64,000 bases of DNA from Rubripirellula sp. Its GTDB lineage: Bacteria; Planctomycetota; Planctomycetia; Pirellulales; Pirellulaceae. The DNA is taken from contig JAQWPZ010000017.1 in the NCBI GenBank assembly GCA_029245125.1, positions 1-64,000 of the forward strand, in the 5' to 3' direction. The notes under the pieces were generated by a model. The model was not told the origin of the DNA, did no database searches, and saw nothing but the letters and a program-made list of their open reading frames with translations. Positions 1-64,000 of this stretch are shown here, piece by piece. A program made the position numbers and the translations under genes. Position 1 is the first letter of the stretch, and every line of letters starts with the position of its first letter.

Positions 1-1621
1 AGTCACTGCGTGGATCGGCAAATTCAGCATGAGCTTCGTCCGCGGCCTGTCGGCGATCGGGTGGACGATCGCGGGGGTCTTGGACTTCTAAGGCCGCAGC
101 GATCGGCAAGACTTCAGGTAAGACCCCGTACTGATCTGCTGCCAGCAAGATCCGACCCACACGTGGATCGACTGGAAGGCGTCCCAGTTGCCATCCGATA
201 TCGGTCAGTTCATGTTGCTCATCCAGTGCCCCCAGTTCGATCAGGGTTTGAGTTCCTTCCCGAATGGCCTCTGGTCGAGGTGGATCGAGCAAGGGAAAAT
301 TTTCCAACCGCCCAAGCCTTAGCGATTTGGTACGGAGAATCACTGCTGCCAAGTTTGTGCGGCGAATCTCGGGAGTGGTGAATGCATCCCGATGATCAAA
401 ATCATCCTGGGAATAGAGTCGCAAACAAATTCCTGGTCCGACGCGACCACAGCGTCCGGCACGCTGGTCGGCACTCGCCCGACTGGTATCTTCCACCGGT
501 AAACGTTGAACTTTGCTCCGCGCACTGTAACGGCTGATGCGTGCTGTTCCCGTATCGATGACGTACCGAATTCCCGGCACGGTTAACGAACTCTCCGCCA
601 CGTTCGTTGCGAAGATCAACCGTTGGCGACCACCTTCAGGCCGGAAAATCCGTTGCTGTTCTTTCGTCGGCAGCCGAGCGTAGAGTGGCAACAAATCAAC
701 GAGGTTGGTACGGCCGAGACGCTTGAAATGTCCGGCGACCCGATGCGAAACCTCGCGGATGTCTCGCTCAGTTGGTAAGAAGATTAACGTGTCTCCTCGG
801 CCCGTCCGGCTGAGCTGGTCAATGCCGGCGATCACATGCCGAGCCAAGTCGTAGGAACGGGAATGAACCTCTGTCTCGTCCTCGCTGACATCTTCCCACG
901 GCAAGTAGCGTATTTCGACCGGATAACCACGTCCTTCCACTTGGATGATCGGCGCCGGCGTATGTCCATCAGCAAAGTGCTCTGCAAATCTTTCCGCATC
1001 GATTGTGGCCGAGGTAATGATGATTTTTAGATCAGGCCGCTGTTGTTGCAGTCTTCTAAGATATCCCAGCAAGAAGTCGATATTTAGAGAACGTTCGTGA
1101 GCTTCATCCAGGATGATCGCATCATATTGGTTTAGATTTCGATCACTCTGCGTCTCGGCTAACAGAATTCCGTCGGTCATCAACTTGATTAGCGTGTTGT
1201 CGCTGGTTTGATCACCAAAACGCACTTGGTAGCCAACCAAATCACCGACGGAGCACTTCATCTCTTCGGCCAAGCGTGTGGCGATACTGCGAGCTGCCAG
1301 GCGGCGTGGTTGGGTATGACCAATCATGCCGCGTTGTCCGCAGCCGGCTTCCAAGCAAAGTTTGGGCAGCTGGGTGCTCTTGCCGCTACCAGTTTCGCCA
1401 CAGACCACGATGACCTGGTGATCTCGAATGAGGTCTAACAGTTCCTGCCGGTGGGCAGTGATCGGCAATTCTGGCGGATACTCGATCTGTGGCGGCTTGG
1501 ACTGTGGCGGCTTGGACTGTGCCTGCTTGGACTGTTCCTGCTTGGACTGTGCCTGCTTGGTTTGGTGGTCGGTGACCGGATGCGACAACTTCGGACTGGA
1601 GGGCTTCGGAGAATTCATCAT
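1..1621 (-). CDS. hrpA: ATP-dependent RNA helicase HrpA (5' part, runs off the window start)
   Basis: The minus strand reads as an open frame from ATG-ATG at 1621/1618 to the window edge; the ORF track misses it because its stop lies outside. The translation shows the Walker A motif [10 protein letters not shown], the [11 protein letters not shown] block, the DEAH box (LDEAHERSL), the SATID motif III, and later [11 protein letters not shown] (motif VI) and the [14 protein letters not shown] segment typical of HrpA. HrpA proteins are DEAH-box helicases that remodel RNA, including mRNAs and stalled ribosomes. The N terminus before the helicase core is unusual: about 25 residues of a Lys/Gln/Ser pentapeptide repeat ([15 protein letters not shown]) encoded by tandem 15-bp units at about 1490-1560. 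About 540 codons are visible; the C-terminal helicase-associated domains lie outside. The family is secure; the choice between the adjacent ATGs is open. Confidence 0.93.
1490..1562 (-). repeat. Tandem 15-bp repeats encoding a Q/K/S-rich N-terminal tail of HrpA
   Basis: On the plus strand the unit ggcttggactgt followed by gcc, tcc or ggc recurs about five times in a row in exact 15-bp register. Translated on the minus strand it gives [24 protein letters not shown], just ahead of the helicase core. The unit preserves the frame, so copy number can change without breaking the gene. Confidence 0.8.
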
Positions 1622-1815
1622 TTCTGTGTACGGTACGACTGGTTGAACCGAGCTCGCAGGATCAACATGGAGTATTGCAGGGATTTAGGACTTATCCCGT
1701 GCAGTCAGTGGTTGGGATAACCGTCGAATCGGTTCAGTCTCGAGTATTTCAAATACCAATGGCTCCATGATTCCCATCGAGTCACGGAGGTATCGAAATC
1801 CAAAAACGTGCCGCC

Positions 1816-2988
1816 CTAGAAAGCCCACACGTTGGGGACCACCAGCAACGTGACGATCAGTACGATCATGGTCAGCGGCAACCCGAATCGAATGTAATCG
1901 GTCATGCGATAACCACCTACCCCGTAAACCATCATGTTTGTTTGATAACCGAATGGAGTCAGGAAACTGGCCGATGCGGCGATCATCACGGTGATTACAA
2001 ATGGGGTTGGGCTACAACCGATTGTCGAAGCAGCCCTCAAAGCAATCGGAAACATCAATACGGCGGCAGCATTGTTGGTGATCAATTCAGTACACAACAT
2101 GGTTGTCAAGAAAATGGCAGCCAGGGTGTACATCGGATCGCTACCCGCCACGCTGAGCAAACCTGCTGCAATTGCACTGGCTGCCCCGCTCTTTTCCATC
2201 GCTGCGCCAATCCCGATCGCCGCTGCAATCACAATCAGCACTGACCAATCGATACTCCGCCGTGCCTCATTGGTCGTACAGCAGCGAAAGCCAACCATTG
2301 CAACGGCTGCCAGCATCGCTGCGGTCATGATTGGCAGGAGTCCACTGGCGGAGGCGACAACCATCGCGAATAGAATACTGATTGATAGCCACGCCCGTTC
2401 GGGTCGCCGCACGGAACCATGTTTCACCGCACTGACTAGATAGAAGTCACGTGATTCGCTGCTGCGGTGCAAGAACGAGGGGGATGCTTCGAGCAGAAGA
2501 ACATCACCCACTTCCAATCGAACGTCGCCAAGTTTTCCGCTTAGGCGTTTATCACCTCGGGCCACAGCGACGACCGCTGCATTGTAGTGGGAGCGAAACT
2601 TGCCTTCGCGAATTGTTTTGCCTCGCAACACACAACGAGAACTGACGACCGCTTCGACGAGCGTCCGCTGCCAGGCGGGAACTTGCAGTTTGCGTGCTTG
2701 GTCATCGGGAGTGATCAGGCCGCGTATTTTTCGTAAGTCGACCACACTTTCTAGAGCACCGACCAGAATCAAAACATCACCGGAGCGTAATTTTTCATTT
2801 GGTTTGGCTGCCGCGATTACGCCGTCTTCATGCTGAATCTCGGCGACATACAGTCCGGGCAAATGTCGTAAGCCGGCCTGTTCGATCGTTCGATCGACCA
2901 ATGGGCCGCCCGCTTCCACTTGGACTTCGACGGTGTACTGTCGGGGATCGTCTGACACGCTGACTGCTGGCCGTCGCTCAGGGAGCAA
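1816..2988 (-). CDS. SLC13-family permease with TrkA-C domains, C-terminal part (separated by an in-frame stop)
   Basis: This frame encodes the central and C-terminal parts of an SLC13/citrate-dicarboxylate-sulfate type anion transporter. The first roughly 190 residues hold two TrkA-C-like (RCK_C) segments, around VSDDPRQYTVEVQV and GKTIREGKFRSHYNAAVVAV. The rest is a membrane domain ending in the family motif region ITNNAAAVLMFPIAL and SFLTPFGYQTNMMVYG. It has no credible start of its own; the called start is a TTG (2988) inside the family's usual RWLLPERRP stretch. The N-terminal half lies directly upstream in the same frame, interrupted only by TAA at 2997-2995. Joined, the two would make about 600 aa, normal for this family. 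Either the locus is a pseudogene or the stop is a sequencing error. Confidence 0.85.
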   Translation of the reverse strand: MLPERRPAVSVSDDPRQYTVEVQVEAGGPLVDRTIEQAGLRHLPGLYVAEIQHEDGVIAAAKPNEKLRSGDVLILVGALESVVDLRKIRGLITPDDQARKLQVPAWQRTLVEAVVSSRCVLRGKTIREGKFRSHYNAAVVAVARGDKRLSGKLGDVRLEVGDVLLLEASPSFLHRSSESRDFYLVSAVKHGSVRRPERAWLSISILFAMVVASASGLLPIMTAAMLAAVAMVGFRCCTTNEARRSIDWSVLIVIAAAIGIGAAMEKSGAASAIAAGLLSVAGSDPMYTLAAIFLTTMLCTELITNNAAAVLMFPIALRAASTIGCSPTPFVITVMIAASASFLTPFGYQTNMMVYGVGGYRMTDYIRFGLPLTMIVLIVTLLVVPNVWAF

Positions 2989-2994
2989 CCAGCG

Positions 2995-3618
2995 TTACAT
3001 GACAATCATGTAAATCACACCGAGTATGGTAGCGGGTACCCCGACTGCTGCCGGCGAAAAGAAACTCAGCGGTTCCGCATTCACACCTTGTTCAATTGCA
3101 TTCGCATTCATATCGGCGATGATAAGATTCGTGCTGGTCCCAATGACGGTGCACATCCCACCCAGAATCGCGGCATAGCTCATCGGCAGCAATAATCGAC
3201 TGGTGCTGACGGAGATCCGCTTAGCCAAATCGGTCACCACAGGCATCAATGCGACGACGACCGGTGTGTTATTCAAGAACCCGCTCAGGGCGGCGACGGG
3301 GATCAAAAGTCGCGACTGGGCTGAGCTCAGACCTTTAGCGCGGTGAAAGAACCAACCAGTTGCGAGCTCCGTTCCACCGGTGAATTCCAAGCCTGCGACA
3401 ACCGCAAATAATAAGGCGATCGTGATCACGCCTTGATTGCCGAATCCGGCGACCGCTTCGCTCGTCGATGGCAGGTTTTCAGACTGGGTAATGTTTTGAA
3501 CGAAAACCAGAAGGCTTAGGCATGCGATGGCTAACAAATCCATTGCCGCCAAGCGCATGGCGAGGCTCACCAGCAGCATGCCGGCGACGAAAAGCGTTAA
3601 CCAGGCTTCCCAGGACAA
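2995..3618 (-). CDS. SLC13-family permease, N-terminal part ending at a premature in-frame TAA
   Basis: This 207-residue frame has several membrane helices and the first SLC13 signature (SGFLNNTPVVVALMPVV, then GTSTNLIIADM). It stops at ATG-TAA and the next codons, CGC TGG TTG CTC CCT, continue in the same frame into the TrkA-C and second membrane parts (see 1816-2988). Family members are single chains with inverted-repeat membrane halves, so this half alone should not transport. The start is a TTG at 3618 with GAGG about 12 nt upstream; an in-frame TAG four codons upstream excludes a longer start. The substrate cannot be read from sequence. Confidence 0.85.
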   Translation of the reverse strand: MSWEAWLTLFVAGMLLVSLAMRLAAMDLLAIACLSLLVFVQNITQSENLPSTSEAVAGFGNQGVITIALLFAVVAGLEFTGGTELATGWFFHRAKGLSSAQSRLLIPVAALSGFLNNTPVVVALMPVVTDLAKRISVSTSRLLLPMSYAAILGGMCTVIGTSTNLIIADMNANAIEQGVNAEPLSFFSPAAVGVPATILGVIYMIVM

Positions 3619-3917
3619 TTTCTGCGTCTACCTCGCTTATGGGTGAGACAAATTCGAACCCAACTCGCTCGTGTGACCCTTGATCGGATTTTGCCCTCAC
3701 CGAACCAATTGCTTGCATTTCGACCGGTCACTCCAGCTGATTTCTGCATCATTGACGCAGCTTTTGAGCTGACCTGGTTCGCTTCGTTCGATATCGAACA
3801 GAAAGGGGCTGTGGCGTGAGCCTAATTTCGCCAAGCGGCTACCAGAATTACACTGCTGACCAGGATCTCGGCTAATTGAGGTTCTGGAACCCACCGTTTC
3901 TCCATCGGAATCTTGTT
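3619..3917. other. Divergent intergenic region between the SLC13 permease and the DUF3311/SSS operon
   Basis: About 300 bp separate the minus-strand permease from the plus-strand DUF3311 gene, so promoters for both directions should lie here. The only clear structure is a perfect 14-bp palindrome at 3786-3799. The short ORFs across it look like noise. Confidence 0.6.
3786..3799. promoter_or_regulatory. Perfect 14-bp palindrome, candidate operator
   Basis: GTTCGATATCGAAC reads the same on both strands and sits about 120 bp upstream of the DUF3311 start in a divergent intergenic region. Its position and symmetry suit a dimeric regulator; no regulator gene is nearby, so the role is inferred. 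Confidence 0.35.
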
Positions 3918-4175
3918 ATGAATGCGTCCCAAACGACCCGCTCTGGGCCACTCATCATCACCTTATTAGTTGTGTTGCTGCTCATCGCCCATCAGGACAA
4001 TTGGTTTTGGACTGATGACACGCTGGTCCTTGGATTCATGCCCATCGGCCTTTTTTGGCATGTTTGCATTTCGCTGGCAGCCGCCGGTACCTGGTGGTTG
4101 GCGACTCGGATCGCGTGGCCGTTTGATGACCAAGAGACCTCTTCAGCCAGCAACAGGGAGGGTCAAGCAGAATGA
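3918..4175 (+). CDS. DUF3311-family small membrane protein, partner of the sodium:solute symporter
   Basis: The protein is about 85 aa from ATG 3918 (MNASQTTRSG...), with two predicted membrane helices (LIITLLVVLLLIAHQ and IGLFWHVCISLAAAGTWWLA). The size, the D-x-F/W-x-x-D region between the helices and the adjoining symporter fit DUF3311 proteins, which commonly precede SSS-family transporters. Its stop overlaps the start of the symporter (ATGA at 4172), which suggests translational coupling and a role as accessory subunit. The ORF track extends it to a TTG at 3876, but the ATG fits the family better. Confidence 0.75.
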   Translation: MNASQTTRSGPLIITLLVVLLLIAHQDNWFWTDDTLVLGFMPIGLFWHVCISLAAAGTWWLATRIAWPFDDQETSSASNREGQAE

Positions 4176-5695
4176 GTGTGCAACTTATCATTGTCCTGAT
4201 TTATTTGGCGTTGCTGTTGGGTTTGGGTTTGTTTTCCGGCGGCTTGTTTCGCGGCACGCGAGCCGATTACCAGTTGGCGAGTCGGTCGATCGGCCCTGTC
4301 TTGTTGTTGCTGAGCATGTTTGGCACCACCATGACTGCGTTCGCGTTGGTCGGTAGTACGGGCGAGTCGGTACGAGCAGGGATTGGTGTCTACGGGATGC
4401 TAGCCAGTAGCAGCGGGATTGTTCACTCGTTGTGCTTTTTTTTCGTTGGAGTAAAAGTTTGGACAGTCGCTCAACGAAATGGCTACACGACCCAAATCGA
4501 GTTCTTTCGGGATCGGTTGGACAACGACCTAATCGGACTGTTGTTGTTTCCGATTTTGGTGGGGTTAATCGTGCCTTACCTGCTGATCGGTGTCATTGGC
4601 GGCGGTGCTGTGATTGGGGCGATGGGTGTGCCTGCGTGGGCGGGATCCTTGTTAATCTGCTGCGTCGTCTTGATCTATGTCTTTTTCGGAGGGATGCGTG
4701 GAACTGCTTGGGCCAACGCATTTCAGACGACCGTTTTCATGGTGCTGGGGCTGGTCACGTTTGTCGTGCTGGCAAGTCGCCTGGGTGGTCAAGAAGGATT
4801 GATGGAAAACTTAAAAGTCTTGGGAGAAGCGATCCCCGATTCGCACGCGACGCGGGAAAATATGAGCAAGACGAAGTTCCTGACCTATCTATTCATCCCC
4901 TTGTCAGTCGGAATGTTTCCGCACATCTTTCAACACTGGATGACGGCCAAGAGCGCTGGTTCATTCAAGCTGCCAGTGGTTTGGCATCCAATCTTCATCA
5001 TGATTGTTTGGTTGCCCTGTGTGTTGGTGGGGACATGGGCGGTGACTGTTTACAACAGTCCTGATTTGCGACCGGTTGGTCCTGATCTACCTGCCAATCC
5101 GAATGCAGTTTTGGCGTTTCTTGTGCAGACGCATACCGGGCCGGTACTGGGAGGATTTTTGGCTGCTGGGATTCTGGCGGCCATCATGAGTAGTTTGGAC
5201 AGCCAATTTCTCTGCATGGGCACGATCTTCAACAACGACATCGTGACGCACTATCTCGGTAAAGACCGTATCAGTGATCAGCGACAGGTGTTGCTAACGC
5301 GGCTATTCATTGTTGGCATTGTTGCGATTACTTTTTTAATCAGCCTGGGGAATGTGCGAAGCGTCTTTGCGATGGGGGTCTGGTGCTTCAGCGGTTTCAG
5401 TGCATTGTTTCCGATCGTTGTGGCCGCTCTTTATTGGCGCGGCCTCAGCGCGGCAGGGGCGATCGCTGGCGTCTTGGCTGCCATCGGCAGTTGGTGCTAC
5501 CTGTTTTATCAGGGAACCCAAGTTCCAATGGAGGAAGGTGGACTAAGCAAGTACGTGATTCACCTTGATCTCGGTGAAGCGAGCTACGAGTTGATGCCCG
5601 TCGTTGCAATGATAGTCTGCTCGACCGTTGCGATGGTTGCCGTGTCGCTGGTCACGCCAAAGCCAAAACCAGAGACGTTGGCTAAGTTCTTCTGA
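4172..5695 (+). CDS. Sodium:solute symporter (SSS/SLC5 family)
   Basis: This 507-residue polytopic protein has about 13 hydrophobic segments and SSS-family features: the early DYQLASRSIGPVLLLLSMFGTTMTAF region, a central GGMRGTAWANAFQT helix, and the AAIMSSLDSQFLCMGTIFNND segment, where SSS transporters have their conserved S-[ST]-x-D-[SA] sodium-site motif. Family members use sodium to import sugars, amino acids, carboxylates or vitamins; the substrate cannot be read here. It overlaps the DUF3311 gene by 4 nt. Two hairpins follow its stop codon. Confidence 0.9.
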   Translation: MSVQLIIVLIYLALLLGLGLFSGGLFRGTRADYQLASRSIGPVLLLLSMFGTTMTAFALVGSTGESVRAGIGVYGMLASSSGIVHSLCFFFVGVKVWTVAQRNGYTTQIEFFRDRLDNDLIGLLLFPILVGLIVPYLLIGVIGGGAVIGAMGVPAWAGSLLICCVVLIYVFFGGMRGTAWANAFQTTVFMVLGLVTFVVLASRLGGQEGLMENLKVLGEAIPDSHATRENMSKTKFLTYLFIPLSVGMFPHIFQHWMTAKSAGSFKLPVVWHPIFIMIVWLPCVLVGTWAVTVYNSPDLRPVGPDLPANPNAVLAFLVQTHTGPVLGGFLAAGILAAIMSSLDSQFLCMGTIFNNDIVTHYLGKDRISDQRQVLLTRLFIVGIVAITFLISLGNVRSVFAMGVWCFSGFSALFPIVVAALYWRGLSAAGAIAGVLAAIGSWCYLFYQGTQVPMEEGGLSKYVIHLDLGEASYELMPVVAMIVCSTVAMVAVSLVTPKPKPETLAKFF

Positions 5696-5700
5696 TCAGC

Positions 5701-5779
5701 GGGGCCACGAAGAATAAGTTGGCCCCTAACATTGCAAAACGCGAGCAAGTGTGTCTTGGTTGACTCACTCGCTCGCGTT
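5701..5779. terminator. Two tandem hairpins between convergent genes, terminator-like
   Basis: GGGGCCA (5701-5707) pairs perfectly with TGGCCCC (5720-5726). Farther on, AACGCGAGCAAGTG (5738-5751) pairs with CACTCGCTCGCGTT (5766-5779) with one mismatch. The second hairpin is followed by CGTTTT on the plus strand and by GTTTTGC on the minus strand. It lies just after the symporter stop and ahead of the convergent gene ending at 6010, so a bidirectional terminator is plausible. Confidence 0.55.
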
Positions 5780-6009
5780 ACGTTTTAAAGATGATGGGTG
5801 TTGGAACCCGTCATTACTATGCAGAGTCGTTTCTCTTCACGAAACGACCGAGAAAGCTGAATGGCGAAGCGACTGAGTGCTAAGAGTTCAAAGCAAGAGT
5901 CGAAAGAAGAGATCGCCGAACCAGCGGCTTGTGGGCTGCTGATTCAGCGGTTGTTTGCTACCGGGTGGATATCAGCGCAGTGGCGTCAGTGAATCCCAAC
6001 CGGATTGCG
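5780..6009. other. Convergent intergenic region, no gene seen
   Basis: Between the terminator-like hairpins and the 3' end of the DPFGG-repeat gene I see no supported gene; the short plus-strand ORFs run into the antisense of the repeats. Confidence 0.5.
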
Positions 6010-6834
6010 TTAGGACCCGAATGGATCTGCGCCGGCTCCGCCGAACGGATCAGCTCCGCCACCTCCGAATGGGTCGGCACCTGCATCGCTGGCACCTCCA
6101 CCACCGAATGGATCAGCCCCGGCACCAGCACCTCCACCACCGAATGGGTCAGCTCCCGCATCAGCTCCTCCGCCACCGAACGGATTGCTTGCAGGGGCGG
6201 CAGCACCACCGGCGGGTGCCGCGGCGGGCTGACCAGCGAATGGATCTTTTAAAGCTCCGGCGAAGGCGTCGTCGGCAACCACTTGCGGCTTACCTTGGGC
6301 CATGTCGCCAGCGAACGGGTTGGTCGCGCCAGTCGGTGGGACAGGTGGAACGATGGTGCGGTTGCCGGTGGGTGGGAGTGGGGCTACGGTGCCCGCATTC
6401 GCTGCATCGAGTTCACCGTATCGTTCTTTGGAACGTTTAATGGCTGCTGCCATCGCTTCAATTTTGGCTCGTTGTCGGATCGACTCGAGTTCGATTCTTG
6501 CCGAGCCCTGGAGACGCGAAAGCGAACGGCCGATAGATCCGTTGATACGCCCAGCAGCTTCCATCTTCGCGCCAGCTTGCCAATCGGATTTGGCCTGCTC
6601 AGGACGCCCGGTGACGCGGTAGATCATGCCGCGAAAATAGTAAGCGCGGGGATCTTGAATCGAATTATCGATCGCCATGGTGAGCTGCTGCAGTGATTCC
6701 TCCAGCATGCCAGCGTTGTAGGCGTGAACACCGCGGCCGTACATATCGGCCAACAAAGCATTCTGAGCCGTGGCCGTCTGGCCGGTCGCGATCAAAAGCC
6801 CGAGAGCAAACAAATTCAATGCAATCTTCTTCAT
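6010..6834 (-). CDS. Secreted TPR-like protein with C-terminal DPFGGGG repeats
   Basis: From ATG 6834 the protein is 274 aa and starts with a clear signal peptide (MKKIALNLFALGLLIATGQTATAQ). Residues about 30-95 form a TPR-like pair (GVHAYNAGMLEESLQQLTMAI, then DPRAYYFRGMIYRVTGRPEQA). A helical stretch follows, and the last 80 or so residues are low-complexity repeats of ADPFGGGGA with Pro/Ala spacers, ending in GADPFGS. The ORF track extends it to 6921, but GGGGGAGG lies 12 nt before ATG 6834 and the signal peptide begins there. The gene is not obviously in an operon. The function is unknown; a structural or scaffold role at the envelope is a guess. Confidence 0.75.
   Translation of the reverse strand: MKKIALNLFALGLLIATGQTATAQNALLADMYGRGVHAYNAGMLEESLQQLTMAIDNSIQDPRAYYFRGMIYRVTGRPEQAKSDWQAGAKMEAAGRINGSIGRSLSRLQGSARIELESIRQRAKIEAMAAAIKRSKERYGELDAANAGTVAPLPPTGNRTIVPPVPPTGATNPFAGDMAQGKPQVVADDAFAGALKDPFAGQPAAAPAGGAAAPASNPFGGGGADAGADPFGGGGAGAGADPFGGGGASDAGADPFGGGGADPFGGAGADPFGS
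6013..6210 (-). repeat. In-gene tandem repeats encoding DPFGGGGA units
   Basis: The plus strand repeats ccaccgaatgggtcagc-type units of about 24-36 bp, with variants, at least six times. They encode GADPFGGGGA on the minus strand. Unit lengths are multiples of three, so the frame survives copy-number change. Confidence 0.8.
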
Positions 6835-7037
6835 GGTTTTTACCATCCTCCCCCAAGAGTGCTGCCTGGCGAAAAGTCGCCCGAGACGAGCGTTGCTGAA
6901 TCGAAAAGTCTTGAAAATCATCGCCGCCCAAATGGAAGCGCTAGCATCACCGCATCACGCGGGCTTGTACCAAACTGTAATCTTAGTCACCCGGATGGGC
7001 AAATTATTCCGCCGCGGAGCGGGGAAAGTTCGGGGAA

Positions 7038-8219
7038 TCAGACGATCCAACCACCCCCCAGAACCCGAGTACCGTCATAAACCACCGCTGCCTGGCCGGG
7101 AGCGACCGCCAACTGAGGTTGGTCAAATTCAACCCGAAACTGATCGGGTTGATCAGTCACCCACTCGATCTTGGCGGGTTTGGGTAGCCCGTTGTAGCGA
7201 ATCTGAACCTGCACCTGCGGCGGGATCTGGGCTCGATCAACAAGCCAATTGCTCTCGTTGGCCAGTAATCCAGGCTTGGAGAGCTCTTCCTTGGTGCCAA
7301 TCACTACACGGCATTCCTCGGGGATGATTTGCACGACGAAATAAGGCTTACCCATCGCGACTCCCAGCCCTTTTCGCTGGCCGACCGTAAAGGCTTCGAA
7401 ACCGGGGTGGTGTCCGACGATTTTGCCGTCGGTTGTGACAATCTCCCCACCCGTTTGCGAGGATCGGTCTGGCTGTCGGCCCCGCACAAAGTCGCTGTGG
7501 TGGCCTTGCGTCACAAAGCAAATTTCCTGGCTATCTCGCTTCGCGGCGACCCCGAGTCCGAGGCTCTCTGCGATTTCACGTATCCGAGATTTGGTGTAGC
7601 AACCCACCGGCAACATCATTCGGTCAAAGCGATCCGAACCGATTCCAAACAGTGCGTAGGATTGATCTTTACCAGAATCCAAACCGCGATGGAGCTCCGG
7701 GACCTGATGGCGGTTTGGAATTGGCTTCCCAGGATCTCCCTCATTTTGGATCATTTGGGCGTAGTGACCGGTCGCGACGAATTCGGCGTCGACCCCGTCG
7801 GCGTAATCAAATAGCCGTCCAAACTTGATCCAATGGTTGCATTTGACGCAGGGGTTTGGGGTACGGCCATTGAGGTAATCGTCGACGAAGTAATCAACGA
7901 TCCGGCGAAAATCCTGTTGCAGGTCGAGCGCGTAGAACGGGATTCGCATCTTCGAGGCAACCCGTCGGGCATCAGCCGCATCGGCTGCCGTGCAGCAGCC
8001 CTGCTTGTGATCGGCCCGACCTTGGGCGAGCCCGCTGAGCACCGGTAACGCGGGCCGATCGTCCCTCGTCGCGTCCTTTGATTCAACCTTGCAAACCTCG
8101 CTCGATTCCTCGCCGTGACGCATAAATACGCCAATTACTTCATGTCCGGCTTCCAGCAGCAGGTGGGCGGCGACGCTTGAATCGACACCACCACTCATCG
8201 CGAGAACGACGCGAGCCAT
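7038..8219 (-). CDS. mnmA: tRNA-specific 2-thiouridylase MnmA
   Basis: MnmA uses ATP and a sulfur relay to make 2-thiouridine at position 34 of tRNA(Lys/Glu/Gln). The 393-residue chain has the PP-loop SGGVDSS (residues 9-15), the NPCVKCN motif whose last Cys (127) matches the catalytic nucleophile, the QSYALFG segment near 186-192, and the second active-site Cys in QEICFV (234). Length is close to the usual 360-390. Between the first strand and the CCTAADAADA block there is an extra segment of about 35 residues (about 37-72) compared with the E. coli protein. It starts at ATG 8219 and is divergent from prfB. Confidence 0.95.
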   Translation of the reverse strand: MARVVLAMSGGVDSSVAAHLLLEAGHEVIGVFMRHGEESSEVCKVESKDATRDDRPALPVLSGLAQGRADHKQGCCTAADAADARRVASKMRIPFYALDLQQDFRRIVDYFVDDYLNGRTPNPCVKCNHWIKFGRLFDYADGVDAEFVATGHYAQMIQNEGDPGKPIPNRHQVPELHRGLDSGKDQSYALFGIGSDRFDRMMLPVGCYTKSRIREIAESLGLGVAAKRDSQEICFVTQGHHSDFVRGRQPDRSSQTGGEIVTTDGKIVGHHPGFEAFTVGQRKGLGVAMGKPYFVVQIIPEECRVVIGTKEELSKPGLLANESNWLVDRAQIPPQVQVQIRYNGLPKPAKIEWVTDQPDQFRVEFDQPQLAVAPGQAAVVYDGTRVLGGGWIV

Positions 8220-8363
8220 GTATATTTCATCCCGATGACGTGGATACCGCCCTTTTCTCCTGCCCGTAAATCGATTCTACGGGAACCGAGGGGGCGCGAA
8301 GAAAATAAACCAGTATGGGTTGATCTAGACAACATCATACGACTTGCGGAGTGAATGACGAGA

Positions 8364-9462
8364 ATGGATGCCGAACTGATCCAACGCAGCGAAGACATTC
8401 AGCAGCGTCTAAAGCAACTCGGAGACTCTCTTTGACTACCCTGCCAAGCAGGAACAAATCAAATCGATAGAGCTGAAGATGGGCGAACCCGGCTTCTGGG
8501 ATGACAATGAATCTGCCCAGAAAACGGTCGTTGAGCTGAAGTCGCTGAAAGGCATCGTCGGGCCGATGGAGGAGTTGACTGGTTCGACGCAGGACTTGGC
8601 TGCGCTGTTTGAAATGGCAGAGGAAGATCAGTCAATCGAGGCGGAAGTGACCACCGAAGTCAAACGGCTCGAATCCATCCTGGAAGATCTCGAGCTCAAA
8701 GCGTTGCTCAACGGTACCAACGATGGGGCCGGTGCAATCTTGTCGATCAATGCCCGTGACGGCGGAACCGACGCCAACGATTGGGCTGACATGATGCTGA
8801 GGATGTATTCTGCTTGGGCCGTTGGCAACGGATACAGCATCGAATTGTTGGATCGCCAGGAAAATGAGGAAGCGGGAATCAATCATGCTTCGATCGCGGT
8901 TCGCGGGCCAATGGCTTACGGGTACCTAAAAGGTGAAGAGGGAATGCACCGCTTGGTGCGCATCAGCCCGTTCAATAGTGAAGGCAAGCGACAGACCAGC
9001 TTCGCTGCAGTCAGTGTTGCGCCGGAGATTGATGATTCCATCGAAATCGATATCGAAGAAAAAGATGTGCGAGAAGATCGCTATCGTGCCGGTGGAGCTG
9101 GTGGGCAGCACGTGAACAAAACGGATAGTGCGATCCGGCTTACCCACGCCCCCAGTGGGATTGTTGTGCAGTGCCAGAACGAGCGTAGCCAGCACCAAAA
9201 CCGAGCGACCGCTTGGAAAATGCTTCGTGCCAAGATGGCGCGACGCGAAGAAGAAAGGCGAGAAGCCGAGGAAGCGAAAAAGTACGAGACGCAAGCGCGA
9301 ACCGGATTTGGAAGTCAGATTCGAAACTACTTCTTGCATCCAGACCAACGTGTGAAGGATGCTCGTACCGCGCATTACGTCGGTAACTTTAATAGCGTCA
9401 TCGACGGCAGCGAACTGCAAGGATTTCTAGATTCCTACCTACGCCTTCGAGCAGGTAAGTAA
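8364..9462 (+). CDS. prfB: Peptide chain release factor 2, with programmed +1 frameshift at 8433
   Basis: RF2 terminates translation at UGA and UAA. The short first frame starts at ATG 8364 (MDAELIQRSEDIQQRLKQLGDSL) and reaches CTT TGA at 8430-8435. Reading resumes in the +1 frame at GAC (8434), giving 365 aa in total, the same as E. coli RF2. The frameshift site CTT-TGA-C is the classic slippery context and GGAG lies five bases upstream, so RF2 autoregulation by frameshifting is preserved. The body has the anticodon-like SPF tripeptide (RISPFNSEG) and the peptidyl-hydrolysis GGQ motif (AGGAGGQHVNK). The ORF track shows only the second frame from 8479. Confidence 0.95.
8421..8436 (+). promoter_or_regulatory. 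prfB programmed +1 frameshift site
   Basis: The segment GGAGACTCTCTTTGAC combines a Shine-Dalgarno-like GGAG, the slippery CTT codon and an in-frame TGA followed by C. This is the arrangement known to make RF2 synthesis depend on RF2 level. Confidence 0.9.
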
Positions 9463-9528
9463 TCGCTGGCAGCTGAGATCGGCCGATCATTTCACAGTGG
9501 AACGCATGCTGGGCGTCGAACAGCTCGG

Positions 9529-10377
9529 TCACTGGGTATGGTTGGCGATCGCGTCTCGTTTTCGGATGACGTCATCCACTCGCGCTAACTCGGTCTTGAA
9601 GTGGTTCGATTGCTGCTGGGCTTGCTTGACTTGATCGCTCAGCGAGTCTCGTTCATCACGAAGAAAATCGAGGTCGGCACAACGGGCTGCCAGGTCCTGC
9701 TGGGTGCGATTCAACTTGTCTACGGTGTCGCGCAGTTTGGTCTGTAATTCAATTTGCGGATTAGTCGCTAGTTTGTCGTGAGCTGTTTTGGTCGTGACCA
9801 CTGAGTCTTGTCTCAAACGGTCGATTGTATCTCGGTGCTCCTGAACAACCTCGACCTGAAAATCCAACTCAGCTTGTGACTGCTCTGATGATTGTTGAAG
9901 CGTGACGACCAAGTGTTTCAAGTGCGAGATTTCTGTTGCTTGCTGTTGTTCGCGCTGCTCAAGCTCAGCGTTCGATTTTATAAGTTCCTGCAGTTGAAGC
10001 ACGACGTTTTCGCTGCGTTTCTGCTCAGCCACAAGTGCGTCTTCAAGTGGTTGTCTCTCGTTGCGCAACGTCACCAATTCACGTTTTGTTTCGGCAAGGC
10101 GATTATCTGCGTCGACATGCTTGACCCACAGCGTCTCGTATTCGAGTCGCAGGTGATTGATATCCACTTGTTGTGCCTGACTCGTGCGGTGTAGGTCACG
10201 GTAACGCGACTTGCGTTGTCGAGCCGCGGAACGAGCCTTCCAGTATCGAGACTCTAATTCATCCATTTTGGTTCGCTGGTCAGCCCGATCTGGATACCAA
10301 AACAAATAGCCAATCAGAATGCCTGCGATTAGAAATAGCAGCAGTGACAAGAGAGGCAATGTAAGAAAATCGGTCAT
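9529..10377 (-). CDS. Membrane-anchored coiled-coil protein of unknown function
   Basis: The 282-residue protein begins with one strong membrane helix (LTLPLLSLLLFLIAGILIGYLFW, about residues 4-28). From about residue 38 to 270 it is almost entirely charged and heptad-rich (for example LRNERQPLEDALVAEQKRSE and QSNHFKTELARVDDVIRKRD), typical of a long coiled coil. I do not recognise a family. It is transcribed toward prfB (convergent) and has no close operon partner. An imperfect palindrome (10456-10471) lies about 80 bp upstream of ATG 10377. A scaffold or spacer role at the inner membrane is conceivable, but that is only inference. Confidence 0.7.
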   Translation of the reverse strand: MTDFLTLPLLSLLLFLIAGILIGYLFWYPDRADQRTKMDELESRYWKARSAARQRKSRYRDLHRTSQAQQVDINHLRLEYETLWVKHVDADNRLAETKRELVTLRNERQPLEDALVAEQKRSENVVLQLQELIKSNAELEQREQQQATEISHLKHLVVTLQQSSEQSQAELDFQVEVVQEHRDTIDRLRQDSVVTTKTAHDKLATNPQIELQTKLRDTVDKLNRTQQDLAARCADLDFLRDERDSLSDQVKQAQQQSNHFKTELARVDDVIRKRDAIANHTQ

Positions 10378-10846
10378 GGGAGCGAGTCCGCAAAGCTAGT
10401 GGTCCACCAAGCAAAGATTGGCGATAGCAAAACCGACAAAATTACGTCAACTCTAGTTTCACCTGTGAAACAGACGATTCGCGGCAATCAGTCGACTTAA
10501 AGACCCGTCACGGCCGGAGAAGACAACTCAATCCAAAAAATAAAGTAGTCAGGATCGGCGATCTACCTGTTCAATCTTGATCCTCGTCCACATTTCAAGT
10601 GAATCGAAGTCAGAGCGAACGACGCGTGGTTGCCCGGAACGTCTTTCGTTAAATCAGCCTGCTGGAATTGTGCTGACTCAGCAAACTGCCATCCATTTTG
10701 GCCATCCAGGCACTGCTTGGATGCATTTCGGCAGGTGAAGCTCTAATTCATTCAGCATCGTCGGTCGTTGGCGGACAAGACCGTTGATTGGGCAGCCGAT
10801 TCTAACGCGAAACAAAATTACGCATTTAGATTGTTGAGGCCGCAAA
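10378..10846. other. Intergenic region of about 470 bp, no gene seen
   Basis: No ORF with coding character is visible on either strand. The only clear element is the inverted repeat at 10456-10471. The rest should carry the promoter of the coiled-coil gene and the 3' untranslated part of the oxidoreductase gene. Confidence 0.55.
10456..10471. promoter_or_regulatory. Inverted repeat GTTTCAC-CT-GTGAAAC, candidate operator
   Basis: Two perfect 7-bp arms flank a 2-bp spacer about 80 bp upstream of the coiled-coil gene. Its place and symmetry suit a regulator site; nothing else supports the role. Confidence 0.3.
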
Positions 10847-13027
10847 TCACATCGGGCGAATGGTGATCACAACACCTTTAAAAGCGGGTGTACGACTGCC
10901 CGGATCGACATGCCTGGCAACTAACTCGTTGGCTTCTGGGTAATACATCAATGCGTTCCCAGGACGGATCTCATTGAAACGTCGGGCAAGAATACCATTG
11001 AGCTCTCCCGTTTCATTGCAAACGGTAACGGGTTGATCGTGGTTCAGATTCAATCGGTCGAGGTCGTCTTGATGCATCAAGATCACATCCCGTCGATCCT
11101 GGTTTCGGTACAGGTCTTGTTCCTCATAAACGACCGTGTTGAACTGCCCCTCGCTGCGAACGGTCATCAATCTTAGTTCTCGGTCACCGGTTGCTTTAAG
11201 TGACGGTATTGCGTGAGTGTGTAAGACGCCCCGACCATCTTCTGTCGCGAATGACGGCTGATGAAAGGTGCGTCCACCGATTTGAAACTCTTGGCGAGAT
11301 TGATCGATATCAGCAACTTTCTCGTATCCCGGCACGACGGTGCTGATCCACTTTCGAAGTGTGCTGCTGTTGCGCATCTCCTGCCAATCAATCCCCTGCG
11401 TTTCGGGCACCAGCCGTTCGGCGATTGCGGCGATGACATCAATCTCACTTCGCGGACCGGGAAGCCGGCGTGGTCCTCCATCACTCAAGCGAACGAAGTT
11501 GAACATCGACTCTTGGGTAGTCGGTTCCGATTCTTCATCGCGTGCCAAGACTGGAAGAATAATTGTGTCGGCCGCCAATCCATTGACGTGTCCGGTATTG
11601 AATGTGGTGCTTAACATCACATTCATTTCGAGTCGTGAGAGTGCCTCGGCGGCAAATTTTGAATCAGGGTTTGAACCGTAAAGATTTCCGCCCAAGCAGA
11701 AACCTACTTTGACTTCATATCGGTTTGCAGCCTCCATGCAAGCGAGGGTGTCGCGACCTTCGGTGGTGGGAAGCTGAAGGTGATATTTTTCCTGTAGCGC
11801 ATCGAAGATGTGCTGTTTCAATTTTGGTGTGACACCGACACTACCAATTCCCTGCACATTACTGTGTCCTCGGATTGGCATCAAACCGCAGCCTGGTCGG
11901 CCCACCATGCCGCGGGCCAGGGCAAGATTAGCAATCGCTTGAATATTCTGTACTCCATGGGCGTGGTGGGTAACACCCATTGTCCAGGCGAATACCGAAC
12001 GCTGGCTTGCGGCGTAAATGTCAGCGATGGATTCGATTTCGCCGCGGCTGATTCCCGATTTGGTTTCGATCTCTTCCCAGGTCAAGACATCGAGCGAGGC
12101 AAGCCACTGCTCTGCGTCTCGGCAGTGATCACTGAGGAAGGCGTGGTCGAGGGCATCTCGCTTCTTGATGGCTTTCGCAATTCCCCACATCAATGCCAAG
12201 TCACCACCAATGTGTGGTTGCAGATAGTGGGTGGCGATTTTGGTGCCAGCGATCAGAGAGCGAGGGTCGCTAGGCACACGAAACTTGACAAGGCCTGTTT
12301 CGCGTACAGGATTGATGACGATTATCTTCCCGCCTCGGCGACGCAAATGCATCAGCGATGTCATCAGTCGTGGATGATTACTGGCTGGATTCCCACCGAT
12401 CAGGAAAAGACAATCTGCTTGTTCTAAGTCATCTAAAACAATCGTCGCGGTGCCGCTGCCAATACTCGATTGCAAACCGACACCACTGGCTTGGTGGCAA
12501 TAGTAACTGCAATTATTAACATTGTTTGTACCGTAGACACGAGCCAACAACTGCAACAGGAATCCCGCTTCGTTACTGCTGCGTCCACTGAAGTACCAAA
12601 AGCTCTGATCTGGCTCAGTCTGTTTGAATTTCTCGGCGATGGCGTCGATAGCCTCGGTCCAGCCGATCGGTTCGAAGTGGCTGGTACCACGGCGGTATCG
12701 CAATGGTTGGATCAAACGACCGAGGGATTCTAATTCTCGCGGACTGAGTTTGCTTAAGTCATCGAGTGAATTTTCTTTCCAGAAGTTTGGCTCGATCGCC
12801 GGTTGCATGTCGGCGACCATCGCTTGCAGACTTTTCTTGCAAACTTCTGGAAATGAACCACGTTCGTTGACCATCCCTCCCTGCTGGCCACCCATCCCCA
12901 GTGCGCAGGTTTTGCACGCGTTTTTTGAACGCATCGCCTTATAAAGTTTCCACAAACCACCAGCCTCACGACCCTTCTTGAGGGTGTAAACAATGGCTTG
13001 AAACCCACCACCACTTTTCACATTCAT
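10847..13027 (-). CDS. FdhF/YdeP-family molybdopterin oxidoreductase (formate dehydrogenase alpha-like)
   Basis: The 726-residue protein matches the cytoplasmic FdhF/YdeP branch of molybdopterin oxidoreductases. It has the early C-x-x-C (NACKTCALGMGG, Cys38 and Cys41) followed by GQQGG, the NNCSYYCHQASGVGL segment (from 171), the GGNPASNHPR nucleotide-binding region, HAHGVQNIQAIANLALARGMVGRPG, and a C-terminal molydopterin-dinucleotide-binding domain (LRLMTVRSEGQFNTVVYEE). It has no twin-arginine signal. YdeP-type proteins are linked to acid resistance or formate-like redox chemistry, but the substrate is not established. No FdhD, electron-transfer subunit or cofactor gene is next to it. It starts at ATG 13027. 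Confidence 0.88.
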   Translation of the reverse strand: MNVKSGGGFQAIVYTLKKGREAGGLWKLYKAMRSKNACKTCALGMGGQQGGMVNERGSFPEVCKKSLQAMVADMQPAIEPNFWKENSLDDLSKLSPRELESLGRLIQPLRYRRGTSHFEPIGWTEAIDAIAEKFKQTEPDQSFWYFSGRSSNEAGFLLQLLARVYGTNNVNNCSYYCHQASGVGLQSSIGSGTATIVLDDLEQADCLFLIGGNPASNHPRLMTSLMHLRRRGGKIIVINPVRETGLVKFRVPSDPRSLIAGTKIATHYLQPHIGGDLALMWGIAKAIKKRDALDHAFLSDHCRDAEQWLASLDVLTWEEIETKSGISRGEIESIADIYAASQRSVFAWTMGVTHHAHGVQNIQAIANLALARGMVGRPGCGLMPIRGHSNVQGIGSVGVTPKLKQHIFDALQEKYHLQLPTTEGRDTLACMEAANRYEVKVGFCLGGNLYGSNPDSKFAAEALSRLEMNVMLSTTFNTGHVNGLAADTIILPVLARDEESEPTTQESMFNFVRLSDGGPRRLPGPRSEIDVIAAIAERLVPETQGIDWQEMRNSSTLRKWISTVVPGYEKVADIDQSRQEFQIGGRTFHQPSFATEDGRGVLHTHAIPSLKATGDRELRLMTVRSEGQFNTVVYEEQDLYRNQDRRDVILMHQDDLDRLNLNHDQPVTVCNETGELNGILARRFNEIRPGNALMYYPEANELVARHVDPGSRTPAFKGVVITIRPM

Positions 13028-13122
13028 TGTTTGAGTCCACGGGCGTGATCGAGGTATCGATTCGGTGAGAGTAAGTTCAGGTCGATCGACCTCATTGAAC
13101 GCGAGATGCGACTGCGAGGCGG

Positions 13123-14607
13123 TTAACGACGGGGTCGCGGCTGGGGTTGGGGAACTCGACGGCGATTCTCAAATTGAATTTGCTGAATTCCAGGTGGAGG
13201 TTGTTGAGCTGATAGGATGCGTCTGTGTAATAAGCGTGCGAGTTCACTGCACGTTTGTTCCATGGCTGGATCTTCTGCCAAATTGTGCATTTCGTTTGCA
13301 TCGTGTTGATGATCGTATAGTTCGCGACCGCCCTGCCCTGCCTCGCCCCACTCGGTGTAACGAAATCGTTTAGTCCGAATGCTGTAGCCCTCATTGTATT
13401 GTGATAGCGCCGAGGAGCGGGTGACGACGGTTGGATCGACGAGTGTGGCTTTTAGGCTAACTCCTGAAACAAATTTGGGGATTGTCAGTCCCGCCAAATC
13501 GGCCAACGTCGGGTAGTAGTCGACCATTTCTGCCATCGATTTCGCGACACTGCCTTTGGCGACACCTGGCCCTGCGATGACCAGTGGTACACGAGTCGCG
13601 TTTTCGAACAATGTTGTTTTTTGATAGTGGCCATGTTCGCCCATGTGATAACCGTGATCGGAGGTGAACAAGACAATCGTGTTTTCTGTCAGTCCGTTCC
13701 TATCCAAGGATTCTAGAATGCGACCGATTTGGGCGTCGGCAAAGCTGATCGATGCGTAGTATGCCTGAATCGCTTGCTTAGCGAGTTTGGTATCGAGATT
13801 GCGTTCTTCTTTGCGACGTGTGACTGACTTGCGGGCCGGTACCGGTAGTGAATCGAGATAGCCTTCGGGCACCGTGGGGACGGAAATATCGCCTCGGGGG
13901 TGAGCATCGAAGTAACTTTTTGGTGCGACGAATGGGGTATGAGGCCGGTAGAGTCCAACTGCCATGAAGAATGGTATGTCTTCCTTGGCGAACTGACTCA
14001 ACAACCGATCGGCCTCAGTCGCTGCAATTCCATCGGTCTGTTCTTCGTCGGTTCCTTCCGCCGCGAGCCAACTGAGGGTGGCGCCAAAGGTGCCGGGACG
14101 GAGGCTGAAGATTTGGCCCTCGTCAGTTTTGTCCCGGCCGCGGGGATTGATGGTGTAATTCCATGAATAGGGATCATCGTGTCCACTTGTCCCAATGTGC
14201 TTCGGGACGTTGTAGTGATAGATCTTGCCAATCCGTGTTGCGAAGTAGCCTGCGTCCCGAAAGTGTTGGGACATCGTATTCACGTTCGGAACATGCTCGC
14301 GAATATAGATCGCGTTACGCCTCACCAGTGTTTGGTCGGGATATAGACCCGTCATGAATGATGCGCGACTTGGTCCGCACAGCGGATACTGACAATGCGC
14401 CTGTTCGAAACGCACCCCGCGCTGGGCCAAGCGATCGATGTTTGGCGTTTGCACCAGTGGGTGACCGTAGCATCCAATGTCGCAATTCAAATCATCACAG
14501 ATGACGAACAATACGTTCGGCCTTTCGGCCACCGCAAACGACGAACTGTTCAGTGCGTAACCGAGGCAGACTGTAAGTGCGGCCCAGTGACGGAGCAGAT
14601 GGATCAT
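13123..14607 (-). CDS. Secreted sulfatase (arylsulfatase family, iduronate-2-sulfatase-like)
   Basis: The 494-residue protein has an N-terminal signal-like segment (HWAALTVCLGYALNSSSFAVA) and then the sulfatase core. NVLFVICDDL gives the two metal-binding Asp residues (38 and 39). CGPSRAS contains the C-x-P-S-R site (Cys77 to be converted to formylglycine), followed by FMTGLYPDQT. Further metal and substrate residues lie in the VLFTSDHGYHMGEHG block. Sulfatases of this type remove sulfate esters from polysaccharides or glycosaminoglycan-like sugars, and planctomycetes carry many. The anaerobic or aerobic formylglycine-generating enzyme is not in the window. The substrate cannot be assigned. 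Confidence 0.9.
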   Translation of the reverse strand: MIHLLRHWAALTVCLGYALNSSSFAVAERPNVLFVICDDLNCDIGCYGHPLVQTPNIDRLAQRGVRFEQAHCQYPLCGPSRASFMTGLYPDQTLVRRNAIYIREHVPNVNTMSQHFRDAGYFATRIGKIYHYNVPKHIGTSGHDDPYSWNYTINPRGRDKTDEGQIFSLRPGTFGATLSWLAAEGTDEEQTDGIAATEADRLLSQFAKEDIPFFMAVGLYRPHTPFVAPKSYFDAHPRGDISVPTVPEGYLDSLPVPARKSVTRRKEERNLDTKLAKQAIQAYYASISFADAQIGRILESLDRNGLTENTIVLFTSDHGYHMGEHGHYQKTTLFENATRVPLVIAGPGVAKGSVAKSMAEMVDYYPTLADLAGLTIPKFVSGVSLKATLVDPTVVTRSSALSQYNEGYSIRTKRFRYTEWGEAGQGGRELYDHQHDANEMHNLAEDPAMEQTCSELARLLHRRILSAQQPPPGIQQIQFENRRRVPQPQPRPRR

Positions 14608-14666
14608 TGGATTTCTTTTCGCAGTGGAGAAAACGTCCCCTCGATCGCCCAGCTAGCTGTACCGAG

Positions 14667-15893
14667 CTAGCTGGAGAGTTGGTCGCCTCGAGCGTGCCGA
14701 GCGAGTGTTTCCTGATATTTCTTTTTACCTTCTTCAACTGATCTGCGGATGGCTCGTGTGCTTTCCTCCGATTCCTTTCTCAGATCTGCGATCATTTGGA
14801 GCGATTCGATTTGGAAGTCGCTGATCGAATCGACCAACTTTTGAACGGATTCTGGATTGATCGTACTTCCATAGCCCGCTTTCAGAGCGGCTCTTTCCAA
14901 TTCACGTCCGAGGTCGGCAATATCTTCCAGACCTTTATTAACGCCTTCTTTCATCGCCTCGGTCGCCTGGGTGACCTCGTGTAGGCCGTGTTGGCTTGTG
15001 TAAACCGTGCCTAGAATTGTGAAGACATGTTCATTGGTGGTGAAAAACGTGACTGATCGGCGGTAAACACGATCTTTCACATCATGGGTTTGCTTGAGCT
15101 TGGTGATCAGCGTCTCTCCGACGTCGTAACCAATCTCAAGATTCTCGGCGATATCTTTCAGAAGTTGGTAGGTTTGATCTTCTTTTTCGTACCGATGGCG
15201 AGCTTCATCACGGGCGAGTTCTAAAGCGCTCTTCCCAGCCTCATCGGTCCCTGCGTACTCATCCAATGCCGTTTGTGATTGGCTTAACGCGTCCTTTGCA
15301 GCTTCGAGAGTTGGCACCTGCATATCGAACAATTCGCGAGCCAGGATTTCTGCTTCTTTGAGCGCGAAACGAAAATCGATATAGCCTTCCATGATCGCTT
15401 CTTCACGTCGAAGTTGGTCCTTCGTCGCTTTGGCAACTTCACTGTATACATCAACGATCTTTTCAAAGCGATCGCTCGGTGTTCCACGGCGAATTTTCAT
15501 CCACCAGTTTGATACTTTTTCGGTGCCGCTAATTTTGCCGTCATCCAACTGAGCAATCAGACGTTTGCTGTCTTCGCGGACAGAATCGAACATCTGGGTA
15601 ATGTCCATGTAACGGTTACCCACGGAAATGCCCTCAACATTTTCGCGGACCAGAGCATTGAACGCGCTCATGTGCTGGATCACATCTGCAATGGCCAAGA
15701 CCTTGGCCTCGTCGATGTGTTTGACTTCCTCGAGCAGGGTAATCAGCTCTTGTGGTGCTGTGTTCTCTTTATCGAACCCAAATTTCTTCAGCGTTTCCAC
15801 AGCGCGATTAAGATACTCATTCGTAATCTTTGAACCGGTTTGGGTGGCCGGTGCAGTTTGCTGAGGGGCAGATGCTTGTGCTTGGTCGGACAT
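14667..15893 (-). CDS. Helical TelA-like protein (tentative), first gene of a divergent three-gene module
   Basis: This 408-residue protein has no signal peptide or membrane helix and is nearly all alpha-helical. Its layout resembles TelA/KlaA toxic-anion-resistance proteins: a long helical body (EEAIMEGYIDFRFALKEAEI) and a C-terminal region with VYRRSVTFFTTNEHVFTILG followed by ATEAMKEGVNKGLEDIADL. I rate the TelA link as tentative because it rests on general pattern rather than a firm motif. The N-terminal 20 residues are Gln/Ala/Thr-rich. It is divergent from two plus-strand genes (16307 and 16803) that also encode a small membrane protein and a coiled-coil protein, suggesting a joint envelope or stress role. 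Confidence 0.6.
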   Translation of the reverse strand: MSDQAQASAPQQTAPATQTGSKITNEYLNRAVETLKKFGFDKENTAPQELITLLEEVKHIDEAKVLAIADVIQHMSAFNALVRENVEGISVGNRYMDITQMFDSVREDSKRLIAQLDDGKISGTEKVSNWWMKIRRGTPSDRFEKIVDVYSEVAKATKDQLRREEAIMEGYIDFRFALKEAEILARELFDMQVPTLEAAKDALSQSQTALDEYAGTDEAGKSALELARDEARHRYEKEDQTYQLLKDIAENLEIGYDVGETLITKLKQTHDVKDRVYRRSVTFFTTNEHVFTILGTVYTSQHGLHEVTQATEAMKEGVNKGLEDIADLGRELERAALKAGYGSTINPESVQKLVDSISDFQIESLQMIADLRKESEESTRAIRRSVEEGKKKYQETLARHARGDQLSS

Positions 15894-16306
15894 GCCGAGT
15901 CGTCTCCGAAGATGGGTGAATGAACCGTCCGGCGTTTACCGTCAGGGAATCCGCCGGAACATAACGTAAACCGATTGGGGGCCGGTCCGCAATCGTTTGA
16001 ATGGCCTGCGGATTTACCAATGCGTTGGTTCGCACCCCACTAATGAGGTCATGGCCACAATTTTTGAGCCAGACTGACAACCTGCCAGCAACCGATAAGC
16101 CGCGACATTTCCCGAGGATATTGGCGATTCGCGGCGAACGCATTCGATCTGTACGCCTTGATCCTCAACTTGACGCTGCGATCCCATCTAGTTCTGCGTC
16201 TGGCTCCGCGAACCAATTTGATTGCCTAAGATAGTAAGGTCCGATTGGGCGTCTGATGGGGCGCTCGCCATCGTTTCGCTATCGATTCTCCCAGAGCCTC
16301 GTACCT
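15894..16306. other. Divergent intergenic region, about 410 bp
   Basis: The region must hold promoters for the TelA-like gene (minus) and the small anchored gene (plus). I see no coding frame with convincing composition and no strong palindrome. Confidence 0.5.
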
Positions 16307-16708
16307 ATGTCCCGAACGTCACAGGCCCAAGCAGAACCCGGCCCAAGTCACCGTGGTCGGGACGTTAGCCTACTGGGGGGAGATCTGACGATCGCTGAAA
16401 CTCTGCGCGTAATGGATGTCGCTCGGCAAATGCGTGATCAGCGCGAGACTGCCGAGGAGATGTTTCAACAAGATGATCTGCGACTGAAGCTCCGTGAAAA
16501 ATTACTGAGGACGGCGCGAGTTTCAGCGGACACAGTTACCGAGGCTGAAATTGAAGCTGCGATATCACTGTATTTCGAAAATTTACATGCTTATCAGGAT
16601 CCGGCCCCGGGATTGAAGTCGGGATTGGCATATCTTTGGATATGGCGCGGCCGACTGCTGGCCGCCGCGACCGCGCTGGTGGCTGCTGGATGGTGGTTTT
16701 TCGCCTGA
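16307..16708 (+). CDS. Small C-tail-anchored protein, DUF6384-like (tentative)
   Basis: From ATG 16307 (MSRTSQAQAEPGP...) the protein is 133 aa. Its middle is helical and charged (LTIAETLRVMDVARQMRDQRETAEEM), with a conserved-looking TEAEIEAAISLYFENLHAYQ segment. A single membrane helix at the extreme C terminus (RLLAAATALVAAGWWFF) makes it a tail-anchored protein facing the cytoplasm. I recall a DUF6384 family with this shape, but cannot verify the match. The ORF track start at 16256 adds 17 residues without support. It lies 94 bp before the coiled-coil gene on the same strand and is probably co-transcribed with it. Confidence 0.65.
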   Translation: MSRTSQAQAEPGPSHRGRDVSLLGGDLTIAETLRVMDVARQMRDQRETAEEMFQQDDLRLKLREKLLRTARVSADTVTEAEIEAAISLYFENLHAYQDPAPGLKSGLAYLWIWRGRLLAAATALVAAGWWFFA

Positions 16709-16802
16709 GCAATGGTTGTAATCAAGTAATGTTATCGTTAGCCAATTCTGCGACCCAACCGTCGGCAAAATCAAAATCACAATAGAGAAGGAAACCGCTT
16801 CG

Positions 16803-18266
16803 ATGCCGATTCCAGGTCCGTTGGTTCATCAACAACTTATGGTGGCATACACACGCTTGCACGATGAGCTGGCAAGTGGTCGTACGGCCATCCTGCGGTC
16901 AGGTGACCAACGTGAGGAACTGGACCAGGATCGCAGCGACGCATTGATCCGATTAGCCAAGCACTACTTGCCGGAATTGACATCCGAAGCGATTGACGAC
17001 ACTTGGTCGGAAGTTCGCGAATCGATGGTTGAAATCTTGCAACACAAGGAAGATCAGGCATCCCAAACTAAACTGCGTTTTGATGATCTGACCGCGCAAC
17101 GCGTCGACAATGAACAGCGATTACTTGATGTCAACACGAAGTTCGACGAGGCAATTCAAGAACATCAGACCGCAGTTACCAAGGTCGAAGATACGCTGCG
17201 AAGTGATCCGAAGTTTGTTGAGCTCTCCGATCGTGCAGCACTTGCGGAAGCAGCGCTTGAGCGAGCCGAAGCCAACTTGGCTGAAATCGACCAAGATGCT
17301 GTTAGAAAACTGCCAGCATACGAGGCCAGCGCACTGTTTCATTACCTGTACAAACGAAATTACGGTACGGGACAATACAAACACCGTGGTTTGACTCGGC
17401 GCGCTGATCGGTGGTTGGCGCGATTCGTGGACTTCCAGCATGCTAAGAAAGGCTATGAGTTTCTTCTCCGCACTCCAAACCAAATGCGGGAAATCATTGC
17501 CCAAGATCGGGACGCATTAGAGACCGTGATGAGCGAGTTAGAGCGACGTCGCGACCAAATTGCCAATTCGCTTGGTTTAGCCGATGCTGCTAAATGTTGC
17601 GAGAGACTTGATAGCGAACGGGAACAGTTGCTTCAAACATTGGACGAACTGTTGGTCGCAATCGAAACGGTTCAACAAGATTGGAATGCGATGGAGGATC
17701 CCCAAGGTCCTTTTTATCGTGAAGCGATTGATCGTTTTCGAGAAGTGCTTAGCGGGATGAACACAGGGGACCTAAAGCGAAGAGCACGGAAAACGCGGGA
17801 AGTCACTGATGATCAAATTGTTGCCAGTTTGCTGGGTGTCGAATCAGATATCGAGCAACTCAATCGGCAAGTAAGAAAGCGTGGTTCGGTTGCCGAAGAC
17901 GACTACTGTTTTCTGGAGGAGTTGGGGCGGTTGATTCAGCGGTTTCGAGCGGCGGAGTTCGATTCTGCACGGTCTGAATTTGTCGATTCGTTTAAGCTCG
18001 ACGATGAGCTTCAGATTGCTCGTGATCATTTGAAAGTTGATCGCTTGTGGAAACGGCTTCGCAAGGCGCAGCGATGGTCTTCGATGGTAGGAAGTCCGTT
18101 TAAACGTGGGTCAACCAACACACTGAGCCAGTTATTACCCGATGCAATGGCCCGTGCTGCTGGCGATTCATTGTCTGAGCAGGCGAGACGAGCAGGGATG
18201 CGACGTGTATCGCGTGAGGATTCAGCGAAGCGGTGGTCAGAGGATTTTGATCCTCAGGATGATTGA
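16803..18266 (+). CDS. Cytoplasmic coiled-coil protein of unknown function, partner of the tail-anchored protein
   Basis: The 487-residue protein lacks signal and membrane segments. Residues about 90-180 and 230-300 are long coiled coils (LTAQRVDNEQRLLDVNTKFD, LETVMSELERRRDQIANSLG). Between them is a tyrosine-rich block (ALFHYLYKRNYGTGQYKHRG, then RADRWLARFVDFQHAKKGYE). The C-terminal 60 residues are basic and Ser-rich. GAAGGAAA lies ahead of ATG 16803. I do not recognise the family. Together with the small anchored protein and the divergent TelA-like gene it forms a self-contained group with no enzyme visible. Confidence 0.65.
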   Translation: MPIPGPLVHQQLMVAYTRLHDELASGRTAILRSGDQREELDQDRSDALIRLAKHYLPELTSEAIDDTWSEVRESMVEILQHKEDQASQTKLRFDDLTAQRVDNEQRLLDVNTKFDEAIQEHQTAVTKVEDTLRSDPKFVELSDRAALAEAALERAEANLAEIDQDAVRKLPAYEASALFHYLYKRNYGTGQYKHRGLTRRADRWLARFVDFQHAKKGYEFLLRTPNQMREIIAQDRDALETVMSELERRRDQIANSLGLADAAKCCERLDSEREQLLQTLDELLVAIETVQQDWNAMEDPQGPFYREAIDRFREVLSGMNTGDLKRRARKTREVTDDQIVASLLGVESDIEQLNRQVRKRGSVAEDDYCFLEELGRLIQRFRAAEFDSARSEFVDSFKLDDELQIARDHLKVDRLWKRLRKAQRWSSMVGSPFKRGSTNTLSQLLPDAMARAAGDSLSEQARRAGMRRVSREDSAKRWSEDFDPQDD

Positions 18267-18338
18267 GTCTGGGGCAGCAATACCGATCAACAGCGTTGTG
18301 ATTCGGTTGCGCTGGTGATCAATCAAAACGGTATTTCA

Positions 18339-18456
18339 TCAGACGACTGTGATGTTCGACGCAAGCTGTCTCCAACTGTCGTTTAGCAGGTCCGCCAACC
18401 GCCGTTTGGCGTCCGTCGCTTCAGGTGCTTCCCATCGGTGGCGTCGATTTCAATCG
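18339..18456 (-). pseudogene. Displaced 3' end of the 18457-20262 gene (two single-base frame shifts)
   Basis: Beyond the stop at 18457 the minus strand still looks coding, but in other frames. One frame reads PKVAIEIDATDG across about 18465-18430. The next reads EAPEATDAKRRLADLLNDSW and ends SNITVV at TGA 18341-18339. Adding one base at the CCCC run (18465-18468) and one at the GGG run (18431-18433) would join everything into one reading frame. Both changes are homopolymer losses, so sequencing or assembly error is as likely as real decay. Confidence 0.6.
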
Positions 18457-20262
18457 CTACTTTTGGGGTCTGCGTACCGTGAAGAATCGTTGGCTGGCCC
18501 ATACCGGTTGAATGTCCAGCCGCCAACAAACGCTGGCTCTCGGAGATTCACCTTCGCTCAAGTTCGGTGACTTTCCTAATGGAACGAGCGGGCTGGCGAG
18601 ATCTGGTAACGCGGCAAATCGGGTGACAACTGATTCAAGATGAACTTGTTCGATGATACCGCCGATGGCCAAGAAGTCGTTCATTTCAGCTGCCGAAATC
18701 GCATCAGCTGATTCATAAGTTAACGGTTCGTATTGGTCATCCACCAAGAGAGCCTGTTTCAAGTCCGCAAATTCCGAATCGATCAGCATGTCAGCGGGAA
18801 CATTGGCAAAATGTTGTGAATCAAATGGCACAACTGCTGTTTTGCTGGTCGGTGAGAGCCGCAGCACGGTCTGTTCTGACACCTGTTTACCAACCAAGTG
18901 CGACGATGCTCGCTTAACCATCCAGTTTGCCGGTTCGAAAATGCTTGTTCCCGCCACGACTTTTTCTCCGTTGAACCGCGAAGCAAAATTGGGGTAGATG
19001 TCGGCCGCGGGTTTTTCTTTGACTTGCAAGAGGGAGCTAGCTGTGGGGAACGAATCTTTTAAGTGCTTGGTTTGTTGACTGGCGAACGCACGCCGCCATT
19101 TGAGCGGTTCCGAAGTCGCCTGGTTGTATCGCCTGATCCGCTCGGATAGCCCCGGAGCTTTCGCCACCAATTGGTTGAGAGCGGGTTGGCAGGCTTGAAA
19201 CACATCTCGGCTATCCAGGGTGATCCGTCGATCTGCGATCGTGATCTGCTTGAGGAGATCTTGATAGGTAGCCTGAACGTTATCGATTGGTGTCGACGTG
19301 GCAGCCGCTTTGATAATCGCGGCGAGCGCGGTTGTCGCAACTTTCTTAAATTGTGCAGGCGAGGGTTTCACATCGACGCGAACGCGATTCGTAAACGCCC
19401 ATTGAATCGCCGTCGCTCGTGAAAGATTCGCCGAGGCGTTTTGCCACAAAGTCAGCACGTAGGCAAATGATTCCGGGGCGTTGCCATTGCGTTCTTCGGT
19501 CAATTTCGCATTGCCGGAGGACGCGATTTCACGGGCGATGCGGGCTGCCTCGGCGGCGAAGCCATTCACGGCGTTTAGCTGTTCGGCCAGCGCGGCATTC
19601 GCGGTTTCCAGGTACTCCGCCTTGCGTTGCTTGCTGAGCAGCGGATCACCTTGATCCAAAAGCGTGTTGAAAGTCCCGAAGAAAGGCTTGCGGGCTGTCG
19701 GCGAAAAGAACACTAATTGCTCATATAGCTCGACTCCCTTTTTTTCCATTTGTGTCTCGAAAACTTCTAGACGATCTTGTTGCAATGCTCGATTCGATTG
19801 CTCAAGAAAGCGTGTTCTCGCAGCATTTTCGCGATTGAGTTTGCCCCGAATCCGACCGACTAACTGTGAGCCTCGTGGCGTGTTCGCGTACGCTAGGCCA
19901 AATCGATCAACCTCAATCGCGAGCAGAAGGAGTTTGTTTTCCAAGTCATGGGCGGCCGGTTCCCCCATGAGCTTTAAATGTTTCACATCACGCCGGGCTT
20001 TCCACAATCGACCCGCTGATTTGGCAATCTGCCGATCAGACCACTTGGTCGGGTTACTCATCGTTTCGTGATACTTGATGACGATTTTTTCTTCGTCGTT
20101 GTAAAGCTCGTAGAGTTCGGCGACGAGTTGCTTGGATCCCTCAATGGTTCCATGCGCGGTGATCGGGCGTTCGGGACTCTTGGAGGAAGGATTGCCTCTG
20201 GTTTCATTTGCAGTAAATGAAATGACAAACATCGAAAGTCCAATGATCAATCGGTATCGCAT
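18457..20262 (-). CDS. Secreted protein of unknown function, 3' end frameshifted
   Basis: The 601-residue frame starts with a signal peptide (MRYRLIIGLSMFVISFTANETRG) and is largely helical up to about residue 400 (for example GKLNRENAARTRFLEQSNRA). The C-terminal third appears beta-rich (FASRFNGEKVVAGTSIFEPAN). It begins 3 nt after the stop of the upstream lipoprotein gene, so the two form an operon. The called C terminus (QRFFTVRRPQK) is probably wrong: coding-like sequence continues in shifted frames to 18339. I do not recognise a family. An envelope location is inferred from the signal peptide and the lipoprotein partner. Confidence 0.75.
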   Translation of the reverse strand: MRYRLIIGLSMFVISFTANETRGNPSSKSPERPITAHGTIEGSKQLVAELYELYNDEEKIVIKYHETMSNPTKWSDRQIAKSAGRLWKARRDVKHLKLMGEPAAHDLENKLLLLAIEVDRFGLAYANTPRGSQLVGRIRGKLNRENAARTRFLEQSNRALQQDRLEVFETQMEKKGVELYEQLVFFSPTARKPFFGTFNTLLDQGDPLLSKQRKAEYLETANAALAEQLNAVNGFAAEAARIAREIASSGNAKLTEERNGNAPESFAYVLTLWQNASANLSRATAIQWAFTNRVRVDVKPSPAQFKKVATTALAAIIKAAATSTPIDNVQATYQDLLKQITIADRRITLDSRDVFQACQPALNQLVAKAPGLSERIRRYNQATSEPLKWRRAFASQQTKHLKDSFPTASSLLQVKEKPAADIYPNFASRFNGEKVVAGTSIFEPANWMVKRASSHLVGKQVSEQTVLRLSPTSKTAVVPFDSQHFANVPADMLIDSEFADLKQALLVDDQYEPLTYESADAISAAEMNDFLAIGGIIEQVHLESVVTRFAALPDLASPLVPLGKSPNLSEGESPRASVCWRLDIQPVWASQRFFTVRRPQK

Positions 20263-20265
20263 CGG

Positions 20266-20868
20266 TTATTTCCCTTCTCGGGTGACGGCCAGTATTTCTC
20301 CGCCCAGAATCGTGATGGGTTGATCGTCTGATCCGATCAAACTGGCCATCCCAAGTGTTGCGCTAATCGCATTGTCCTCGGGAATGAGCGGTCCGAACGT
20401 CACAGCCACCGACTTGCCAGGTTTGGTCATTGAAATTGGTGCCGAGGAGGCTGACGACAAATACATATCGCATTGGATTGTCTTGCCTGCGAGTGAGGAG
20501 ACGGTGGATGCGTCAGTCGTGCCATGTAACAGGACTGCTGGATACGAACGCGAAGATGTCGACGGGTCATAGGTCATGATTTGCACGACGTTCGGTCGGC
20601 CATCGCCGATGGAAATTAGTTCAACATCCGCCTGCTTAATTGGTTCGGTGGGTGGATTTGTTTTGAGTTGGATATTGCCATTCTCGGGCAAACGCTCTTC
20701 GACTGCGTCCACCGCGGATTCAGTCAATCGCTTGGTTTTTTCAGTCGCGTCATTCAAGGCTTGCTTCACATCTTCTTTGGAACAGCCATTGAATACTGAG
20801 ACCATCAGTAACAAGGCGAGGATGACAAATGTGCGACAAGTCAAATCGGCGTTCGGTGATCCACACAT
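20266..20868 (-). CDS. Putative lipoprotein of unknown function
   Basis: The 200-residue protein has an N-terminal hydrophobic segment ending in VFNGC, a usable lipobox, so Cys29 should be lipidated. A short amphipathic helix (KEDVKQALNDATEKTKRLTE) follows, then a beta-rich domain containing GKTIQCDMYLSSASSAPISM. The start ATG 20868 is not certain because MCGSPNAD is an unusual lead before the hydrophobic core. It is the first gene of a two-gene operon with the secreted protein ending at 18457 (3-nt spacing). Function unknown. Confidence 0.7.
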   Translation of the reverse strand: MCGSPNADLTCRTFVILALLLMVSVFNGCSKEDVKQALNDATEKTKRLTESAVDAVEERLPENGNIQLKTNPPTEPIKQADVELISIGDGRPNVVQIMTYDPSTSSRSYPAVLLHGTTDASTVSSLAGKTIQCDMYLSSASSAPISMTKPGKSVAVTFGPLIPEDNAISATLGMASLIGSDDQPITILGGEILAVTREGK

Positions 20869-21332
20869 AAGCTCGATTTTCCATGAGAGTCGAGAGCGGA
20901 TACGAACCGAAGCAGTGATGCCAACCGTTAAGAAACAACGAATGCAATCAGTGTCAAATCGTTCACTCTGTTGAAAGCAGACGCCTCATGGTGGCGAATG
21001 ACACAGCCGGCGTCAAACTTTTTGAACAATCAAGTGTCTGGTGCGAATGTGGAATGCGAATACCAGTCAGGACGCGGCGATTCTGTCATATCCACTAACC
21101 CACCCAAACGGTTGGTGTGGATATGAAGTGGTTGATCTGCGTTGCCGGACCAATGGATCAGGCGAAACTGGATGAGACACGGATTGGTCCTGACTTTCAG
21201 ACCGCAACCGTCGATCTCTCTGATGTTTTTCCGGCCCGTTTCTCGATGGCATGCGGGATGATCAGCAGCCAGACATGCCGCTTGGAGCGACTCGGATCGC
21301 GTTCCCGATCCGTTGACGGGGTTGCTGTTTGA
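20869..21332. other. Intergenic region of about 460 bp with one strong hairpin
   Basis: No convincing gene lies between the lipoprotein start and the small membrane protein. The 71-aa plus-strand ORF at 21117 has no ribosome site or family resemblance I can defend. The clearest element is the hairpin at 21087-21125. Confidence 0.5.
21087..21125. terminator. Hairpin CATATCCAC...GTGGATATG
   Basis: A perfect 9-bp stem (21087-21095 with 21117-21125) extends inward through AACC/GGTT after a small bulge. It lies downstream of the minus-strand gene ending at 21333 and upstream of the lipoprotein gene. It lacks a clear T-tract, so it may be a terminator, an mRNA-end structure or a protein site. Confidence 0.35.
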
Positions 21333-21632
21333 TTAGAACTGTCGGCGATCCAGCCACCGGAAAAAGAGCATTATCATCGAGAGTGCACTGGCCAGTAGCA
21401 GTGGAGAGGTGAAGGTGAAAAGAATGAAGGTAAGGTGTGCTACCCGACCGACATCTTCTCCACTATCCCCTGTTTTACCCGAAAAAATCACATTGATTTC
21501 GTCCTGGATCACGGGCACCCGGGCGGCATAGAACAGACCTGCGGACATCACCGAGAAGATGACCATCATCAGCATCATGAAGCCGAGGCTCATTTGCGGT
21601 GGACGACGGCGTGGGGCGGCTGCGGGTTCCAT
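21333..21632 (-). CDS. Small membrane protein of unknown function
   Basis: The 99-residue protein has a proline/arginine-rich cytoplasmic start (MEPAAAPRRRPPQ) and two membrane helices (LGFMMLMMVIFSVMSAGLFY and LTFILFTFTSPLLLASALSMIML), joined by a 25-residue polar loop (VIFSGKTGDSGEDVG). It lies 51 bp downstream of trmL on the same strand and may be co-transcribed with it. I know no function. Confidence 0.65.
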   Translation of the reverse strand: MEPAAAPRRRPPQMSLGFMMLMMVIFSVMSAGLFYAARVPVIQDEINVIFSGKTGDSGEDVGRVAHLTFILFTFTSPLLLASALSMIMLFFRWLDRRQF

Positions 21633-21683
21633 ACCGCCATTGTAGCAACTGATAGAGTTTTTGATTGCCGGAGAGGAATTGAT

Positions 21684-22220
21684 TTACCCCTGAAGTTGCC
21701 TCTGTTGCTCGTAAAGCACAATTCCGACGGTCGTTGCGAGATTCAGGCTCCGAACATGTTGGCTGGTGGGTAAACGAATGGCCCGGGAATCGGATGGGTC
21801 GAGGATTGTCGCAGGTAATCCAGAAGTCTCTCGTCCGAAAACGAACGTGTCTCCTCTCTCAAAAGAGACATCCCAGATGGTTCGCTCGGCAAATCGGGAA
21901 AAAAAGAACATCCGCCGCGGAGCCAATTGGGTCATCAAGTCCTGCCAGTTAGCGGTATCGCCAAAGGCGAGGTGCTGCCAATAGTCCAATCCGGCTCGTT
22001 TCAGCTTGGCATCATCAAGTCGAAAGGCGGTGGGTCGAACGATCCAGAGTTTTGCGTCCACGGCAACGCAGGAACGCCCAATGTTCCCAGTATTCTGGGG
22101 AATCTCTGGCTGATACAGCACCACGTGTGCTGAAAATCGATCGGACTGATCGTTATGATGGTCATTCGACACCTGTTCGTCGGGTGTCGGATTTGTCGTC
22201 GATGATTTTAATTCGCCCAT
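21684..22220 (-). CDS. trmL: tRNA (cytidine/uridine-34-2'-O)-methyltransferase TrmL (SPOUT family)
   Basis: TrmL methylates the ribose of the wobble nucleotide of tRNA(Leu) isoacceptors using S-adenosylmethionine. The 178-residue protein has the three SPOUT motifs: QPEIPQNTGNIGRSC (motif 1), FVFGRETSGLP (motif 2), and IRLPTSQHVRSLNLATTVGI (motif 3, the trefoil knot). The core is the usual 155 residues. The first 25 or so (MGELKSSTTNPTPDEQ...) are extra and polar, so a later start is possible. Confidence 0.92.
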   Translation of the reverse strand: MGELKSSTTNPTPDEQVSNDHHNDQSDRFSAHVVLYQPEIPQNTGNIGRSCVAVDAKLWIVRPTAFRLDDAKLKRAGLDYWQHLAFGDTANWQDLMTQLAPRRMFFFSRFAERTIWDVSFERGDTFVFGRETSGLPATILDPSDSRAIRLPTSQHVRSLNLATTVGIVLYEQQRQLQG

Positions 22221-22264
22221 TCCTTGCTTCCTGTTAGGGCCCCTGCGGGCGCTGCCTCTGATTC

Positions 22265-22969
22265 ATGCCGATTCAAGTAACTTGTCCGAAATGCCTCAAG
22301 CGATTTCAAGTCAGCGACAAGTTCGCTGGCAAAACGGGTCCATGCCCCAATTGCAAGAAACAGATTAAGGTCCCGGACAAGTCTGAAGAAGTCGTCATCC
22401 ACGCCCCTGATGACGGTGCTCCGAAGGATCGGTCCGGCCGCAGTGTTCTCAAGCCCCTTAAACGAACAGAGACGGACGTCACTCGGAAAGGTCTGTTGCT
22501 GTCCGGATCTGCAATCCTAGTCGCTTTTGGGTTGGCGTTTGTGGTTCGGTACATGAGTGGTAGCGGTGATCTCAGCGGTAGTGGCTTGTTGGCTGTAAAG
22601 ATTGTTGGTGCCCTACTGCTTGCTCCGCCATTAGTGTGGGCCGGATATACCTTCGCTCGGGATTCTGAACGGGCGCCTTACGTCGGTCCGGATCTGCGGA
22701 ATCGCGTCTTGATATTATCGGTGATTTTGGCCGCCCTGTGGTTGATCTACGCGTTCATTCCCAGCTACGTGATGGACCTGGATTCCGCCTCCGAGATGTC
22801 TTACGTCGTTTTTGGGATAATCTTTTCGATCATGATAGTGATCGGTGCGTTTGCCTCGGTGGGAACATTTGAACTGGAATTCTTTGACGGACTGGTCCAC
22901 GCCAGCCTGTACTTGCTGGTGACGCTCGCGTTGGCCGTTCTCTGTGGATTCAAATTGGCGACTGGTTAA
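22265..22969 (+). CDS. Zinc-ribbon membrane protein of unknown function
   Basis: The 234-residue protein opens with a CPKC...CPNC zinc ribbon (Cys7, 10, 27, 30) in the MPIQVTCPKCLKRFQVSDKFAG pattern common in planctomycete membrane proteins. About six hydrophobic segments follow from residue 75 onward (for example GLLLSGSAILVAFGLAFVV and VLILSVILAALWLIYAFI). A polar linker with KPDR-like charge separates the two parts. It is divergent from trmL and is followed after about 100 bp by the HD gene. No enzymatic motif is visible, and the function is unknown. Confidence 0.75.
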   Translation: MPIQVTCPKCLKRFQVSDKFAGKTGPCPNCKKQIKVPDKSEEVVIHAPDDGAPKDRSGRSVLKPLKRTETDVTRKGLLLSGSAILVAFGLAFVVRYMSGSGDLSGSGLLAVKIVGALLLAPPLVWAGYTFARDSERAPYVGPDLRNRVLILSVILAALWLIYAFIPSYVMDLDSASEMSYVVFGIIFSIMIVIGAFASVGTFELEFFDGLVHASLYLLVTLALAVLCGFKLATG

Positions 22970-23075
22970 ACGGCGATAGCTTTCAGAACGACAAAGTTGA
23001 CCGCTGATTTGATGATTGAATTTTCATCGCCTTCCAAGCATATCGCCCAAAAAATGTGGCAGGAGAATTGACGAG

Positions 23076-24425
23076 ATGTTGCCGGAAATAGACTCCCTGC
23101 ATCGAATCGGATCATTAGTTCGGATTCCTCCTGCTGCTGATGTGCCGTTGTCTGCACGCGTCCGACGAGTACTTGATACGCCGCCACTGCGACGATTGGG
23201 ATCGATCAGTCAACTGGGAATGGTTAGCTTGGTTTATCCTGGCGCCAACCACTCACGCTTTGAGCACACTCTTGGTGTGTATCACAACGCCTTGCGTCTG
23301 CTAGCGAGATTTTCCGCAGACGACGACTTTACGTCACGCGTTGATCAGCCAATGGCGGAAGCGTTCGTACTGGCGGCTCTGTTACACGACGTTGGTCATT
23401 GGCCGTTCTGTCATCCGATCGAAGACATGCAGTTGGGTGAAGTGGGCGAACATGAAACACGGATCGCCGATGTGATCGATACGTCGGACTTGGGCGAATG
23501 CATCGAACAAGATTGGTTGTGCAGTTCGCAGCAAGTAATCGATCTGCTGGAACCCAAAGCCGTTACGGATGAACGAACCACCTTTGCAATGACTTTTTTG
23601 GCGAGTTGTCTGAGCGGTCCAATCGACATCGACAAGCTCGATTATCTTCAGCGTGATAGTCTGCACGCCGGCGTGCCATACGGTAGCCAGTTTGATGTTG
23701 GAAGGTTAATTAGTTCGGTTCGCATCAATCCTCAGTCAGCACGATTGGCGATTGACGAAAAAGGCCGAACTGCAGCAGAACTGATGGTGTTTGCGCGGTA
23801 CGTCATGTTCAGTGAGGTGTACTGGCATCATGCGGTTCGTTCAGCTACCGCAATGCTACAGAGGTCGATTTTCTTGCTGCAAAATCGAGTGGATTTGGTG
23901 TCGACCTTGCGAATGACAGACTCAGAATGGATCGCTATGTTGCGGCGAAGCGCCGAGGGGAGTGTTGCTGAACCATTGGTGGAAGGATTGTTCGGTCCGA
24001 CGCGAAGTTTGTACAAACGAATTGCTGAGTTCAACGTGATCGAGGGTGGGTTGGTCCATCAACGATTAGCGAGAAAGCCATATTGGTGGTTGGTTGTGTG
24101 TGCGGAGCGATTAGCGCAGCACCTGACGCAGGTAACCGGATTGGCGATTCACGCGGCGGACATCTTGATCGATGCACCGCCAGTCAAACTGGAAGTTGAC
24201 ATCAACATGGACGTGGTTGGAAGAGATGGGGCGGTGCGAACCCTAGGTGATGTGTCAGCTGTTGCCTCGGCACTTGCCGAACGCCAATTTGACGATCAAG
24301 TAAAGAGTGTTCGAGTGTTCGTTCGGCCCGATCTTCGAGCGGCATTGCAGTCGGTGATGGAACCCGAGCAGTGGAATGAACAATTGCTAATTGTGAGTGA
24401 ATCCCTAGAACAAGAATTGGTATGA
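23076..24425 (+). CDS. HD-domain phosphohydrolase (COG1078-type, dNTPase-related)
   Basis: The start is ATG 23076, preceded by AGGAGAATTGACGAG; the ORF track begins at 23016. The 449-residue protein carries the HD-superfamily metal site as ANHSRFEHTLG (first His), LLHDVGHWPFCHP (the HD pair) and the distal Asp in GPIDIDKLDYLQRD. This spacing is characteristic of the COG1078 branch related to dNTP triphosphohydrolases and SAMHD1. The actual substrate in planctomycetes is not known. It overlaps nagB by 4 nt (ATGA), implying coupled translation with amino-sugar catabolism. Confidence 0.85.
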   Translation: MLPEIDSLHRIGSLVRIPPAADVPLSARVRRVLDTPPLRRLGSISQLGMVSLVYPGANHSRFEHTLGVYHNALRLLARFSADDDFTSRVDQPMAEAFVLAALLHDVGHWPFCHPIEDMQLGEVGEHETRIADVIDTSDLGECIEQDWLCSSQQVIDLLEPKAVTDERTTFAMTFLASCLSGPIDIDKLDYLQRDSLHAGVPYGSQFDVGRLISSVRINPQSARLAIDEKGRTAAELMVFARYVMFSEVYWHHAVRSATAMLQRSIFLLQNRVDLVSTLRMTDSEWIAMLRRSAEGSVAEPLVEGLFGPTRSLYKRIAEFNVIEGGLVHQRLARKPYWWLVVCAERLAQHLTQVTGLAIHAADILIDAPPVKLEVDINMDVVGRDGAVRTLGDVSAVASALAERQFDDQVKSVRVFVRPDLRAALQSVMEPEQWNEQLLIVSESLEQELV

Positions 24426-25174
24426 ATACGCCGATGATCTCGCCGAACATTGTGGTCTGCGAGAGCGGTCCTGATGCCGCTCGACATGTTGCAGATTTGC
24501 TGGCCTCGGAAATACGAACCAAGCCCGATATGGTCATCGGTTTGGCCACTGGCGGTACGCCGGTCGACGTCTACCGAGAACTCATTCGTCAGCACCGTGA
24601 AGCAGACCTGGATTGCAGTCGAGTAACTTCTTTCAATCTAGACGAGTACGTAGGATTGCCGTCCGGTCATCCACAGAGTTATCGCTATTTCATGCAGCAG
24701 CATCTATTCGATGATGCGAATTTCTCCCCTGCGAAGACTCATGTGCCGGACGGGATGGCGGCTGATCTTGATCAATACGCCAAGCAGTACGAGCAGTTGA
24801 TTACCCAAAGTGGTGGAATTGATCTGCAATTGCTAGGAATTGGCAATAACGGTCATATCGCCTTCAATGAACCAGGTTCTTTGATGGAAAGTCGCACACG
24901 TGTGGTGGAACTCGCGGAGGAAACAATCGATGCCAACGCACGCTTTTTTGAATCCACCGATCAGGTGCCACGTCGTGCGATCACAATGGGTATCGGAACA
25001 ATATTGGAAGCTCGAAAGATTGTTCTGATGGCAACGGGGGAATCCAAAGCCGGTGCGATTGCCGAGGCTTTTGCGGGTGTTTGTCATCCGAGCAATCCTG
25101 CCTCCGCATTGCAGCGACACGCCAACGTTGTGGTGGTACTTGATCCGCCGGCGGCTAGTCGCCTGGGATCATAA
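24422..25174 (+). CDS. nagB: Glucosamine-6-phosphate deaminase
   Basis: NagB converts glucosamine-6-phosphate to fructose-6-phosphate and ammonia, feeding amino sugars into glycolysis. The 250-residue chain has the family signatures: GLATGGTPVDVYREL, FNLDEYVGLP (catalytic Asp), and GIGNNGHIAFNEPGS with the conserved His and Glu. Length is slightly under the 260-266 of E. coli NagB. It overlaps the HD gene and is followed by a gamma-glutamyltransferase gene after about 24 nt. No nagA is in the window. Confidence 0.95.
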   Translation: MNTPMISPNIVVCESGPDAARHVADLLASEIRTKPDMVIGLATGGTPVDVYRELIRQHREADLDCSRVTSFNLDEYVGLPSGHPQSYRYFMQQHLFDDANFSPAKTHVPDGMAADLDQYAKQYEQLITQSGGIDLQLLGIGNNGHIAFNEPGSLMESRTRVVELAEETIDANARFFESTDQVPRRAITMGIGTILEARKIVLMATGESKAGAIAEAFAGVCHPSNPASALQRHANVVVVLDPPAASRLGS

Positions 25175-25198
25175 CGCTTGCTATTTGAAGGGAGGTTC

Positions 25199-26941
25199 GT
25201 GTTGCGATCATCATCTAGATTCTGTCTGGGCAGCGTGACAGGTTGGGCGTTTTTTGTGGGCTGGACTTTGTTAAGCACATCTGTTTTTGCGGGAGGTCCC
25301 TACGATCGACCTGCCGGTGATCCCCATCAAAGTCGTTCAACGGTGATTTCGACCGCAGGCATGGTTGCGACCAGTCACCCGTTGGCTGCGTCGGTTGGAT
25401 TGGATGTTTTAAAGGCCGGTGGGAATGCGGCTGACGCTGCGATCGCGACCAACGCCATGCTGGGCCTAGTAGAGCCGATGAGTTGTGGGATTGGTGGTGA
25501 CCTTTTTGTGATCTATTGGGATGCCAAAACTGAAAAACTGTATGGACTGAATGCCAGTGGCCGCAGTCCATATGCATTGAATCGCAAAGTAGTTACCGAA
25601 CAGGGGCACGATAAAATACCAATCACAGGGCCACTCTCTTGGTCCGTTCCCGGTTGCGTGGATGGTTGGTTCGAATTGCACCAACGATTTGGCAAACACG
25701 GTTTTGACAAAATCTTGCAGCCCGCAATCGACTACGGTGAAAACGGTTTTCCAGTCAGTGAGATCATTGCCGGTTATTGGAGCAATGCTGACAAAGCGTT
25801 CGCTGATTTTCCCGACTCAGCGGCGACCTATTTGATCGCTGGAAAACCGCCGCGGGAAGGCGATCTTTTTCGGAATCCCAACCTGTCTAAAACCTATCGT
25901 CGCCTGGTTGCAGGAGGTCGCGAGGAATTCTATCGAGGGTCCATCGCTAAGCGGATCGTCGATTACAGCCAGCAACACGGCGGCTATTTTAGTCTGAGGG
26001 ATTTTTCAGATCACACATCAACCTGGGTCGAACCCGTTTCCACGAACTATCGAGGCTACGACGTTTGGGAGTTGCCACCGAACGGACAAGGCATTGCCGC
26101 GCTGGAAATGCTGAACGTGCTCGAAGGCTACGACATCGCCAGCATGGGGCCGTTGGATCCCGAGTATTTGCACCGATTCGTGGAGGCCAAAAAACTGGCG
26201 TTTGCGGACCGTGCGAAATTCTATTCCGACCCTGAGTTCAACAAACTGCCAATCGACGAATTGATTTCGAAGGCATACGGTGATCGGCAGCGACAACGGA
26301 TTGACCTGCTCAAGGCTGCCTCGGATGTGGATGCGGGTGATCCCATCTTGCAACAGGGCGATACGGTCTATCTGACGGTGGTCGACAAAGACCGGAATTG
26401 TTGCTCATTCATCCAAAGTAACTATTACGGATTTGGATCGAAAGTAACCCCGGGCGACGTCGGTTTTGTGATTCAGAACCGTGGTGCGTTGTTTGCTTTG
26501 GAAGAGAATCACCTCAACCGGCTTGAGCCCCATAAGCGACCATTTCATACCATCATTCCCGCGATGGTGACCAAGGATGGGAAACCTTGGCTCTGCTTTG
26601 GCGTCATGGGTGGTGACATGCAGCCGCAAGGCCATGTCCAAATATTGGTCAATCTGATCGACTTTGGTATGAATGTTCAGCAGGCCGGCGATTCACCGCG
26701 GATTCGACACGTTGGATCGCAGCAGCCGACCGGAACGAAAATGGATGGAAGCGGAACCATCAACGTAGAGAGCGGTATCCCGGATGATGCCGTTCGCGGT
26801 TTACTCGGCCGCGGTCACCGAATCGCGCGAGTCGCCGGAGGTGGTTACGGTGGTTACCAAGCGATTCGGATTGATTGGGAACGGGGTACGCTGCATGGTG
26901 CAACCGAGCCACGCAAAGATGGAATGGCTACCGGTTACTAA
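25199..26941 (+). CDS. ggt: Gamma-glutamyltransferase / glutathione hydrolase
   Basis: This periplasmic Ntn-hydrolase cleaves gamma-glutamyl bonds, chiefly of glutathione. A signal peptide is present (RFCLGSVTGWAFFVGWTLLSTSVFAG). The large-subunit start shows GGNAADAAIATNAMLGLVEPMSCGIGG. The autocatalytic Thr that begins the small subunit aligns with the T of GDTVYLTVVDKDRN. The oxyanion region is FGVMGGDMQPQGHVQ. Length is the usual 560-590. The ORF track starts at TTG 25178, but GGGAGG at 25190-25195 points to GTG 25199 or TTG 25202 as the true start. It is probably co-transcribed with nagB. Confidence 0.92.
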   Translation: MLRSSSRFCLGSVTGWAFFVGWTLLSTSVFAGGPYDRPAGDPHQSRSTVISTAGMVATSHPLAASVGLDVLKAGGNAADAAIATNAMLGLVEPMSCGIGGDLFVIYWDAKTEKLYGLNASGRSPYALNRKVVTEQGHDKIPITGPLSWSVPGCVDGWFELHQRFGKHGFDKILQPAIDYGENGFPVSEIIAGYWSNADKAFADFPDSAATYLIAGKPPREGDLFRNPNLSKTYRRLVAGGREEFYRGSIAKRIVDYSQQHGGYFSLRDFSDHTSTWVEPVSTNYRGYDVWELPPNGQGIAALEMLNVLEGYDIASMGPLDPEYLHRFVEAKKLAFADRAKFYSDPEFNKLPIDELISKAYGDRQRQRIDLLKAASDVDAGDPILQQGDTVYLTVVDKDRNCCSFIQSNYYGFGSKVTPGDVGFVIQNRGALFALEENHLNRLEPHKRPFHTIIPAMVTKDGKPWLCFGVMGGDMQPQGHVQILVNLIDFGMNVQQAGDSPRIRHVGSQQPTGTKMDGSGTINVESGIPDDAVRGLLGRGHRIARVAGGGYGGYQAIRIDWERGTLHGATEPRKDGMATGY

Positions 26942-27113
26942 AGGCTTTGTCAGGTGTGCAACAACGGTTGCATGCGATTGAAACCGATCAACGTGTTGAT
27001 GCGGTTGATACTTGCCGGGCCAGGTGACGAGTGCCAACCCGAACCGTTGCGGCGATTATCCGATCGCCAGTGATCGATCGTTTGTGATCAGCGGAACTTA
27101 TCAGAGCGATTCA

Positions 27114-28553
27114 CTAAACCAAGATGTCATTCACCACCTGGGATGGTTCGACACCGGTTAACCGCATATCAAGCCCTTGGTGCCGCACGGTGAAGCGACG
27201 ATGATCAATTCCGAGCAGGTGCAGCATGGTGGCGTGGAGATCACGGACATGAACGACATCATCAACGGCGTGGTATCCCAGTTCGTCGGTGCTGCCGTGA
27301 CTATGACCTGGTTTGACCCCACCGCCTGCCAACCACATGGAGAAGCCTTTGATGTGGTGATCGCGTCCGGCACCGCCTTTTCCCTGGAACATTGGGGTAC
27401 GACCGAATTCACCACCCCAAATGATCAAGGTATCTTCGAGCATGCCACGTTGTTGCAGGTCGGTTAGCAATGCCCAAGTCGGTCGATCGGTCAGTCCACA
27501 GCAGGTGTTCATGTATTGAACCAAGCCACCGTGATGATCCCAGCCACGGTGGTACAACTGAATAAATCGGACTCCACGCTCGGCCAATCGCCTTGCTAAC
27601 AGGCAATTCGACGCGTAGGTTCCATCACCCGGTTTGGCCCCATACATATCCAGGATGTGTTGGGGTTCATCTGCTAGGTCTGCCAATTCGGGAACCGACG
27701 TTTGCATTCGATAGGCGAGTTCGTAGGTGGACAGTCGGGTTTCGATTTCCGGGTCACCTGTCTTGTTCAATTGGTGTTGGTTGAGTGCACCGACAGCATC
27801 GATCAGACGTCTCTGTTGTTTTCGGGTAACGCCAGGTGGTGGCTGAACGTAGTTGACCGGTTGTCCACTGCCATTGAATTCGACTCCTTGGAACCGGCTA
27901 GGCAGAAAACCAGCTGACCATTGTCGCGAGGCGATTGGTTGAGGATTGCGGCCTCCCACGCTGGTCAGCACCACGAAGCCAGGCAAATTCTCGGTTTCAC
28001 TGCCAAGCCCATAGGTCACCCAAGAACCCATCGAGGGCCGCCCGCTGATCGCGGTTCCCGTGTTCATAAACGTGTGAGCTGGATCATGGTTGATTTGTTC
28101 CGTTACCAAGGAACGAACCACGCAAATCTGATCAGCCATCTTTTGATGGAATGGTAAGAAATCGCTGATCATTTGACCGCTATTGCCGTACTTGGCAAAC
28201 TTCGTCAACGGTCCCTGACACTTCAGTTGCTTTCCCTGCAATTGGGCGATCGGCTGTCCCTGAGTAAACGAATCGGGCATTGGCTGGCCGTCCAGTTCGG
28301 CCAGTTTTGGCTTGTAATCAAAAGTCTCTAAATGCGAGGGGCCACCCGCCATGCACAGAAAAATGACACGTTTCGCTTTGGGTAGATGGTGGGGAGTATC
28401 CGAACGGCCTGAAGCATTCGTGCCAGTACCTGCGGCTGTCGCATCATTAGCCAGCATCTTGGTCAGCGCGAGATGGCCTAAGCCGATTCCACTTCGTTTC
28501 AAAAACGTTCGTCGCTGAATCGTCGACGAATAGGATGTGAATAGATTGTTCAT
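27114..28553 (-). CDS. DUF1501 protein with twin-arginine signal
   Basis: The 479-residue protein has a twin-arginine signal (QRRTFLKRSGIGLGHLALTKM) and the DUF1501 pattern: FLCMAGGPSHLETFDYKPKL, TGTAISGRPSMGSW, WDHHGG, and WGGEFGRTPMFQGKGGAGRDHH. DUF1501 proteins are distantly related to the alkaline phosphatase/sulfatase fold, and their substrate is unknown. It overlaps the upstream PSCyt/PSD1 gene by 4 nt, the standard planctomycete arrangement, so the two are likely to act together in the periplasm, perhaps on sulfated or other complex glycans (inference). Confidence 0.92.
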   Translation of the reverse strand: MNNLFTSYSSTIQRRTFLKRSGIGLGHLALTKMLANDATAAGTGTNASGRSDTPHHLPKAKRVIFLCMAGGPSHLETFDYKPKLAELDGQPMPDSFTQGQPIAQLQGKQLKCQGPLTKFAKYGNSGQMISDFLPFHQKMADQICVVRSLVTEQINHDPAHTFMNTGTAISGRPSMGSWVTYGLGSETENLPGFVVLTSVGGRNPQPIASRQWSAGFLPSRFQGVEFNGSGQPVNYVQPPPGVTRKQQRRLIDAVGALNQHQLNKTGDPEIETRLSTYELAYRMQTSVPELADLADEPQHILDMYGAKPGDGTYASNCLLARRLAERGVRFIQLYHRGWDHHGGLVQYMNTCCGLTDRPTWALLTDLQQRGMLEDTLIIWGGEFGRTPMFQGKGGAGRDHHIKGFSMWLAGGGVKPGHSHGSTDELGYHAVDDVVHVRDLHATMLHLLGIDHRRFTVRHQGLDMRLTGVEPSQVVNDILV

Positions 28554-30925
28554 TGGCGGGTTACCGTTTCGTGAGCGTTAAGCAACAGACGGGCAACGCC
28601 TGTCCAGCTGGCGAGTTCAACTGGGGACGCCACCTCGGTATCGACGAAATCGTCTGCTGATTCAATCAACGTTTTGGCGGCTTGGGGAGCATTCCGATAG
28701 TGCTCGAGTTCCTTTGTAAAGAAATCAGTAAGCACCGACATTTCCGTCTCATCGGGCGGCCGAGAGAGAACGATCTGGAAACTTTCGCGTAGTCGTTCGG
28801 ATGTCGATGTCGCGGGTCGCTTCAGCAGTCGTGACGCTAGCGCGATGGAGGTGTCGACCAACGATGGATCATTCAGCAATACCAACGCTTCCAGCGGTGT
28901 GTTCGAGCGAGGCCGCTGGGCAGTGCATTCTTCGCGGCTGGGTGCATCCATCGCCTTGAGCATCGGATGCAGGAATTGACGTTGCCAATGAACATAGACA
29001 CCCCGCCGGTATTGTCCCGATCCGCGGTCGGGCGAATAAACTCGGCGGGGAAAATTCAAATGGCGATAGTAGCCGGCTGGTTGATGCGGCCGGACGCTGG
29101 GGCCCCCGACATCTGCGATAAAGAGACCGCTTGCGGTGAGTGCCTGATCTCGCACCATTTCCGCGGACAAGCGATAGCGAGACTGCCTCGCGAACCAGAG
29201 ATTGTTTGGATCTGCTGAGATCATCTCTGGTGCAGATTGTGAAGACTGCTGGTAGGTGCGGGTCAGGACCAATCGTCGCATCATCCGTTTGATGCTCCAG
29301 TTGTCTTGAACAAAATCGATTGCCAGGTGGTCCAACAGTTCGGGGTGTGTCGGTGGTTCACCCTGACCACCAAAATCTGCAAGCGAAGACGAAATTCCAC
29401 GACCGAACAACAAGAACCAAAGTCGGTTAACCATCACGCGTGCTGTGAGTCCGCCCACGCCTTGCTGATCATCGACCAACCAATGTGCCAAATCGAGTCG
29501 GTTCGCACGGCGATCGCCTGTTTTCAGCGTTCCTAAAAAAGATGGAACCGATGGCTTTACGATTGCCCCACTTTCATCGAGCCAATCGCCCCGCGGCAGC
29601 ACCCGCATTTCGCGAGGTTCCGTCGATTGAGTGATCATCGTGGTTCGTTTCGCAGCTTGTAGTTGGGCTTGCTCCTGTTCCAATCGTGCAAGGGTAGCGG
29701 CTTGGGTTTTCGTGCTTTCGTTTGAACCAGCGTTCTTAGGTTTTGCTGGATCGCTGCGAAGTTCAGAAAGTTGTTTATTGATCGTTCGTAGCCGATCACG
29801 CTGCCACTGAGTCAGGACAGCCATCTCAGGAGGGCGTCGGGTCGGCAACGCATTGGAACCAACTTTGAAATGCTGGTCTTCATCGACATCGGCAAAGAAT
29901 GCAGCGAGCGAATAAAAGTCCTGAATCGTGTAGGGATCGTATTTATGGTCGTGGCATTGCGCGCAGCCTACTGTGGCACCGAACCAAACTGCTGACAGAT
30001 TTCGTATCCGATCAGCCGCGTACATTGCCAAGTACTCTTTCGGCTGGACCCCTCCTTCATGTGAAGTTTGCAACAGGCGGTTGTACCCGCTGGCAACGAG
30101 GTCGTTCTCATCCGCTCCCGGCAGCAGGTCGCCCGCTAATTGTTGACGAGAGAATTCGTCAAACGGGATATCCCGATTGAAGCAATCGATTACATAGTCT
30201 CGATAGGGGGAAATGTTGTGATCTTGATCGCCGTGGTATCCAACCGTGTCGGCGTATCGAACCAGATCAAGCCAATAGGTTGCCATCCGCTCACCGAACG
30301 CGGGTGAGTCGAGAAATTCGTCTACCAATCGACCAAAGGTTTGACGGCTTGGGTCGGCGAGATAAGTCGCAACTTGCTGCTCGCTTGGTGGCAACCCCGT
30401 CAGGTCGAAAGCCAAACGTCGAATCAGTGTGACGGGATCGGCATCTTTGGCGGGTTCCATTGCCTGTTTGCGTTGCGCAGTCAGCACAAAATGATCGATC
30501 GGATCGCGAGGCCATTCTGATTGGGTATCGGGAACTCGTTGTGGCAGGGGTTTTGAGTAAGCCCAATAGGCTTGATACGGCGCTCCCTCGCGAACCCAAT
30601 TTTGAAGCAAGTCGATCTGTTCGGCAGTCAGCGATTTGCCTGAATCCGGTGGTGGCATTTGCGAGTCCGGATCCGTGGAGATGATCCGCAGAATCAATTC
30701 GCTGAGTTCGAGATCTCCCGGCCTGATCGCAGATTCTTTTGCGTCTTTTTCAACATCCAGCCGCAGGTCGGCTTCGCGATGCTTCGCATCAGGTCCATGG
30801 CAAAAGAAGCATTTATCCGACAAGATCGGCCGGACATCGCGATTAAAGGAAATCTCGTCGGTGAAGCCGTAATCGAGTCCGATGACCCAAGAAATGGCGA
30901 AGATCAGCAGGAATCGCACGAGCAA
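28550..30925 (-). CDS. Planctomycete cytochrome-c/DUF1549/DUF1553 protein (PSCyt1-PSCyt2-PSD1)
   Basis: The 791-residue secreted protein begins with a hydrophobic signal and then a c-type heme site (SDKCFFCHGPD, Cys39 and Cys42) in a PSCyt1 domain followed by READLRLD. The DUF1549 region runs from about residue 145 (HFVLTAQRKQAM, then RRLAFDLTGLPPS) to 360. It includes GCAQCHDHKYDPYT, a second CxxCH. The DUF1553 part starts near 480 (RANRLDLAHWLVD). It overlaps the DUF1501 gene by 4 nt. The called start is TTG 30925; GTG 30919 is an alternative. Such pairs are abundant in planctomycetes but not biochemically characterised. Confidence 0.9.
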   Translation of the reverse strand: MLVRFLLIFAISWVIGLDYGFTDEISFNRDVRPILSDKCFFCHGPDAKHREADLRLDVEKDAKESAIRPGDLELSELILRIISTDPDSQMPPPDSGKSLTAEQIDLLQNWVREGAPYQAYWAYSKPLPQRVPDTQSEWPRDPIDHFVLTAQRKQAMEPAKDADPVTLIRRLAFDLTGLPPSEQQVATYLADPSRQTFGRLVDEFLDSPAFGERMATYWLDLVRYADTVGYHGDQDHNISPYRDYVIDCFNRDIPFDEFSRQQLAGDLLPGADENDLVASGYNRLLQTSHEGGVQPKEYLAMYAADRIRNLSAVWFGATVGCAQCHDHKYDPYTIQDFYSLAAFFADVDEDQHFKVGSNALPTRRPPEMAVLTQWQRDRLRTINKQLSELRSDPAKPKNAGSNESTKTQAATLARLEQEQAQLQAAKRTTMITQSTEPREMRVLPRGDWLDESGAIVKPSVPSFLGTLKTGDRRANRLDLAHWLVDDQQGVGGLTARVMVNRLWFLLFGRGISSSLADFGGQGEPPTHPELLDHLAIDFVQDNWSIKRMMRRLVLTRTYQQSSQSAPEMISADPNNLWFARQSRYRLSAEMVRDQALTASGLFIADVGGPSVRPHQPAGYYRHLNFPRRVYSPDRGSGQYRRGVYVHWQRQFLHPMLKAMDAPSREECTAQRPRSNTPLEALVLLNDPSLVDTSIALASRLLKRPATSTSERLRESFQIVLSRPPDETEMSVLTDFFTKELEHYRNAPQAAKTLIESADDFVDTEVASPVELASWTGVARLLLNAHETVTRQ

Positions 30926-31027
30926 CTCAATAGATTGGGTTTAGAAAGTCTCGCCAGACGCAGCTAGCGTTTCGAACCCTCATTCTATCTGACAGTCCGA
31001 TGGATGCCATTTGAGGGTCAGATTGGG

Positions 31028-31606
31028 CTAGCGAGTGCATCGGTACACGAACGCGGGGGGCAGATTTCGCCAAACGGTTGGACTTCGCTCAACCAACGAG
31101 AATGTTTCCGATAATAGTCGTGAAAAACGAATTCCGGCCGGCAGAATGACACCCTGCCAATAGGCGAATGTGGCAAATTGGGCGCCTGGAGGGAGCATCA
31201 TTAACATCGCATCGAAGATCTCCCGTTGCAGTGATTCGGGGAATGACGCCCAAGGCAACCCGCACACAATCGCATCGATCTGGTCCATTGACTGATCGCG
31301 ACAAAGCTCGGCTACTCGCGTGGCGCTGTCTTCGTAGACCACGACGTCAGGACATCGTGCTCGTGTTTTTGCGGCTAACTCGGCCGATCGTTCGATCGAG
31401 AAGAAGTTGCAATCGGGGTGTTTGCGGTTTCCAATTTGTTCGGTGAAAACGCCTGTACCCGGCCCGAATTCCACGACATTGCGAATCTTTGCCCAATCGA
31501 ACGAATCCACCATCATTTCTGCAAGAGCATCACTGCTTGGGGCGATTGCACCTACCTGAGTTGGGTGGCGGGCAAAATTTTTCAGGAAAGTCAGGGCGTC
31601 AGACAT
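31028..31606 (-). CDS. Small class I SAM-dependent methyltransferase, phospholipid-methyltransferase-like
   Basis: The 192-residue protein has the SAM-binding loop EFGPGTGVFTEQI near residue 46 and the NFFSIERSAELAAK acidic strand. The start (ALTFLKNFARHPTQVGAIAPSS) resembles PmtA-like phosphatidylethanolamine N-methyltransferases and related KsgA-fold enzymes. The target could be a phospholipid headgroup; an rRNA or small-molecule substrate cannot be excluded. It is divergent from the ExbD operon. Confidence 0.8.
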   Translation of the reverse strand: MSDALTFLKNFARHPTQVGAIAPSSDALAEMMVDSFDWAKIRNVVEFGPGTGVFTEQIGNRKHPDCNFFSIERSAELAAKTRARCPDVVVYEDSATRVAELCRDQSMDQIDAIVCGLPWASFPESLQREIFDAMLMMLPPGAQFATFAYWQGVILPAGIRFSRLLSETFSLVERSPTVWRNLPPAFVYRCTR

Positions 31607-31691
31607 GGAGGCAGTGTATCTCTACTAGTTTGACCGGAGATCGACAGGGCGGATGGATCCATCTTCGCCTCTAGTAGGGTAACATGCACCC

Positions 31692-32114
31692 ATGCAAGTT
31701 CCGAGTACTAGCCACCGTCGCAGCGTCGGCGCGAATATGACACCGATGATCGACGTGGTTTTCCTGTTGATCATTTTCTTTCTAGTGTCGAGTCATCTAG
31801 CTCGTCAGGAGAATCGTTTGCCGTTGGAGCTACCGACAGCAGCAACCTTTGATCCTTTTGACCCTGAGCGGGCACCGGTGACGATTAGCGTGAATCGCCA
31901 GGCACAGTGGCTGGTTGCGGGCGATGTGGTCGATTTGTCGGCTCTTCGGGACGTCTTGTCGGATTTGATTGAGCAGCAAGGATCTGCTGCGGCAATTCGA
32001 ATCCGTGCTGATGGTGCCGTGCAATATCGGTATGTAGAACCAATTTTGCGGGAAGCGGCATTGAAGGGGATTACGGACGCCGCGATCGCTGTTCGGGAGC
32101 GTGACGCACAGTGA
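31692..32114 (+). CDS. ExbD/TolR-family proton-motive-force transducer (copy 1)
   Basis: ExbD forms with ExbB/TolQ the inner-membrane motor that energises TonB-like proteins. The 140-residue chain has the single N-terminal membrane helix with the conserved TPMIDVVFLLIIFFLVSS, placing the proton-relay Asp at residue 21. A periplasmic TolR-like domain follows (LPLELPTAATFD ... AAIRIRADGAVQYRYVEPIL). It overlaps the second ExbD gene by 4 nt (GTGA). No ExbB/TolQ gene is adjacent or in the window, which is unusual for this family. Confidence 0.92.
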   Translation: MQVPSTSHRRSVGANMTPMIDVVFLLIIFFLVSSHLARQENRLPLELPTAATFDPFDPERAPVTISVNRQAQWLVAGDVVDLSALRDVLSDLIEQQGSAAAIRIRADGAVQYRYVEPILREAALKGITDAAIAVRERDAQ

Positions 32115-32554
32115 GAACTCCAAAGGTCCACGACAGCGAATCGATGGAGTTAAAAATGACTCCGATGATTGATGTTGTTTTTCTGCTACTCGTGTTCTTT
32201 GTTTGGACGAGTAGTTTCGAAATCCCTGAATTCGATTTGCCTAGTTCCATCGCACAACCGCCCGCCGGTGGAACCGAAATCAGCACCGATACGCCGCCCC
32301 CTGAAGCATTTGATGAAATTGTCGTCCGACTTGATCGACGAGAGGCCCAATTGGTCATCGAGGTCGGTAGTCAATCGTTCCCTGACATCGATGCTTTGGG
32401 GATCTATTTGACAGAAGTCTTGTCACTGGGGGTTCAACCACCGGTCATTGTTGATCCTGCAGACCAGATCTCGATGGCGGTGGCAGTTCAGGTCTACGAC
32501 GCGGCCCGCGACGCGGGAGCCGATCGCGTTCTGTTTGCGGCTGAACCGGAGTAG
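32111..32554 (+). CDS. ExbD/TolR-family proton-motive-force transducer (copy 2)
   Basis: This 147-residue paralog repeats the ExbD plan: MELKMTPMIDVVFLLLVFFVWTSS at the membrane, again with Asp at residue 21, then a periplasmic domain (LPSSIAQPPAGGTEIS ... IVVRLDRREAQLVIEVG). It starts at GTG 32111 overlapping the stop of the first ExbD gene, so the two are translationally coupled. Planctomycetes often carry two ExbD genes side by side, one of which may act as a heteromeric partner. It is followed after 3 nt by the 780-aa secreted protein gene. Confidence 0.9.
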   Translation: MRTPKVHDSESMELKMTPMIDVVFLLLVFFVWTSSFEIPEFDLPSSIAQPPAGGTEISTDTPPPEAFDEIVVRLDRREAQLVIEVGSQSFPDIDALGIYLTEVLSLGVQPPVIVDPADQISMAVAVQVYDAARDAGADRVLFAAEPE

Positions 32555-32557
32555 ACC

Positions 32558-34900
32558 ATGCGAAGCCGGTTTCTGTGCGTCATGTTGCTCGCATCAAGCC
32601 TCATTAGTGAGGCTCCGAATTTGCTCGGCCAACCACCTGTTGGACGACGCACAATCGATCTCGATCAGGATCTGTTTCAGGCGTTAGTGAATGCGAATCG
32701 GTTTGCCGATGCGATCGAGCTATGCCAAGCCCGATCACGTGGTGCCGATCCTCGCAGTGACTTGGCAGCGAAATGGGCCGTCAGGACGTCTCAGGCTCTT
32801 TCCGCCAAACAGTTGGTGAATGAGACGTTTACAGACGCAGAGACACAGGCCGTGCAGGAACCTGTGTCTCAGTTGTTGATTGCTTACCCTGATCAGGCAC
32901 GAAGTTTCTTTCTCGAAGCGCAGCAGCGTCGTGTTCAACGAGACGCAGCGAGGCATGCTGTATTACGAGCTGCGATCTCGCCAAGCGATAATGACCAGAA
33001 TGAGGCAGCCGCTGGTCGCTTGGTTCGAGCTGCGAACGAAATGGAAGCTCTGTCCGAACGCATCGCTGATGAGCGTTCACGACTTAGTGGCAGTCGTGAT
33101 CTGGATAGCCAACAGCAAATTGCCGACTTGACGCGATTGGAACAGTCGCTGCAAATCGATCTTGTTTCGTTGTCGTTATTGCAAACAGAATTGTTTTCTC
33201 GTGGCAGCCAAGATGGTGTTGCGGCTGCAGTCAGTGCCGAACAGGCTGCTGTTGCCGCACAAGCAAAATTACCGAACGGATCTGCTGCGCGGAGTGAAAT
33301 AGAGCGATTGAGAATCGAATCAATCCTGCGTGCTGATCAAGCCAAACGTGCTGACGGGGAATGGAAGCAAGCAATTGCAAAGGAAACAGGTTTGCGGTCA
33401 CCGCAGTGGCTTGCATTACGAATTCGCATCGATTTGGCACTCGACCAAATCCCGCAAGCGGAATCTCGATTGGCATCGTTCTACGGTACGACTCCTCGTT
33501 CAGCGCCTCTATCGGTCGAGATGGACCTAGCGAGGTTAGAGTATCTAATTCAAAGCACGCAAAATGGTGTCGTTGGTTCGTGGTTAGATGAAATCGGCAA
33601 GCGTGGTGGCCCCTATGCCCGCCGTCGCGCCGAAGCGTGGTCCCTCAACTATCTCAAGCAGTCATCAATTGGCAGTCGACCTAAAGTCGATCCCTCGATT
33701 ATCGCTGCCCAAGCAAAGGATTGGTTGCGGCGCGGAGAATTGACTCGCGCCGCCGAGTTGTTGTCAGCGGCAGCAGCGGCTGAAACAGACATGAGCCGTG
33801 CGATCTCGCGAGCCATTGAAGCGGCAGCCGCTTGGAAGAAGGCGGGGGCATCAAGCAAAGCAGCGGAAATCTTATCTGACATCGCGCTCAGCAAACCCCG
33901 GGGGCGCGGCGCTGCTGCCGCACATTTGCAGGCCATCGTGTTGGCTGCTGCCAGCAATGAATCTGGTGTTGCAGAAAAAGTTGAAGCCATGCTCCGCAGG
34001 AATCTTGACCAATGGCCTCAAGGTAAAGCGGCCGACGGAGCGCGACGCTGGCTCGTTAAGTTGCTTGAATCACGGTCGCGTCCTATTGACGCGGCGGTCG
34101 CCGCAACCCGGGTCGCTGATGTCGATCTTGACTCCAAGCAACTCGGCCGCATCCTGGCGCAATGGCGATCTGCGTTTCGATCAATCGATCCTAGTCAAGC
34201 GACTGATTTCAATACGCAGCTTGAGGAAGCGTTTGCATCACTTCGTAAAAATCCGGCTGGGGTTGGCACACACCGACTGATCTTCGCGCTCGTTGCGGAT
34301 CGTTCTTGGTTGCTGGGTCTACCGTCTGCTAACGCTGCAGAGCCTCCTTGGATTGATGCACTTATCGAATTTCGAAAAACGGGCAACGAAGATCAAGGTT
34401 TGTCGACGATTCCGGAAGCTGAGCGAGAGGATGTTATCAGTCGATTAATGTTAGATGGACGCGGCGAACCGTCTCGACGTCGAGCGATTGCCTCGTTGAT
34501 CGAGACGTGGTTTGAGTCACGGGATAGAGAACCACCACCTTCTCTCGGATATGTTGAGCGATTGCTTTGGTTGAATCAGACATCCGAAGCGATCGGGATG
34601 GCCAATTCGTTGGTCAAGAGTTCACCCGATTCAGCCAAGGCGATTCAAGGAGTCGCTGAATTACTTGGGTCCAGTCGAGATGCGGAAGCCCGTAAAGAGG
34701 CAATTGGGTGGTGGGACCAACTCGCGGCTGGCAGTACTTCCGGAAGCGACGTGTGGCATAGGGCAAAGCTGGCAGCAATCCGCTTGTTGGCGGCTACTGG
34801 GCAGAACGATCAGGCACGTCAACGCGCAAAATACATCTTGCTGACTAAGCCTGATCTTCCACTTGATCTGCGACGTCGGTATCGGGCAGCGGCCAACTAA
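32558..34900 (+). CDS. Secreted helical-repeat protein of unknown function, third gene of the ExbD operon
   Basis: The 780-residue protein has a signal peptide (MRSRFLCVMLLASSLISEAP...) and is mostly helical and TPR/SEL1-like in texture (FQALVNANRFADAIELCQAR, LRRGELTRAAELLSAAAAAE, AIGMANSLVKSSPDSAKAIQ). A coiled-coil stretch lies around residues 155-230. It begins 3 nt after the second ExbD gene, so it belongs to the same transcript. I do not recognise a named family. Its placement suggests it is a periplasmic partner of an ExbD-driven complex. Confidence 0.8.
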   Translation: MRSRFLCVMLLASSLISEAPNLLGQPPVGRRTIDLDQDLFQALVNANRFADAIELCQARSRGADPRSDLAAKWAVRTSQALSAKQLVNETFTDAETQAVQEPVSQLLIAYPDQARSFFLEAQQRRVQRDAARHAVLRAAISPSDNDQNEAAAGRLVRAANEMEALSERIADERSRLSGSRDLDSQQQIADLTRLEQSLQIDLVSLSLLQTELFSRGSQDGVAAAVSAEQAAVAAQAKLPNGSAARSEIERLRIESILRADQAKRADGEWKQAIAKETGLRSPQWLALRIRIDLALDQIPQAESRLASFYGTTPRSAPLSVEMDLARLEYLIQSTQNGVVGSWLDEIGKRGGPYARRRAEAWSLNYLKQSSIGSRPKVDPSIIAAQAKDWLRRGELTRAAELLSAAAAAETDMSRAISRAIEAAAAWKKAGASSKAAEILSDIALSKPRGRGAAAAHLQAIVLAAASNESGVAEKVEAMLRRNLDQWPQGKAADGARRWLVKLLESRSRPIDAAVAATRVADVDLDSKQLGRILAQWRSAFRSIDPSQATDFNTQLEEAFASLRKNPAGVGTHRLIFALVADRSWLLGLPSANAAEPPWIDALIEFRKTGNEDQGLSTIPEAEREDVISRLMLDGRGEPSRRRAIASLIETWFESRDREPPPSLGYVERLLWLNQTSEAIGMANSLVKSSPDSAKAIQGVAELLGSSRDAEARKEAIGWWDQLAAGSTSGSDVWHRAKLAAIRLLAATGQNDQARQRAKYILLTKPDLPLDLRRRYRAAAN

Positions 34901-34915
34901 TCGAGTCATTCAAGA

Positions 34916-35356
34916 TTGAACAAGAACACAAGGCCCCGACGGTTCGTTGTCCTGCGGCATAACGTCGGCTTAAACTTGAAACGCACCGCCCAAGATCATC
35001 TTGATTGGATGTTTGAGCGTGAGGATCAAACATTGGAAACGTGGGAAACCCCGCTCGTCGCGACATTTATCGAATCGACCACAGTGGTGACTCGTCGTTT
35101 GAACAATCACCGCCTTTCTTATCTTGAATTCGAAGGGCCGCTTGGTGGTGATCGCGGCGAAGTCAAGCGAGTGATCGCTGGCGAGTATCAATCGCTCACG
35201 ATCGAGAAAGAATTAATCCAGTTACAGATCGTTTGGCAAGAGGACGGTACTGCGAACACCGCCCAGCTGGACTTTTTTCAAAATGCGGTCGATGAGTCGT
35301 CTGTCCGCAACGTCTGTAGTGACGTTTGGGGGCTTCGGATTTTACCACTCCGGTAG
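34916..35356 (+). CDS. Stand-alone LigD-N-like (3'-phosphoesterase domain) protein
   Basis: The 146-residue protein resembles the LigD 3'-phosphoesterase (PE) domain of DNA ligase D, but stands alone. The pattern is RRFVVLRHNV, then HLDWMFEREDQTLETWETP, then LNNHRLSYLEFEGPLGGDRGEVKRVIAGEY. In LigD this domain trims 3'-phosphates at breaks. The metal-binding His/Asp residues cannot be confirmed by eye, so activity is uncertain. It starts at TTG 34916 close behind the 780-aa gene, with no ligase, Ku or polymerase gene nearby. Confidence 0.7.
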   Translation: MNKNTRPRRFVVLRHNVGLNLKRTAQDHLDWMFEREDQTLETWETPLVATFIESTTVVTRRLNNHRLSYLEFEGPLGGDRGEVKRVIAGEYQSLTIEKELIQLQIVWQEDGTANTAQLDFFQNAVDESSVRNVCSDVWGLRILPLR

Positions 35357-35423
35357 AGTGCAAGTGGATGGATGGGTCCGGTGGGATGCTAAGATTCTCT
35401 CGCTAGCGAACCGGTGTGTCCTG

Positions 35424-35897
35424 TCAGGAACAAAATGATCCCGCCATCAGCTCGTCAATTCGCAACGCCAGCACATTTGGCTGTTTAGTGAGTTCGACTC
35501 GTAGCTCGCGCGAGATGCTCGTGTCGATATGTTTGTTGCGATATCGGACGGCGGCGAGTAACTGCCCTGATTCAATGACAATTCTCGGCTCACTTGCTTC
35601 TTCAGCAAGCAACTGCGGGAATTTTTCCGGTAGCCCTTCGGGCATCCACGCATTGAGCTCGTCAGCGCTGAATTTTGCCCACCAAGACCACTCTCGGCAA
35701 ACGTCTTGCGGCAGTCGTTCTATTCCTGCGGCCAGGTGCCGACTTGCTTGCTTGGTGCTTGCCGGCAGTGAAAAAACTGCCTGGGCGTAAAAGTCAGGGA
35801 CTTGTTTGGTCTTGCTAACAGCCGACGTCACTGAAATCACACCGAGTAATAACGCGCCGACCAATAAGATCGTGATTCGGTGGGTCCAGCTTCGCAT
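35424..35897 (-). CDS. Small membrane-anchored protein of unknown function, possibly shortened at the 3' end
   Basis: The 157-residue protein starts with one membrane helix (ITILLVGALLLGVISVTSAV) and a periplasmic domain with a distinctive WSWWAKFSADELNAWMPEGLPEKF segment, then GQLLAAVRYRNKHIDTSIS and LALRIDELMAGSFCS. The last part looks like the start of a longer domain, so the gene may be truncated, but other frames downstream do not continue it convincingly. I do not recognise a family. It lies about 30 bp downstream of the 1196-aa gene on the same strand and is likely co-transcribed with it. Confidence 0.6.
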   Translation of the reverse strand: MRSWTHRITILLVGALLLGVISVTSAVSKTKQVPDFYAQAVFSLPASTKQASRHLAAGIERLPQDVCREWSWWAKFSADELNAWMPEGLPEKFPQLLAEEASEPRIVIESGQLLAAVRYRNKHIDTSISRELRVELTKQPNVLALRIDELMAGSFCS

Positions 35898-35930
35898 GTC
35901 GTTGCTCCCAAGGACAATGGCGAAGCAAGA

Positions 35931-38900
35931 TCAGAAACGAAGCGGTCTCGGTAACCAAGTGCGAAGTCGTTCCGCGACGCCTGGTGTTTCAGTCGGCTTG
36001 GGAGGCGAGTCACTTTGGTGTTCTGTCGGATTCAAGTGCTTGAGAGTTAACAGATGTTGAGCCCATGGATTTAGCAACAGTCGACCCGATGGAGCGAGGT
36101 TGCTGCGTTGAAGGCCTTGGACGGCTAAGAATGCCAGGCTCTGCAACTCTTCACGCTCTTGTTCTGTCGCAAAATGCTCATGCAGGCGTACGTCATCAAT
36201 CCACACTTTGCCCGTTGAAAGGCTATCAATCGTCAGTCTTAATGAATCAACGATCCCGCGATGGATTCCGTCTGCTTCAAGGATCACGTGCTGCTTATTC
36301 CATTTGCCATCTCGGGGCACTTCAAATTCTGTGGCGAATCGGATGGGTTGGCCATTTCGTGAAGCTTCGATCGAAACCTTTAACCGGTGGGGTGGTGCAT
36401 TCTCTTGGCGTTCGCTGAGACAAGCGATAGAAACTGCCAGCCGACCTGATTGGGGTGGTTCAATGGTTTCAGTGACCAGCCAAGTGCGACTGGGTGATTT
36501 TGGGTCAGTCGTCAACAAGACCGATTGCTTCCCGGAAAAGTGTTCGCGCTCATCGACTTTAACGCAATCGGGTGGATGTTGAGCGTGCAACCAACCCACG
36601 AGTCCCATTTTTCCAGATTGCTCGAAGCTTCCATTTCGCGGCTGCCCACTTGGTTCGAGGTCTGAGAGCGATCCGAGTCTCTCTACCACAGAGGTGACTT
36701 GCTGTTTGATTCTTTGCAAGGTTTGGATTCCACCACCCACGCGTGATGTCCAACCTGTCAGCTTGATCGTTTTCGTGGAAGCGGCTGATGCCCGCAGAAC
36801 GACCATTTGTCCGGCGGGTACCGTAACGCGAATTCGGTTGTTGCTGCGTGGTTGAAGCAGTAACGGTGTACTGCTGTCCCAGCTAGCCGAAGCTGACGTC
36901 TCCAGGTCAATCTCTGAAGGCCAAGGGACGCTGCTTATGATCGCAACGTACAACTGGTCATCGATTGTGCTCGTCTTGACATGTACCGTTTGTGCGGTGG
37001 GTGTTGAACCCGGTGCATCCGCCAACGGAATTGCAGGAAGGCTTGTGAATGCAGAAAAAAAATCTCTAAGCTCGTCATCCAATTGATTGAAGACAACCGA
37101 TTGGTCGATCAGCAAAGTGTTGGGTTCCAGTTGATTCATCACTTGACTGAGGTCAAACTCCCAGCCTAGTCGAATCTTTCCTTGGTTAGTGGTAGGGGTT
37201 GTCGCCCGAACGAGCACTGCTGAGGATCTCTTTGCATTGGTGTCTGCTAGATCCGAAATTTGCTGTGAAAACAATTGACGGTCCGAGAGGATTTGTTCGT
37301 TACCGTCACGAATGATGAATGCTAAATCCCAGTCAGCTTTTGAAGTTGTTTCCAAGTCAACCAAACTCTCTGTTGGCAACAGCATGAGTGCGGGGCGATC
37401 GCTCAGCATGGAAGTGATCACGTCGAAAGCATTGTGTGTCTCTGCTTGAATCCAATCATCAAAGGCGTCTGATTGGGCCAGCTCAGATCGCGCTTCTAGA
37501 TCTAATTGGTTCACTTGCAAACCAGCGGATTTGGCAAATCTGGCGATGGTCAATGGGTCACGCTCCACGTCTGACGGTGGTTGCAAGTGACTGCCCTGAT
37601 CAGCGAACAAACCTAGTCCAGCATAGTGCGGGTATTGCTTGTAGCGAGCATCGAGATCATGAAGCCAGGTCGCCAAACTCTGTTGAACTGCTGGATTCAA
37701 GAGGTCGTATTGGCCACTGCGATTTGTTTCGTCCCGTGTAAGTTCAGCGACACGGCTTGGCTGAGATCGCAGTGCTTCCTCCAATTCGGCAAGCAGGTCT
37801 GTCGGCCGGACAGAGACATAGACTTGCAGCGATTGCTTCGAAAGCAACTGCATTGCGAGTTGGACAGGATCGTCGAAGTGGAGGTTGGACAATCCACTGC
37901 CCTGCGTAATCGCTGGCAACATTACACCCGTCAGATTCATTTGATGGGCATAGTCAGCCAAGCGTATGGAACTTCGCCAGATTCGCTGTGCAACGACCGT
38001 CGCTTTCTGAAAATCACTGCGACCAAGTGGTGTCGAGTTGCTCCAGTGTTCCACCCAATTCTCATCTGTGACGCGTAGCGTCACTGCTCGCCGAGGTGAG
38101 GCAGAATCATTCGCCAAAGCTGGCTTCGAATCACCTAGCCGTTTGGGGCCTGCTTCGACGCGGATCGATTCAATCGCTGCATCATCAGTACTCAGGTTGG
38201 TGAAGTATATCTGTTCTCCCACTTTGGGATAATGAATCCAGGTATGTTCCAGCCATGGGTTCTCGGAATTGGCAACCGTATCCTGGACGATCACAAACGA
38301 GTGGCTGGGGGAATCGATCGTTCCGAAATGAACACGCAAGTGAATGGGTCGGTTCTGTGCCATGCGAATTCTGATTCGGTGAGGAATCGCTGGTTGCAGA
38401 ACGGGCAGTGCTGTTTGAAAGACTTCATTTGATGTTAGCAGCGAAACCGTTTTGTCCGCATAGGATTCGCTGGCTAAAGCATTCTGACTCGGTTCGATTT
38501 CTGGGCCAGGAATGAATCGCGAGGTGGATTGGGGAATCCACGTGCCAACCGACCAGGAAGGTTCCGATGGTTTGATTTCGCCAACGGCTTCCCAGTCTGG
38601 TTGATCTGGGGCCAATTCAGTCGCACTTTGATTCACAGTATGCACAACAACTGGCTGGCCCTGTTGTAACAACGGCAGATCGCGTCGACGGATCCGCGAC
38701 CAGATGTTTTCATCTTCTTTGAACAATAGCGATCGAACTTCATAGACACCAACAGTTGTTGGTGTCTGAAAATCGACAGTGACTGCTGGGCTGTTGCCTA
38801 GTGCATCGACCTGCATGATGTGACGCGAATCGCTTATCGTTTGCCCATCATCAACTCGAATCAATGATGCGTGCAACACGAGTTGCTGAGAAGCGTGCTG

Positions 38901-39521
38901 AAGCATTGAGTTGCAGTGAACGGTGTATTCCAGATTCTGCTCGGGAGCAATCGTTTTTCCGCGGGGCAGGCCTTCTGTCCGCAAGGAATCTCCTGGCAAC
39001 CGCGACAACGACCATGAGGGGCGATTTGGATCAGTTTGCTGGGTGTCGTGGGAGTGAATCTCACCAAGGTCAGCTAATTCTCCAAGTGTCAGTTCTTGAG
39101 AGGGCAGATTGTCTAGTGACGAGTTCTCGGTGGTTTGGAGTCTCGCCAAGCGAATTGTCAGTTTCGCATTGCGGTTGCCCCGGATTCGGAATTCTACCGT
39201 TCCACTCTTCTTCGCAAATCGAGGTTGGATCAGCAGGCGATTTGGGGGATCGTCAAGTTCTATCGAACCATTCAGTTCAGAATCACCACGATTGACAACT
39301 TCACTAATGGAACTTGTTCCCGGCTGATCATCCGTCAGTTCAAGTTGCGTTTTCCAGTAGCACTGAGCTGGGGCTTGCCATTGAATCTTTAGGCGAAGAT
39401 CAATGATGTTTGCGTCTTGCGCTGAAACCGCGGTAATCGCGAATGCGCATACCCACCCCATCGCCGCCGCAGAAACGCGCGATCGAACCGAACGTCGGCA
39501 GAGACCTCCGTGTCCAGCCAT
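35931..39521 (-). CDS. Large secreted protein with GHL10-like barrel and carbohydrate-binding-like domain (tentative)
   Basis: The 1196-residue protein has a signal-like N terminus (VSAAAMGWVCAFAITAVSAQ). The first 400 or so residues are beta-rich. A central region resembles a glycoside-hydrolase-like TIM barrel (RLADYAHQMNLTGVMLPAIT, VYVSVRPTDLLAELEEALRS, QYPHYAGLGLFADQGSHLQP), in the style of GHL10 (DUF187) proteins. Near the C terminus is a jelly-roll, carbohydrate-binding-module-like stretch (NGSFEQSGKMGLVGWLHAQH ... GKVWIDDVRLHE). No catalytic residues can be assigned. The start could lie a little downstream at a better signal peptide. It precedes the 157-aa gene. Confidence 0.7.
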   Translation of the reverse strand: MAGHGGLCRRSVRSRVSAAAMGWVCAFAITAVSAQDANIIDLRLKIQWQAPAQCYWKTQLELTDDQPGTSSISEVVNRGDSELNGSIELDDPPNRLLIQPRFAKKSGTVEFRIRGNRNAKLTIRLARLQTTENSSLDNLPSQELTLGELADLGEIHSHDTQQTDPNRPSWSLSRLPGDSLRTEGLPRGKTIAPEQNLEYTVHCNSMLQHASQQLVLHASLIRVDDGQTISDSRHIMQVDALGNSPAVTVDFQTPTTVGVYEVRSLLFKEDENIWSRIRRRDLPLLQQGQPVVVHTVNQSATELAPDQPDWEAVGEIKPSEPSWSVGTWIPQSTSRFIPGPEIEPSQNALASESYADKTVSLLTSNEVFQTALPVLQPAIPHRIRIRMAQNRPIHLRVHFGTIDSPSHSFVIVQDTVANSENPWLEHTWIHYPKVGEQIYFTNLSTDDAAIESIRVEAGPKRLGDSKPALANDSASPRRAVTLRVTDENWVEHWSNSTPLGRSDFQKATVVAQRIWRSSIRLADYAHQMNLTGVMLPAITQGSGLSNLHFDDPVQLAMQLLSKQSLQVYVSVRPTDLLAELEEALRSQPSRVAELTRDETNRSGQYDLLNPAVQQSLATWLHDLDARYKQYPHYAGLGLFADQGSHLQPPSDVERDPLTIARFAKSAGLQVNQLDLEARSELAQSDAFDDWIQAETHNAFDVITSMLSDRPALMLLPTESLVDLETTSKADWDLAFIIRDGNEQILSDRQLFSQQISDLADTNAKRSSAVLVRATTPTTNQGKIRLGWEFDLSQVMNQLEPNTLLIDQSVVFNQLDDELRDFFSAFTSLPAIPLADAPGSTPTAQTVHVKTSTIDDQLYVAIISSVPWPSEIDLETSASASWDSSTPLLLQPRSNNRIRVTVPAGQMVVLRASAASTKTIKLTGWTSRVGGGIQTLQRIKQQVTSVVERLGSLSDLEPSGQPRNGSFEQSGKMGLVGWLHAQHPPDCVKVDEREHFSGKQSVLLTTDPKSPSRTWLVTETIEPPQSGRLAVSIACLSERQENAPPHRLKVSIEASRNGQPIRFATEFEVPRDGKWNKQHVILEADGIHRGIVDSLRLTIDSLSTGKVWIDDVRLHEHFATEQEREELQSLAFLAVQGLQRSNLAPSGRLLLNPWAQHLLTLKHLNPTEHQSDSPPKPTETPGVAERLRTWLPRPLRF

Positions 39522-39677
39522 TGATCAGGTGTCGTGTTCAGATGAAGTGTTCGGACAAGGCTCGGGCAGAATACCCGGACTTCGAGTGGACACTAGCTTT
39601 CAGAAGCGGGCTGGGTAAAGACGAGATTTTCCACAAGGTCTGTTTCACAAAGTGGATGTTTCACGTGCCGTTCCGGC

Positions 39678-40502
39678 CTAGGTTTCGCCGGTATCGGCTG
39701 TCCAAGGATTGCTCCAATCATCCCAGCACGCCAGGTAGGACTTATACGCCTCACAGGAATCGGCTCTTTCTTCGATCCACTGCTTAGTCTTCTGAACCCG
39801 TTCGAGTTCCTGGTCTAGCGATAGGTTGCCGATTAACAATTGCGTTCGAAGAAAAACAAAATAGGTGTCTAGTACGTCGCAACGACAGTAATCACTGATA
39901 GCCAGCTTATTGCCAGCGTCGAATTGTTGTTGGACTTGGTCCCCGGTCAAATCCATTTTTCCCGGCTTGCCAAGCAACTGCGCCATCAAATTCAGCCCGC
40001 CGTTACAGCGGGCGGCACCGTAATTCATCAGCAAATCTTGCAGATCAAGATGCGTATTGGAGTTGAATCGATTTCGCGGCGTTTTGTACCCCTCCGAAGT
40101 GAACCACGAGGGCACCGATATGCCATACCGAAACGCGGCTAATTCCATGAGTGGAATGTCAAAGGTGCGGCCATTGAAGGTCACCCATTGTGGATACCGG
40201 TAGAGTTCCCATCCGCGCCAGAAATTCTCGGTGATGATGTGTGGGCGAAAATCTGGCTCATCAAGCGAAACAATGTCTAGCAATTCAAAATCTTTGGCGA
40301 CTTTCGCGACGACAACCGCAGTTGGGATCTGAAAGGTGTGGGGAATAAAAGTAGTTCCCCGTTGCTCCATCAACTCATCTTGGTAGGTCGCAATCGCTTC
40401 CGAGGGGCTGTAGCCGGCACCGGGGTATCGGACTTTGGAAATCAGCTCGCCATCGGCAACACTTTCTACATCAAAGACCAAGTGTGCCACTTTCTCTGCC
40501 AT
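39678..40502 (-). CDS. Predicted 3'-5' exonuclease, PolB-exonuclease-like (PF10108 type)
   Basis: From ATG 40502 the protein is 274 aa; the ORF track's TTG 40544 adds 14 unsupported residues. It shows the DEDD-type pattern of the PolB-like family: VFDVESVADGEL (ExoI), VTFNGRTFDIPLMELAAFRYG (ExoII), and SDYCRCDVLDTYFVFLRTQ (ExoIII). Family length is 230-280. It probably removes 3' mismatches or processes DNA, but the physiological role is unknown. No DNA polymerase gene is near. Confidence 0.85.
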   Translation of the reverse strand: MAEKVAHLVFDVESVADGELISKVRYPGAGYSPSEAIATYQDELMEQRGTTFIPHTFQIPTAVVVAKVAKDFELLDIVSLDEPDFRPHIITENFWRGWELYRYPQWVTFNGRTFDIPLMELAAFRYGISVPSWFTSEGYKTPRNRFNSNTHLDLQDLLMNYGAARCNGGLNLMAQLLGKPGKMDLTGDQVQQQFDAGNKLAISDYCRCDVLDTYFVFLRTQLLIGNLSLDQELERVQKTKQWIEERADSCEAYKSYLACWDDWSNPWTADTGET

Positions 40503-40800
40503 CACTGCCTTCCTCGAGTTTGCGAACGCTTCGATCGTAAGCAACGCTGCAATCGAAAATCGCGTTTCAGTGTATCGCCCAGCAGGTCATCGTGCAGCAT
40601 TTGCCGTTAAGATGATAGGGCACAGAGCGTTCCTATGGAGTGAACCTCGTGTTTGAACGATGCTGACCCCGATAAACGCCCATCTGGGTTGAAAGCTGGT
40701 TGGGAGCGAGGATTGGTTTGCCAAGTTCGTCAGTCAACCGACCGGCTGAATTGTCGGTAACCGTGACACCAGTTGCGGAGTAGATCGTCTACGAAATCTT

Positions 40801-42078
40801 ATGAATCAAGAACGTACTTACAAGGTAATGGAGCAGCGTGTGTCGATTAATCGTCAAAGATTATTGGATCGTTTTCTGCGTTATGTTCGCGTTGGAACTT
40901 CGGCTGATCCGAGTAGCGGTACGTACCCCAGTAGCGAATCGCAGCGCGAGCTAGGAAAATTGTTGACTGAGGAATTGCGGGCGATGACCATTCAGGATGC
41001 GCATCAGGATGAGCATGCCTTGGTCTGGGGAACGGTACCCGCGACTGACGGGGATACAAGTCCAACGGTCGCTTTAGTGGCTCATGTTGATACCAGTCCC
41101 GAGGCACCGGGTCAGGATGTGAATCCTCAGATAGTAGAGTCGTATGAAGGTGGCGATCTTACGTTGCTTTCCGGTGCGGTCATTAGCGGCGACGATTGTG
41201 ACGAGTTGAGTGGGCTGATCGGGAAGACCCTAATCACGACCGACGGCACCACGTTATTGGGCGGCGATGACAAGGCAGGTGTGGCCATCATCATGGAGCT
41301 AGCTCAGACACTGATTGAGAATCCACATTTAGTGCATGGGCCAGTTCGTGTGTTGTTTACCTGTGATGAAGAGATAGGGCATGGGACGGAAAAAATTGAC
41401 TTAGAAAAGTTGGGTGCCACCGTCGCCTACACGCTTGATGGTGGTGGCGCAGGAGTGATTGATGTGGAGACTTTTTCCGCCGATGCTGCCACTGTTCGAT
41501 TCACCGGCCATAACATTCATCCCGCGATCGCGAAGGATCGAATGGTCAATGCACTTCGAGCGGTAAGCGATTTTGTGACTGCCCTGCCCCGCGACATGAC
41601 GCCCGAGACAACACAGGATCGTGCCGGGTTCATTCATCCCTATGGAATAACTGGTGGCGTTGGTGAAGCATCGGTAGAACTAATCCTGCGTTCTTTCGAA
41701 ACAGAAGATCTGGCTACTTACGCCGATTTGATTCGGAAAACTGCCTCGCAAGTGGCGGATTCGATGCCCGGACTGAAGGTAGAAGTCGAGGTGAAAGAGC
41801 AGTATCGCAATCTGCGTGAGGGGCTCAGCGAATTGCCGGAAGCGGTGATGCTTCCGCAGCAGGCATTCGAAAATCTTGATCGAGAATGGACGAGTGCCAT
41901 CATTCGAGGCGGAACAGATGGAAGCCAGTTGACCGAGAAGGGGCTACCGACTCCCAATCTCTCCAGCGGTCAGCACAATATTCACGCCGTCACCGAGTTC
42001 GCCTGTTTGGACGAGATGGTCGAGGCCACAGAGCACTTGGTCGAATTATTGTCGCTCTGGAGCCAGTTGAAGAGTTAG
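40801..42078 (+). CDS. pepT: Peptidase T (tripeptidase, M20 family)
   Basis: PepT removes N-terminal residues from tripeptides using two zinc ions. The 425-residue chain has the M20 metal site HVDTSPEAPGQ (His95, Asp97), a bridging Asp in TLLGGDDKAGVA, and the catalytic EEIGHG. TFSADAATVRFTGHNIHPAIAKDRMVNA is the peptidase-T dimerisation region. Length fits the family (about 410). The first ten residues before a second Met (40828) are doubtful. It is followed by convergent metallophosphoesterase. Confidence 0.92.
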   Translation: MNQERTYKVMEQRVSINRQRLLDRFLRYVRVGTSADPSSGTYPSSESQRELGKLLTEELRAMTIQDAHQDEHALVWGTVPATDGDTSPTVALVAHVDTSPEAPGQDVNPQIVESYEGGDLTLLSGAVISGDDCDELSGLIGKTLITTDGTTLLGGDDKAGVAIIMELAQTLIENPHLVHGPVRVLFTCDEEIGHGTEKIDLEKLGATVAYTLDGGGAGVIDVETFSADAATVRFTGHNIHPAIAKDRMVNALRAVSDFVTALPRDMTPETTQDRAGFIHPYGITGGVGEASVELILRSFETEDLATYADLIRKTASQVADSMPGLKVEVEVKEQYRNLREGLSELPEAVMLPQQAFENLDREWTSAIIRGGTDGSQLTEKGLPTPNLSSGQHNIHAVTEFACLDEMVEATEHLVELLSLWSQLKS

Positions 42079-42089
42079 CCCTACCAGTG

Positions 42090-42941
42090 TCATTCGTGCC
42101 GCTCCAAGGCGACCCCATCACTGCTGGCCATGATGGTCCCCTCAATCTTCGGGTGGCCAAAATCTGCCGCACCGGTGCGGACAATCAAGTTGTCAGACAT
42201 CTTGGCTGTCCCGTCATGGTGAGTGTGTCCACACAGCACCGTGAACTGTTGGTCAGGATGATGGTCGGCATGAGATAGCAGCATTTTTCCTAGTTGGCCG
42301 CAGACAAAGAACGGAGCCCAGTTTTCGTCGGTTGTCTTTCCTTCGTACCAGCACGCTTCACAAAAGGGAGGTACGTGCGTGGCGATGATGACTTGGCGGG
42401 TGGCGGGAGAGATTGATTCGAGCTTCGCCTGCAAGCGTGCGGCTGCTTCGGCTCCCAAACGATTCAGCTGTTGCTTCCAGGTGCTGGAATCGGTCTGGTG
42501 AAAGTCTTCGATCAAACGAAAGTCTTTCAGCTCAATCGGAGTGTCTTCGTAGTTTCCTTCGCTAGCGTCGCCCCAGCCATCTTCGCCAACCAGGGTTACC
42601 AATGCGTCGTCTCCCAATGCGATCGCGCCGGTATCCGTCAGGTAATGAAGATTGTCGGACTCGCGAGCAGCATGAACCACACGCTGTCGCGTGGTGCCGA
42701 TCGAACCATGATAGAAATCGTGGTTTCCGAGGACAAAGAAGATTGGCATCGAGATCGAGTTTGCCAAGTATTGCAGCTGGGCGATGACGTCATCACCTTC
42801 GGAGATATCTCCGGTGATGACGACACCATCAGCTCCTTGCGATGCAATTGATTCAATCCATCGCAGTCGATCTCGTTCTGCGGTGTGGTCGAGGTGAAGA
42901 TCGGTAGTCCAAATCAATCTCACGTTCGAGTCACCAATCAA
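42090..42941 (-). CDS. Calcineurin-like metallophosphoesterase, coupled to metK
   Basis: The 283-residue protein has the two-metal phosphoesterase motif set: [10 protein letters not shown] (D-x-H), [12 protein letters not shown] (GD), [10 protein letters not shown] (GNH[D]), a [10 protein letters not shown] His, and [10 protein letters not shown] (GHxH). Its start (TTG 42941) overlaps the metK stop by 4 nt (TTGA), so it is translated with metK. The substrate cannot be read; a role linked to SAM or methylthio-metabolism is only suggested by position. A GTG at 42923 is a possible alternative start. Confidence 0.85.
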
Positions 42942-44119
42942 GCAGAAGCCGCTTCACTTGCGGCCGCCGCCAACGCGTCGGCTTTATCGGTTTTTTCCCA
43001 TGTGAATGCATCACCGGTTCGACCGAAGTGGCCACCCGAAGTCGTCTCTGTAAAGATCGGACGTCGCAGTTGCAGGTGGTCGATGATACCAGCAGGAGTC
43101 AGCGGGAAATGTTCGCGAACCAACTCGCAAAGTTGCGTGTCATCAATTTTGCCAGTCCCTTCGGTATCAACATGCACGCTAACCGGTTCGGTAACACCGA
43201 TAGCGTATGCCAATTGGACTTCGCAGCGTTCTGCTAAGCCAGACGCGACGATGTTCTTCGCAACGTATCGTGCCATGTAAGCTGCTGAGCGGTCGACCTT
43301 TGTAGAATCTTTTCCACTGAAAGCGCCGCCGCCGTGACGACCCCATCCGCCGTAGGTGTCGACAATGATTTTCCGACCGGTTAAGCCGCAATCACCGTGA
43401 GGGCCACCGACGACGAACTTTCCGGTCGGGTTGATGTGGTAATTAATTTCACTCGTGACGAGTTCTTCTGGAAGTTCCGGCAAGATGACTTTGTTGATGA
43501 TGAAGTCGCGGATCTCTTCATTGCTGACATCTTCGTCGTGTTGAGCGCTGACGACGACCGTATCGATGCGGACTGGCTTGTTACCTTCGTATTCGACTGT
43601 GACTTGGCTCTTGTTGTCTGGACGCAGCCATGAGACTTCTTTGTTGAATCGTGCCTCGGTCAACCGATTGATGATGCGATGTGACAGCGCGATCGGCAGC
43701 GGCATCAGTTCTTCGGTATCGCGGCAGGCATAGCCGAACATCAAGCCTTGGTCACCTGCTCCGACCTCTTTGCCAGAATTTGCATCTGAGTCGACACCTT
43801 GGGCGATGTCAGGACTTTGAGAGTCGATCGATACCATGACAGAACATGTGTCGCCGCAAATTCCCATATGATCGTCGGTGTAGCCGACGTCGTTGATCGT
43901 CTTGCGGACGATATCCGAGTAATTCACTTGCGCCTTGGTCGTGATCTCTCCAGCGATAATGGCGATGCCGGTGGTAACCATGGTTTCACAGGCGACTCGG
44001 CTGTATGGATCTTGTTCGAGCAATGCATCCAAAACACTGTCAGAAATGCGATCCGCCAGCTTATCTGGGTGACCCATGCTGACCGATTCGCTGGTAAAGA
44101 GGTATCGAGCGTTGCTCAC
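42938..44119 (-). CDS. metK: S-adenosylmethionine synthase
   Basis: MetK makes S-adenosylmethionine from methionine and ATP. The 393-residue chain has [49 protein letters not shown], and [25 protein letters not shown], all family signatures. It starts at GTG 44119 with GGGAG about 10 nt upstream. Its leader (44120-44281) has a possible RNA hairpin and a direct repeat. It is co-translated with the phosphoesterase gene and is divergent from the VWA gene. Confidence 0.96.
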
Positions 44120-44178
44120 GACGGCTTTTCTCCCGGCAGCAGTGCCGATGGGTTAGGTTGGTTTTACAATTCAAGAGC

Positions 44179-44243
44179 TAATAAACTAATTGGATACAAC
44201 CTTCCTGAGAAGCGTCCACGGATTCTCAGAAGCGTCCATGGAG
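44179..44243 (-). promoter_or_regulatory. metK leader hairpin and direct repeat
   Basis: Reading the minus strand, the leader contains TGGACGCTTCTGAGAA then GTGGACGCTTCTCAG. This gives an 11-bp direct repeat (TGGACGCTTCT), and CTGAGAA can pair with TTCTCAG over an 11-nt loop. It lies 70-120 nt upstream of the metK GTG. I do not recognise a known SAM riboswitch, so a regulatory role is inferred from place alone. Confidence 0.35.
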
Positions 44244-44281
44244 TGGCGAGCGATTGGAATCGTGACAAGTAAGCAGCCAAA

Positions 44282-45325
44282 ATGACCTTAAAACCGAAAA
44301 AAACGCGAGATTCAGCGGCTTCGCCAGAGGTTGACTCGGATTTGCCGCTGCCAAATCGAACAACGCCTGCCATGCTGATGTCGCTGCTGATGCACGTCAT
44401 TATCCTGACCACGGCGGGATTGATTTGGTCTCGCGAGCCCGCGGGGACCGGGCAGCCGACCGATCGTCCGATTGGAATCGCCATGGTCCATCGGATGCCG
44501 GACCGCGATCGCTACGTTGAAGCCAGTCAAACGACGGCGGTCCAGGCTGAGCAAGCGGCCGCTGAATCGACTCCCTCAGCTGCCGCCGCGCCCCCAGCCG
44601 ATTTGTCCCCGCCAGTCGATTTGGCGGGCGTATTGGAGGCGATGGAGTCAATCCCGTCACCCGTCTCAGGCACAGGGTTAGCTGGTGAAACACAGCTGGG
44701 TGGCGATGCTTTCGAGGGTGATGGCAGCGGAAGCACGACTGGCAACTCCGAGGAAGCAACCACTACTTTGTTCGGGATCTCCGGGAGTGGGTCGCGATTC
44801 GTCTACGTTTTCGATCGTTCCGACAGTATGAATGGTTTTGGGGGGCGACCTCTGCGAGCGGCCAAGTCAGAAATGATCCGGAGTCTGCGATCGTTGACCG
44901 AACGACAACAATTCCAGTTGATTTTTTACAACGATAAACCCTCACCATTCAAACTCTCGGGACTGCCGTTGCAGATGATTTCGGGTGAGGAGTCCTATCG
45001 TCAACTGGCAGAAAATCATATTCGGTCGATCCAGGCGTTCGGTGGGACCGAGCATGAGACAGCGCTGAAAATGGCGCTCCGAATGGGACCAGATGTCGTG
45101 TTCTTTTTGACCGATGCCCGGATCCCTCGGCTGTCATCATCCGAACTAAGAGATATCAAGAATTTGGCTGATAGTGTCGGTGCGACGATTCACACGATTG
45201 AATTTGGTCCCGATCCAGCCGCGCCGGCTGACAGTTTTTTGCGAATCCTTGCAGCGCAGAATCTGGGCGAATATCGCTATATCAATGTGCAGACCCTTGG
45301 TCAGATCTCGGCGGGCAGCGAATGA
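44282..45325 (+). CDS. VWA-domain protein with TonB-like S-x3-H membrane anchor
   Basis: The 347-residue protein has a charged cytoplasmic start, one membrane helix (about 31-50, MLMSLLMHVIILTTAGLIW) and a long Ala/Pro/Ser-rich periplasmic linker to about residue 165. A VWA domain then runs to the end with the MIDAS motif FDRSDSM (Asp178, Ser180, Ser182) and GGTEHETALKMAL. The helix carries S34-x-x-x-H38, the same spacing as the TonB/TolA motif that contacts ExbB-ExbD. The protein could therefore be an ExbBD-driven adaptor. It overlaps the next gene by 4 nt (ATGA). Confidence 0.8.
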   Translation: MTLKPKKTRDSAASPEVDSDLPLPNRTTPAMLMSLLMHVIILTTAGLIWSREPAGTGQPTDRPIGIAMVHRMPDRDRYVEASQTTAVQAEQAAAESTPSAAAAPPADLSPPVDLAGVLEAMESIPSPVSGTGLAGETQLGGDAFEGDGSGSTTGNSEEATTTLFGISGSGSRFVYVFDRSDSMNGFGGRPLRAAKSEMIRSLRSLTERQQFQLIFYNDKPSPFKLSGLPLQMISGEESYRQLAENHIRSIQAFGGTEHETALKMALRMGPDVVFFLTDARIPRLSSSELRDIKNLADSVGATIHTIEFGPDPAAPADSFLRILAAQNLGEYRYINVQTLGQISAGSE

Positions 45326-46275
45326 CGAATTGCACCGGCAGACAACGCTGTATCTCCAGAGATTTCGCCATGATCTTTCTGTTGAGTGGAATCAGTCTAT
45401 TCTTCGTTCAGCCAGTCTTCGCTCAGGCAGATTCACCGCGGGCGGATTCCCTGGATCGTGTTTGGGTGCAACCACCGCCATCGACCGGCCAAACGGCCTC
45501 GTGGTTCCCGCCTTCAGTTCGTTCAGTGGAAGGACAGATTCTTCGGTTCGATTCCGCTCAGATGGAGATTGTTGTTCAGGGTGCGAGTAGTGCGTCCCGG
45601 TTGGCATCCGAACGCGTTGTGTGGGTTCAGCCCGCAGGATTCGAATCATTAGAAGGTCCGATGGTAGACCTTTATCGGAAAGGTGAGTTTGCCGACTCTC
45701 TCTCTAGGTTGCCTGCGACGCTGGAACAAAGACCACCCATTTGGCGTCAGCAGTGGATCACGATGTTGGCGGCCAATGCGGCGTGGAAGAGCCGGCGAAG
45801 CAAGATCGCGTTGGACCTTGTTTCGCAGCTTGATCGTCGTCCATTACCATCCTCGGCAGTTGCCTGGTTGCCGATTGCGTGGCAACGCGGAGTTCAATCG
45901 GCTGAGGCGATGAGAGACGCAGAGCCTCGGCTATCGGATCCCTCGGAAGCTGTTCGCTTGGTCGCTGCGAGCTGGTTGTTGTCTTCCTCCAAGCGAAACG
46001 ACGCAGCTGCTGTGCTCAAACAGCTTGTCGCCAGTGATCGTGATGAAATTGCCACCCTGGCGGGGTCCTTGCTGTGGCGTACAGCCTCTCCACCTGAGGT
46101 TCAACGTTTGGCTCGCAAGTGGGAGCAGCAACTCGCTGATATGCCGATGGTTTTTCAACCTGGTCCGACCCGTGCTCTGGCCGATCAGCTGGAAGCCGCT
46201 GGGATGGCTGAGAATGCCAAGCGGTTGCGATGGGCGATGGAATTGACGCCTATTCACCCAAGTTTTCGTGATTAA
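45322..46275 (+). CDS. Secreted repeat-like protein, partner of the VWA protein
   Basis: The 317-residue protein contains a signal peptide that fits better from Met17 (MIFLLSGISLFFVQPVFAQ, ATG 45370), although ATG 45322 overlaps the VWA stop. After a beta-like part (SVEGQILRFDSAQMEIVVQG), the rest is helical and HEAT/TPR-like (AWLPIAWQRGVQSAEAMRDA, AAVLKQLVASDRDEIATLAG, PEVQRLARKWEQQLADMPMV). The overlap implies co-translation and a shared role with the VWA protein in the periplasm. The start is not settled. No named family. Confidence 0.75.
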   Translation: MTNCTGRQRCISRDFAMIFLLSGISLFFVQPVFAQADSPRADSLDRVWVQPPPSTGQTASWFPPSVRSVEGQILRFDSAQMEIVVQGASSASRLASERVVWVQPAGFESLEGPMVDLYRKGEFADSLSRLPATLEQRPPIWRQQWITMLAANAAWKSRRSKIALDLVSQLDRRPLPSSAVAWLPIAWQRGVQSAEAMRDAEPRLSDPSEAVRLVAASWLLSSSKRNDAAAVLKQLVASDRDEIATLAGSLLWRTASPPEVQRLARKWEQQLADMPMVFQPGPTRALADQLEAAGMAENAKRLRWAMELTPIHPSFRD

Positions 46276-46399
46276 GAAACGCGGGTGAATCAACAAGAAA
46301 TTTAGCGTTGGCAATTCAGTCGCTTTCTCGTCCACTCCGCTTGTGATTGTTATGATGCGAGGAAGATTACTCCGAAGTAGCCGTTTTTGAAGTGAGCCT

Positions 46400-46738
46400 A
46401 TGCCTTCAATATTTTCTAAAATCATCGCTAAAGAAATTCCAGCAGACATCCTTCACGAAGATGACGTTTGCTTGGCGTTTCGCGATATCAATCCCAAAGC
46501 CCCCACCCATTTTCTTGTAATCCCGAAAAAAGAAATTGAATCACTTGCCGATGTGAGCGAAGAAGACGAAGCGATTTTGGGCCGGTGTTTAGTTGTGGCG
46601 TCGAAGGTTGCCGACTCTGAGGGCCTGGAAGCTGGTTATCGATTGGTGGCCAACACGCGTGAAGAAGGTGGGCAGGAAGTACCGCACTTGCACTTTCATA
46701 TTCTCGGGGGCCGCCCGATGAATTGGCCACCAGGGTGA
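46400..46738 (+). CDS. HIT-family nucleotide hydrolase (HinT-like)
   Basis: HIT proteins hydrolyse phosphoramidates and related nucleotide conjugates such as AMP-lysine. The 112-residue chain has the full length of the HinT group, the nucleotide-site residues in VCLAFRDINPKAPTHFLVIPK, and the catalytic histidine triad HLHFH (His96, 98, 100). It lies 10 bp before bioF on the same strand. Confidence 0.93.
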   Translation: MPSIFSKIIAKEIPADILHEDDVCLAFRDINPKAPTHFLVIPKKEIESLADVSEEDEAILGRCLVVASKVADSEGLEAGYRLVANTREEGGQEVPHLHFHILGGRPMNWPPG

Positions 46739-46748
46739 ACACCGCGAT

Positions 46749-47885
46749 ATGTCACGATTTGACTATCTAGAACGGCGGCTAGAGCAATTGATCGATCAGG
46801 ATCGCCTGAGGCGACTGGTTCCGCGGCAGATCGACGGCAATGAATTGGTCGCGGGCGATTCTAGGTTGCATAACTTTGGTAGCAATGACTACTTAGGCTT
46901 GGCTGATCAGTCGGTGCAAGCTGCGGCAAGCGGGAGTGCCGCCAGCGCGTTGGTGTGCGGTTGGACGAATGGCCATCAACAGCTTGCCGAGGAACTGGCT
47001 GCCTTTGAATCTTCTGAATCGGCCGTGTTGTTTCCTAGTGGCTACGCGGCTTGCAGCGGGACGATCGCGACCGTTGCGGATCGGGGTGATTTGATTCTTA
47101 GCGACGAACTGAATCATGCTTCGCTGATCGATGGTTGCCGACTTTCACGCGCTGAACGAGTCATCTACCCACACCGTGACTTCCGTTTTGTGAAGGAAAA
47201 GCTGAGTGAGGTCCGCAGTCAATTCGAGCGAGTTTGGATCGTGACAGATGGCGTCTTCAGTATGGACGGACATCTTGCACCACTGCCACAACTAGCGGAT
47301 ATCGGGGATCGCTATGATGCGACCTTGATCGTTGATGAGGCTCACAGTACCGGTGTGCTGGGGGCAGGAGGTCGCGGCGTTTGTGAATGGTTAGGGGTCG
47401 AGGATCGAGTTCCTATCCGAATTGGCACGCTCAGCAAAGCGATCGCCAGCCAAGGTGGATTTGTGGTGGGGCCACGAGTTGTGGTCGATTATTTAATCAA
47501 TCGGTGTCGCTCACTGGTTTTCAGCACCGCCTTGGCACCTGCCGCCGTAGCAGCAGCGAGAAGAAGTTTGCGAATGATCGTCAGCGAACCTCAGCGGCGG
47601 CACGTTCTTCATCAACTCTCCCAACAGGTCCGTGAGTCACTTTCGTTGGCTGCTGGTCAGGCCGAGCAGGGCGTTCCGATCATTCCTGTCGTTTTTGGCT
47701 CCGAGAGTAAGGCGATCGACGCGGCCCATCAATTGAATCAACGAGGCTTTTATGTGCCAGCGATTCGGCCACCGACTGTCCCCGCTGGGACCGCTCGACT
47801 GAGAATCTCGCTTTCCGCCACCCATAACCCTGAAATAGTGGGGCGATTGTGCGAGGAAGTGAGGCAATTGCTTCCCAGAAGATGA
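46749..47885 (+). CDS. bioF: 8-amino-7-oxononanoate synthase (biotin synthesis)
   Basis: BioF condenses pimeloyl-ACP/CoA with L-alanine in the first ring-forming step of biotin synthesis. The 378-residue PLP enzyme shows the alpha-oxoamine synthase hallmarks: NFGSNDYLGLA, SNYAACSG-like FPSGYAACSG, LIVDEAHSTGVLGAGGRG (cofactor Asp), and GTLSKAIASQGGF with the PLP-binding Lys230. No bioA, bioB or bioD gene is in the window. It follows the HIT gene closely and may share its transcript. A glycine C-acetyltransferase assignment is less likely at this length and motif set. Confidence 0.9.
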   Translation: MSRFDYLERRLEQLIDQDRLRRLVPRQIDGNELVAGDSRLHNFGSNDYLGLADQSVQAAASGSAASALVCGWTNGHQQLAEELAAFESSESAVLFPSGYAACSGTIATVADRGDLILSDELNHASLIDGCRLSRAERVIYPHRDFRFVKEKLSEVRSQFERVWIVTDGVFSMDGHLAPLPQLADIGDRYDATLIVDEAHSTGVLGAGGRGVCEWLGVEDRVPIRIGTLSKAIASQGGFVVGPRVVVDYLINRCRSLVFSTALAPAAVAAARRSLRMIVSEPQRRHVLHQLSQQVRESLSLAAGQAEQGVPIIPVVFGSESKAIDAAHQLNQRGFYVPAIRPPTVPAGTARLRISLSATHNPEIVGRLCEEVRQLLPRR

Positions 47886-48015
47886 GGTAAGGTTCGATAC
47901 TGACGCCGCCGTGGTCGCCGTCGCAGAGGCAGTGATAGCGGGTGTGCGATGATACTGGGCGAACGCGATCACGCTTGGCAAACCAGTAGGCAAGACAAGG
48001 AATCGTCGTAATCCG

Positions 48016-48055
48016 GATTCTTTCCTAAGAATCGCCAGAATCTTCCTAAGAATTC
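48016..48055. promoter_or_regulatory. Tandem 11-bp repeats TTCCTAAGAAT upstream of the giant secreted-protein gene
   Basis: TTCCTAAGAAT occurs at 48022-48032 and again at 48043-48053, exactly 21 bp (two helical turns) apart. The first copy also lies in an inverted repeat GATTCTT-TCCT-AAGAATC (48016-48033). They sit about 65-100 bp upstream of ATG 48118, where a regulator could bind cooperatively. No sigma-factor boxes are clear to me. Confidence 0.45.
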
Positions 48056-48117
48056 TCGTCATCGGGCGTCTACCCATCTGTCCGCTTCCACGCGTCTACC
48101 TATTCCTGATCTTCTGG

Positions 48118-51100
48118 ATGCATCCCATGTTGACCCGTCTCCTCTCGATTCATTCGGGAACTCGCTTGGTCCAAGGTATTTTCTTGGCGACGCTCTTTGT
48201 CGGTGGCTTGCCCTGTCAAACGGTAAAAGCTGAACCGATCAGTTGGATGGAAGATTTTGCGCTGGCCGGCAATCGGGAGTCCAAGCTCGCTGAGTTGATC
48301 CCCGGTACAGATGATTATTACTTCTACCACTGCCTGCATTTTCAATCGACAGGCCAACTGGAGCGAAGCGAAACGATTCTTCGCGATTGGTTGGCGGAGC
48401 GGAAGGGACGTGAGACGCCATCGATCGCCGCCATGACCGATCGGCAGCGATTGCTGACTTATCAGCAGTCGCCTCAACGAACGATTGATCACCTCGTGCG
48501 GCGACTGGGAATCAAGCTGGATCACGCCCCTCCGGCAACCAAAAACCAGCGTCAATTCTCGAGTCAGTTGGACGAGGCAACGCTTCAAATTGATCGTTTG
48601 GTCAAAGAGGCTTTGCAGCGAAAAGATACAATTAAACCACGCGGTCTGCAGTATCTCGCCCAGCAGTTTCGTGCTGGGAAGACGGCTGGTATCTCGATCA
48701 GCTTGCGAGATTTCTTGAATCGTGTGAACGGCCCTTATGTTCTCGAGTTGGAACAACTGGTCGTCAAAGAGCTGCAGTCGCGACGGCCCAACGACCAGCG
48801 TTTTGGAGATTTAAAAGCACACGGATATTTGACCCTCGAGGAACTCGAAGCTGTTGCCGCTGGCGTTAAAGCAGTTGCCAGCAACGATAAATTTGTAGCT
48901 GCCAAGTTGCAACGCTTGCGGCCAAGTGCTGATCAAGATTTAAGTCAGCAGCCGGACATTCGCTTCGAGTATCTAAAGAGGGTCGAAGTTTACTTGAGGT
49001 CATTGCCTGCCAGTTACAACAGCATGAAGGCGGCTGCGACATTCCGTTTGCTGGAAGCCAATCTGACTCGTGGTATCTACGACCAAGAACTATTTGGTCG
49101 CTATTTGCGGCTACCAAGAGTCAGCCCGATTGTGGCTCCCGAGTGGATCCGCCAAGGCGGGCAGCGAGCGAATTTGAATGAAAATTTCATGGATGTCGCG
49201 ATGTTGCCGCCGATCGGTAACGAAGAACCTGTCGTGCGAAGACACCTCGAGCATTTCCTTCGTGATGCCGAGGATTTTGATGCGTTTAGCAAACAGCTAA
49301 AACCTGATTACCTTCGCACCGTATTTGCCGAAACCAAGTTGCTAAACGGGATAGGAGACGAACAGCAATGGTACAAAATGTTGTCGGGTTCACAGCGACA
49401 ATCGTTGCGTGACGCCGTGCAGGTTCGACTGTCGGATGAGAATCCGCGTCAGTTTGATCCCGCCCGCCCGACCGAATTGGTGCTCGATCTCAAGAATGTG
49501 CAGGAGCTTGTTGTTCGTGTCTACGAAATCAATACGTCGTCGTATTACCGAACCCATGACAAATTGGTTGATACAGATATTGATTTGGATGGGCTTTTGC
49601 CGACATATGAGCGCAAGATCAAATACTCACAACCTGCTGTTCAGCGGCATCGCGAGAAGATTGAACTGTCTGAAATGGAAGGTCGTGGAGTCTGGGTGGT
49701 GGACCTTGTCGGCAAAGGCGTTCGCGCTCGTGCTTTGATTCGCCGTGGTGGCATCAATTACGTGCAATCCGAAGATGCCAACGGGATGGTGTTTACGATC
49801 ATTGACGAGAACCAGCAACCCGTTCCCACGGCGACCATGTGGGTCGGTTCCAGACAGTTCGTTGCGGATGACCGTGGTCGAATCATGCTGCCACCAGTTT
49901 CTGAACGCGTCGATCGTCGAGCCATCATTAGCGATGGGCAGATTGCCAGCCAAATTAAGTTTCGCCACTTGAGTGAGACCTATCGATTGTTAGCAGGAAT
50001 GCACCTCGACCGGACCCAGTTGCAAAGTGGCGGGCAAGCGGAGCTGTTAGTCCGCCCCCAATTGCTGCTCGGTTCGACACCAATCGCAGTAAAAACTTTG
50101 ACCGATGTGAGCGTAATGCTTTCCGCAGTTGATTTGGATGGCGTCTCCACGACGCACCAAGTCGATGGACTGGAATTAAATCAGGCTGGTGAACTTGTGA
50201 TTCCGATGCGGGTACCGACGCGGCTATCGAACTTAAACGCAACATTGACAGGGAAGATCGATGGTTTGGCTGATGGGAAACAACGCACGCTGAGTGCGAG
50301 TCGTCGTTGGGATATCGCTGGGATCCGGCGTACCAGCTTCGCCTACGATGCATTTCTCACTCGCGACGGTGAAGAATTTGTGTTGGAGATTCGCGGACGC
50401 AACGGCGAACTCGTTCCTCGTGCGACCGCGTCGGTGCAGTTGACAACCAACGTCCGGTCTGCCGTTGTTGAACAAACATTGCAGTCTGACGAGACCGGTC
50501 GCATTCGCCTGGGCAAACTCACGGGTGCCACCTCAATATCCTACATGCTACCCGGCGGTACTCGGCATGAGCGAGACTTGATTCTCAATCAGGTGCGATG
50601 GCCAGATGTGATCCACACCAGCGACGACCGACCGGTCCAACTGTCATTGGTTATTTCTGCCGAGCAAGCGTCCGAACGTTATCGGTTAATAGAGTTGCGT
50701 GATGGTGTCTATCGAAAAGATTTCAGTGAGAATCTGGCGTTTGCCGAGGGATTGCTGACCATCGAGTCATTGCCGGGTGGTGACTATCAATTGATTGATC
50801 TTCAGCGGGGCACCAATCGACGCGTGATTGTCGTGGAAGGTCCGGAGCACAGTTCGGTTGCCACTGGTTATGTCCGTCAACGCGAAATGTCACCAGCCGT
50901 TCCGCTTGGTATCGCATCGATCACTCGTGACGAGTCAGGGTTGAAAATTCAGTTGTCGGGGCAGACGCAATTAGCTCGTGTTCATCTGTATGGCTCGCGA
51001 TTTCTTGAGCAAAACTCGCCGATTGGACAACTCTATCAACCATTGCCGGGGCTCGATGGACGGAGGGTGGTTTGGCCGCGATCTGGCTACGTTAGCGACC

Positions 51101-54100
51101 TTCGATTGGGTGACGAATACCAGTATGTCTTGCGTCGAAAGTACGCCAATAAGTATCCGGGCGTGATGCTCCCTCAACCCAGTGTGATCCTGAATCCCTG
51201 GGCGACGGAGGATACCGCGAATGAATCCCAGATGGCGCGGCCTGGTCAATCACCTCCGAGTTCCGCAGCGCGGGAGGGAATAATGGAGATGGCCGCTGAC
51301 GCCGAAGACCGCATGCGTCAGACGCCAGCGACGACGTCCGATTATGACTTCCTGGCCGATGCAGGCGTCGTGTTAGCAAATTTGCGACCGGACGAGAATG
51401 GAATCGTCACGGTGCCGGCCGAGGCGATCAAGGATTTACCGATTTTGCAAATCGTTGCTTGCGATCCCATCACGATCTTGCAGCGGGCGGTGACTGATTC
51501 GCTGCAGGAAATCGAGACGGTCGATTTGCGGCTGGCGAAGTCGCTGCAGTCGGAAATCCCGTACTCGTTCCGCCGCGGTGTTTCGGTTGCGTCGAAAGAT
51601 CAGCCATTGGACTTGGAGAGCCTTGGCTCAGCACAATTGCAGGTTTACTCCTCCGTTGCCGACCTGTGGAAGCTTTACAAGACCTTGGTGAACGATCCTC
51701 GGATGAATGAATTCGATGAACTGGCCAGTTGGCATACGTTGGAAGATGACGCAAAACTCAATGCTTACTCCCGTTTGGCAAGCCATGAACTGCATCTGTT
51801 CCTGTACTTCCACGACCGGTCGTTTTTTTGTCAGGTTGTTTCGCCTTATATGAACAACAAAAAAGAGAAGCAATTTGTCGATCGATGGTTGCTGGACGAA
51901 CCTCTCGATCGCTACGCGACTCTTTGGCAATACAACCAACTCAATGCAGCTGAACGTGCGTTGTTGGCGATTCGCCTGCCCGATGTGCGTGCCAGTGTGC
52001 GTCGCGAACTTCTCGAGACCGTTGCTAGTCGCGACGAAGATTACGCCGCCGTTCGAAAAGGGATCGAAAGTGCATTGAAGTCAGGGAATTTTGATGCGAG
52101 TGCAAAATCAAGCCTGATGACAGATAACCAGTTACTTTCGTTGGGCGATGAAAAGGTTCAGTCTGATTCGAGCGATTGGTATTCTGACAATAATCGAGGC
52201 CTTCGGAAAATGGGTCGGCGGTCAAGTGCGGCGGCGAAGCAAGCTGGCCGTGGTGCCATGCCCGCGGAGGGGGCCTCCATTTTCGGTATGCGAATGGAGA
52301 TGGCGTTGGGTGGTGGAGGACGAGCGGCCTTCTTTCGCAATCTTGATGCCACCAAGCAGTGGGCTGAGAGTCAATGGGATCGCGTTCGCACAGTCGGTGG
52401 CCCTGTTCCGGTCAGCTTGATCGGTACAAATGCATTCTGGGCCGATGTCGCCCAACGAGAACCCAATCAGTCGTTGGTGTCGAGTTATCTGCTTCGGCCG
52501 ATCGAAAATCGGCATGCCGCACTCATTGCACTCGCGATGAGTGGTTTGCCGTTAAGTCCTGGCGAAGTCGGGCTGCCAACGGAGCCTGATCAGGATTACG
52601 CACCCGAACACGCGGTGGCAGTCGTGACCAAACGGTTGCAGCGACTCGAGCTAGCTGATCAGCAAAGTAGTGTTCTGATTGGGCAACGCTTTGATTCGAC
52701 GAATGGCGAGAGCAATCGCAGTCGTTCAGAACAACCGGTGGAGCCGAAAGAGTATTTGATTGGCCAGGCATACCGAGGCCAGGTCGTGGTCAGTAATCCA
52801 ACGGCTCAACGGCGGGTGGTCGACGTGTTTTGGCAGTTGCCGGCGGGCAGCCTGCCATTGGCTGGAAAACGCGTCACCGACAGCCAAACTCTCACGCTTG
52901 AACCATTCGCAGTCCAAGCGATTCAGTATGAGTTTTACTTTCCTGTGGCCGGCGCGTTCACTCACTACCCAGCCACAGTGGCAAGTGAAGGAATGTTGGT
53001 CGCTCAAGCTGAACCAAGGCAGTTTCAAGCAGTTGAGACGTTATCAAAACAGCAGGCTATCACCTGGGAGCAGATTGCCGAGGTGGGGAATGCAGACCAG
53101 ATCAAAACATTTTTACAGGAGGCGAATCTCCGTGAAATCGATTGGATGAAAGTCGCCCATCGAATGAAAGATCAGCAGGTTTATCAGGTGGTTACTGAAG
53201 TGCTACGCGAGTCTCGATTGCCAATCGGGCCATTGTGGGCATACGGCTTTCATCATCGAGATGAAGGTGCGATGAGAGATTTCTTAGCACTTCGTGACGA
53301 TTTGGCTATGCGTACCGGTCCCGTTTTGGATAGTCCTTTGATGCAGGTCCGACCCGTGGAACGCCGCTTTCACGAGCTGCTGGAATTCTCGCCGTTGGTT
53401 CGAGCCCGGATTCATCGTTTGGGTCAACAAGATGAAATCTTGAACCCCACTTTTCATAGACAGTATGAAAACTTTGTGCGGATGCTTGGATTCTCGGCTG
53501 ACATTCCTGGTGATGAACGATTGGTCCTCGCTTACTACCTGTTGATTCAGAATCGCATAAGTGAGTCGATTGAACAGTTTCAGGACGTTGACCGAGCAAA
53601 GCTGAATGAACATCTGCAATATGATTATCTGGACGCCTACTTAGCGATGCATCAAGGTCAGTATGATCGTGCTGAGAAAATCGCGAGCCAGTATTCCGAT
53701 CACCGAATACCACGCTGGAATCAGCGTTTCGGTCAAGTGGTCGCGCAATTGCGTCAGCAACGTGATCTGAATCAAACTGAAAAATTGGTTTCGCTTGAGG
53801 ATGCAGCAGATAAGAATCCGATCGCTGAAGGCTCTGGAGACTTGGCAGTGCTCGATCGTGAGCAACGACAAGCAGCAGCTGCCGATGAGCAACCCGAAGT
53901 CATCGTCCGTGTTGAAGGGGACGAATTGCGAATCAATCATCGACGGGCCAAAGAGGTGACTGTCAATTTTTACGGTGTTGATCTGGAATTGCTCTTCAGT
54001 AAAGCACCATTCGTTCGCGAGGATTTGCAACGGATGGCAATGGTCCGTCCTTCGCAATCTGAAACTGTGCAGTTTGACGCATCCAACGGTGTCGCTACTT

Positions 54101-54465
54101 ACGCACTGGACGATGGTTTGCGTCGACAGACTTTGTTGATTGAGGTAATAGCAGGAGCGTCGCGGTCCACTGCCTTGTACTACGGCGGCGACGTCACGAC
54201 CTACATTTCCGAAAGCTTCGGGCAGTTGCAGACAAGTGATTCGGCTTCTGGTCGACCCATCGCTGCGGCGTATGTGAAAGTGTATGCGAAGTACCCCAAT
54301 GGACAGTCGCGCTTCTACAAAGACGGTTACACCGATGGTCGTGGGCGTTTTGACTACGCAAGTATCAGCGCGGCTGGTGCGCAGGGTGCGACAAGATTTG
54401 CTATTTTGGTGATGAGTGATGAAAAAGGAGCAACTCTTCACGACATCGCAGCACCAAACCAATGA
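48118..54465 (+). CDS. 2115-aa secreted protein with macroglobulin-like domains
   Basis: The protein has a signal peptide (VQGIFLATLFVGGLPCQTVKA). The first 700 or so residues are helical and mixed. From about 650 onward there are repeated beta-rich units of macroglobulin (MG)/A2M style, such as VFTIIDENQQPVPTATMWVG, RRTSFAYDAFLTRDGEEFVL and GRIRLGKLTGATSISYMLPG. Near 1545-1625 comes a further MG/receptor-like stretch (VVSNPTAQRRVVDVFWQLPA ... AIQYEFYFPVAG). The thioester Cys-x-x-Gln of true A2M is not apparent. A Gly/Met-rich patch (SSAAAKQAGRGAMPAEGASI) lies at about 1370. It overlaps the next gene by 4 nt. The role is likely envelope or scaffold, not a proven protease trap. Confidence 0.75.
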   Translation: MHPMLTRLLSIHSGTRLVQGIFLATLFVGGLPCQTVKAEPISWMEDFALAGNRESKLAELIPGTDDYYFYHCLHFQSTGQLERSETILRDWLAERKGRETPSIAAMTDRQRLLTYQQSPQRTIDHLVRRLGIKLDHAPPATKNQRQFSSQLDEATLQIDRLVKEALQRKDTIKPRGLQYLAQQFRAGKTAGISISLRDFLNRVNGPYVLELEQLVVKELQSRRPNDQRFGDLKAHGYLTLEELEAVAAGVKAVASNDKFVAAKLQRLRPSADQDLSQQPDIRFEYLKRVEVYLRSLPASYNSMKAAATFRLLEANLTRGIYDQELFGRYLRLPRVSPIVAPEWIRQGGQRANLNENFMDVAMLPPIGNEEPVVRRHLEHFLRDAEDFDAFSKQLKPDYLRTVFAETKLLNGIGDEQQWYKMLSGSQRQSLRDAVQVRLSDENPRQFDPARPTELVLDLKNVQELVVRVYEINTSSYYRTHDKLVDTDIDLDGLLPTYERKIKYSQPAVQRHREKIELSEMEGRGVWVVDLVGKGVRARALIRRGGINYVQSEDANGMVFTIIDENQQPVPTATMWVGSRQFVADDRGRIMLPPVSERVDRRAIISDGQIASQIKFRHLSETYRLLAGMHLDRTQLQSGGQAELLVRPQLLLGSTPIAVKTLTDVSVMLSAVDLDGVSTTHQVDGLELNQAGELVIPMRVPTRLSNLNATLTGKIDGLADGKQRTLSASRRWDIAGIRRTSFAYDAFLTRDGEEFVLEIRGRNGELVPRATASVQLTTNVRSAVVEQTLQSDETGRIRLGKLTGATSISYMLPGGTRHERDLILNQVRWPDVIHTSDDRPVQLSLVISAEQASERYRLIELRDGVYRKDFSENLAFAEGLLTIESLPGGDYQLIDLQRGTNRRVIVVEGPEHSSVATGYVRQREMSPAVPLGIASITRDESGLKIQLSGQTQLARVHLYGSRFLEQNSPIGQLYQPLPGLDGRRVVWPRSGYVSDLRLGDEYQYVLRRKYANKYPGVMLPQPSVILNPWATEDTANESQMARPGQSPPSSAAREGIMEMAADAEDRMRQTPATTSDYDFLADAGVVLANLRPDENGIVTVPAEAIKDLPILQIVACDPITILQRAVTDSLQEIETVDLRLAKSLQSEIPYSFRRGVSVASKDQPLDLESLGSAQLQVYSSVADLWKLYKTLVNDPRMNEFDELASWHTLEDDAKLNAYSRLASHELHLFLYFHDRSFFCQVVSPYMNNKKEKQFVDRWLLDEPLDRYATLWQYNQLNAAERALLAIRLPDVRASVRRELLETVASRDEDYAAVRKGIESALKSGNFDASAKSSLMTDNQLLSLGDEKVQSDSSDWYSDNNRGLRKMGRRSSAAAKQAGRGAMPAEGASIFGMRMEMALGGGGRAAFFRNLDATKQWAESQWDRVRTVGGPVPVSLIGTNAFWADVAQREPNQSLVSSYLLRPIENRHAALIALAMSGLPLSPGEVGLPTEPDQDYAPEHAVAVVTKRLQRLELADQQSSVLIGQRFDSTNGESNRSRSEQPVEPKEYLIGQAYRGQVVVSNPTAQRRVVDVFWQLPAGSLPLAGKRVTDSQTLTLEPFAVQAIQYEFYFPVAGAFTHYPATVASEGMLVAQAEPRQFQAVETLSKQQAITWEQIAEVGNADQIKTFLQEANLREIDWMKVAHRMKDQQVYQVVTEVLRESRLPIGPLWAYGFHHRDEGAMRDFLALRDDLAMRTGPVLDSPLMQVRPVERRFHELLEFSPLVRARIHRLGQQDEILNPTFHRQYENFVRMLGFSADIPGDERLVLAYYLLIQNRISESIEQFQDVDRAKLNEHLQYDYLDAYLAMHQGQYDRAEKIASQYSDHRIPRWNQRFGQVVAQLRQQRDLNQTEKLVSLEDAADKNPIAEGSGDLAVLDREQRQAAAADEQPEVIVRVEGDELRINHRRAKEVTVNFYGVDLELLFSKAPFVREDLQRMAMVRPSQSETVQFDASNGVATYALDDGLRRQTLLIEVIAGASRSTALYYGGDVTTYISESFGQLQTSDSASGRPIAAAYVKVYAKYPNGQSRFYKDGYTDGRGRFDYASISAAGAQGATRFAILVMSDEKGATLHDIAAPNQ

Positions 54466-55574
54466 TCAGAATCCGATTCAAAGACGCGCCGATCCGTATT
54501 TCCTGGGATCAACGTATCGCCCGAGATCACCGGATGAAAATGATGCGTTCGATGTTCATGTGTTCGATTGGCTTGCTGTTGATGACGGCCCAGGCCGCGC
54601 ATGCCCAGCAATTCGAGCTGTCAGATTCGACGGGGAGGCGTGTTGGAGTCGCCGAGTTGTCTCGCAGCGGGTTGTCCGTGCAACAAGCAGCTGGCAATCA
54701 GATCCGCTATCGACGTGCGATTGACTATGATTCCTCTGATGGTCAGTTCATTGGGTTCTTTCACCGACGGACGGCGCGCGCGCTGCGTTTCCCGATGACG
54801 GGACGGGGCCGATTGTTTTTAGCCGACTTAAATCAACCGGTGCCTCGATTTCTCGGCACGGGACGATTTGTTCGTCCCCTTGTGGGACCGCCTGATCCTT
54901 GGATCATTCATCCCCATGCTGGGCCTTGGCCGACGACACCATTGGTTTACGGCTACGATCTGGCACCCCATCTTGATCCGTCAATCATTGGCTTCCAGCG
55001 AGCTGAGCCGTTGCGTCGATCGTACCTGGTGGAATCGCAAACAGTAGCCAACCCGCCATTGCCGCCGGTCGAAGTGCAATTGTTCAATGATGGCGCACGG
55101 GACATTCAAGTGCAGGTCAACGATTTGATTGAACCTGGCAAGCGACAGGCGATGCGGATTCAGCCGCAGACGGCCGTGATCGTCAAACTTCAGCGAGATC
55201 CCGGTGGCCAGGAGATTAAACGCTACAAGGTTTATCTTGGGTACGGTGAGTGGACAACACGCGAAACGACCTACCCGGTTCCCTCACCTACCCGATACGA
55301 GATTGTCGTCCACGAATGGACGATGCAATCGATCGCCATTGATCGAACGGGTAAGAGTCCTAATAAAATCGAAGACGTTCAGTACCAGGGACGCGGCATC
55401 GGGCGGTTTTTACTGCCACCTGGGGATCAATTACAAGCGGGCGTCATCGGGGTCTATTCAGCGGCCCAGCGTCAAGGCAATCAGGGAACGGTTGCCCCCA
55501 TTCTGCCGCAGGAGCGATCTTCGGCCGGGCAGTTGTCGCCACTGGAGCGGGTGTTGCTAGAAACGCAAAGATGA
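54462..55574 (+). CDS. Secreted protein of unknown function, partner of the giant protein
   Basis: The called start ATG 54462 overlaps the stop of the giant gene (ATGA); the signal peptide (MKMMRSMFMCSIGLLLMTAQ) begins at ATG 54534, which is the better mature start. The protein (346-370 aa) is beta-rich (FELSDSTGRRVGVAELSRSG, TGRGRLFLADLNQPVPRFLG, VEVQLFNDGARDIQVQVNDL). It contains a repeated Tyr/Pro pattern and a C-terminal GIGRFLLPPGDQLQAG region. Overlap implies joint translation. I recognise no family. Confidence 0.75.
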   Translation: MIRIRFKDAPIRISWDQRIARDHRMKMMRSMFMCSIGLLLMTAQAAHAQQFELSDSTGRRVGVAELSRSGLSVQQAAGNQIRYRRAIDYDSSDGQFIGFFHRRTARALRFPMTGRGRLFLADLNQPVPRFLGTGRFVRPLVGPPDPWIIHPHAGPWPTTPLVYGYDLAPHLDPSIIGFQRAEPLRRSYLVESQTVANPPLPPVEVQLFNDGARDIQVQVNDLIEPGKRQAMRIQPQTAVIVKLQRDPGGQEIKRYKVYLGYGEWTTRETTYPVPSPTRYEIVVHEWTMQSIAIDRTGKSPNKIEDVQYQGRGIGRFLLPPGDQLQAGVIGVYSAAQRQGNQGTVAPILPQERSSAGQLSPLERVLLETQR

Positions 55575-55674
55575 AGCGTCCTTCGCGGCAAGAGAATTGC
55601 GTCGCCAGCCGCTTGATGAACACGCCAATCGGATTTTTGCCGACTTGGGATTGGGTCGGTTTGACCACGACGCG

Positions 55675-57657
55675 TCAGACTTTGCGGATGAAGGTTTCGG
55701 CGTAACTGCGTACTTCTTGGCCATTGAGAACATGAACGCGTCTCAATTGTTGAACTTGTTCATCACTGAATGAGCCGAGTGGGACATGGATGAGTTGCTT
55801 CTTGTAGCGGCGGGCCAACCTCCGCCATCCACCTCCGGGTGGAAGCGAAGAAACGAGTGCGATTTGGCGACCGCTGGAATACATGCAGGCAGCCGCAATC
55901 AGCCTTTCTTCAAGTGTCTCGGTGTAGTCCAGTCTGGGGTCGGTCCAGACATCCGGAATATCGACCGGCGGATACAAAAACATGGCGCCACCGTAAATAC
56001 TGCACCCAATGCCGGGGCCGACCATTTCGTCCTGAAAGTTGGTGGCGTACAACGCCAAGGTCGATTCTTGTTTATGCTCTGCAAACCAAGTGCTTCGCCA
56101 GGGGTAATCACGTGGATCTGCCGGTGAATCGAACAGCATGACGCAGGCATCCAAGGTGCCGCGACTTGGTGGGACGACTTTGACATAAATTTGGTGTTCG
56201 TACCAATGACGCAGGGTGTCGCGAATGTCGATCCCGTCTTTTACGCTTGTCGTGAACTTCTCTGTCCGCGCCAAGTCGTTACCAACGATTGCCCTGGCCC
56301 GTTCAAAAACGCGAGTCCGGAAGTTCTCGATTCGATCATCTTCTGGGGGATAGCTGCATTGGCTGTGTGGGTTCCATTTGTACTTCCAACGGCTTTGCTC
56401 ATAGCGTGATGGTCGCCGTTGTAATTTGACGGTGCACCATGTCATCGGTGGACTGGGGAGTCGGCTAACTAGCGAAACAATATCGCCGTTGGGTAAGCGA
56501 GCCTGGTCGATGCCGAGTGTGACCTCGTCTAATTCGTCCTGTTCGATTGCTCCTTCGGCGTACTGGTACTGGTTTGCCAGTTCAGCCACGTGTAACGCAA
56601 ACTGATCACCTAGGATTTGCTGAGCCGCCGTGACGATGGTGATTAGATCGGGTGTTAAACGACGATGGATTAGAGATAGGTTGCGAATGTATTGAAGGCA
56701 TTTCGATAAATGGTGTTGGGTGACTTTTCTTGCTTGATTCCCAAATTCTTGGAGATAGCTTTGCCGGGCGGCAATCAATAGTTCCTTCACGCCATCAATC
56801 TGCAGGTCATCATCGTCTTCCAATTCTGATCTTGCTCGTTCATACAGTGAAGTAATGAACGGCAACTCGCCGAATAGGAACATGAGGGTTCGGTCTTCAA
56901 CAGCGTGACGAACCGGTGTAGCCACCTCCTCGTGTTCGGGCAACTCAATGGTGGCCGCTGCTTCGCTGCGTGACGAAGAGCTGGTGTTCGAACTCAATTC
57001 GCTGTACGCCTCGCGTATCCACGGCCAATGCAACAGGCTGGTTACGAACAAAATGTTGTCGTACCGTTGCTCCAATTCAATCAGTCGTTGCGCCATGTGG
57101 ACCATGCGGTCTTCGGTTTGGCGGTCAGGGGGCCGAGTGATACTGGGAAGTACCGCAGCGGCAAAACGTTCTGGTGAGACATGTCGAACGGCGAATGGAT
57201 CTGGCATGACCGTGGCGTAGGGTCTGAAATGATTGGATTCCAGATCAATGTATTCGCGAGGAACATGCTCTCCCATCGCGGCGCGAATCGCCATGATCAC
57301 ACCCTGGCAGGGGTCGACGGGAACATAGCTGATGGCATTTGATTCCAAGTCCTCGTCGCTGTTTTCCGGCTGATGCGGATCTTGGTTCCAAGGAATCGAT
57401 TCCCATGACTCATTGGATGCACCGAAGGGATCTGCCGGTGGCTGGATGACAATCGACGGACGAGGCAATTCAAGGACTGCTTCTTCGACACCGTCGCGAA
57501 AGGAGTGTGGCAAAGGTACCGCGACGCAGTCGAATGATTGTTCCAGCATCCAGCGACGAACCGTAAGTGCGAATTGCCCGCTGCCGTGAATCACTGGTAG
57601 CAGCGATACATGGGAACCGATTTTTAATAAGTCGGGAACTGACGGATGTGTGGTCAC
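55675..57657 (-). CDS. 660-aa protein of unknown function (TraB/EreA-like start is possible)
   Basis: The protein has no signal peptide. The first 120 residues (LLPVIHGSGQFALTVRRWML, then FDCVAVPLPHSFRDGVEEAV) suggest an alpha/beta layout like proteins that act on a nucleotide or phosphate ester; the similarity to TraB/EreA-type domains is only general. The middle is helical with an acidic low-complexity patch (RSELEDDDDLQID), and the C-terminal part (YTETLEERLIAAACMYSSGR, ALVSSLPPGGGWRRLARRYK) is mixed. It is convergent with the giant-protein operon. No named family. Confidence 0.6.
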   Translation of the reverse strand: MTTHPSVPDLLKIGSHVSLLPVIHGSGQFALTVRRWMLEQSFDCVAVPLPHSFRDGVEEAVLELPRPSIVIQPPADPFGASNESWESIPWNQDPHQPENSDEDLESNAISYVPVDPCQGVIMAIRAAMGEHVPREYIDLESNHFRPYATVMPDPFAVRHVSPERFAAAVLPSITRPPDRQTEDRMVHMAQRLIELEQRYDNILFVTSLLHWPWIREAYSELSSNTSSSSRSEAAATIELPEHEEVATPVRHAVEDRTLMFLFGELPFITSLYERARSELEDDDDLQIDGVKELLIAARQSYLQEFGNQARKVTQHHLSKCLQYIRNLSLIHRRLTPDLITIVTAAQQILGDQFALHVAELANQYQYAEGAIEQDELDEVTLGIDQARLPNGDIVSLVSRLPSPPMTWCTVKLQRRPSRYEQSRWKYKWNPHSQCSYPPEDDRIENFRTRVFERARAIVGNDLARTEKFTTSVKDGIDIRDTLRHWYEHQIYVKVVPPSRGTLDACVMLFDSPADPRDYPWRSTWFAEHKQESTLALYATNFQDEMVGPGIGCSIYGGAMFLYPPVDIPDVWTDPRLDYTETLEERLIAAACMYSSGRQIALVSSLPPGGGWRRLARRYKKQLIHVPLGSFSDEQVQQLRRVHVLNGQEVRSYAETFIRKV

Positions 57658-57964
57658 GAGAGGTTCGCTTTAGGCCCTGAAGATTGTTTGCGGACCTTAT
57701 TGTAGGAAGGTCGGCTGATTCAGGCGAGTTGTTGTCAAGCCGTTTCGGGACGTGCACAGGTTCTCTACTTCGTTCAATCGCCAAGCAAACCGGGGAATCG
57801 ACAAGATTTGAGAGTGTGGCGAAAGCAGTCACCTGCCTCACTAGACGCCCTGCTCAGCAACGAATGAAATTCGGCAAGGAGCAAGATTTCTGCGTCATGA
57901 TGTGGCGGTAAAAATGGCTGTTTATGACGGTGCAACGGCTTGCCTTGGCAGCAGTGGCGTCGAG
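57658..57964. other. Intergenic region of about 307 bp, no gene seen
   Basis: The stretch lies upstream of the 660-aa gene and downstream of the hydrolase gene on the minus strand. Short ORFs here show no coding signs, and I see no palindrome or T-tract to name. It should hold the 660-aa gene's promoter. Confidence 0.5.
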
Positions 57965-59023
57965 TTAGTGCTCCAGCAGGAACTTGACCGTCATCTCCAC
58001 CGACTTATCGTCATTCATTAGGAAGCTATGCAGGACAGGAACGATCTCCAAGGACTCGGAACCATCCAGCTTTGCTTCATCGACACTGACAACGAAGTCA
58101 CTGCTTCCATCGACTAAAGGGTTTGTGATGGGCAGGCCGGAAACATCACCGGCAATGATCATGAAGGGAAAGGGTGGTGTTGCTAGTTCTGTGACAAAGG
58201 TTTCCCATTGGGGTCCCAGTTCCAAACCGCCTTGGCCAGTCAGCCATCCGTAGAGGCCAGTAGGAGCAAGTCGCCGTGAGATGGCAGCGCCCTGGTTCGG
58301 TGGACCCAGCATGACCATCGAATGGCAGCGATCCAACAGATGATGTGGGTCATCATGCTGCAATCGCCCGATCAAGTGTCGCACGACGATGTTGCCCATG
58401 CTGTGCCCAACAAAGCTGAACTGTGTGTTGGCTGGCAGGTCTTCCAGAACTTCCTGAAGTGCTGCACTGTGGTTGGCGATTGATTCGCGAGTGCTGGCGT
58501 ATGCAAAGCGAATGACATCCGGACGTCCCTCTTTGGCCATTGCCGTTGCAATAGGTTTCATGGAGTGATGAGTACGCATCAGTCCATGTAGCAAAACGGT
58601 GTAGTGTTTTGGTTTGGCCAGCACGCCTGGATTTGGTTTCAATTTGTCAAGAATCTTGTGGCATTGTTGCTCGGAGCCCCAACCCCTTCTGACATCACTC
58701 GGGTCGAGAACACGCCAATGTTCGGTCAACGCATTCTGTTGGACTCGATAGCCATCCCGGTAGCAATGATCCGTCCACAACTGGGTCCCGCCGCCAGTCT
58801 TCAATGCCAAGTTGAAGCGTGGGGTGGTCGCAGCTGCTGTTTTGTTTTCCTGGTCTTTCTTTTCTTGCTCGTTATTTTTGGGGTCTGCCAAGGTCTTCTC
58901 CTCACCGGCAATTTGCGAATCATCCGCACGAAGTCGTCGGCTGCGGTTGAAATGGCCCAGGCCCGAGGTGATGGCGAACATCAATCCCATTACGATCAGT
59001 TTGCTTGGAATGGACAGTCTCAT
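57965..59023 (-). CDS. Secreted or membrane-anchored alpha/beta hydrolase (lipase/esterase-like)
   Basis: The 352-residue protein starts with one hydrophobic segment (KLIVMGLMFAITSGLGHF). A Lys/Asp/Glu-rich linker follows. The alpha/beta-hydrolase core has the oxyanion loop TVLLHGLMRTHHSM (His-Gly) and the nucleophile elbow VGHSMGN (Ser208). MVMLGPPNQGAAISRRL and an acidic/His pair near the end (PVLHSFLMNDDKS) complete the expected triad. The fold is like PGAP1-type lipases. The substrate is unknown. It precedes the exonuclease on the same strand. Confidence 0.82.
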   Translation of the reverse strand: MRLSIPSKLIVMGLMFAITSGLGHFNRSRRLRADDSQIAGEEKTLADPKNNEQEKKDQENKTAAATTPRFNLALKTGGGTQLWTDHCYRDGYRVQQNALTEHWRVLDPSDVRRGWGSEQQCHKILDKLKPNPGVLAKPKHYTVLLHGLMRTHHSMKPIATAMAKEGRPDVIRFAYASTRESIANHSAALQEVLEDLPANTQFSFVGHSMGNIVVRHLIGRLQHDDPHHLLDRCHSMVMLGPPNQGAAISRRLAPTGLYGWLTGQGGLELGPQWETFVTELATPPFPFMIIAGDVSGLPITNPLVDGSSDFVVSVDEAKLDGSESLEIVPVLHSFLMNDDKSVEMTVKFLLEH

Positions 59024-59103
59024 GGGCTAGGTCACGGTCGATGGGTGTGGTGGAAAATCGTCAGCATGGAAAGAAGAGCCCGAAAAGCTGACAGCGCTTC
59101 GTA

Positions 59104-60102
59104 TCACGCATTCCCGGAGACGATCAAGCCGAAGAATTCGTCTTCCGCCACGATTCTGACGGGATTTTTGTCGGATTGGGGGGATTTGAGTCGGTGCTGT
59201 TCCACAGATTCACCTTTGCCGACCACGATCAGGTCGGTTTGATGGTCGATTTGCTGTTGAATTTGGCCTCCCAGCCGTTTGGTGAGCATTTGGGCCTCTT
59301 CTTCACTGCATCGCTGCAGGCGGCCGCTAATCACGATTTGCATGCCCGACAAAGGCCGGATGAACTCTGCTCGCACCAGCAATCGCTGGAGATCGACGGG
59401 GGCATTCTGCGGACTGGGGCTTTCTGCTAACTGGTTGGGATAGAGAAACGGAAGTGGTGCGGATGGTTCTTTTACCGTTGATTTCGTCGCCGCCGCTCGT
59501 GGGCGAATCCGCCCCGTTGGGCCCTGGTATCCCCAGCCACCGGCCGATCCGCGACGCAGCTTCAGGCGTTTTTCCAAGTCGGGAAGTGAAGTCGCTTCCC
59601 GATCGATACCGGCTGCCAACAAAATCTTTGCACAGGCAATCGAATCTTCGAGTGCATCGTGGTGCCGGAACCGGATCCCCAGCCACTCGGCAAGTGGTTT
59701 TAGACCGTAACGACGGTGATGAGGCCATGTTCGGCGGGCGATTGCACGGGTGCAAGTAAAATGCAGTTCAGGGATGGATTGGCGATGGGATCGCAAGCAC
59801 GCAAGGAGCACTCCGATGTCAAAACTCGCGTTGTGCGCGACCAAGCAGTCGTCGCTAAGTGTTTCAGCGATATCTGCCCAAAGTTCACCAAAGCTCTGCT
59901 CCGATTGAACTTGTTCTGGGGTGATCCCATGGATTCGAATGTTGCTGCGGCTGAAGTACAGCGGCTCAGGACGGATCATCCACATCCGTTCGTCGACCAT
60001 TTCCCCGTCACGCACCCGAACAGCGGCCAATTGGCAGGCGCTATCAGGCCTGCGGCTGGCGGTTTCGAAGTCGATTGCTGTGAAATTCGCCGCAAAATCC
60101 AT
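59104..60102 (-). CDS. DnaQ-like 3'-5' exonuclease fused to a C-terminal BRCT domain
   Basis: The 332-residue protein has the DEDDh exonuclease core (FTAIDFETASRRP for ExoI, LVAHNASFDIGVLLA for ExoII, HHDALEDSIACAKILL with the His of ExoIII). A disordered linker (residues about 185-235, TKSTVKEPSAPLP) leads to a BRCT-like domain (LSGMQIVISGRLQRCSEEEA, RLGGQIQQQIDHQTDLIVVG). Such proteins probably proofread or repair DNA and use the BRCT to bind a partner or DNA end. A BRCT fused to an exonuclease is also seen in DNA ligase-related proteins. Confidence 0.85.
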   Translation of the reverse strand: MDFAANFTAIDFETASRRPDSACQLAAVRVRDGEMVDERMWMIRPEPLYFSRSNIRIHGITPEQVQSEQSFGELWADIAETLSDDCLVAHNASFDIGVLLACLRSHRQSIPELHFTCTRAIARRTWPHHRRYGLKPLAEWLGIRFRHHDALEDSIACAKILLAAGIDREATSLPDLEKRLKLRRGSAGGWGYQGPTGRIRPRAAATKSTVKEPSAPLPFLYPNQLAESPSPQNAPVDLQRLLVRAEFIRPLSGMQIVISGRLQRCSEEEAQMLTKRLGGQIQQQIDHQTDLIVVGKGESVEQHRLKSPQSDKNPVRIVAEDEFFGLIVSGNA

Positions 60103-60526
60103 GTCTGAGCATTCCTAAAGGCGTCATCCCTGCACCACGATCTGTCTAACCAACTCGCTCTATTCTATTGCACCGGCGTGACCCTGGGCAGCCGAATCCA
60201 AGCTGGCCCAGAGTGAAGTTCGGCCGCGTCACTTCGGCCGAGTAGAGGCCAGGGCGTGGTCACCAGCAGGCTAGTAGAGAGCTGGGCGTCTGCCAGAGAC
60301 GGGCCCTTCTCAAAAAAGGAGCACTGCTAGTGGTCAGCGTTGCTGTGGTCGCATGCAGATACCAGCGTCCGCATACCCTGCTGCCCTCGGGTTCGACAGA
60401 GTGATCCTTGTTGGAATAGCAAGGCCAGAGACAGAAGTCTCACACAACCAGATGACGGGCAGGTTAGAATAGCAGGCGACCTGTTCCCTTTCCGTTTTGT
60501 CCCTTTCTGTATCGATTGTTCCGATC
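60103..60526. other. Divergent intergenic region of about 420 bp, no gene seen
   Basis: It separates the exonuclease gene (minus) from the secreted gene (plus). I see two direct copies of TTCGGCCG near 60220-60240 but no convincing gene, RNA or strong palindrome; the GGTTCGACAG at 60389 does not fold as a tRNA T-arm. Confidence 0.5.
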
Positions 60527-61504
60527 ATGAAACGACCTCGGCTTGTCCTCGGCTTGGCTTCCTTGTTGCTTGGAAGTTCTTTGGCAATCGCCTGCAATGT
60601 GCCTGTGTTTCGCTACGCCCTAGAGCGTTGGCCTGCTGATCTGTACGAGATTGTGGTCGTTCATGAAGGGCCATTCTCCGAGTCGGACCAAGCAACTTTT
60701 AATCAGCTCGAAAACTCGGATCATCTATCCACAGTCAGTGCCAACTTTCGTGTTCGAGCAATTTCGGCTGAACAGGTAAAGGACCCACAACTGAAGAAAT
60801 TGTGGAGTTCCAGGGCCGAACGCGATCGTCCGTTGGTGATCACGATGTACCCGCGTAATGCCCGGGAAGTGCCAGATCGAATCGTGGGAGTGATGCCACT
60901 TTCGGATCAAGTGGTCGAGGCTGTTGTGGATTCGCCTGTTCGACAGAAGCTCGCAAAACAATTGCTGGCTGGCGATTCGGCTGTCTGGGTGTTTGTGCCT
61001 TGCGGAGACGTTGAACAGGACCAATTGGCTCGGAAAATGTTGGAATTGCAGATGCAACGAAACCAGCAGGAATTGAAATTACCTCCACAGGACGAAATCG
61101 AATCGGACGAGTTCTTTCAAGCAGACAATCCCATCGAGTTGCGTTTGAGTTTTTCGATGGTCACACTCGATCGTGCGGATGCCAAAGAACGGTTCTTGTT
61201 GCAAATGTTGCTGGGAAGCGAATCGGATCTTGAAACACTGGACCAGCCGATGGCATTTCCTGTCATCGGCCGAGGACGCGTTTTGTATGCGTTGGTCGGC
61301 AAAGGAATCTTTCCGGACACCATTGAGATGGCATCCCGGTTTGTCGTGGGGCCCTGTTCATGCCAGGTGAAAGATCAGAATCCGGGATTCGATCTTTTGA
61401 TGGCGATCGATTGGGACAAAAAAATGGGTGGTTCTAAACTCAGTCGCGAGGCTACTCAGCAATCCTCCAAGCCGATCTTGATTGAGATTCCCCCGGGAAA
61501 ATAG
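60527..61504 (+). CDS. Secreted protein of unknown function
   Basis: From ATG 60527 (MKRPRLVLGLASLLLGSSLAIACN) the protein is 325 aa; the signal is followed by a Cys that may be a lipobox (AIAC). The ORF track adds ten residues upstream. The chain is mixed alpha/beta with a thioredoxin-like look in LYEIVVVHEGPFSESDQATF and ERDRPLVITMYPRNAREVPD, and a CGDVE patch. CSCQ near 290 is unusual. I recognise no family. It lies about 30 bp before the CehA/McbA-like gene and may share its operon. Confidence 0.7.
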   Translation: MKRPRLVLGLASLLLGSSLAIACNVPVFRYALERWPADLYEIVVVHEGPFSESDQATFNQLENSDHLSTVSANFRVRAISAEQVKDPQLKKLWSSRAERDRPLVITMYPRNAREVPDRIVGVMPLSDQVVEAVVDSPVRQKLAKQLLAGDSAVWVFVPCGDVEQDQLARKMLELQMQRNQQELKLPPQDEIESDEFFQADNPIELRLSFSMVTLDRADAKERFLLQMLLGSESDLETLDQPMAFPVIGRGRVLYALVGKGIFPDTIEMASRFVVGPCSCQVKDQNPGFDLLMAIDWDKKMGGSKLSREATQQSSKPILIEIPPGK

Positions 61505-61535
61505 CCGCGAATTACACCACACTCTCTGGTTGCCC

Positions 61536-64000
61536 ATGATCATGGTTCGGCTTCTCACCAGCGTTGGAATCCTGCTCTGCACACTCGGTCCAGTTTTCGC
61601 GCAACACCGTGTGACGGTCCGCATCGTTGACGATTCATCGGGAGAAGTATTGCCAGCGCGTCTCTATTTGCGTGCGGTTGATGGTGAGACTCCTTATTTC
61701 TTTGAGTCGACATCTGCCGAGGGAACGGCGGTCCGCTACGAGAAGCAGAACTGGATCAATCAGGCGTCGGTCGAGTATCACACGACGATCTCGCCACATC
61801 CTGTGATGGCGGTTGTTCCGGCGGGAAAATACGAATTAGTTGTCGAACGGGGTAAGACTTATTTTCCCCACCAGCAGACTATCGAGGTGGCAGGTGATAT
61901 CGACGTCTCAGTTTCATTGCGAAGCTGGGCCGACATGGCAAAACGTGGTTGGTACAGCGGTGATCTACACATTCACCGGTCGATTGATGAACTCAGAAAT
62001 GTTGTTTTGGCCGAAGATTTGAACGTCGTTTTTCCATTGACGCAGTGGGTCACGTTGGCGGATACACCACCCTCGTCAGGTAATAAGAATGCCGCGGGAG
62101 ATTTACCGCGTGAGTTGGTGCAGGTTGATGCTCAGCATGTGATTTGGCCGCTTAGTACGGAGTATGAAATCTTTTCGGTGGGCGATCAGCGGCACACCTT
62201 GGGAGCGTTGTTCGCACTTGGGCATCAACAACCGATTCAGGAAACCGTTCCGCCTTGGAGACCCGTCGTTGAATCGTTGCGCAAGTCGGACCCCTCCGTC
62301 TTGTTCGACTTGGACAAAGCTGCTTGGCCGTTTGCGATGACTTTGCCCGTCATCGTGCCCGATGCGACTTACGAGTTGGCCAACAATCACATGTGGCGAA
62401 CACACTTTGCGTTTGGTGATTGGTATACGCCAACACCGAATTACATGCAGCCGCCGTTTGGTGGCGTAACAGGTCGTGAGCGCGATTGGATTGATTTCAC
62501 TTGGGGGATGTACTACACGCTGCTGAATGCCGGTTTTCGAATGCCGCCCTCTGCTGGAACGGCCAACGGAGTGCATCCGGTGCCGGCAGGTTTCGGTCGT
62601 GTTTATGTTCATCTGCCCGAGGGTTTCGATTATCAAGCTTGGAAGCGCGGTTTGCAGTCAGGTCGAAGTTTTGTGACGACCGGTCCGATGGTGATCGCGA
62701 CAGCGGATGGAACGCCGGCCGGCCATGCTTTTCGAATTGATCAGCCAGGAACCGAAATTGCGCTGTCGATCGAAGTGATCTCGGAGCAGCCAATTACGTT
62801 CGGTGAGGTCGTCATCAATGGATCGCCTGAGCATTTGTTGCGAGTGTCGAACGAGCAGCTTCCCTCCGGCGGCTATCGGAGTCTGGTCGAGCAGACAATC
62901 CAGCCCACGAAGAGCGGTTGGTTCGCGATTCGCTTTTTTGAAGATCGGGTAGGTGGGCGAGTCCGCTTTGCGCACACGGCACCCTGGTATGTGGAAGTCG
63001 GCGACCAATCAGTGCGACCAAGTTGGCAGGAGCGTGAGTATCTGATCACTCGGATGAGAAACGAGCTGCGACGGAGTCGTGGCATCGTTTCTGCGGATGC
63101 CATCGAAGAATACGAAGCTGCACTTGCCTTTTATGAAGCACTCAAGGTTGATGACGAAGCAGAGCAAATCGCCAGGACCGCCAGGCCATTGAATCAGCAT
63201 CGTGATCGCTGGCTTCGTAATATGATCGTCGATCATCGTTTTTCCGCCGGCGAGGTGCGAGCCGCGACCGGGTTAACGATCGAGGCAGCAGCTAGTGAAA
63301 TCCGGCGATTGGCCGATGAGAAACCCACGCCCTCGTCCAAGGTGCGTGTTCTTCCCTATCCAGGTGGCCGACACCCTCGGCGAGGATTCTTGGATGGTGC
63401 GATCGATCCCCAGCGTGATACGAAAATTAGTGTTTTTGCGCCCTGGAACGAGGGTGGCTATGCCGTCATTGATGTTCCCGAAGCGATCTTTTCGAATCTC
63501 GGTCTGACCTATCTTGCTCACACTCACATCCCAACGATCTGGTCAGGAAAGTCGATTGAGCTGGAGCCCGTAGAGTGGGAAGTTGTGGGTGATGATGAGC
63601 TGCATTATCAGCGAACGTTACCCAATGGAATCCGGTTTGGAAGCCAAGTCCGCTCGGAAGACGATGTCGTTCGAATGGAGATGTGGCTTCATAACGGCAC
63701 TGACCAAACTCTGACGGGAATGCGATCCCAAGTCTGTGTCATGCTGAAGGGATTGATCGGTTTCAATTCCAAGCGACGACGAGAAGCGGTTGTGCGGGGT
63801 CCCTTGATTGCGATCAAAGCTGACCATGGCAATCGCTGGGTCATCACGGGGTGGGAGCCGAACCAACGTGCATGGGCCAACCCACCGGTGCCTTGCATCC
63901 ACTCCGATCCTGTTTTTCCTGATTGTGAACCGGGCGAAACGGTTCGTGTTCGTGGCGGAATGTGGTTTTATCAGGGAAGTGATATCGAAGACGCGCTTCT
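61536..64000 (+). CDS. CehA/McbA-like secreted protein (PHP-related metallohydrolase), 3' end beyond the window
   Basis: The open frame begins at ATG 61536 with a signal peptide (VRLLTSVGILLCTLGPVFAQ) and runs through position 64000, about 820 codons. After a beta-rich start (VRIVDDSSGEVLPARLYLRA) comes WYSGDLHIHRS, the metal-binding His motif of the CehA/McbA group, and EDLNVVFPLTQWVTLA. Later regions are beta-rich with AHTHIPTIWSG. The protein may hydrolyse or isomerise a phosphorylated or acidic substrate; the full set of metal ligands cannot be checked. The ORF track omits it because it has no stop in the window. Confidence 0.75.
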   Translation, partial: MIMVRLLTSVGILLCTLGPVFAQHRVTVRIVDDSSGEVLPARLYLRAVDGETPYFFESTSAEGTAVRYEKQNWINQASVEYHTTISPHPVMAVVPAGKYELVVERGKTYFPHQQTIEVAGDIDVSVSLRSWADMAKRGWYSGDLHIHRSIDELRNVVLAEDLNVVFPLTQWVTLADTPPSSGNKNAAGDLPRELVQVDAQHVIWPLSTEYEIFSVGDQRHTLGALFALGHQQPIQETVPPWRPVVESLRKSDPSVLFDLDKAAWPFAMTLPVIVPDATYELANNHMWRTHFAFGDWYTPTPNYMQPPFGGVTGRERDWIDFTWGMYYTLLNAGFRMPPSAGTANGVHPVPAGFGRVYVHLPEGFDYQAWKRGLQSGRSFVTTGPMVIATADGTPAGHAFRIDQPGTEIALSIEVISEQPITFGEVVINGSPEHLLRVSNEQLPSGGYRSLVEQTIQPTKSGWFAIRFFEDRVGGRVRFAHTAPWYVEVGDQSVRPSWQEREYLITRMRNELRRSRGIVSADAIEEYEAALAFYEALKVDDEAEQIARTARPLNQHRDRWLRNMIVDHRFSAGEVRAATGLTIEAAASEIRRLADEKPTPSSKVRVLPYPGGRHPRRGFLDGAIDPQRDTKISVFAPWNEGGYAVIDVPEAIFSNLGLTYLAHTHIPTIWSGKSIELEPVEWEVVGDDELHYQRTLPNGIRFGSQVRSEDDVVRMEMWLHNGTDQTLTGMRSQVCVMLKGLIGFNSKRRREAVVRGPLIAIKADHGNRWVITGWEPNQRAWANPPVPCIHSDPVFPDCEPGETVRVRGGMWFYQGSDIEDAL

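Follow-up and report, generated by a model that had tools for sequence, protein, structure and literature searches.

With TonB and TolA as their outputs, the ExbBD and TolQR motors power import and keep up the outer membrane. In the gliding machinery of Myxococcus, which has the AglRQS motor, one TolQ-type and two TolR-type proteins are combined with a VWA protein, CglB, which is a surface adhesin. The residues proposed to dock TonB and TolA on the motor are Ser16 and His20 in TonB and Ser18 and His22 in TolA, and the motor box of both proteins is a predicted strand with a presumed contact to the ExbD/TolR dimer (PMC12204202). Force transducers with an SHLS anchor and a vWA domain have been predicted by Williams-Jones et al, 2025 (PMC12204202), who list Planctomycetes among the phyla that have them, and their modelling of this SHLS-vWA class places a conserved histidine at the TonB/TolA site (PMC12204202). 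Here we describe a VWA protein encoded at 44282–45325 on the plus strand of a 64,000-nucleotide stretch of DNA from Rubripirellula sp. (the window). With good confidence we regard it as an adaptor that serves a proton-driven ExbB5-ExbD2 motor in the manner of TonB and TolA, a VWA head replacing their C-terminal domain; the docking, the force, the ligand and the physiological role we infer.

Architecture and conservation of the VWA protein

The ORF starts with an ATG, at a distance of 162 bases from metK, which is read divergently, and encodes 347 residues that form a short cytoplasmic tail, one TM-like helix (residues 28–49; 44363–44428), a long linker (50–158) and a VWA head (159–340; 44756–45301). 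In an AlphaFold model made with 32 orthologs as input the helix has a pLDDT of about 90, the linker is disordered with low pLDDT and the C-terminal region folds as a VWA domain with pLDDT of 87–98. Foldseek matches the head to inter-alpha-inhibitor (6fpz, E 3e-11) and to a bacterial VWA protein (4fx5, E 7e-10). Pfam gives VWA alone for the ORF, as a VWA_2 match with an E-value of 2.4e-5 and a score of 25.4 bits, just under the 27-bit curated cut-off, and neither a TonB_C nor a TolA C-terminal domain was found. The head carries a complete MIDAS, with Asp178, Ser180 and Ser182 in a D-x-S-x-S arrangement (44813–44827), Thr256 (45047–45049) and Asp278 (45113–45115), all of which are invariant. The closest named genomes are those of Rubripirellula and Rhodopirellula, the top match being a Rubripirellula MAG at 95% identity. 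A first-pass annotation of the window had described a single helix with Ser34 and His38 in the TonB/TolA spacing, which is present at 28–49, followed by a long linker and a VWA domain with an intact MIDAS, both borne out by AlphaFold, Foldseek and the invariant MIDAS residues.

Residues 34–38 of the helix are S-L-L-M-H, with Ser34 at 44381–44383 and His38 at 44393–44395. A class-wide search found relatives of the protein in 97 of 119 genomes, the weaker matches including paralogs. Amongst 41 aligned members the serine is present in 41 and the histidine in 40. The three residues in between are freely variable: over the 118 rows of a larger set the entropy at residues 35–37 is 2.2–2.8 bits versus 0 at residue 34 and 0.07 at residue 38. 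A search of named genomes, built on a closer 10-member set, gave 79 named loci, and in all 77 of those with the N-terminus covered, the window row counted in, both residues are found. Taking distinct orthologs with a readable anchor, both are present in 113 of 113, down to about 27% identity; these are deduplicated rows, the 118-row count having included the window twice plus some shared genomes, and three sequences gapped at the anchor by contig ends (L134, L135 and L183) lie outside the 113. Conservation of the serine and histidine in orthologs, on which the first-pass annotation had made its reading depend, is therefore seen throughout this set. The motif is also commoner in these proteins than chance would give, being present in the first hydrophobic segment of 41 of 44 VWA-family proteins versus six of 282 other proteins (2%) with an N-terminal segment of this kind in the same loci; two of these six are near ExbB/ExbD genes. 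An apparent change of the histidine to arginine in the ortholog L065 (genome G063), likewise outside the 113, was rejected, as the frame opens with a signal-peptide-like stretch that replaces the anchor. At the leucine position of the SHLS pattern (His+7) leucine is found in 75 of 118 rows and the window has Ala45, and the second serine position (His+11) is neither conserved nor serine. Searched on its own, the TM anchor profile matched no chain in the PDB, its 34 positions being too short to be informative.

The helix at 28–49 contains no aspartate. This bears on a second published class, TPH-vWA, in which the helix of the vWA protein stands in for ExbD inside the TolQ pore and which likewise pairs vWA with TolQ-like genes (PMC12204202). 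The window helix, however, has a serine and a histidine, and the ExbD-type aspartate is carried by two co-encoded ExbDs, so that assignment to this class would seem extremely improbable.

Past the helix, residues 62–68 (44465–44485), R-P-I-G-I-A-M in the window and R-x-V-G-I-V-L in the consensus, start 24 residues beyond His38. Their mean column score is 1.74 versus 3.05 across the remaining linker, and in conservation this stretch equals the VWA domain. A relaxed form of the motif occurs in 98 of the 135 sequences, most often 24 residues past the histidine, and in 5% of shuffled linkers. Because it is placed just past the helix in a disordered region, as in TonB and TolA, the R-x-V-G-I motif may be read from its position and pattern as a motor box.

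Three other VWA proteins, L084:9064–10149 and L086:6882–8114 (own genome) and L203 (G115), have the anchors SLVTH, SVAFH and SLIFH, respectively; no ExbB or ExbD was found in their fetched flanks, and the R-x-V-G-I motif is missing.

Linkage to ExbB and ExbD genes and dispersal of the operon

In relatives the VWA gene stands first in an operon whose usual order is VWA – HYP (TPR-like) – ExbB – ExbD – ExbD, often with a large TPR gene last. Of the 40 class-wide loci, 23 have an ExbB gene on the same strand within 4 kb of the VWA gene (21 downstream and two upstream) and the other 17 have none inside this distance; amongst the 79 named loci 30 have one. The named and class-wide sets share some genomes. 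By our estimate, from nine ExbB-family genes in 7.06 Mb, linkage by chance would be about 1%. A second VWA paralog, seen in eight fetched loci from other genomes of the family (L191–L198), has the identical operon order and keeps the S-x3-H motif; the stretch after its helix differs from the R-x-V-G-I type. A tree built on 135 sequences has the ExbB-linked state in deep branches, and the window clade, with 49 members and a support of 0.99, is nearly without linkage, so the simplest account of the window arrangement is that the operon was dispersed later.

Within the window's genus the operon is dispersed: VWA and HYP stay paired and the other parts are retained apart. In the window, three of these parts lie together on the plus strand. 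ExbD1 (31692–32114; PF02472, E 4.6e-23) contains the stretch TPMIDVVFLL with the ExbD-type aspartate, ExbD2 (32111–32554; PF02472, E 9.2e-18) has a GTG start and overlaps ExbD1, and the gene at 32558–34900 encodes a large secreted helical-repeat protein with no Pfam match of its own, which phmmer and HMM searches identify as a homolog of the last ('TPR') gene of the operon in relatives. The start of ExbD1 lies 12.6 kb upstream of that of VWA, and in nine genomes of the genus, the window's included, the two genes share contig and strand about 12.6–13.6 kb apart, so that orientation and distance are kept. The cognate ExbB of the window genome is on another contig (G000:C129:14835–15683, minus strand). 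Despite this dispersal the serine and histidine are invariant in the window clade. One genome, G131, keeps ExbB and is without VWA and ExbD1; co-loss is not claimed here, since the missing genes are close together and an assembly gap is equally likely. The cognate ExbB type is kept by most VWA-bearing genomes and is missing from six of them (G043, G061, G081, G087, G103 and G111), where other ExbBs would have to serve; the pairing is thus not absolute. The first-pass annotation had also made its reading hang on a genetic or physical link to an ExbBD pair. A strong genetic link is found, in relatives to one ExbB and two ExbDs and in the window as a dispersed remnant; the annotation had not tied in the ExbD pair at 31.7 kb, the two TPR-like partners or the motor-box-like motif.

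It could be argued that the protein is anchored in the membrane and has no relation to ExbBD, with S-x3-H kept by descent or for helix packing. The unlinked VWA gene in the window clade would suit this explanation, as would the standalone relatives with an S-x3-H anchor and no ExbBD in the fetched flanks (L084, L086 and L138–L146). Against this, the two residues alone are invariant across deep divergence, the background of the motif is just 2%, same-strand linkage recurs in deep branches of the tree, and the genome of L065, the sole ortholog with a replaced anchor, is without an ExbB of the cognate type. We therefore consider this explanation very unlikely, and coupling of the VWA protein to the motor, judged from these sequence comparisons, very likely.

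The gene after VWA encodes the HYP partner (45322–46275, plus strand), its start overlapping the VWA stop as ATGA, and this place after VWA is kept in relatives. The protein has a likely signal peptide, a small five-strand beta domain (residues 45–103) and a TPR-like alpha solenoid. Orthologs of HYP match TPR families, as do most of the longer copies in relatives; in the window's genus, as seen in the window protein and the copy at L090:8769–9758, HYP is without about 60 C-terminal residues found in other relatives. Homology of HYP to BamD is not claimed, the TPR/BamD-like matches from Foldseek being weak (E 0.007 and worse). Matches to dTor proteins, which are designed repeats, were dismissed as artefacts. 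Both HYP and the 32558–34900 protein are predicted to be periplasmic, and these co-encoded TPR-like proteins would be the likeliest ligands for the VWA head.

Several further loci combine motor genes with other proteins. At L080:8493–11204 (G000:C246) and L089:654–2510 (G000:C213) large proteins are encoded directly after ExbB-ExbD or ExbD. Their TM helices contain SVFVH and SLGLH, and both have an alpha/alpha toroid that resembles squalene-hopene cyclase (Pfam E 2.5e-6 and 1e-8, respectively); they may represent another type of ExbBD-driven transducer, in which the toroid is the head. A 552-residue protein at L095:2326–3984 (genome G111) has the anchor WLASLTGHLTLL and lies near an ExbB-ExbD-ExbD set. 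The locus L076:2921–9131 (G000:C252), with a secreted 1029-residue protein, a HYP-like protein, ExbB and two ExbDs and with no adjoining VWA gene, is a sister motor operon in which the transducer is not obvious. Just past another ExbB-ExbD-ExbD set, L079:4691–5191 (G000:C91) encodes a 166-residue protein whose helix has a T-x3-H pattern (FTVIVHVAVIG), perhaps a short TonB-like adaptor.

A proposed mechanism of motor coupling

The adaptor reading draws on the architecture of the protein, the invariant anchor and MIDAS, and the operon linkage. As proposed for TonB and TolA, Ser34 and His38 would dock the helix in the outer groove of the ExbB pentamer, and the strand-like R-x-V-G-I motif would pair with the periplasmic portion of the ExbD1/ExbD2 dimer. 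Powered by proton flow, the motor could then pull or reorient the flexible linker, and the VWA head would use its MIDAS to pass the motion to a partner in the periplasm or the outer membrane. The first-pass annotation had arrived at a force-transducing adaptor with a VWA head, and the conservation of the two residues and the gene linkage give this support; physical coupling and force transmission we infer.

The anchor and the synteny indicate association and not mechanical work, and the VWA-TPR pairing would suit a scaffold. The protein might thus be a static accessory, with the helix docked on ExbB and the remainder regulating, gating or positioning the motor, or scaffolding the TPR proteins, without transmission of force. 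However, the three-part layout with its long disordered linker and motor-box-like element is that of the transducers TonB and TolA (PMC12204202), and the operon shows no other gene for a transducer. On balance a static role seems unlikely, though less so than a protein with no relation to the motor, and a force-transducing adaptor is the preferred reading.

A more specific form of the adaptor can be put forward tentatively, as one possibility that we hold to be somewhat short of probable: an integrin-like, proton-driven coupling in which the motor pulls the VWA head and the head holds a periplasmic TPR protein or an outer-membrane ligand by its metal site. The MIDAS contact would then be gated by force, and in planctomycetes the system would add a third form of envelope work to those of Ton and Tol-Pal, still functional after dispersal of the operon in the Rhodopirellula group. 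If the adaptor reading is true, the motors have a third widespread output, with a metal-binding VWA head, implying a further force-driven envelope process in planctomycetes.

Comparison with TonB, TolA and the predicted SHLS-vWA class

The window protein resembles TonB, the partner of ExbB-ExbD, in its S-x3-H anchor, its disordered linker and the strand-like element past the helix; it differs in having a VWA head in place of the TonB C-terminal domain and in having no adjoining TonB-dependent receptor. The one TonB_C protein of the genome is a different gene, beside a TonB-dependent receptor plug domain, and its anchor, GISLVLHASVF, is at the level of sequence an internal positive control for S-x3-H: the anchors are nearly alike, ISLVLHASV in TonB and MSLLMHVII in the VWA protein, and the post-helix stretches as SRVISIK and DRPIGIAM. 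With TolA and its TolQ-TolR motor the locus shares the S-x3-H anchor, a co-encoded motor of TolQ/TolR type and a periplasmic TPR protein. Unlike TolA, the protein has no TolA C-terminal domain, there are two distinct ExbD/TolR proteins, and no TolB or Pal was recognised in the locus. CglB of Myxococcus differs from the window protein in being an adhesin at the cell surface and not an S-x3-H inner-membrane transducer.

The window protein belongs to the predicted SHLS-vWA class, which it matches, going by the published description, for which a Tichowtungia family was used, on all features tested except the full SHLS. As described for this class (PMC12204202), it has an N-terminal helix with a serine and a histidine, a disordered linker of around 100 residues and a C-terminal vWA head, and the genes for a TolQ-like protein, two TolR-like proteins and a TPR protein adjoin in relatives and are dispersed in the window genome. 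The operon differs in its order, VWA-HYP-ExbB-ExbD-ExbD-TPR with a second TPR-like gene, whereas in the published class the vWA gene often follows TPR, tolQ and two tolR genes on their downstream side (PMC12204202), and in its dispersal in the window's genus. Ser34 and His38, the motif at 62–68, the MIDAS and the two TPR-like partners provide exact residues and genes for probing the 2025 prediction, and to that prediction (PMC12204202) the present comparison adds figures for conservation, the order of the operon in planctomycetes with HYP as an extra gene, the dispersal in the Rhodopirellula group and an explicit R-x-V-G-I motif.
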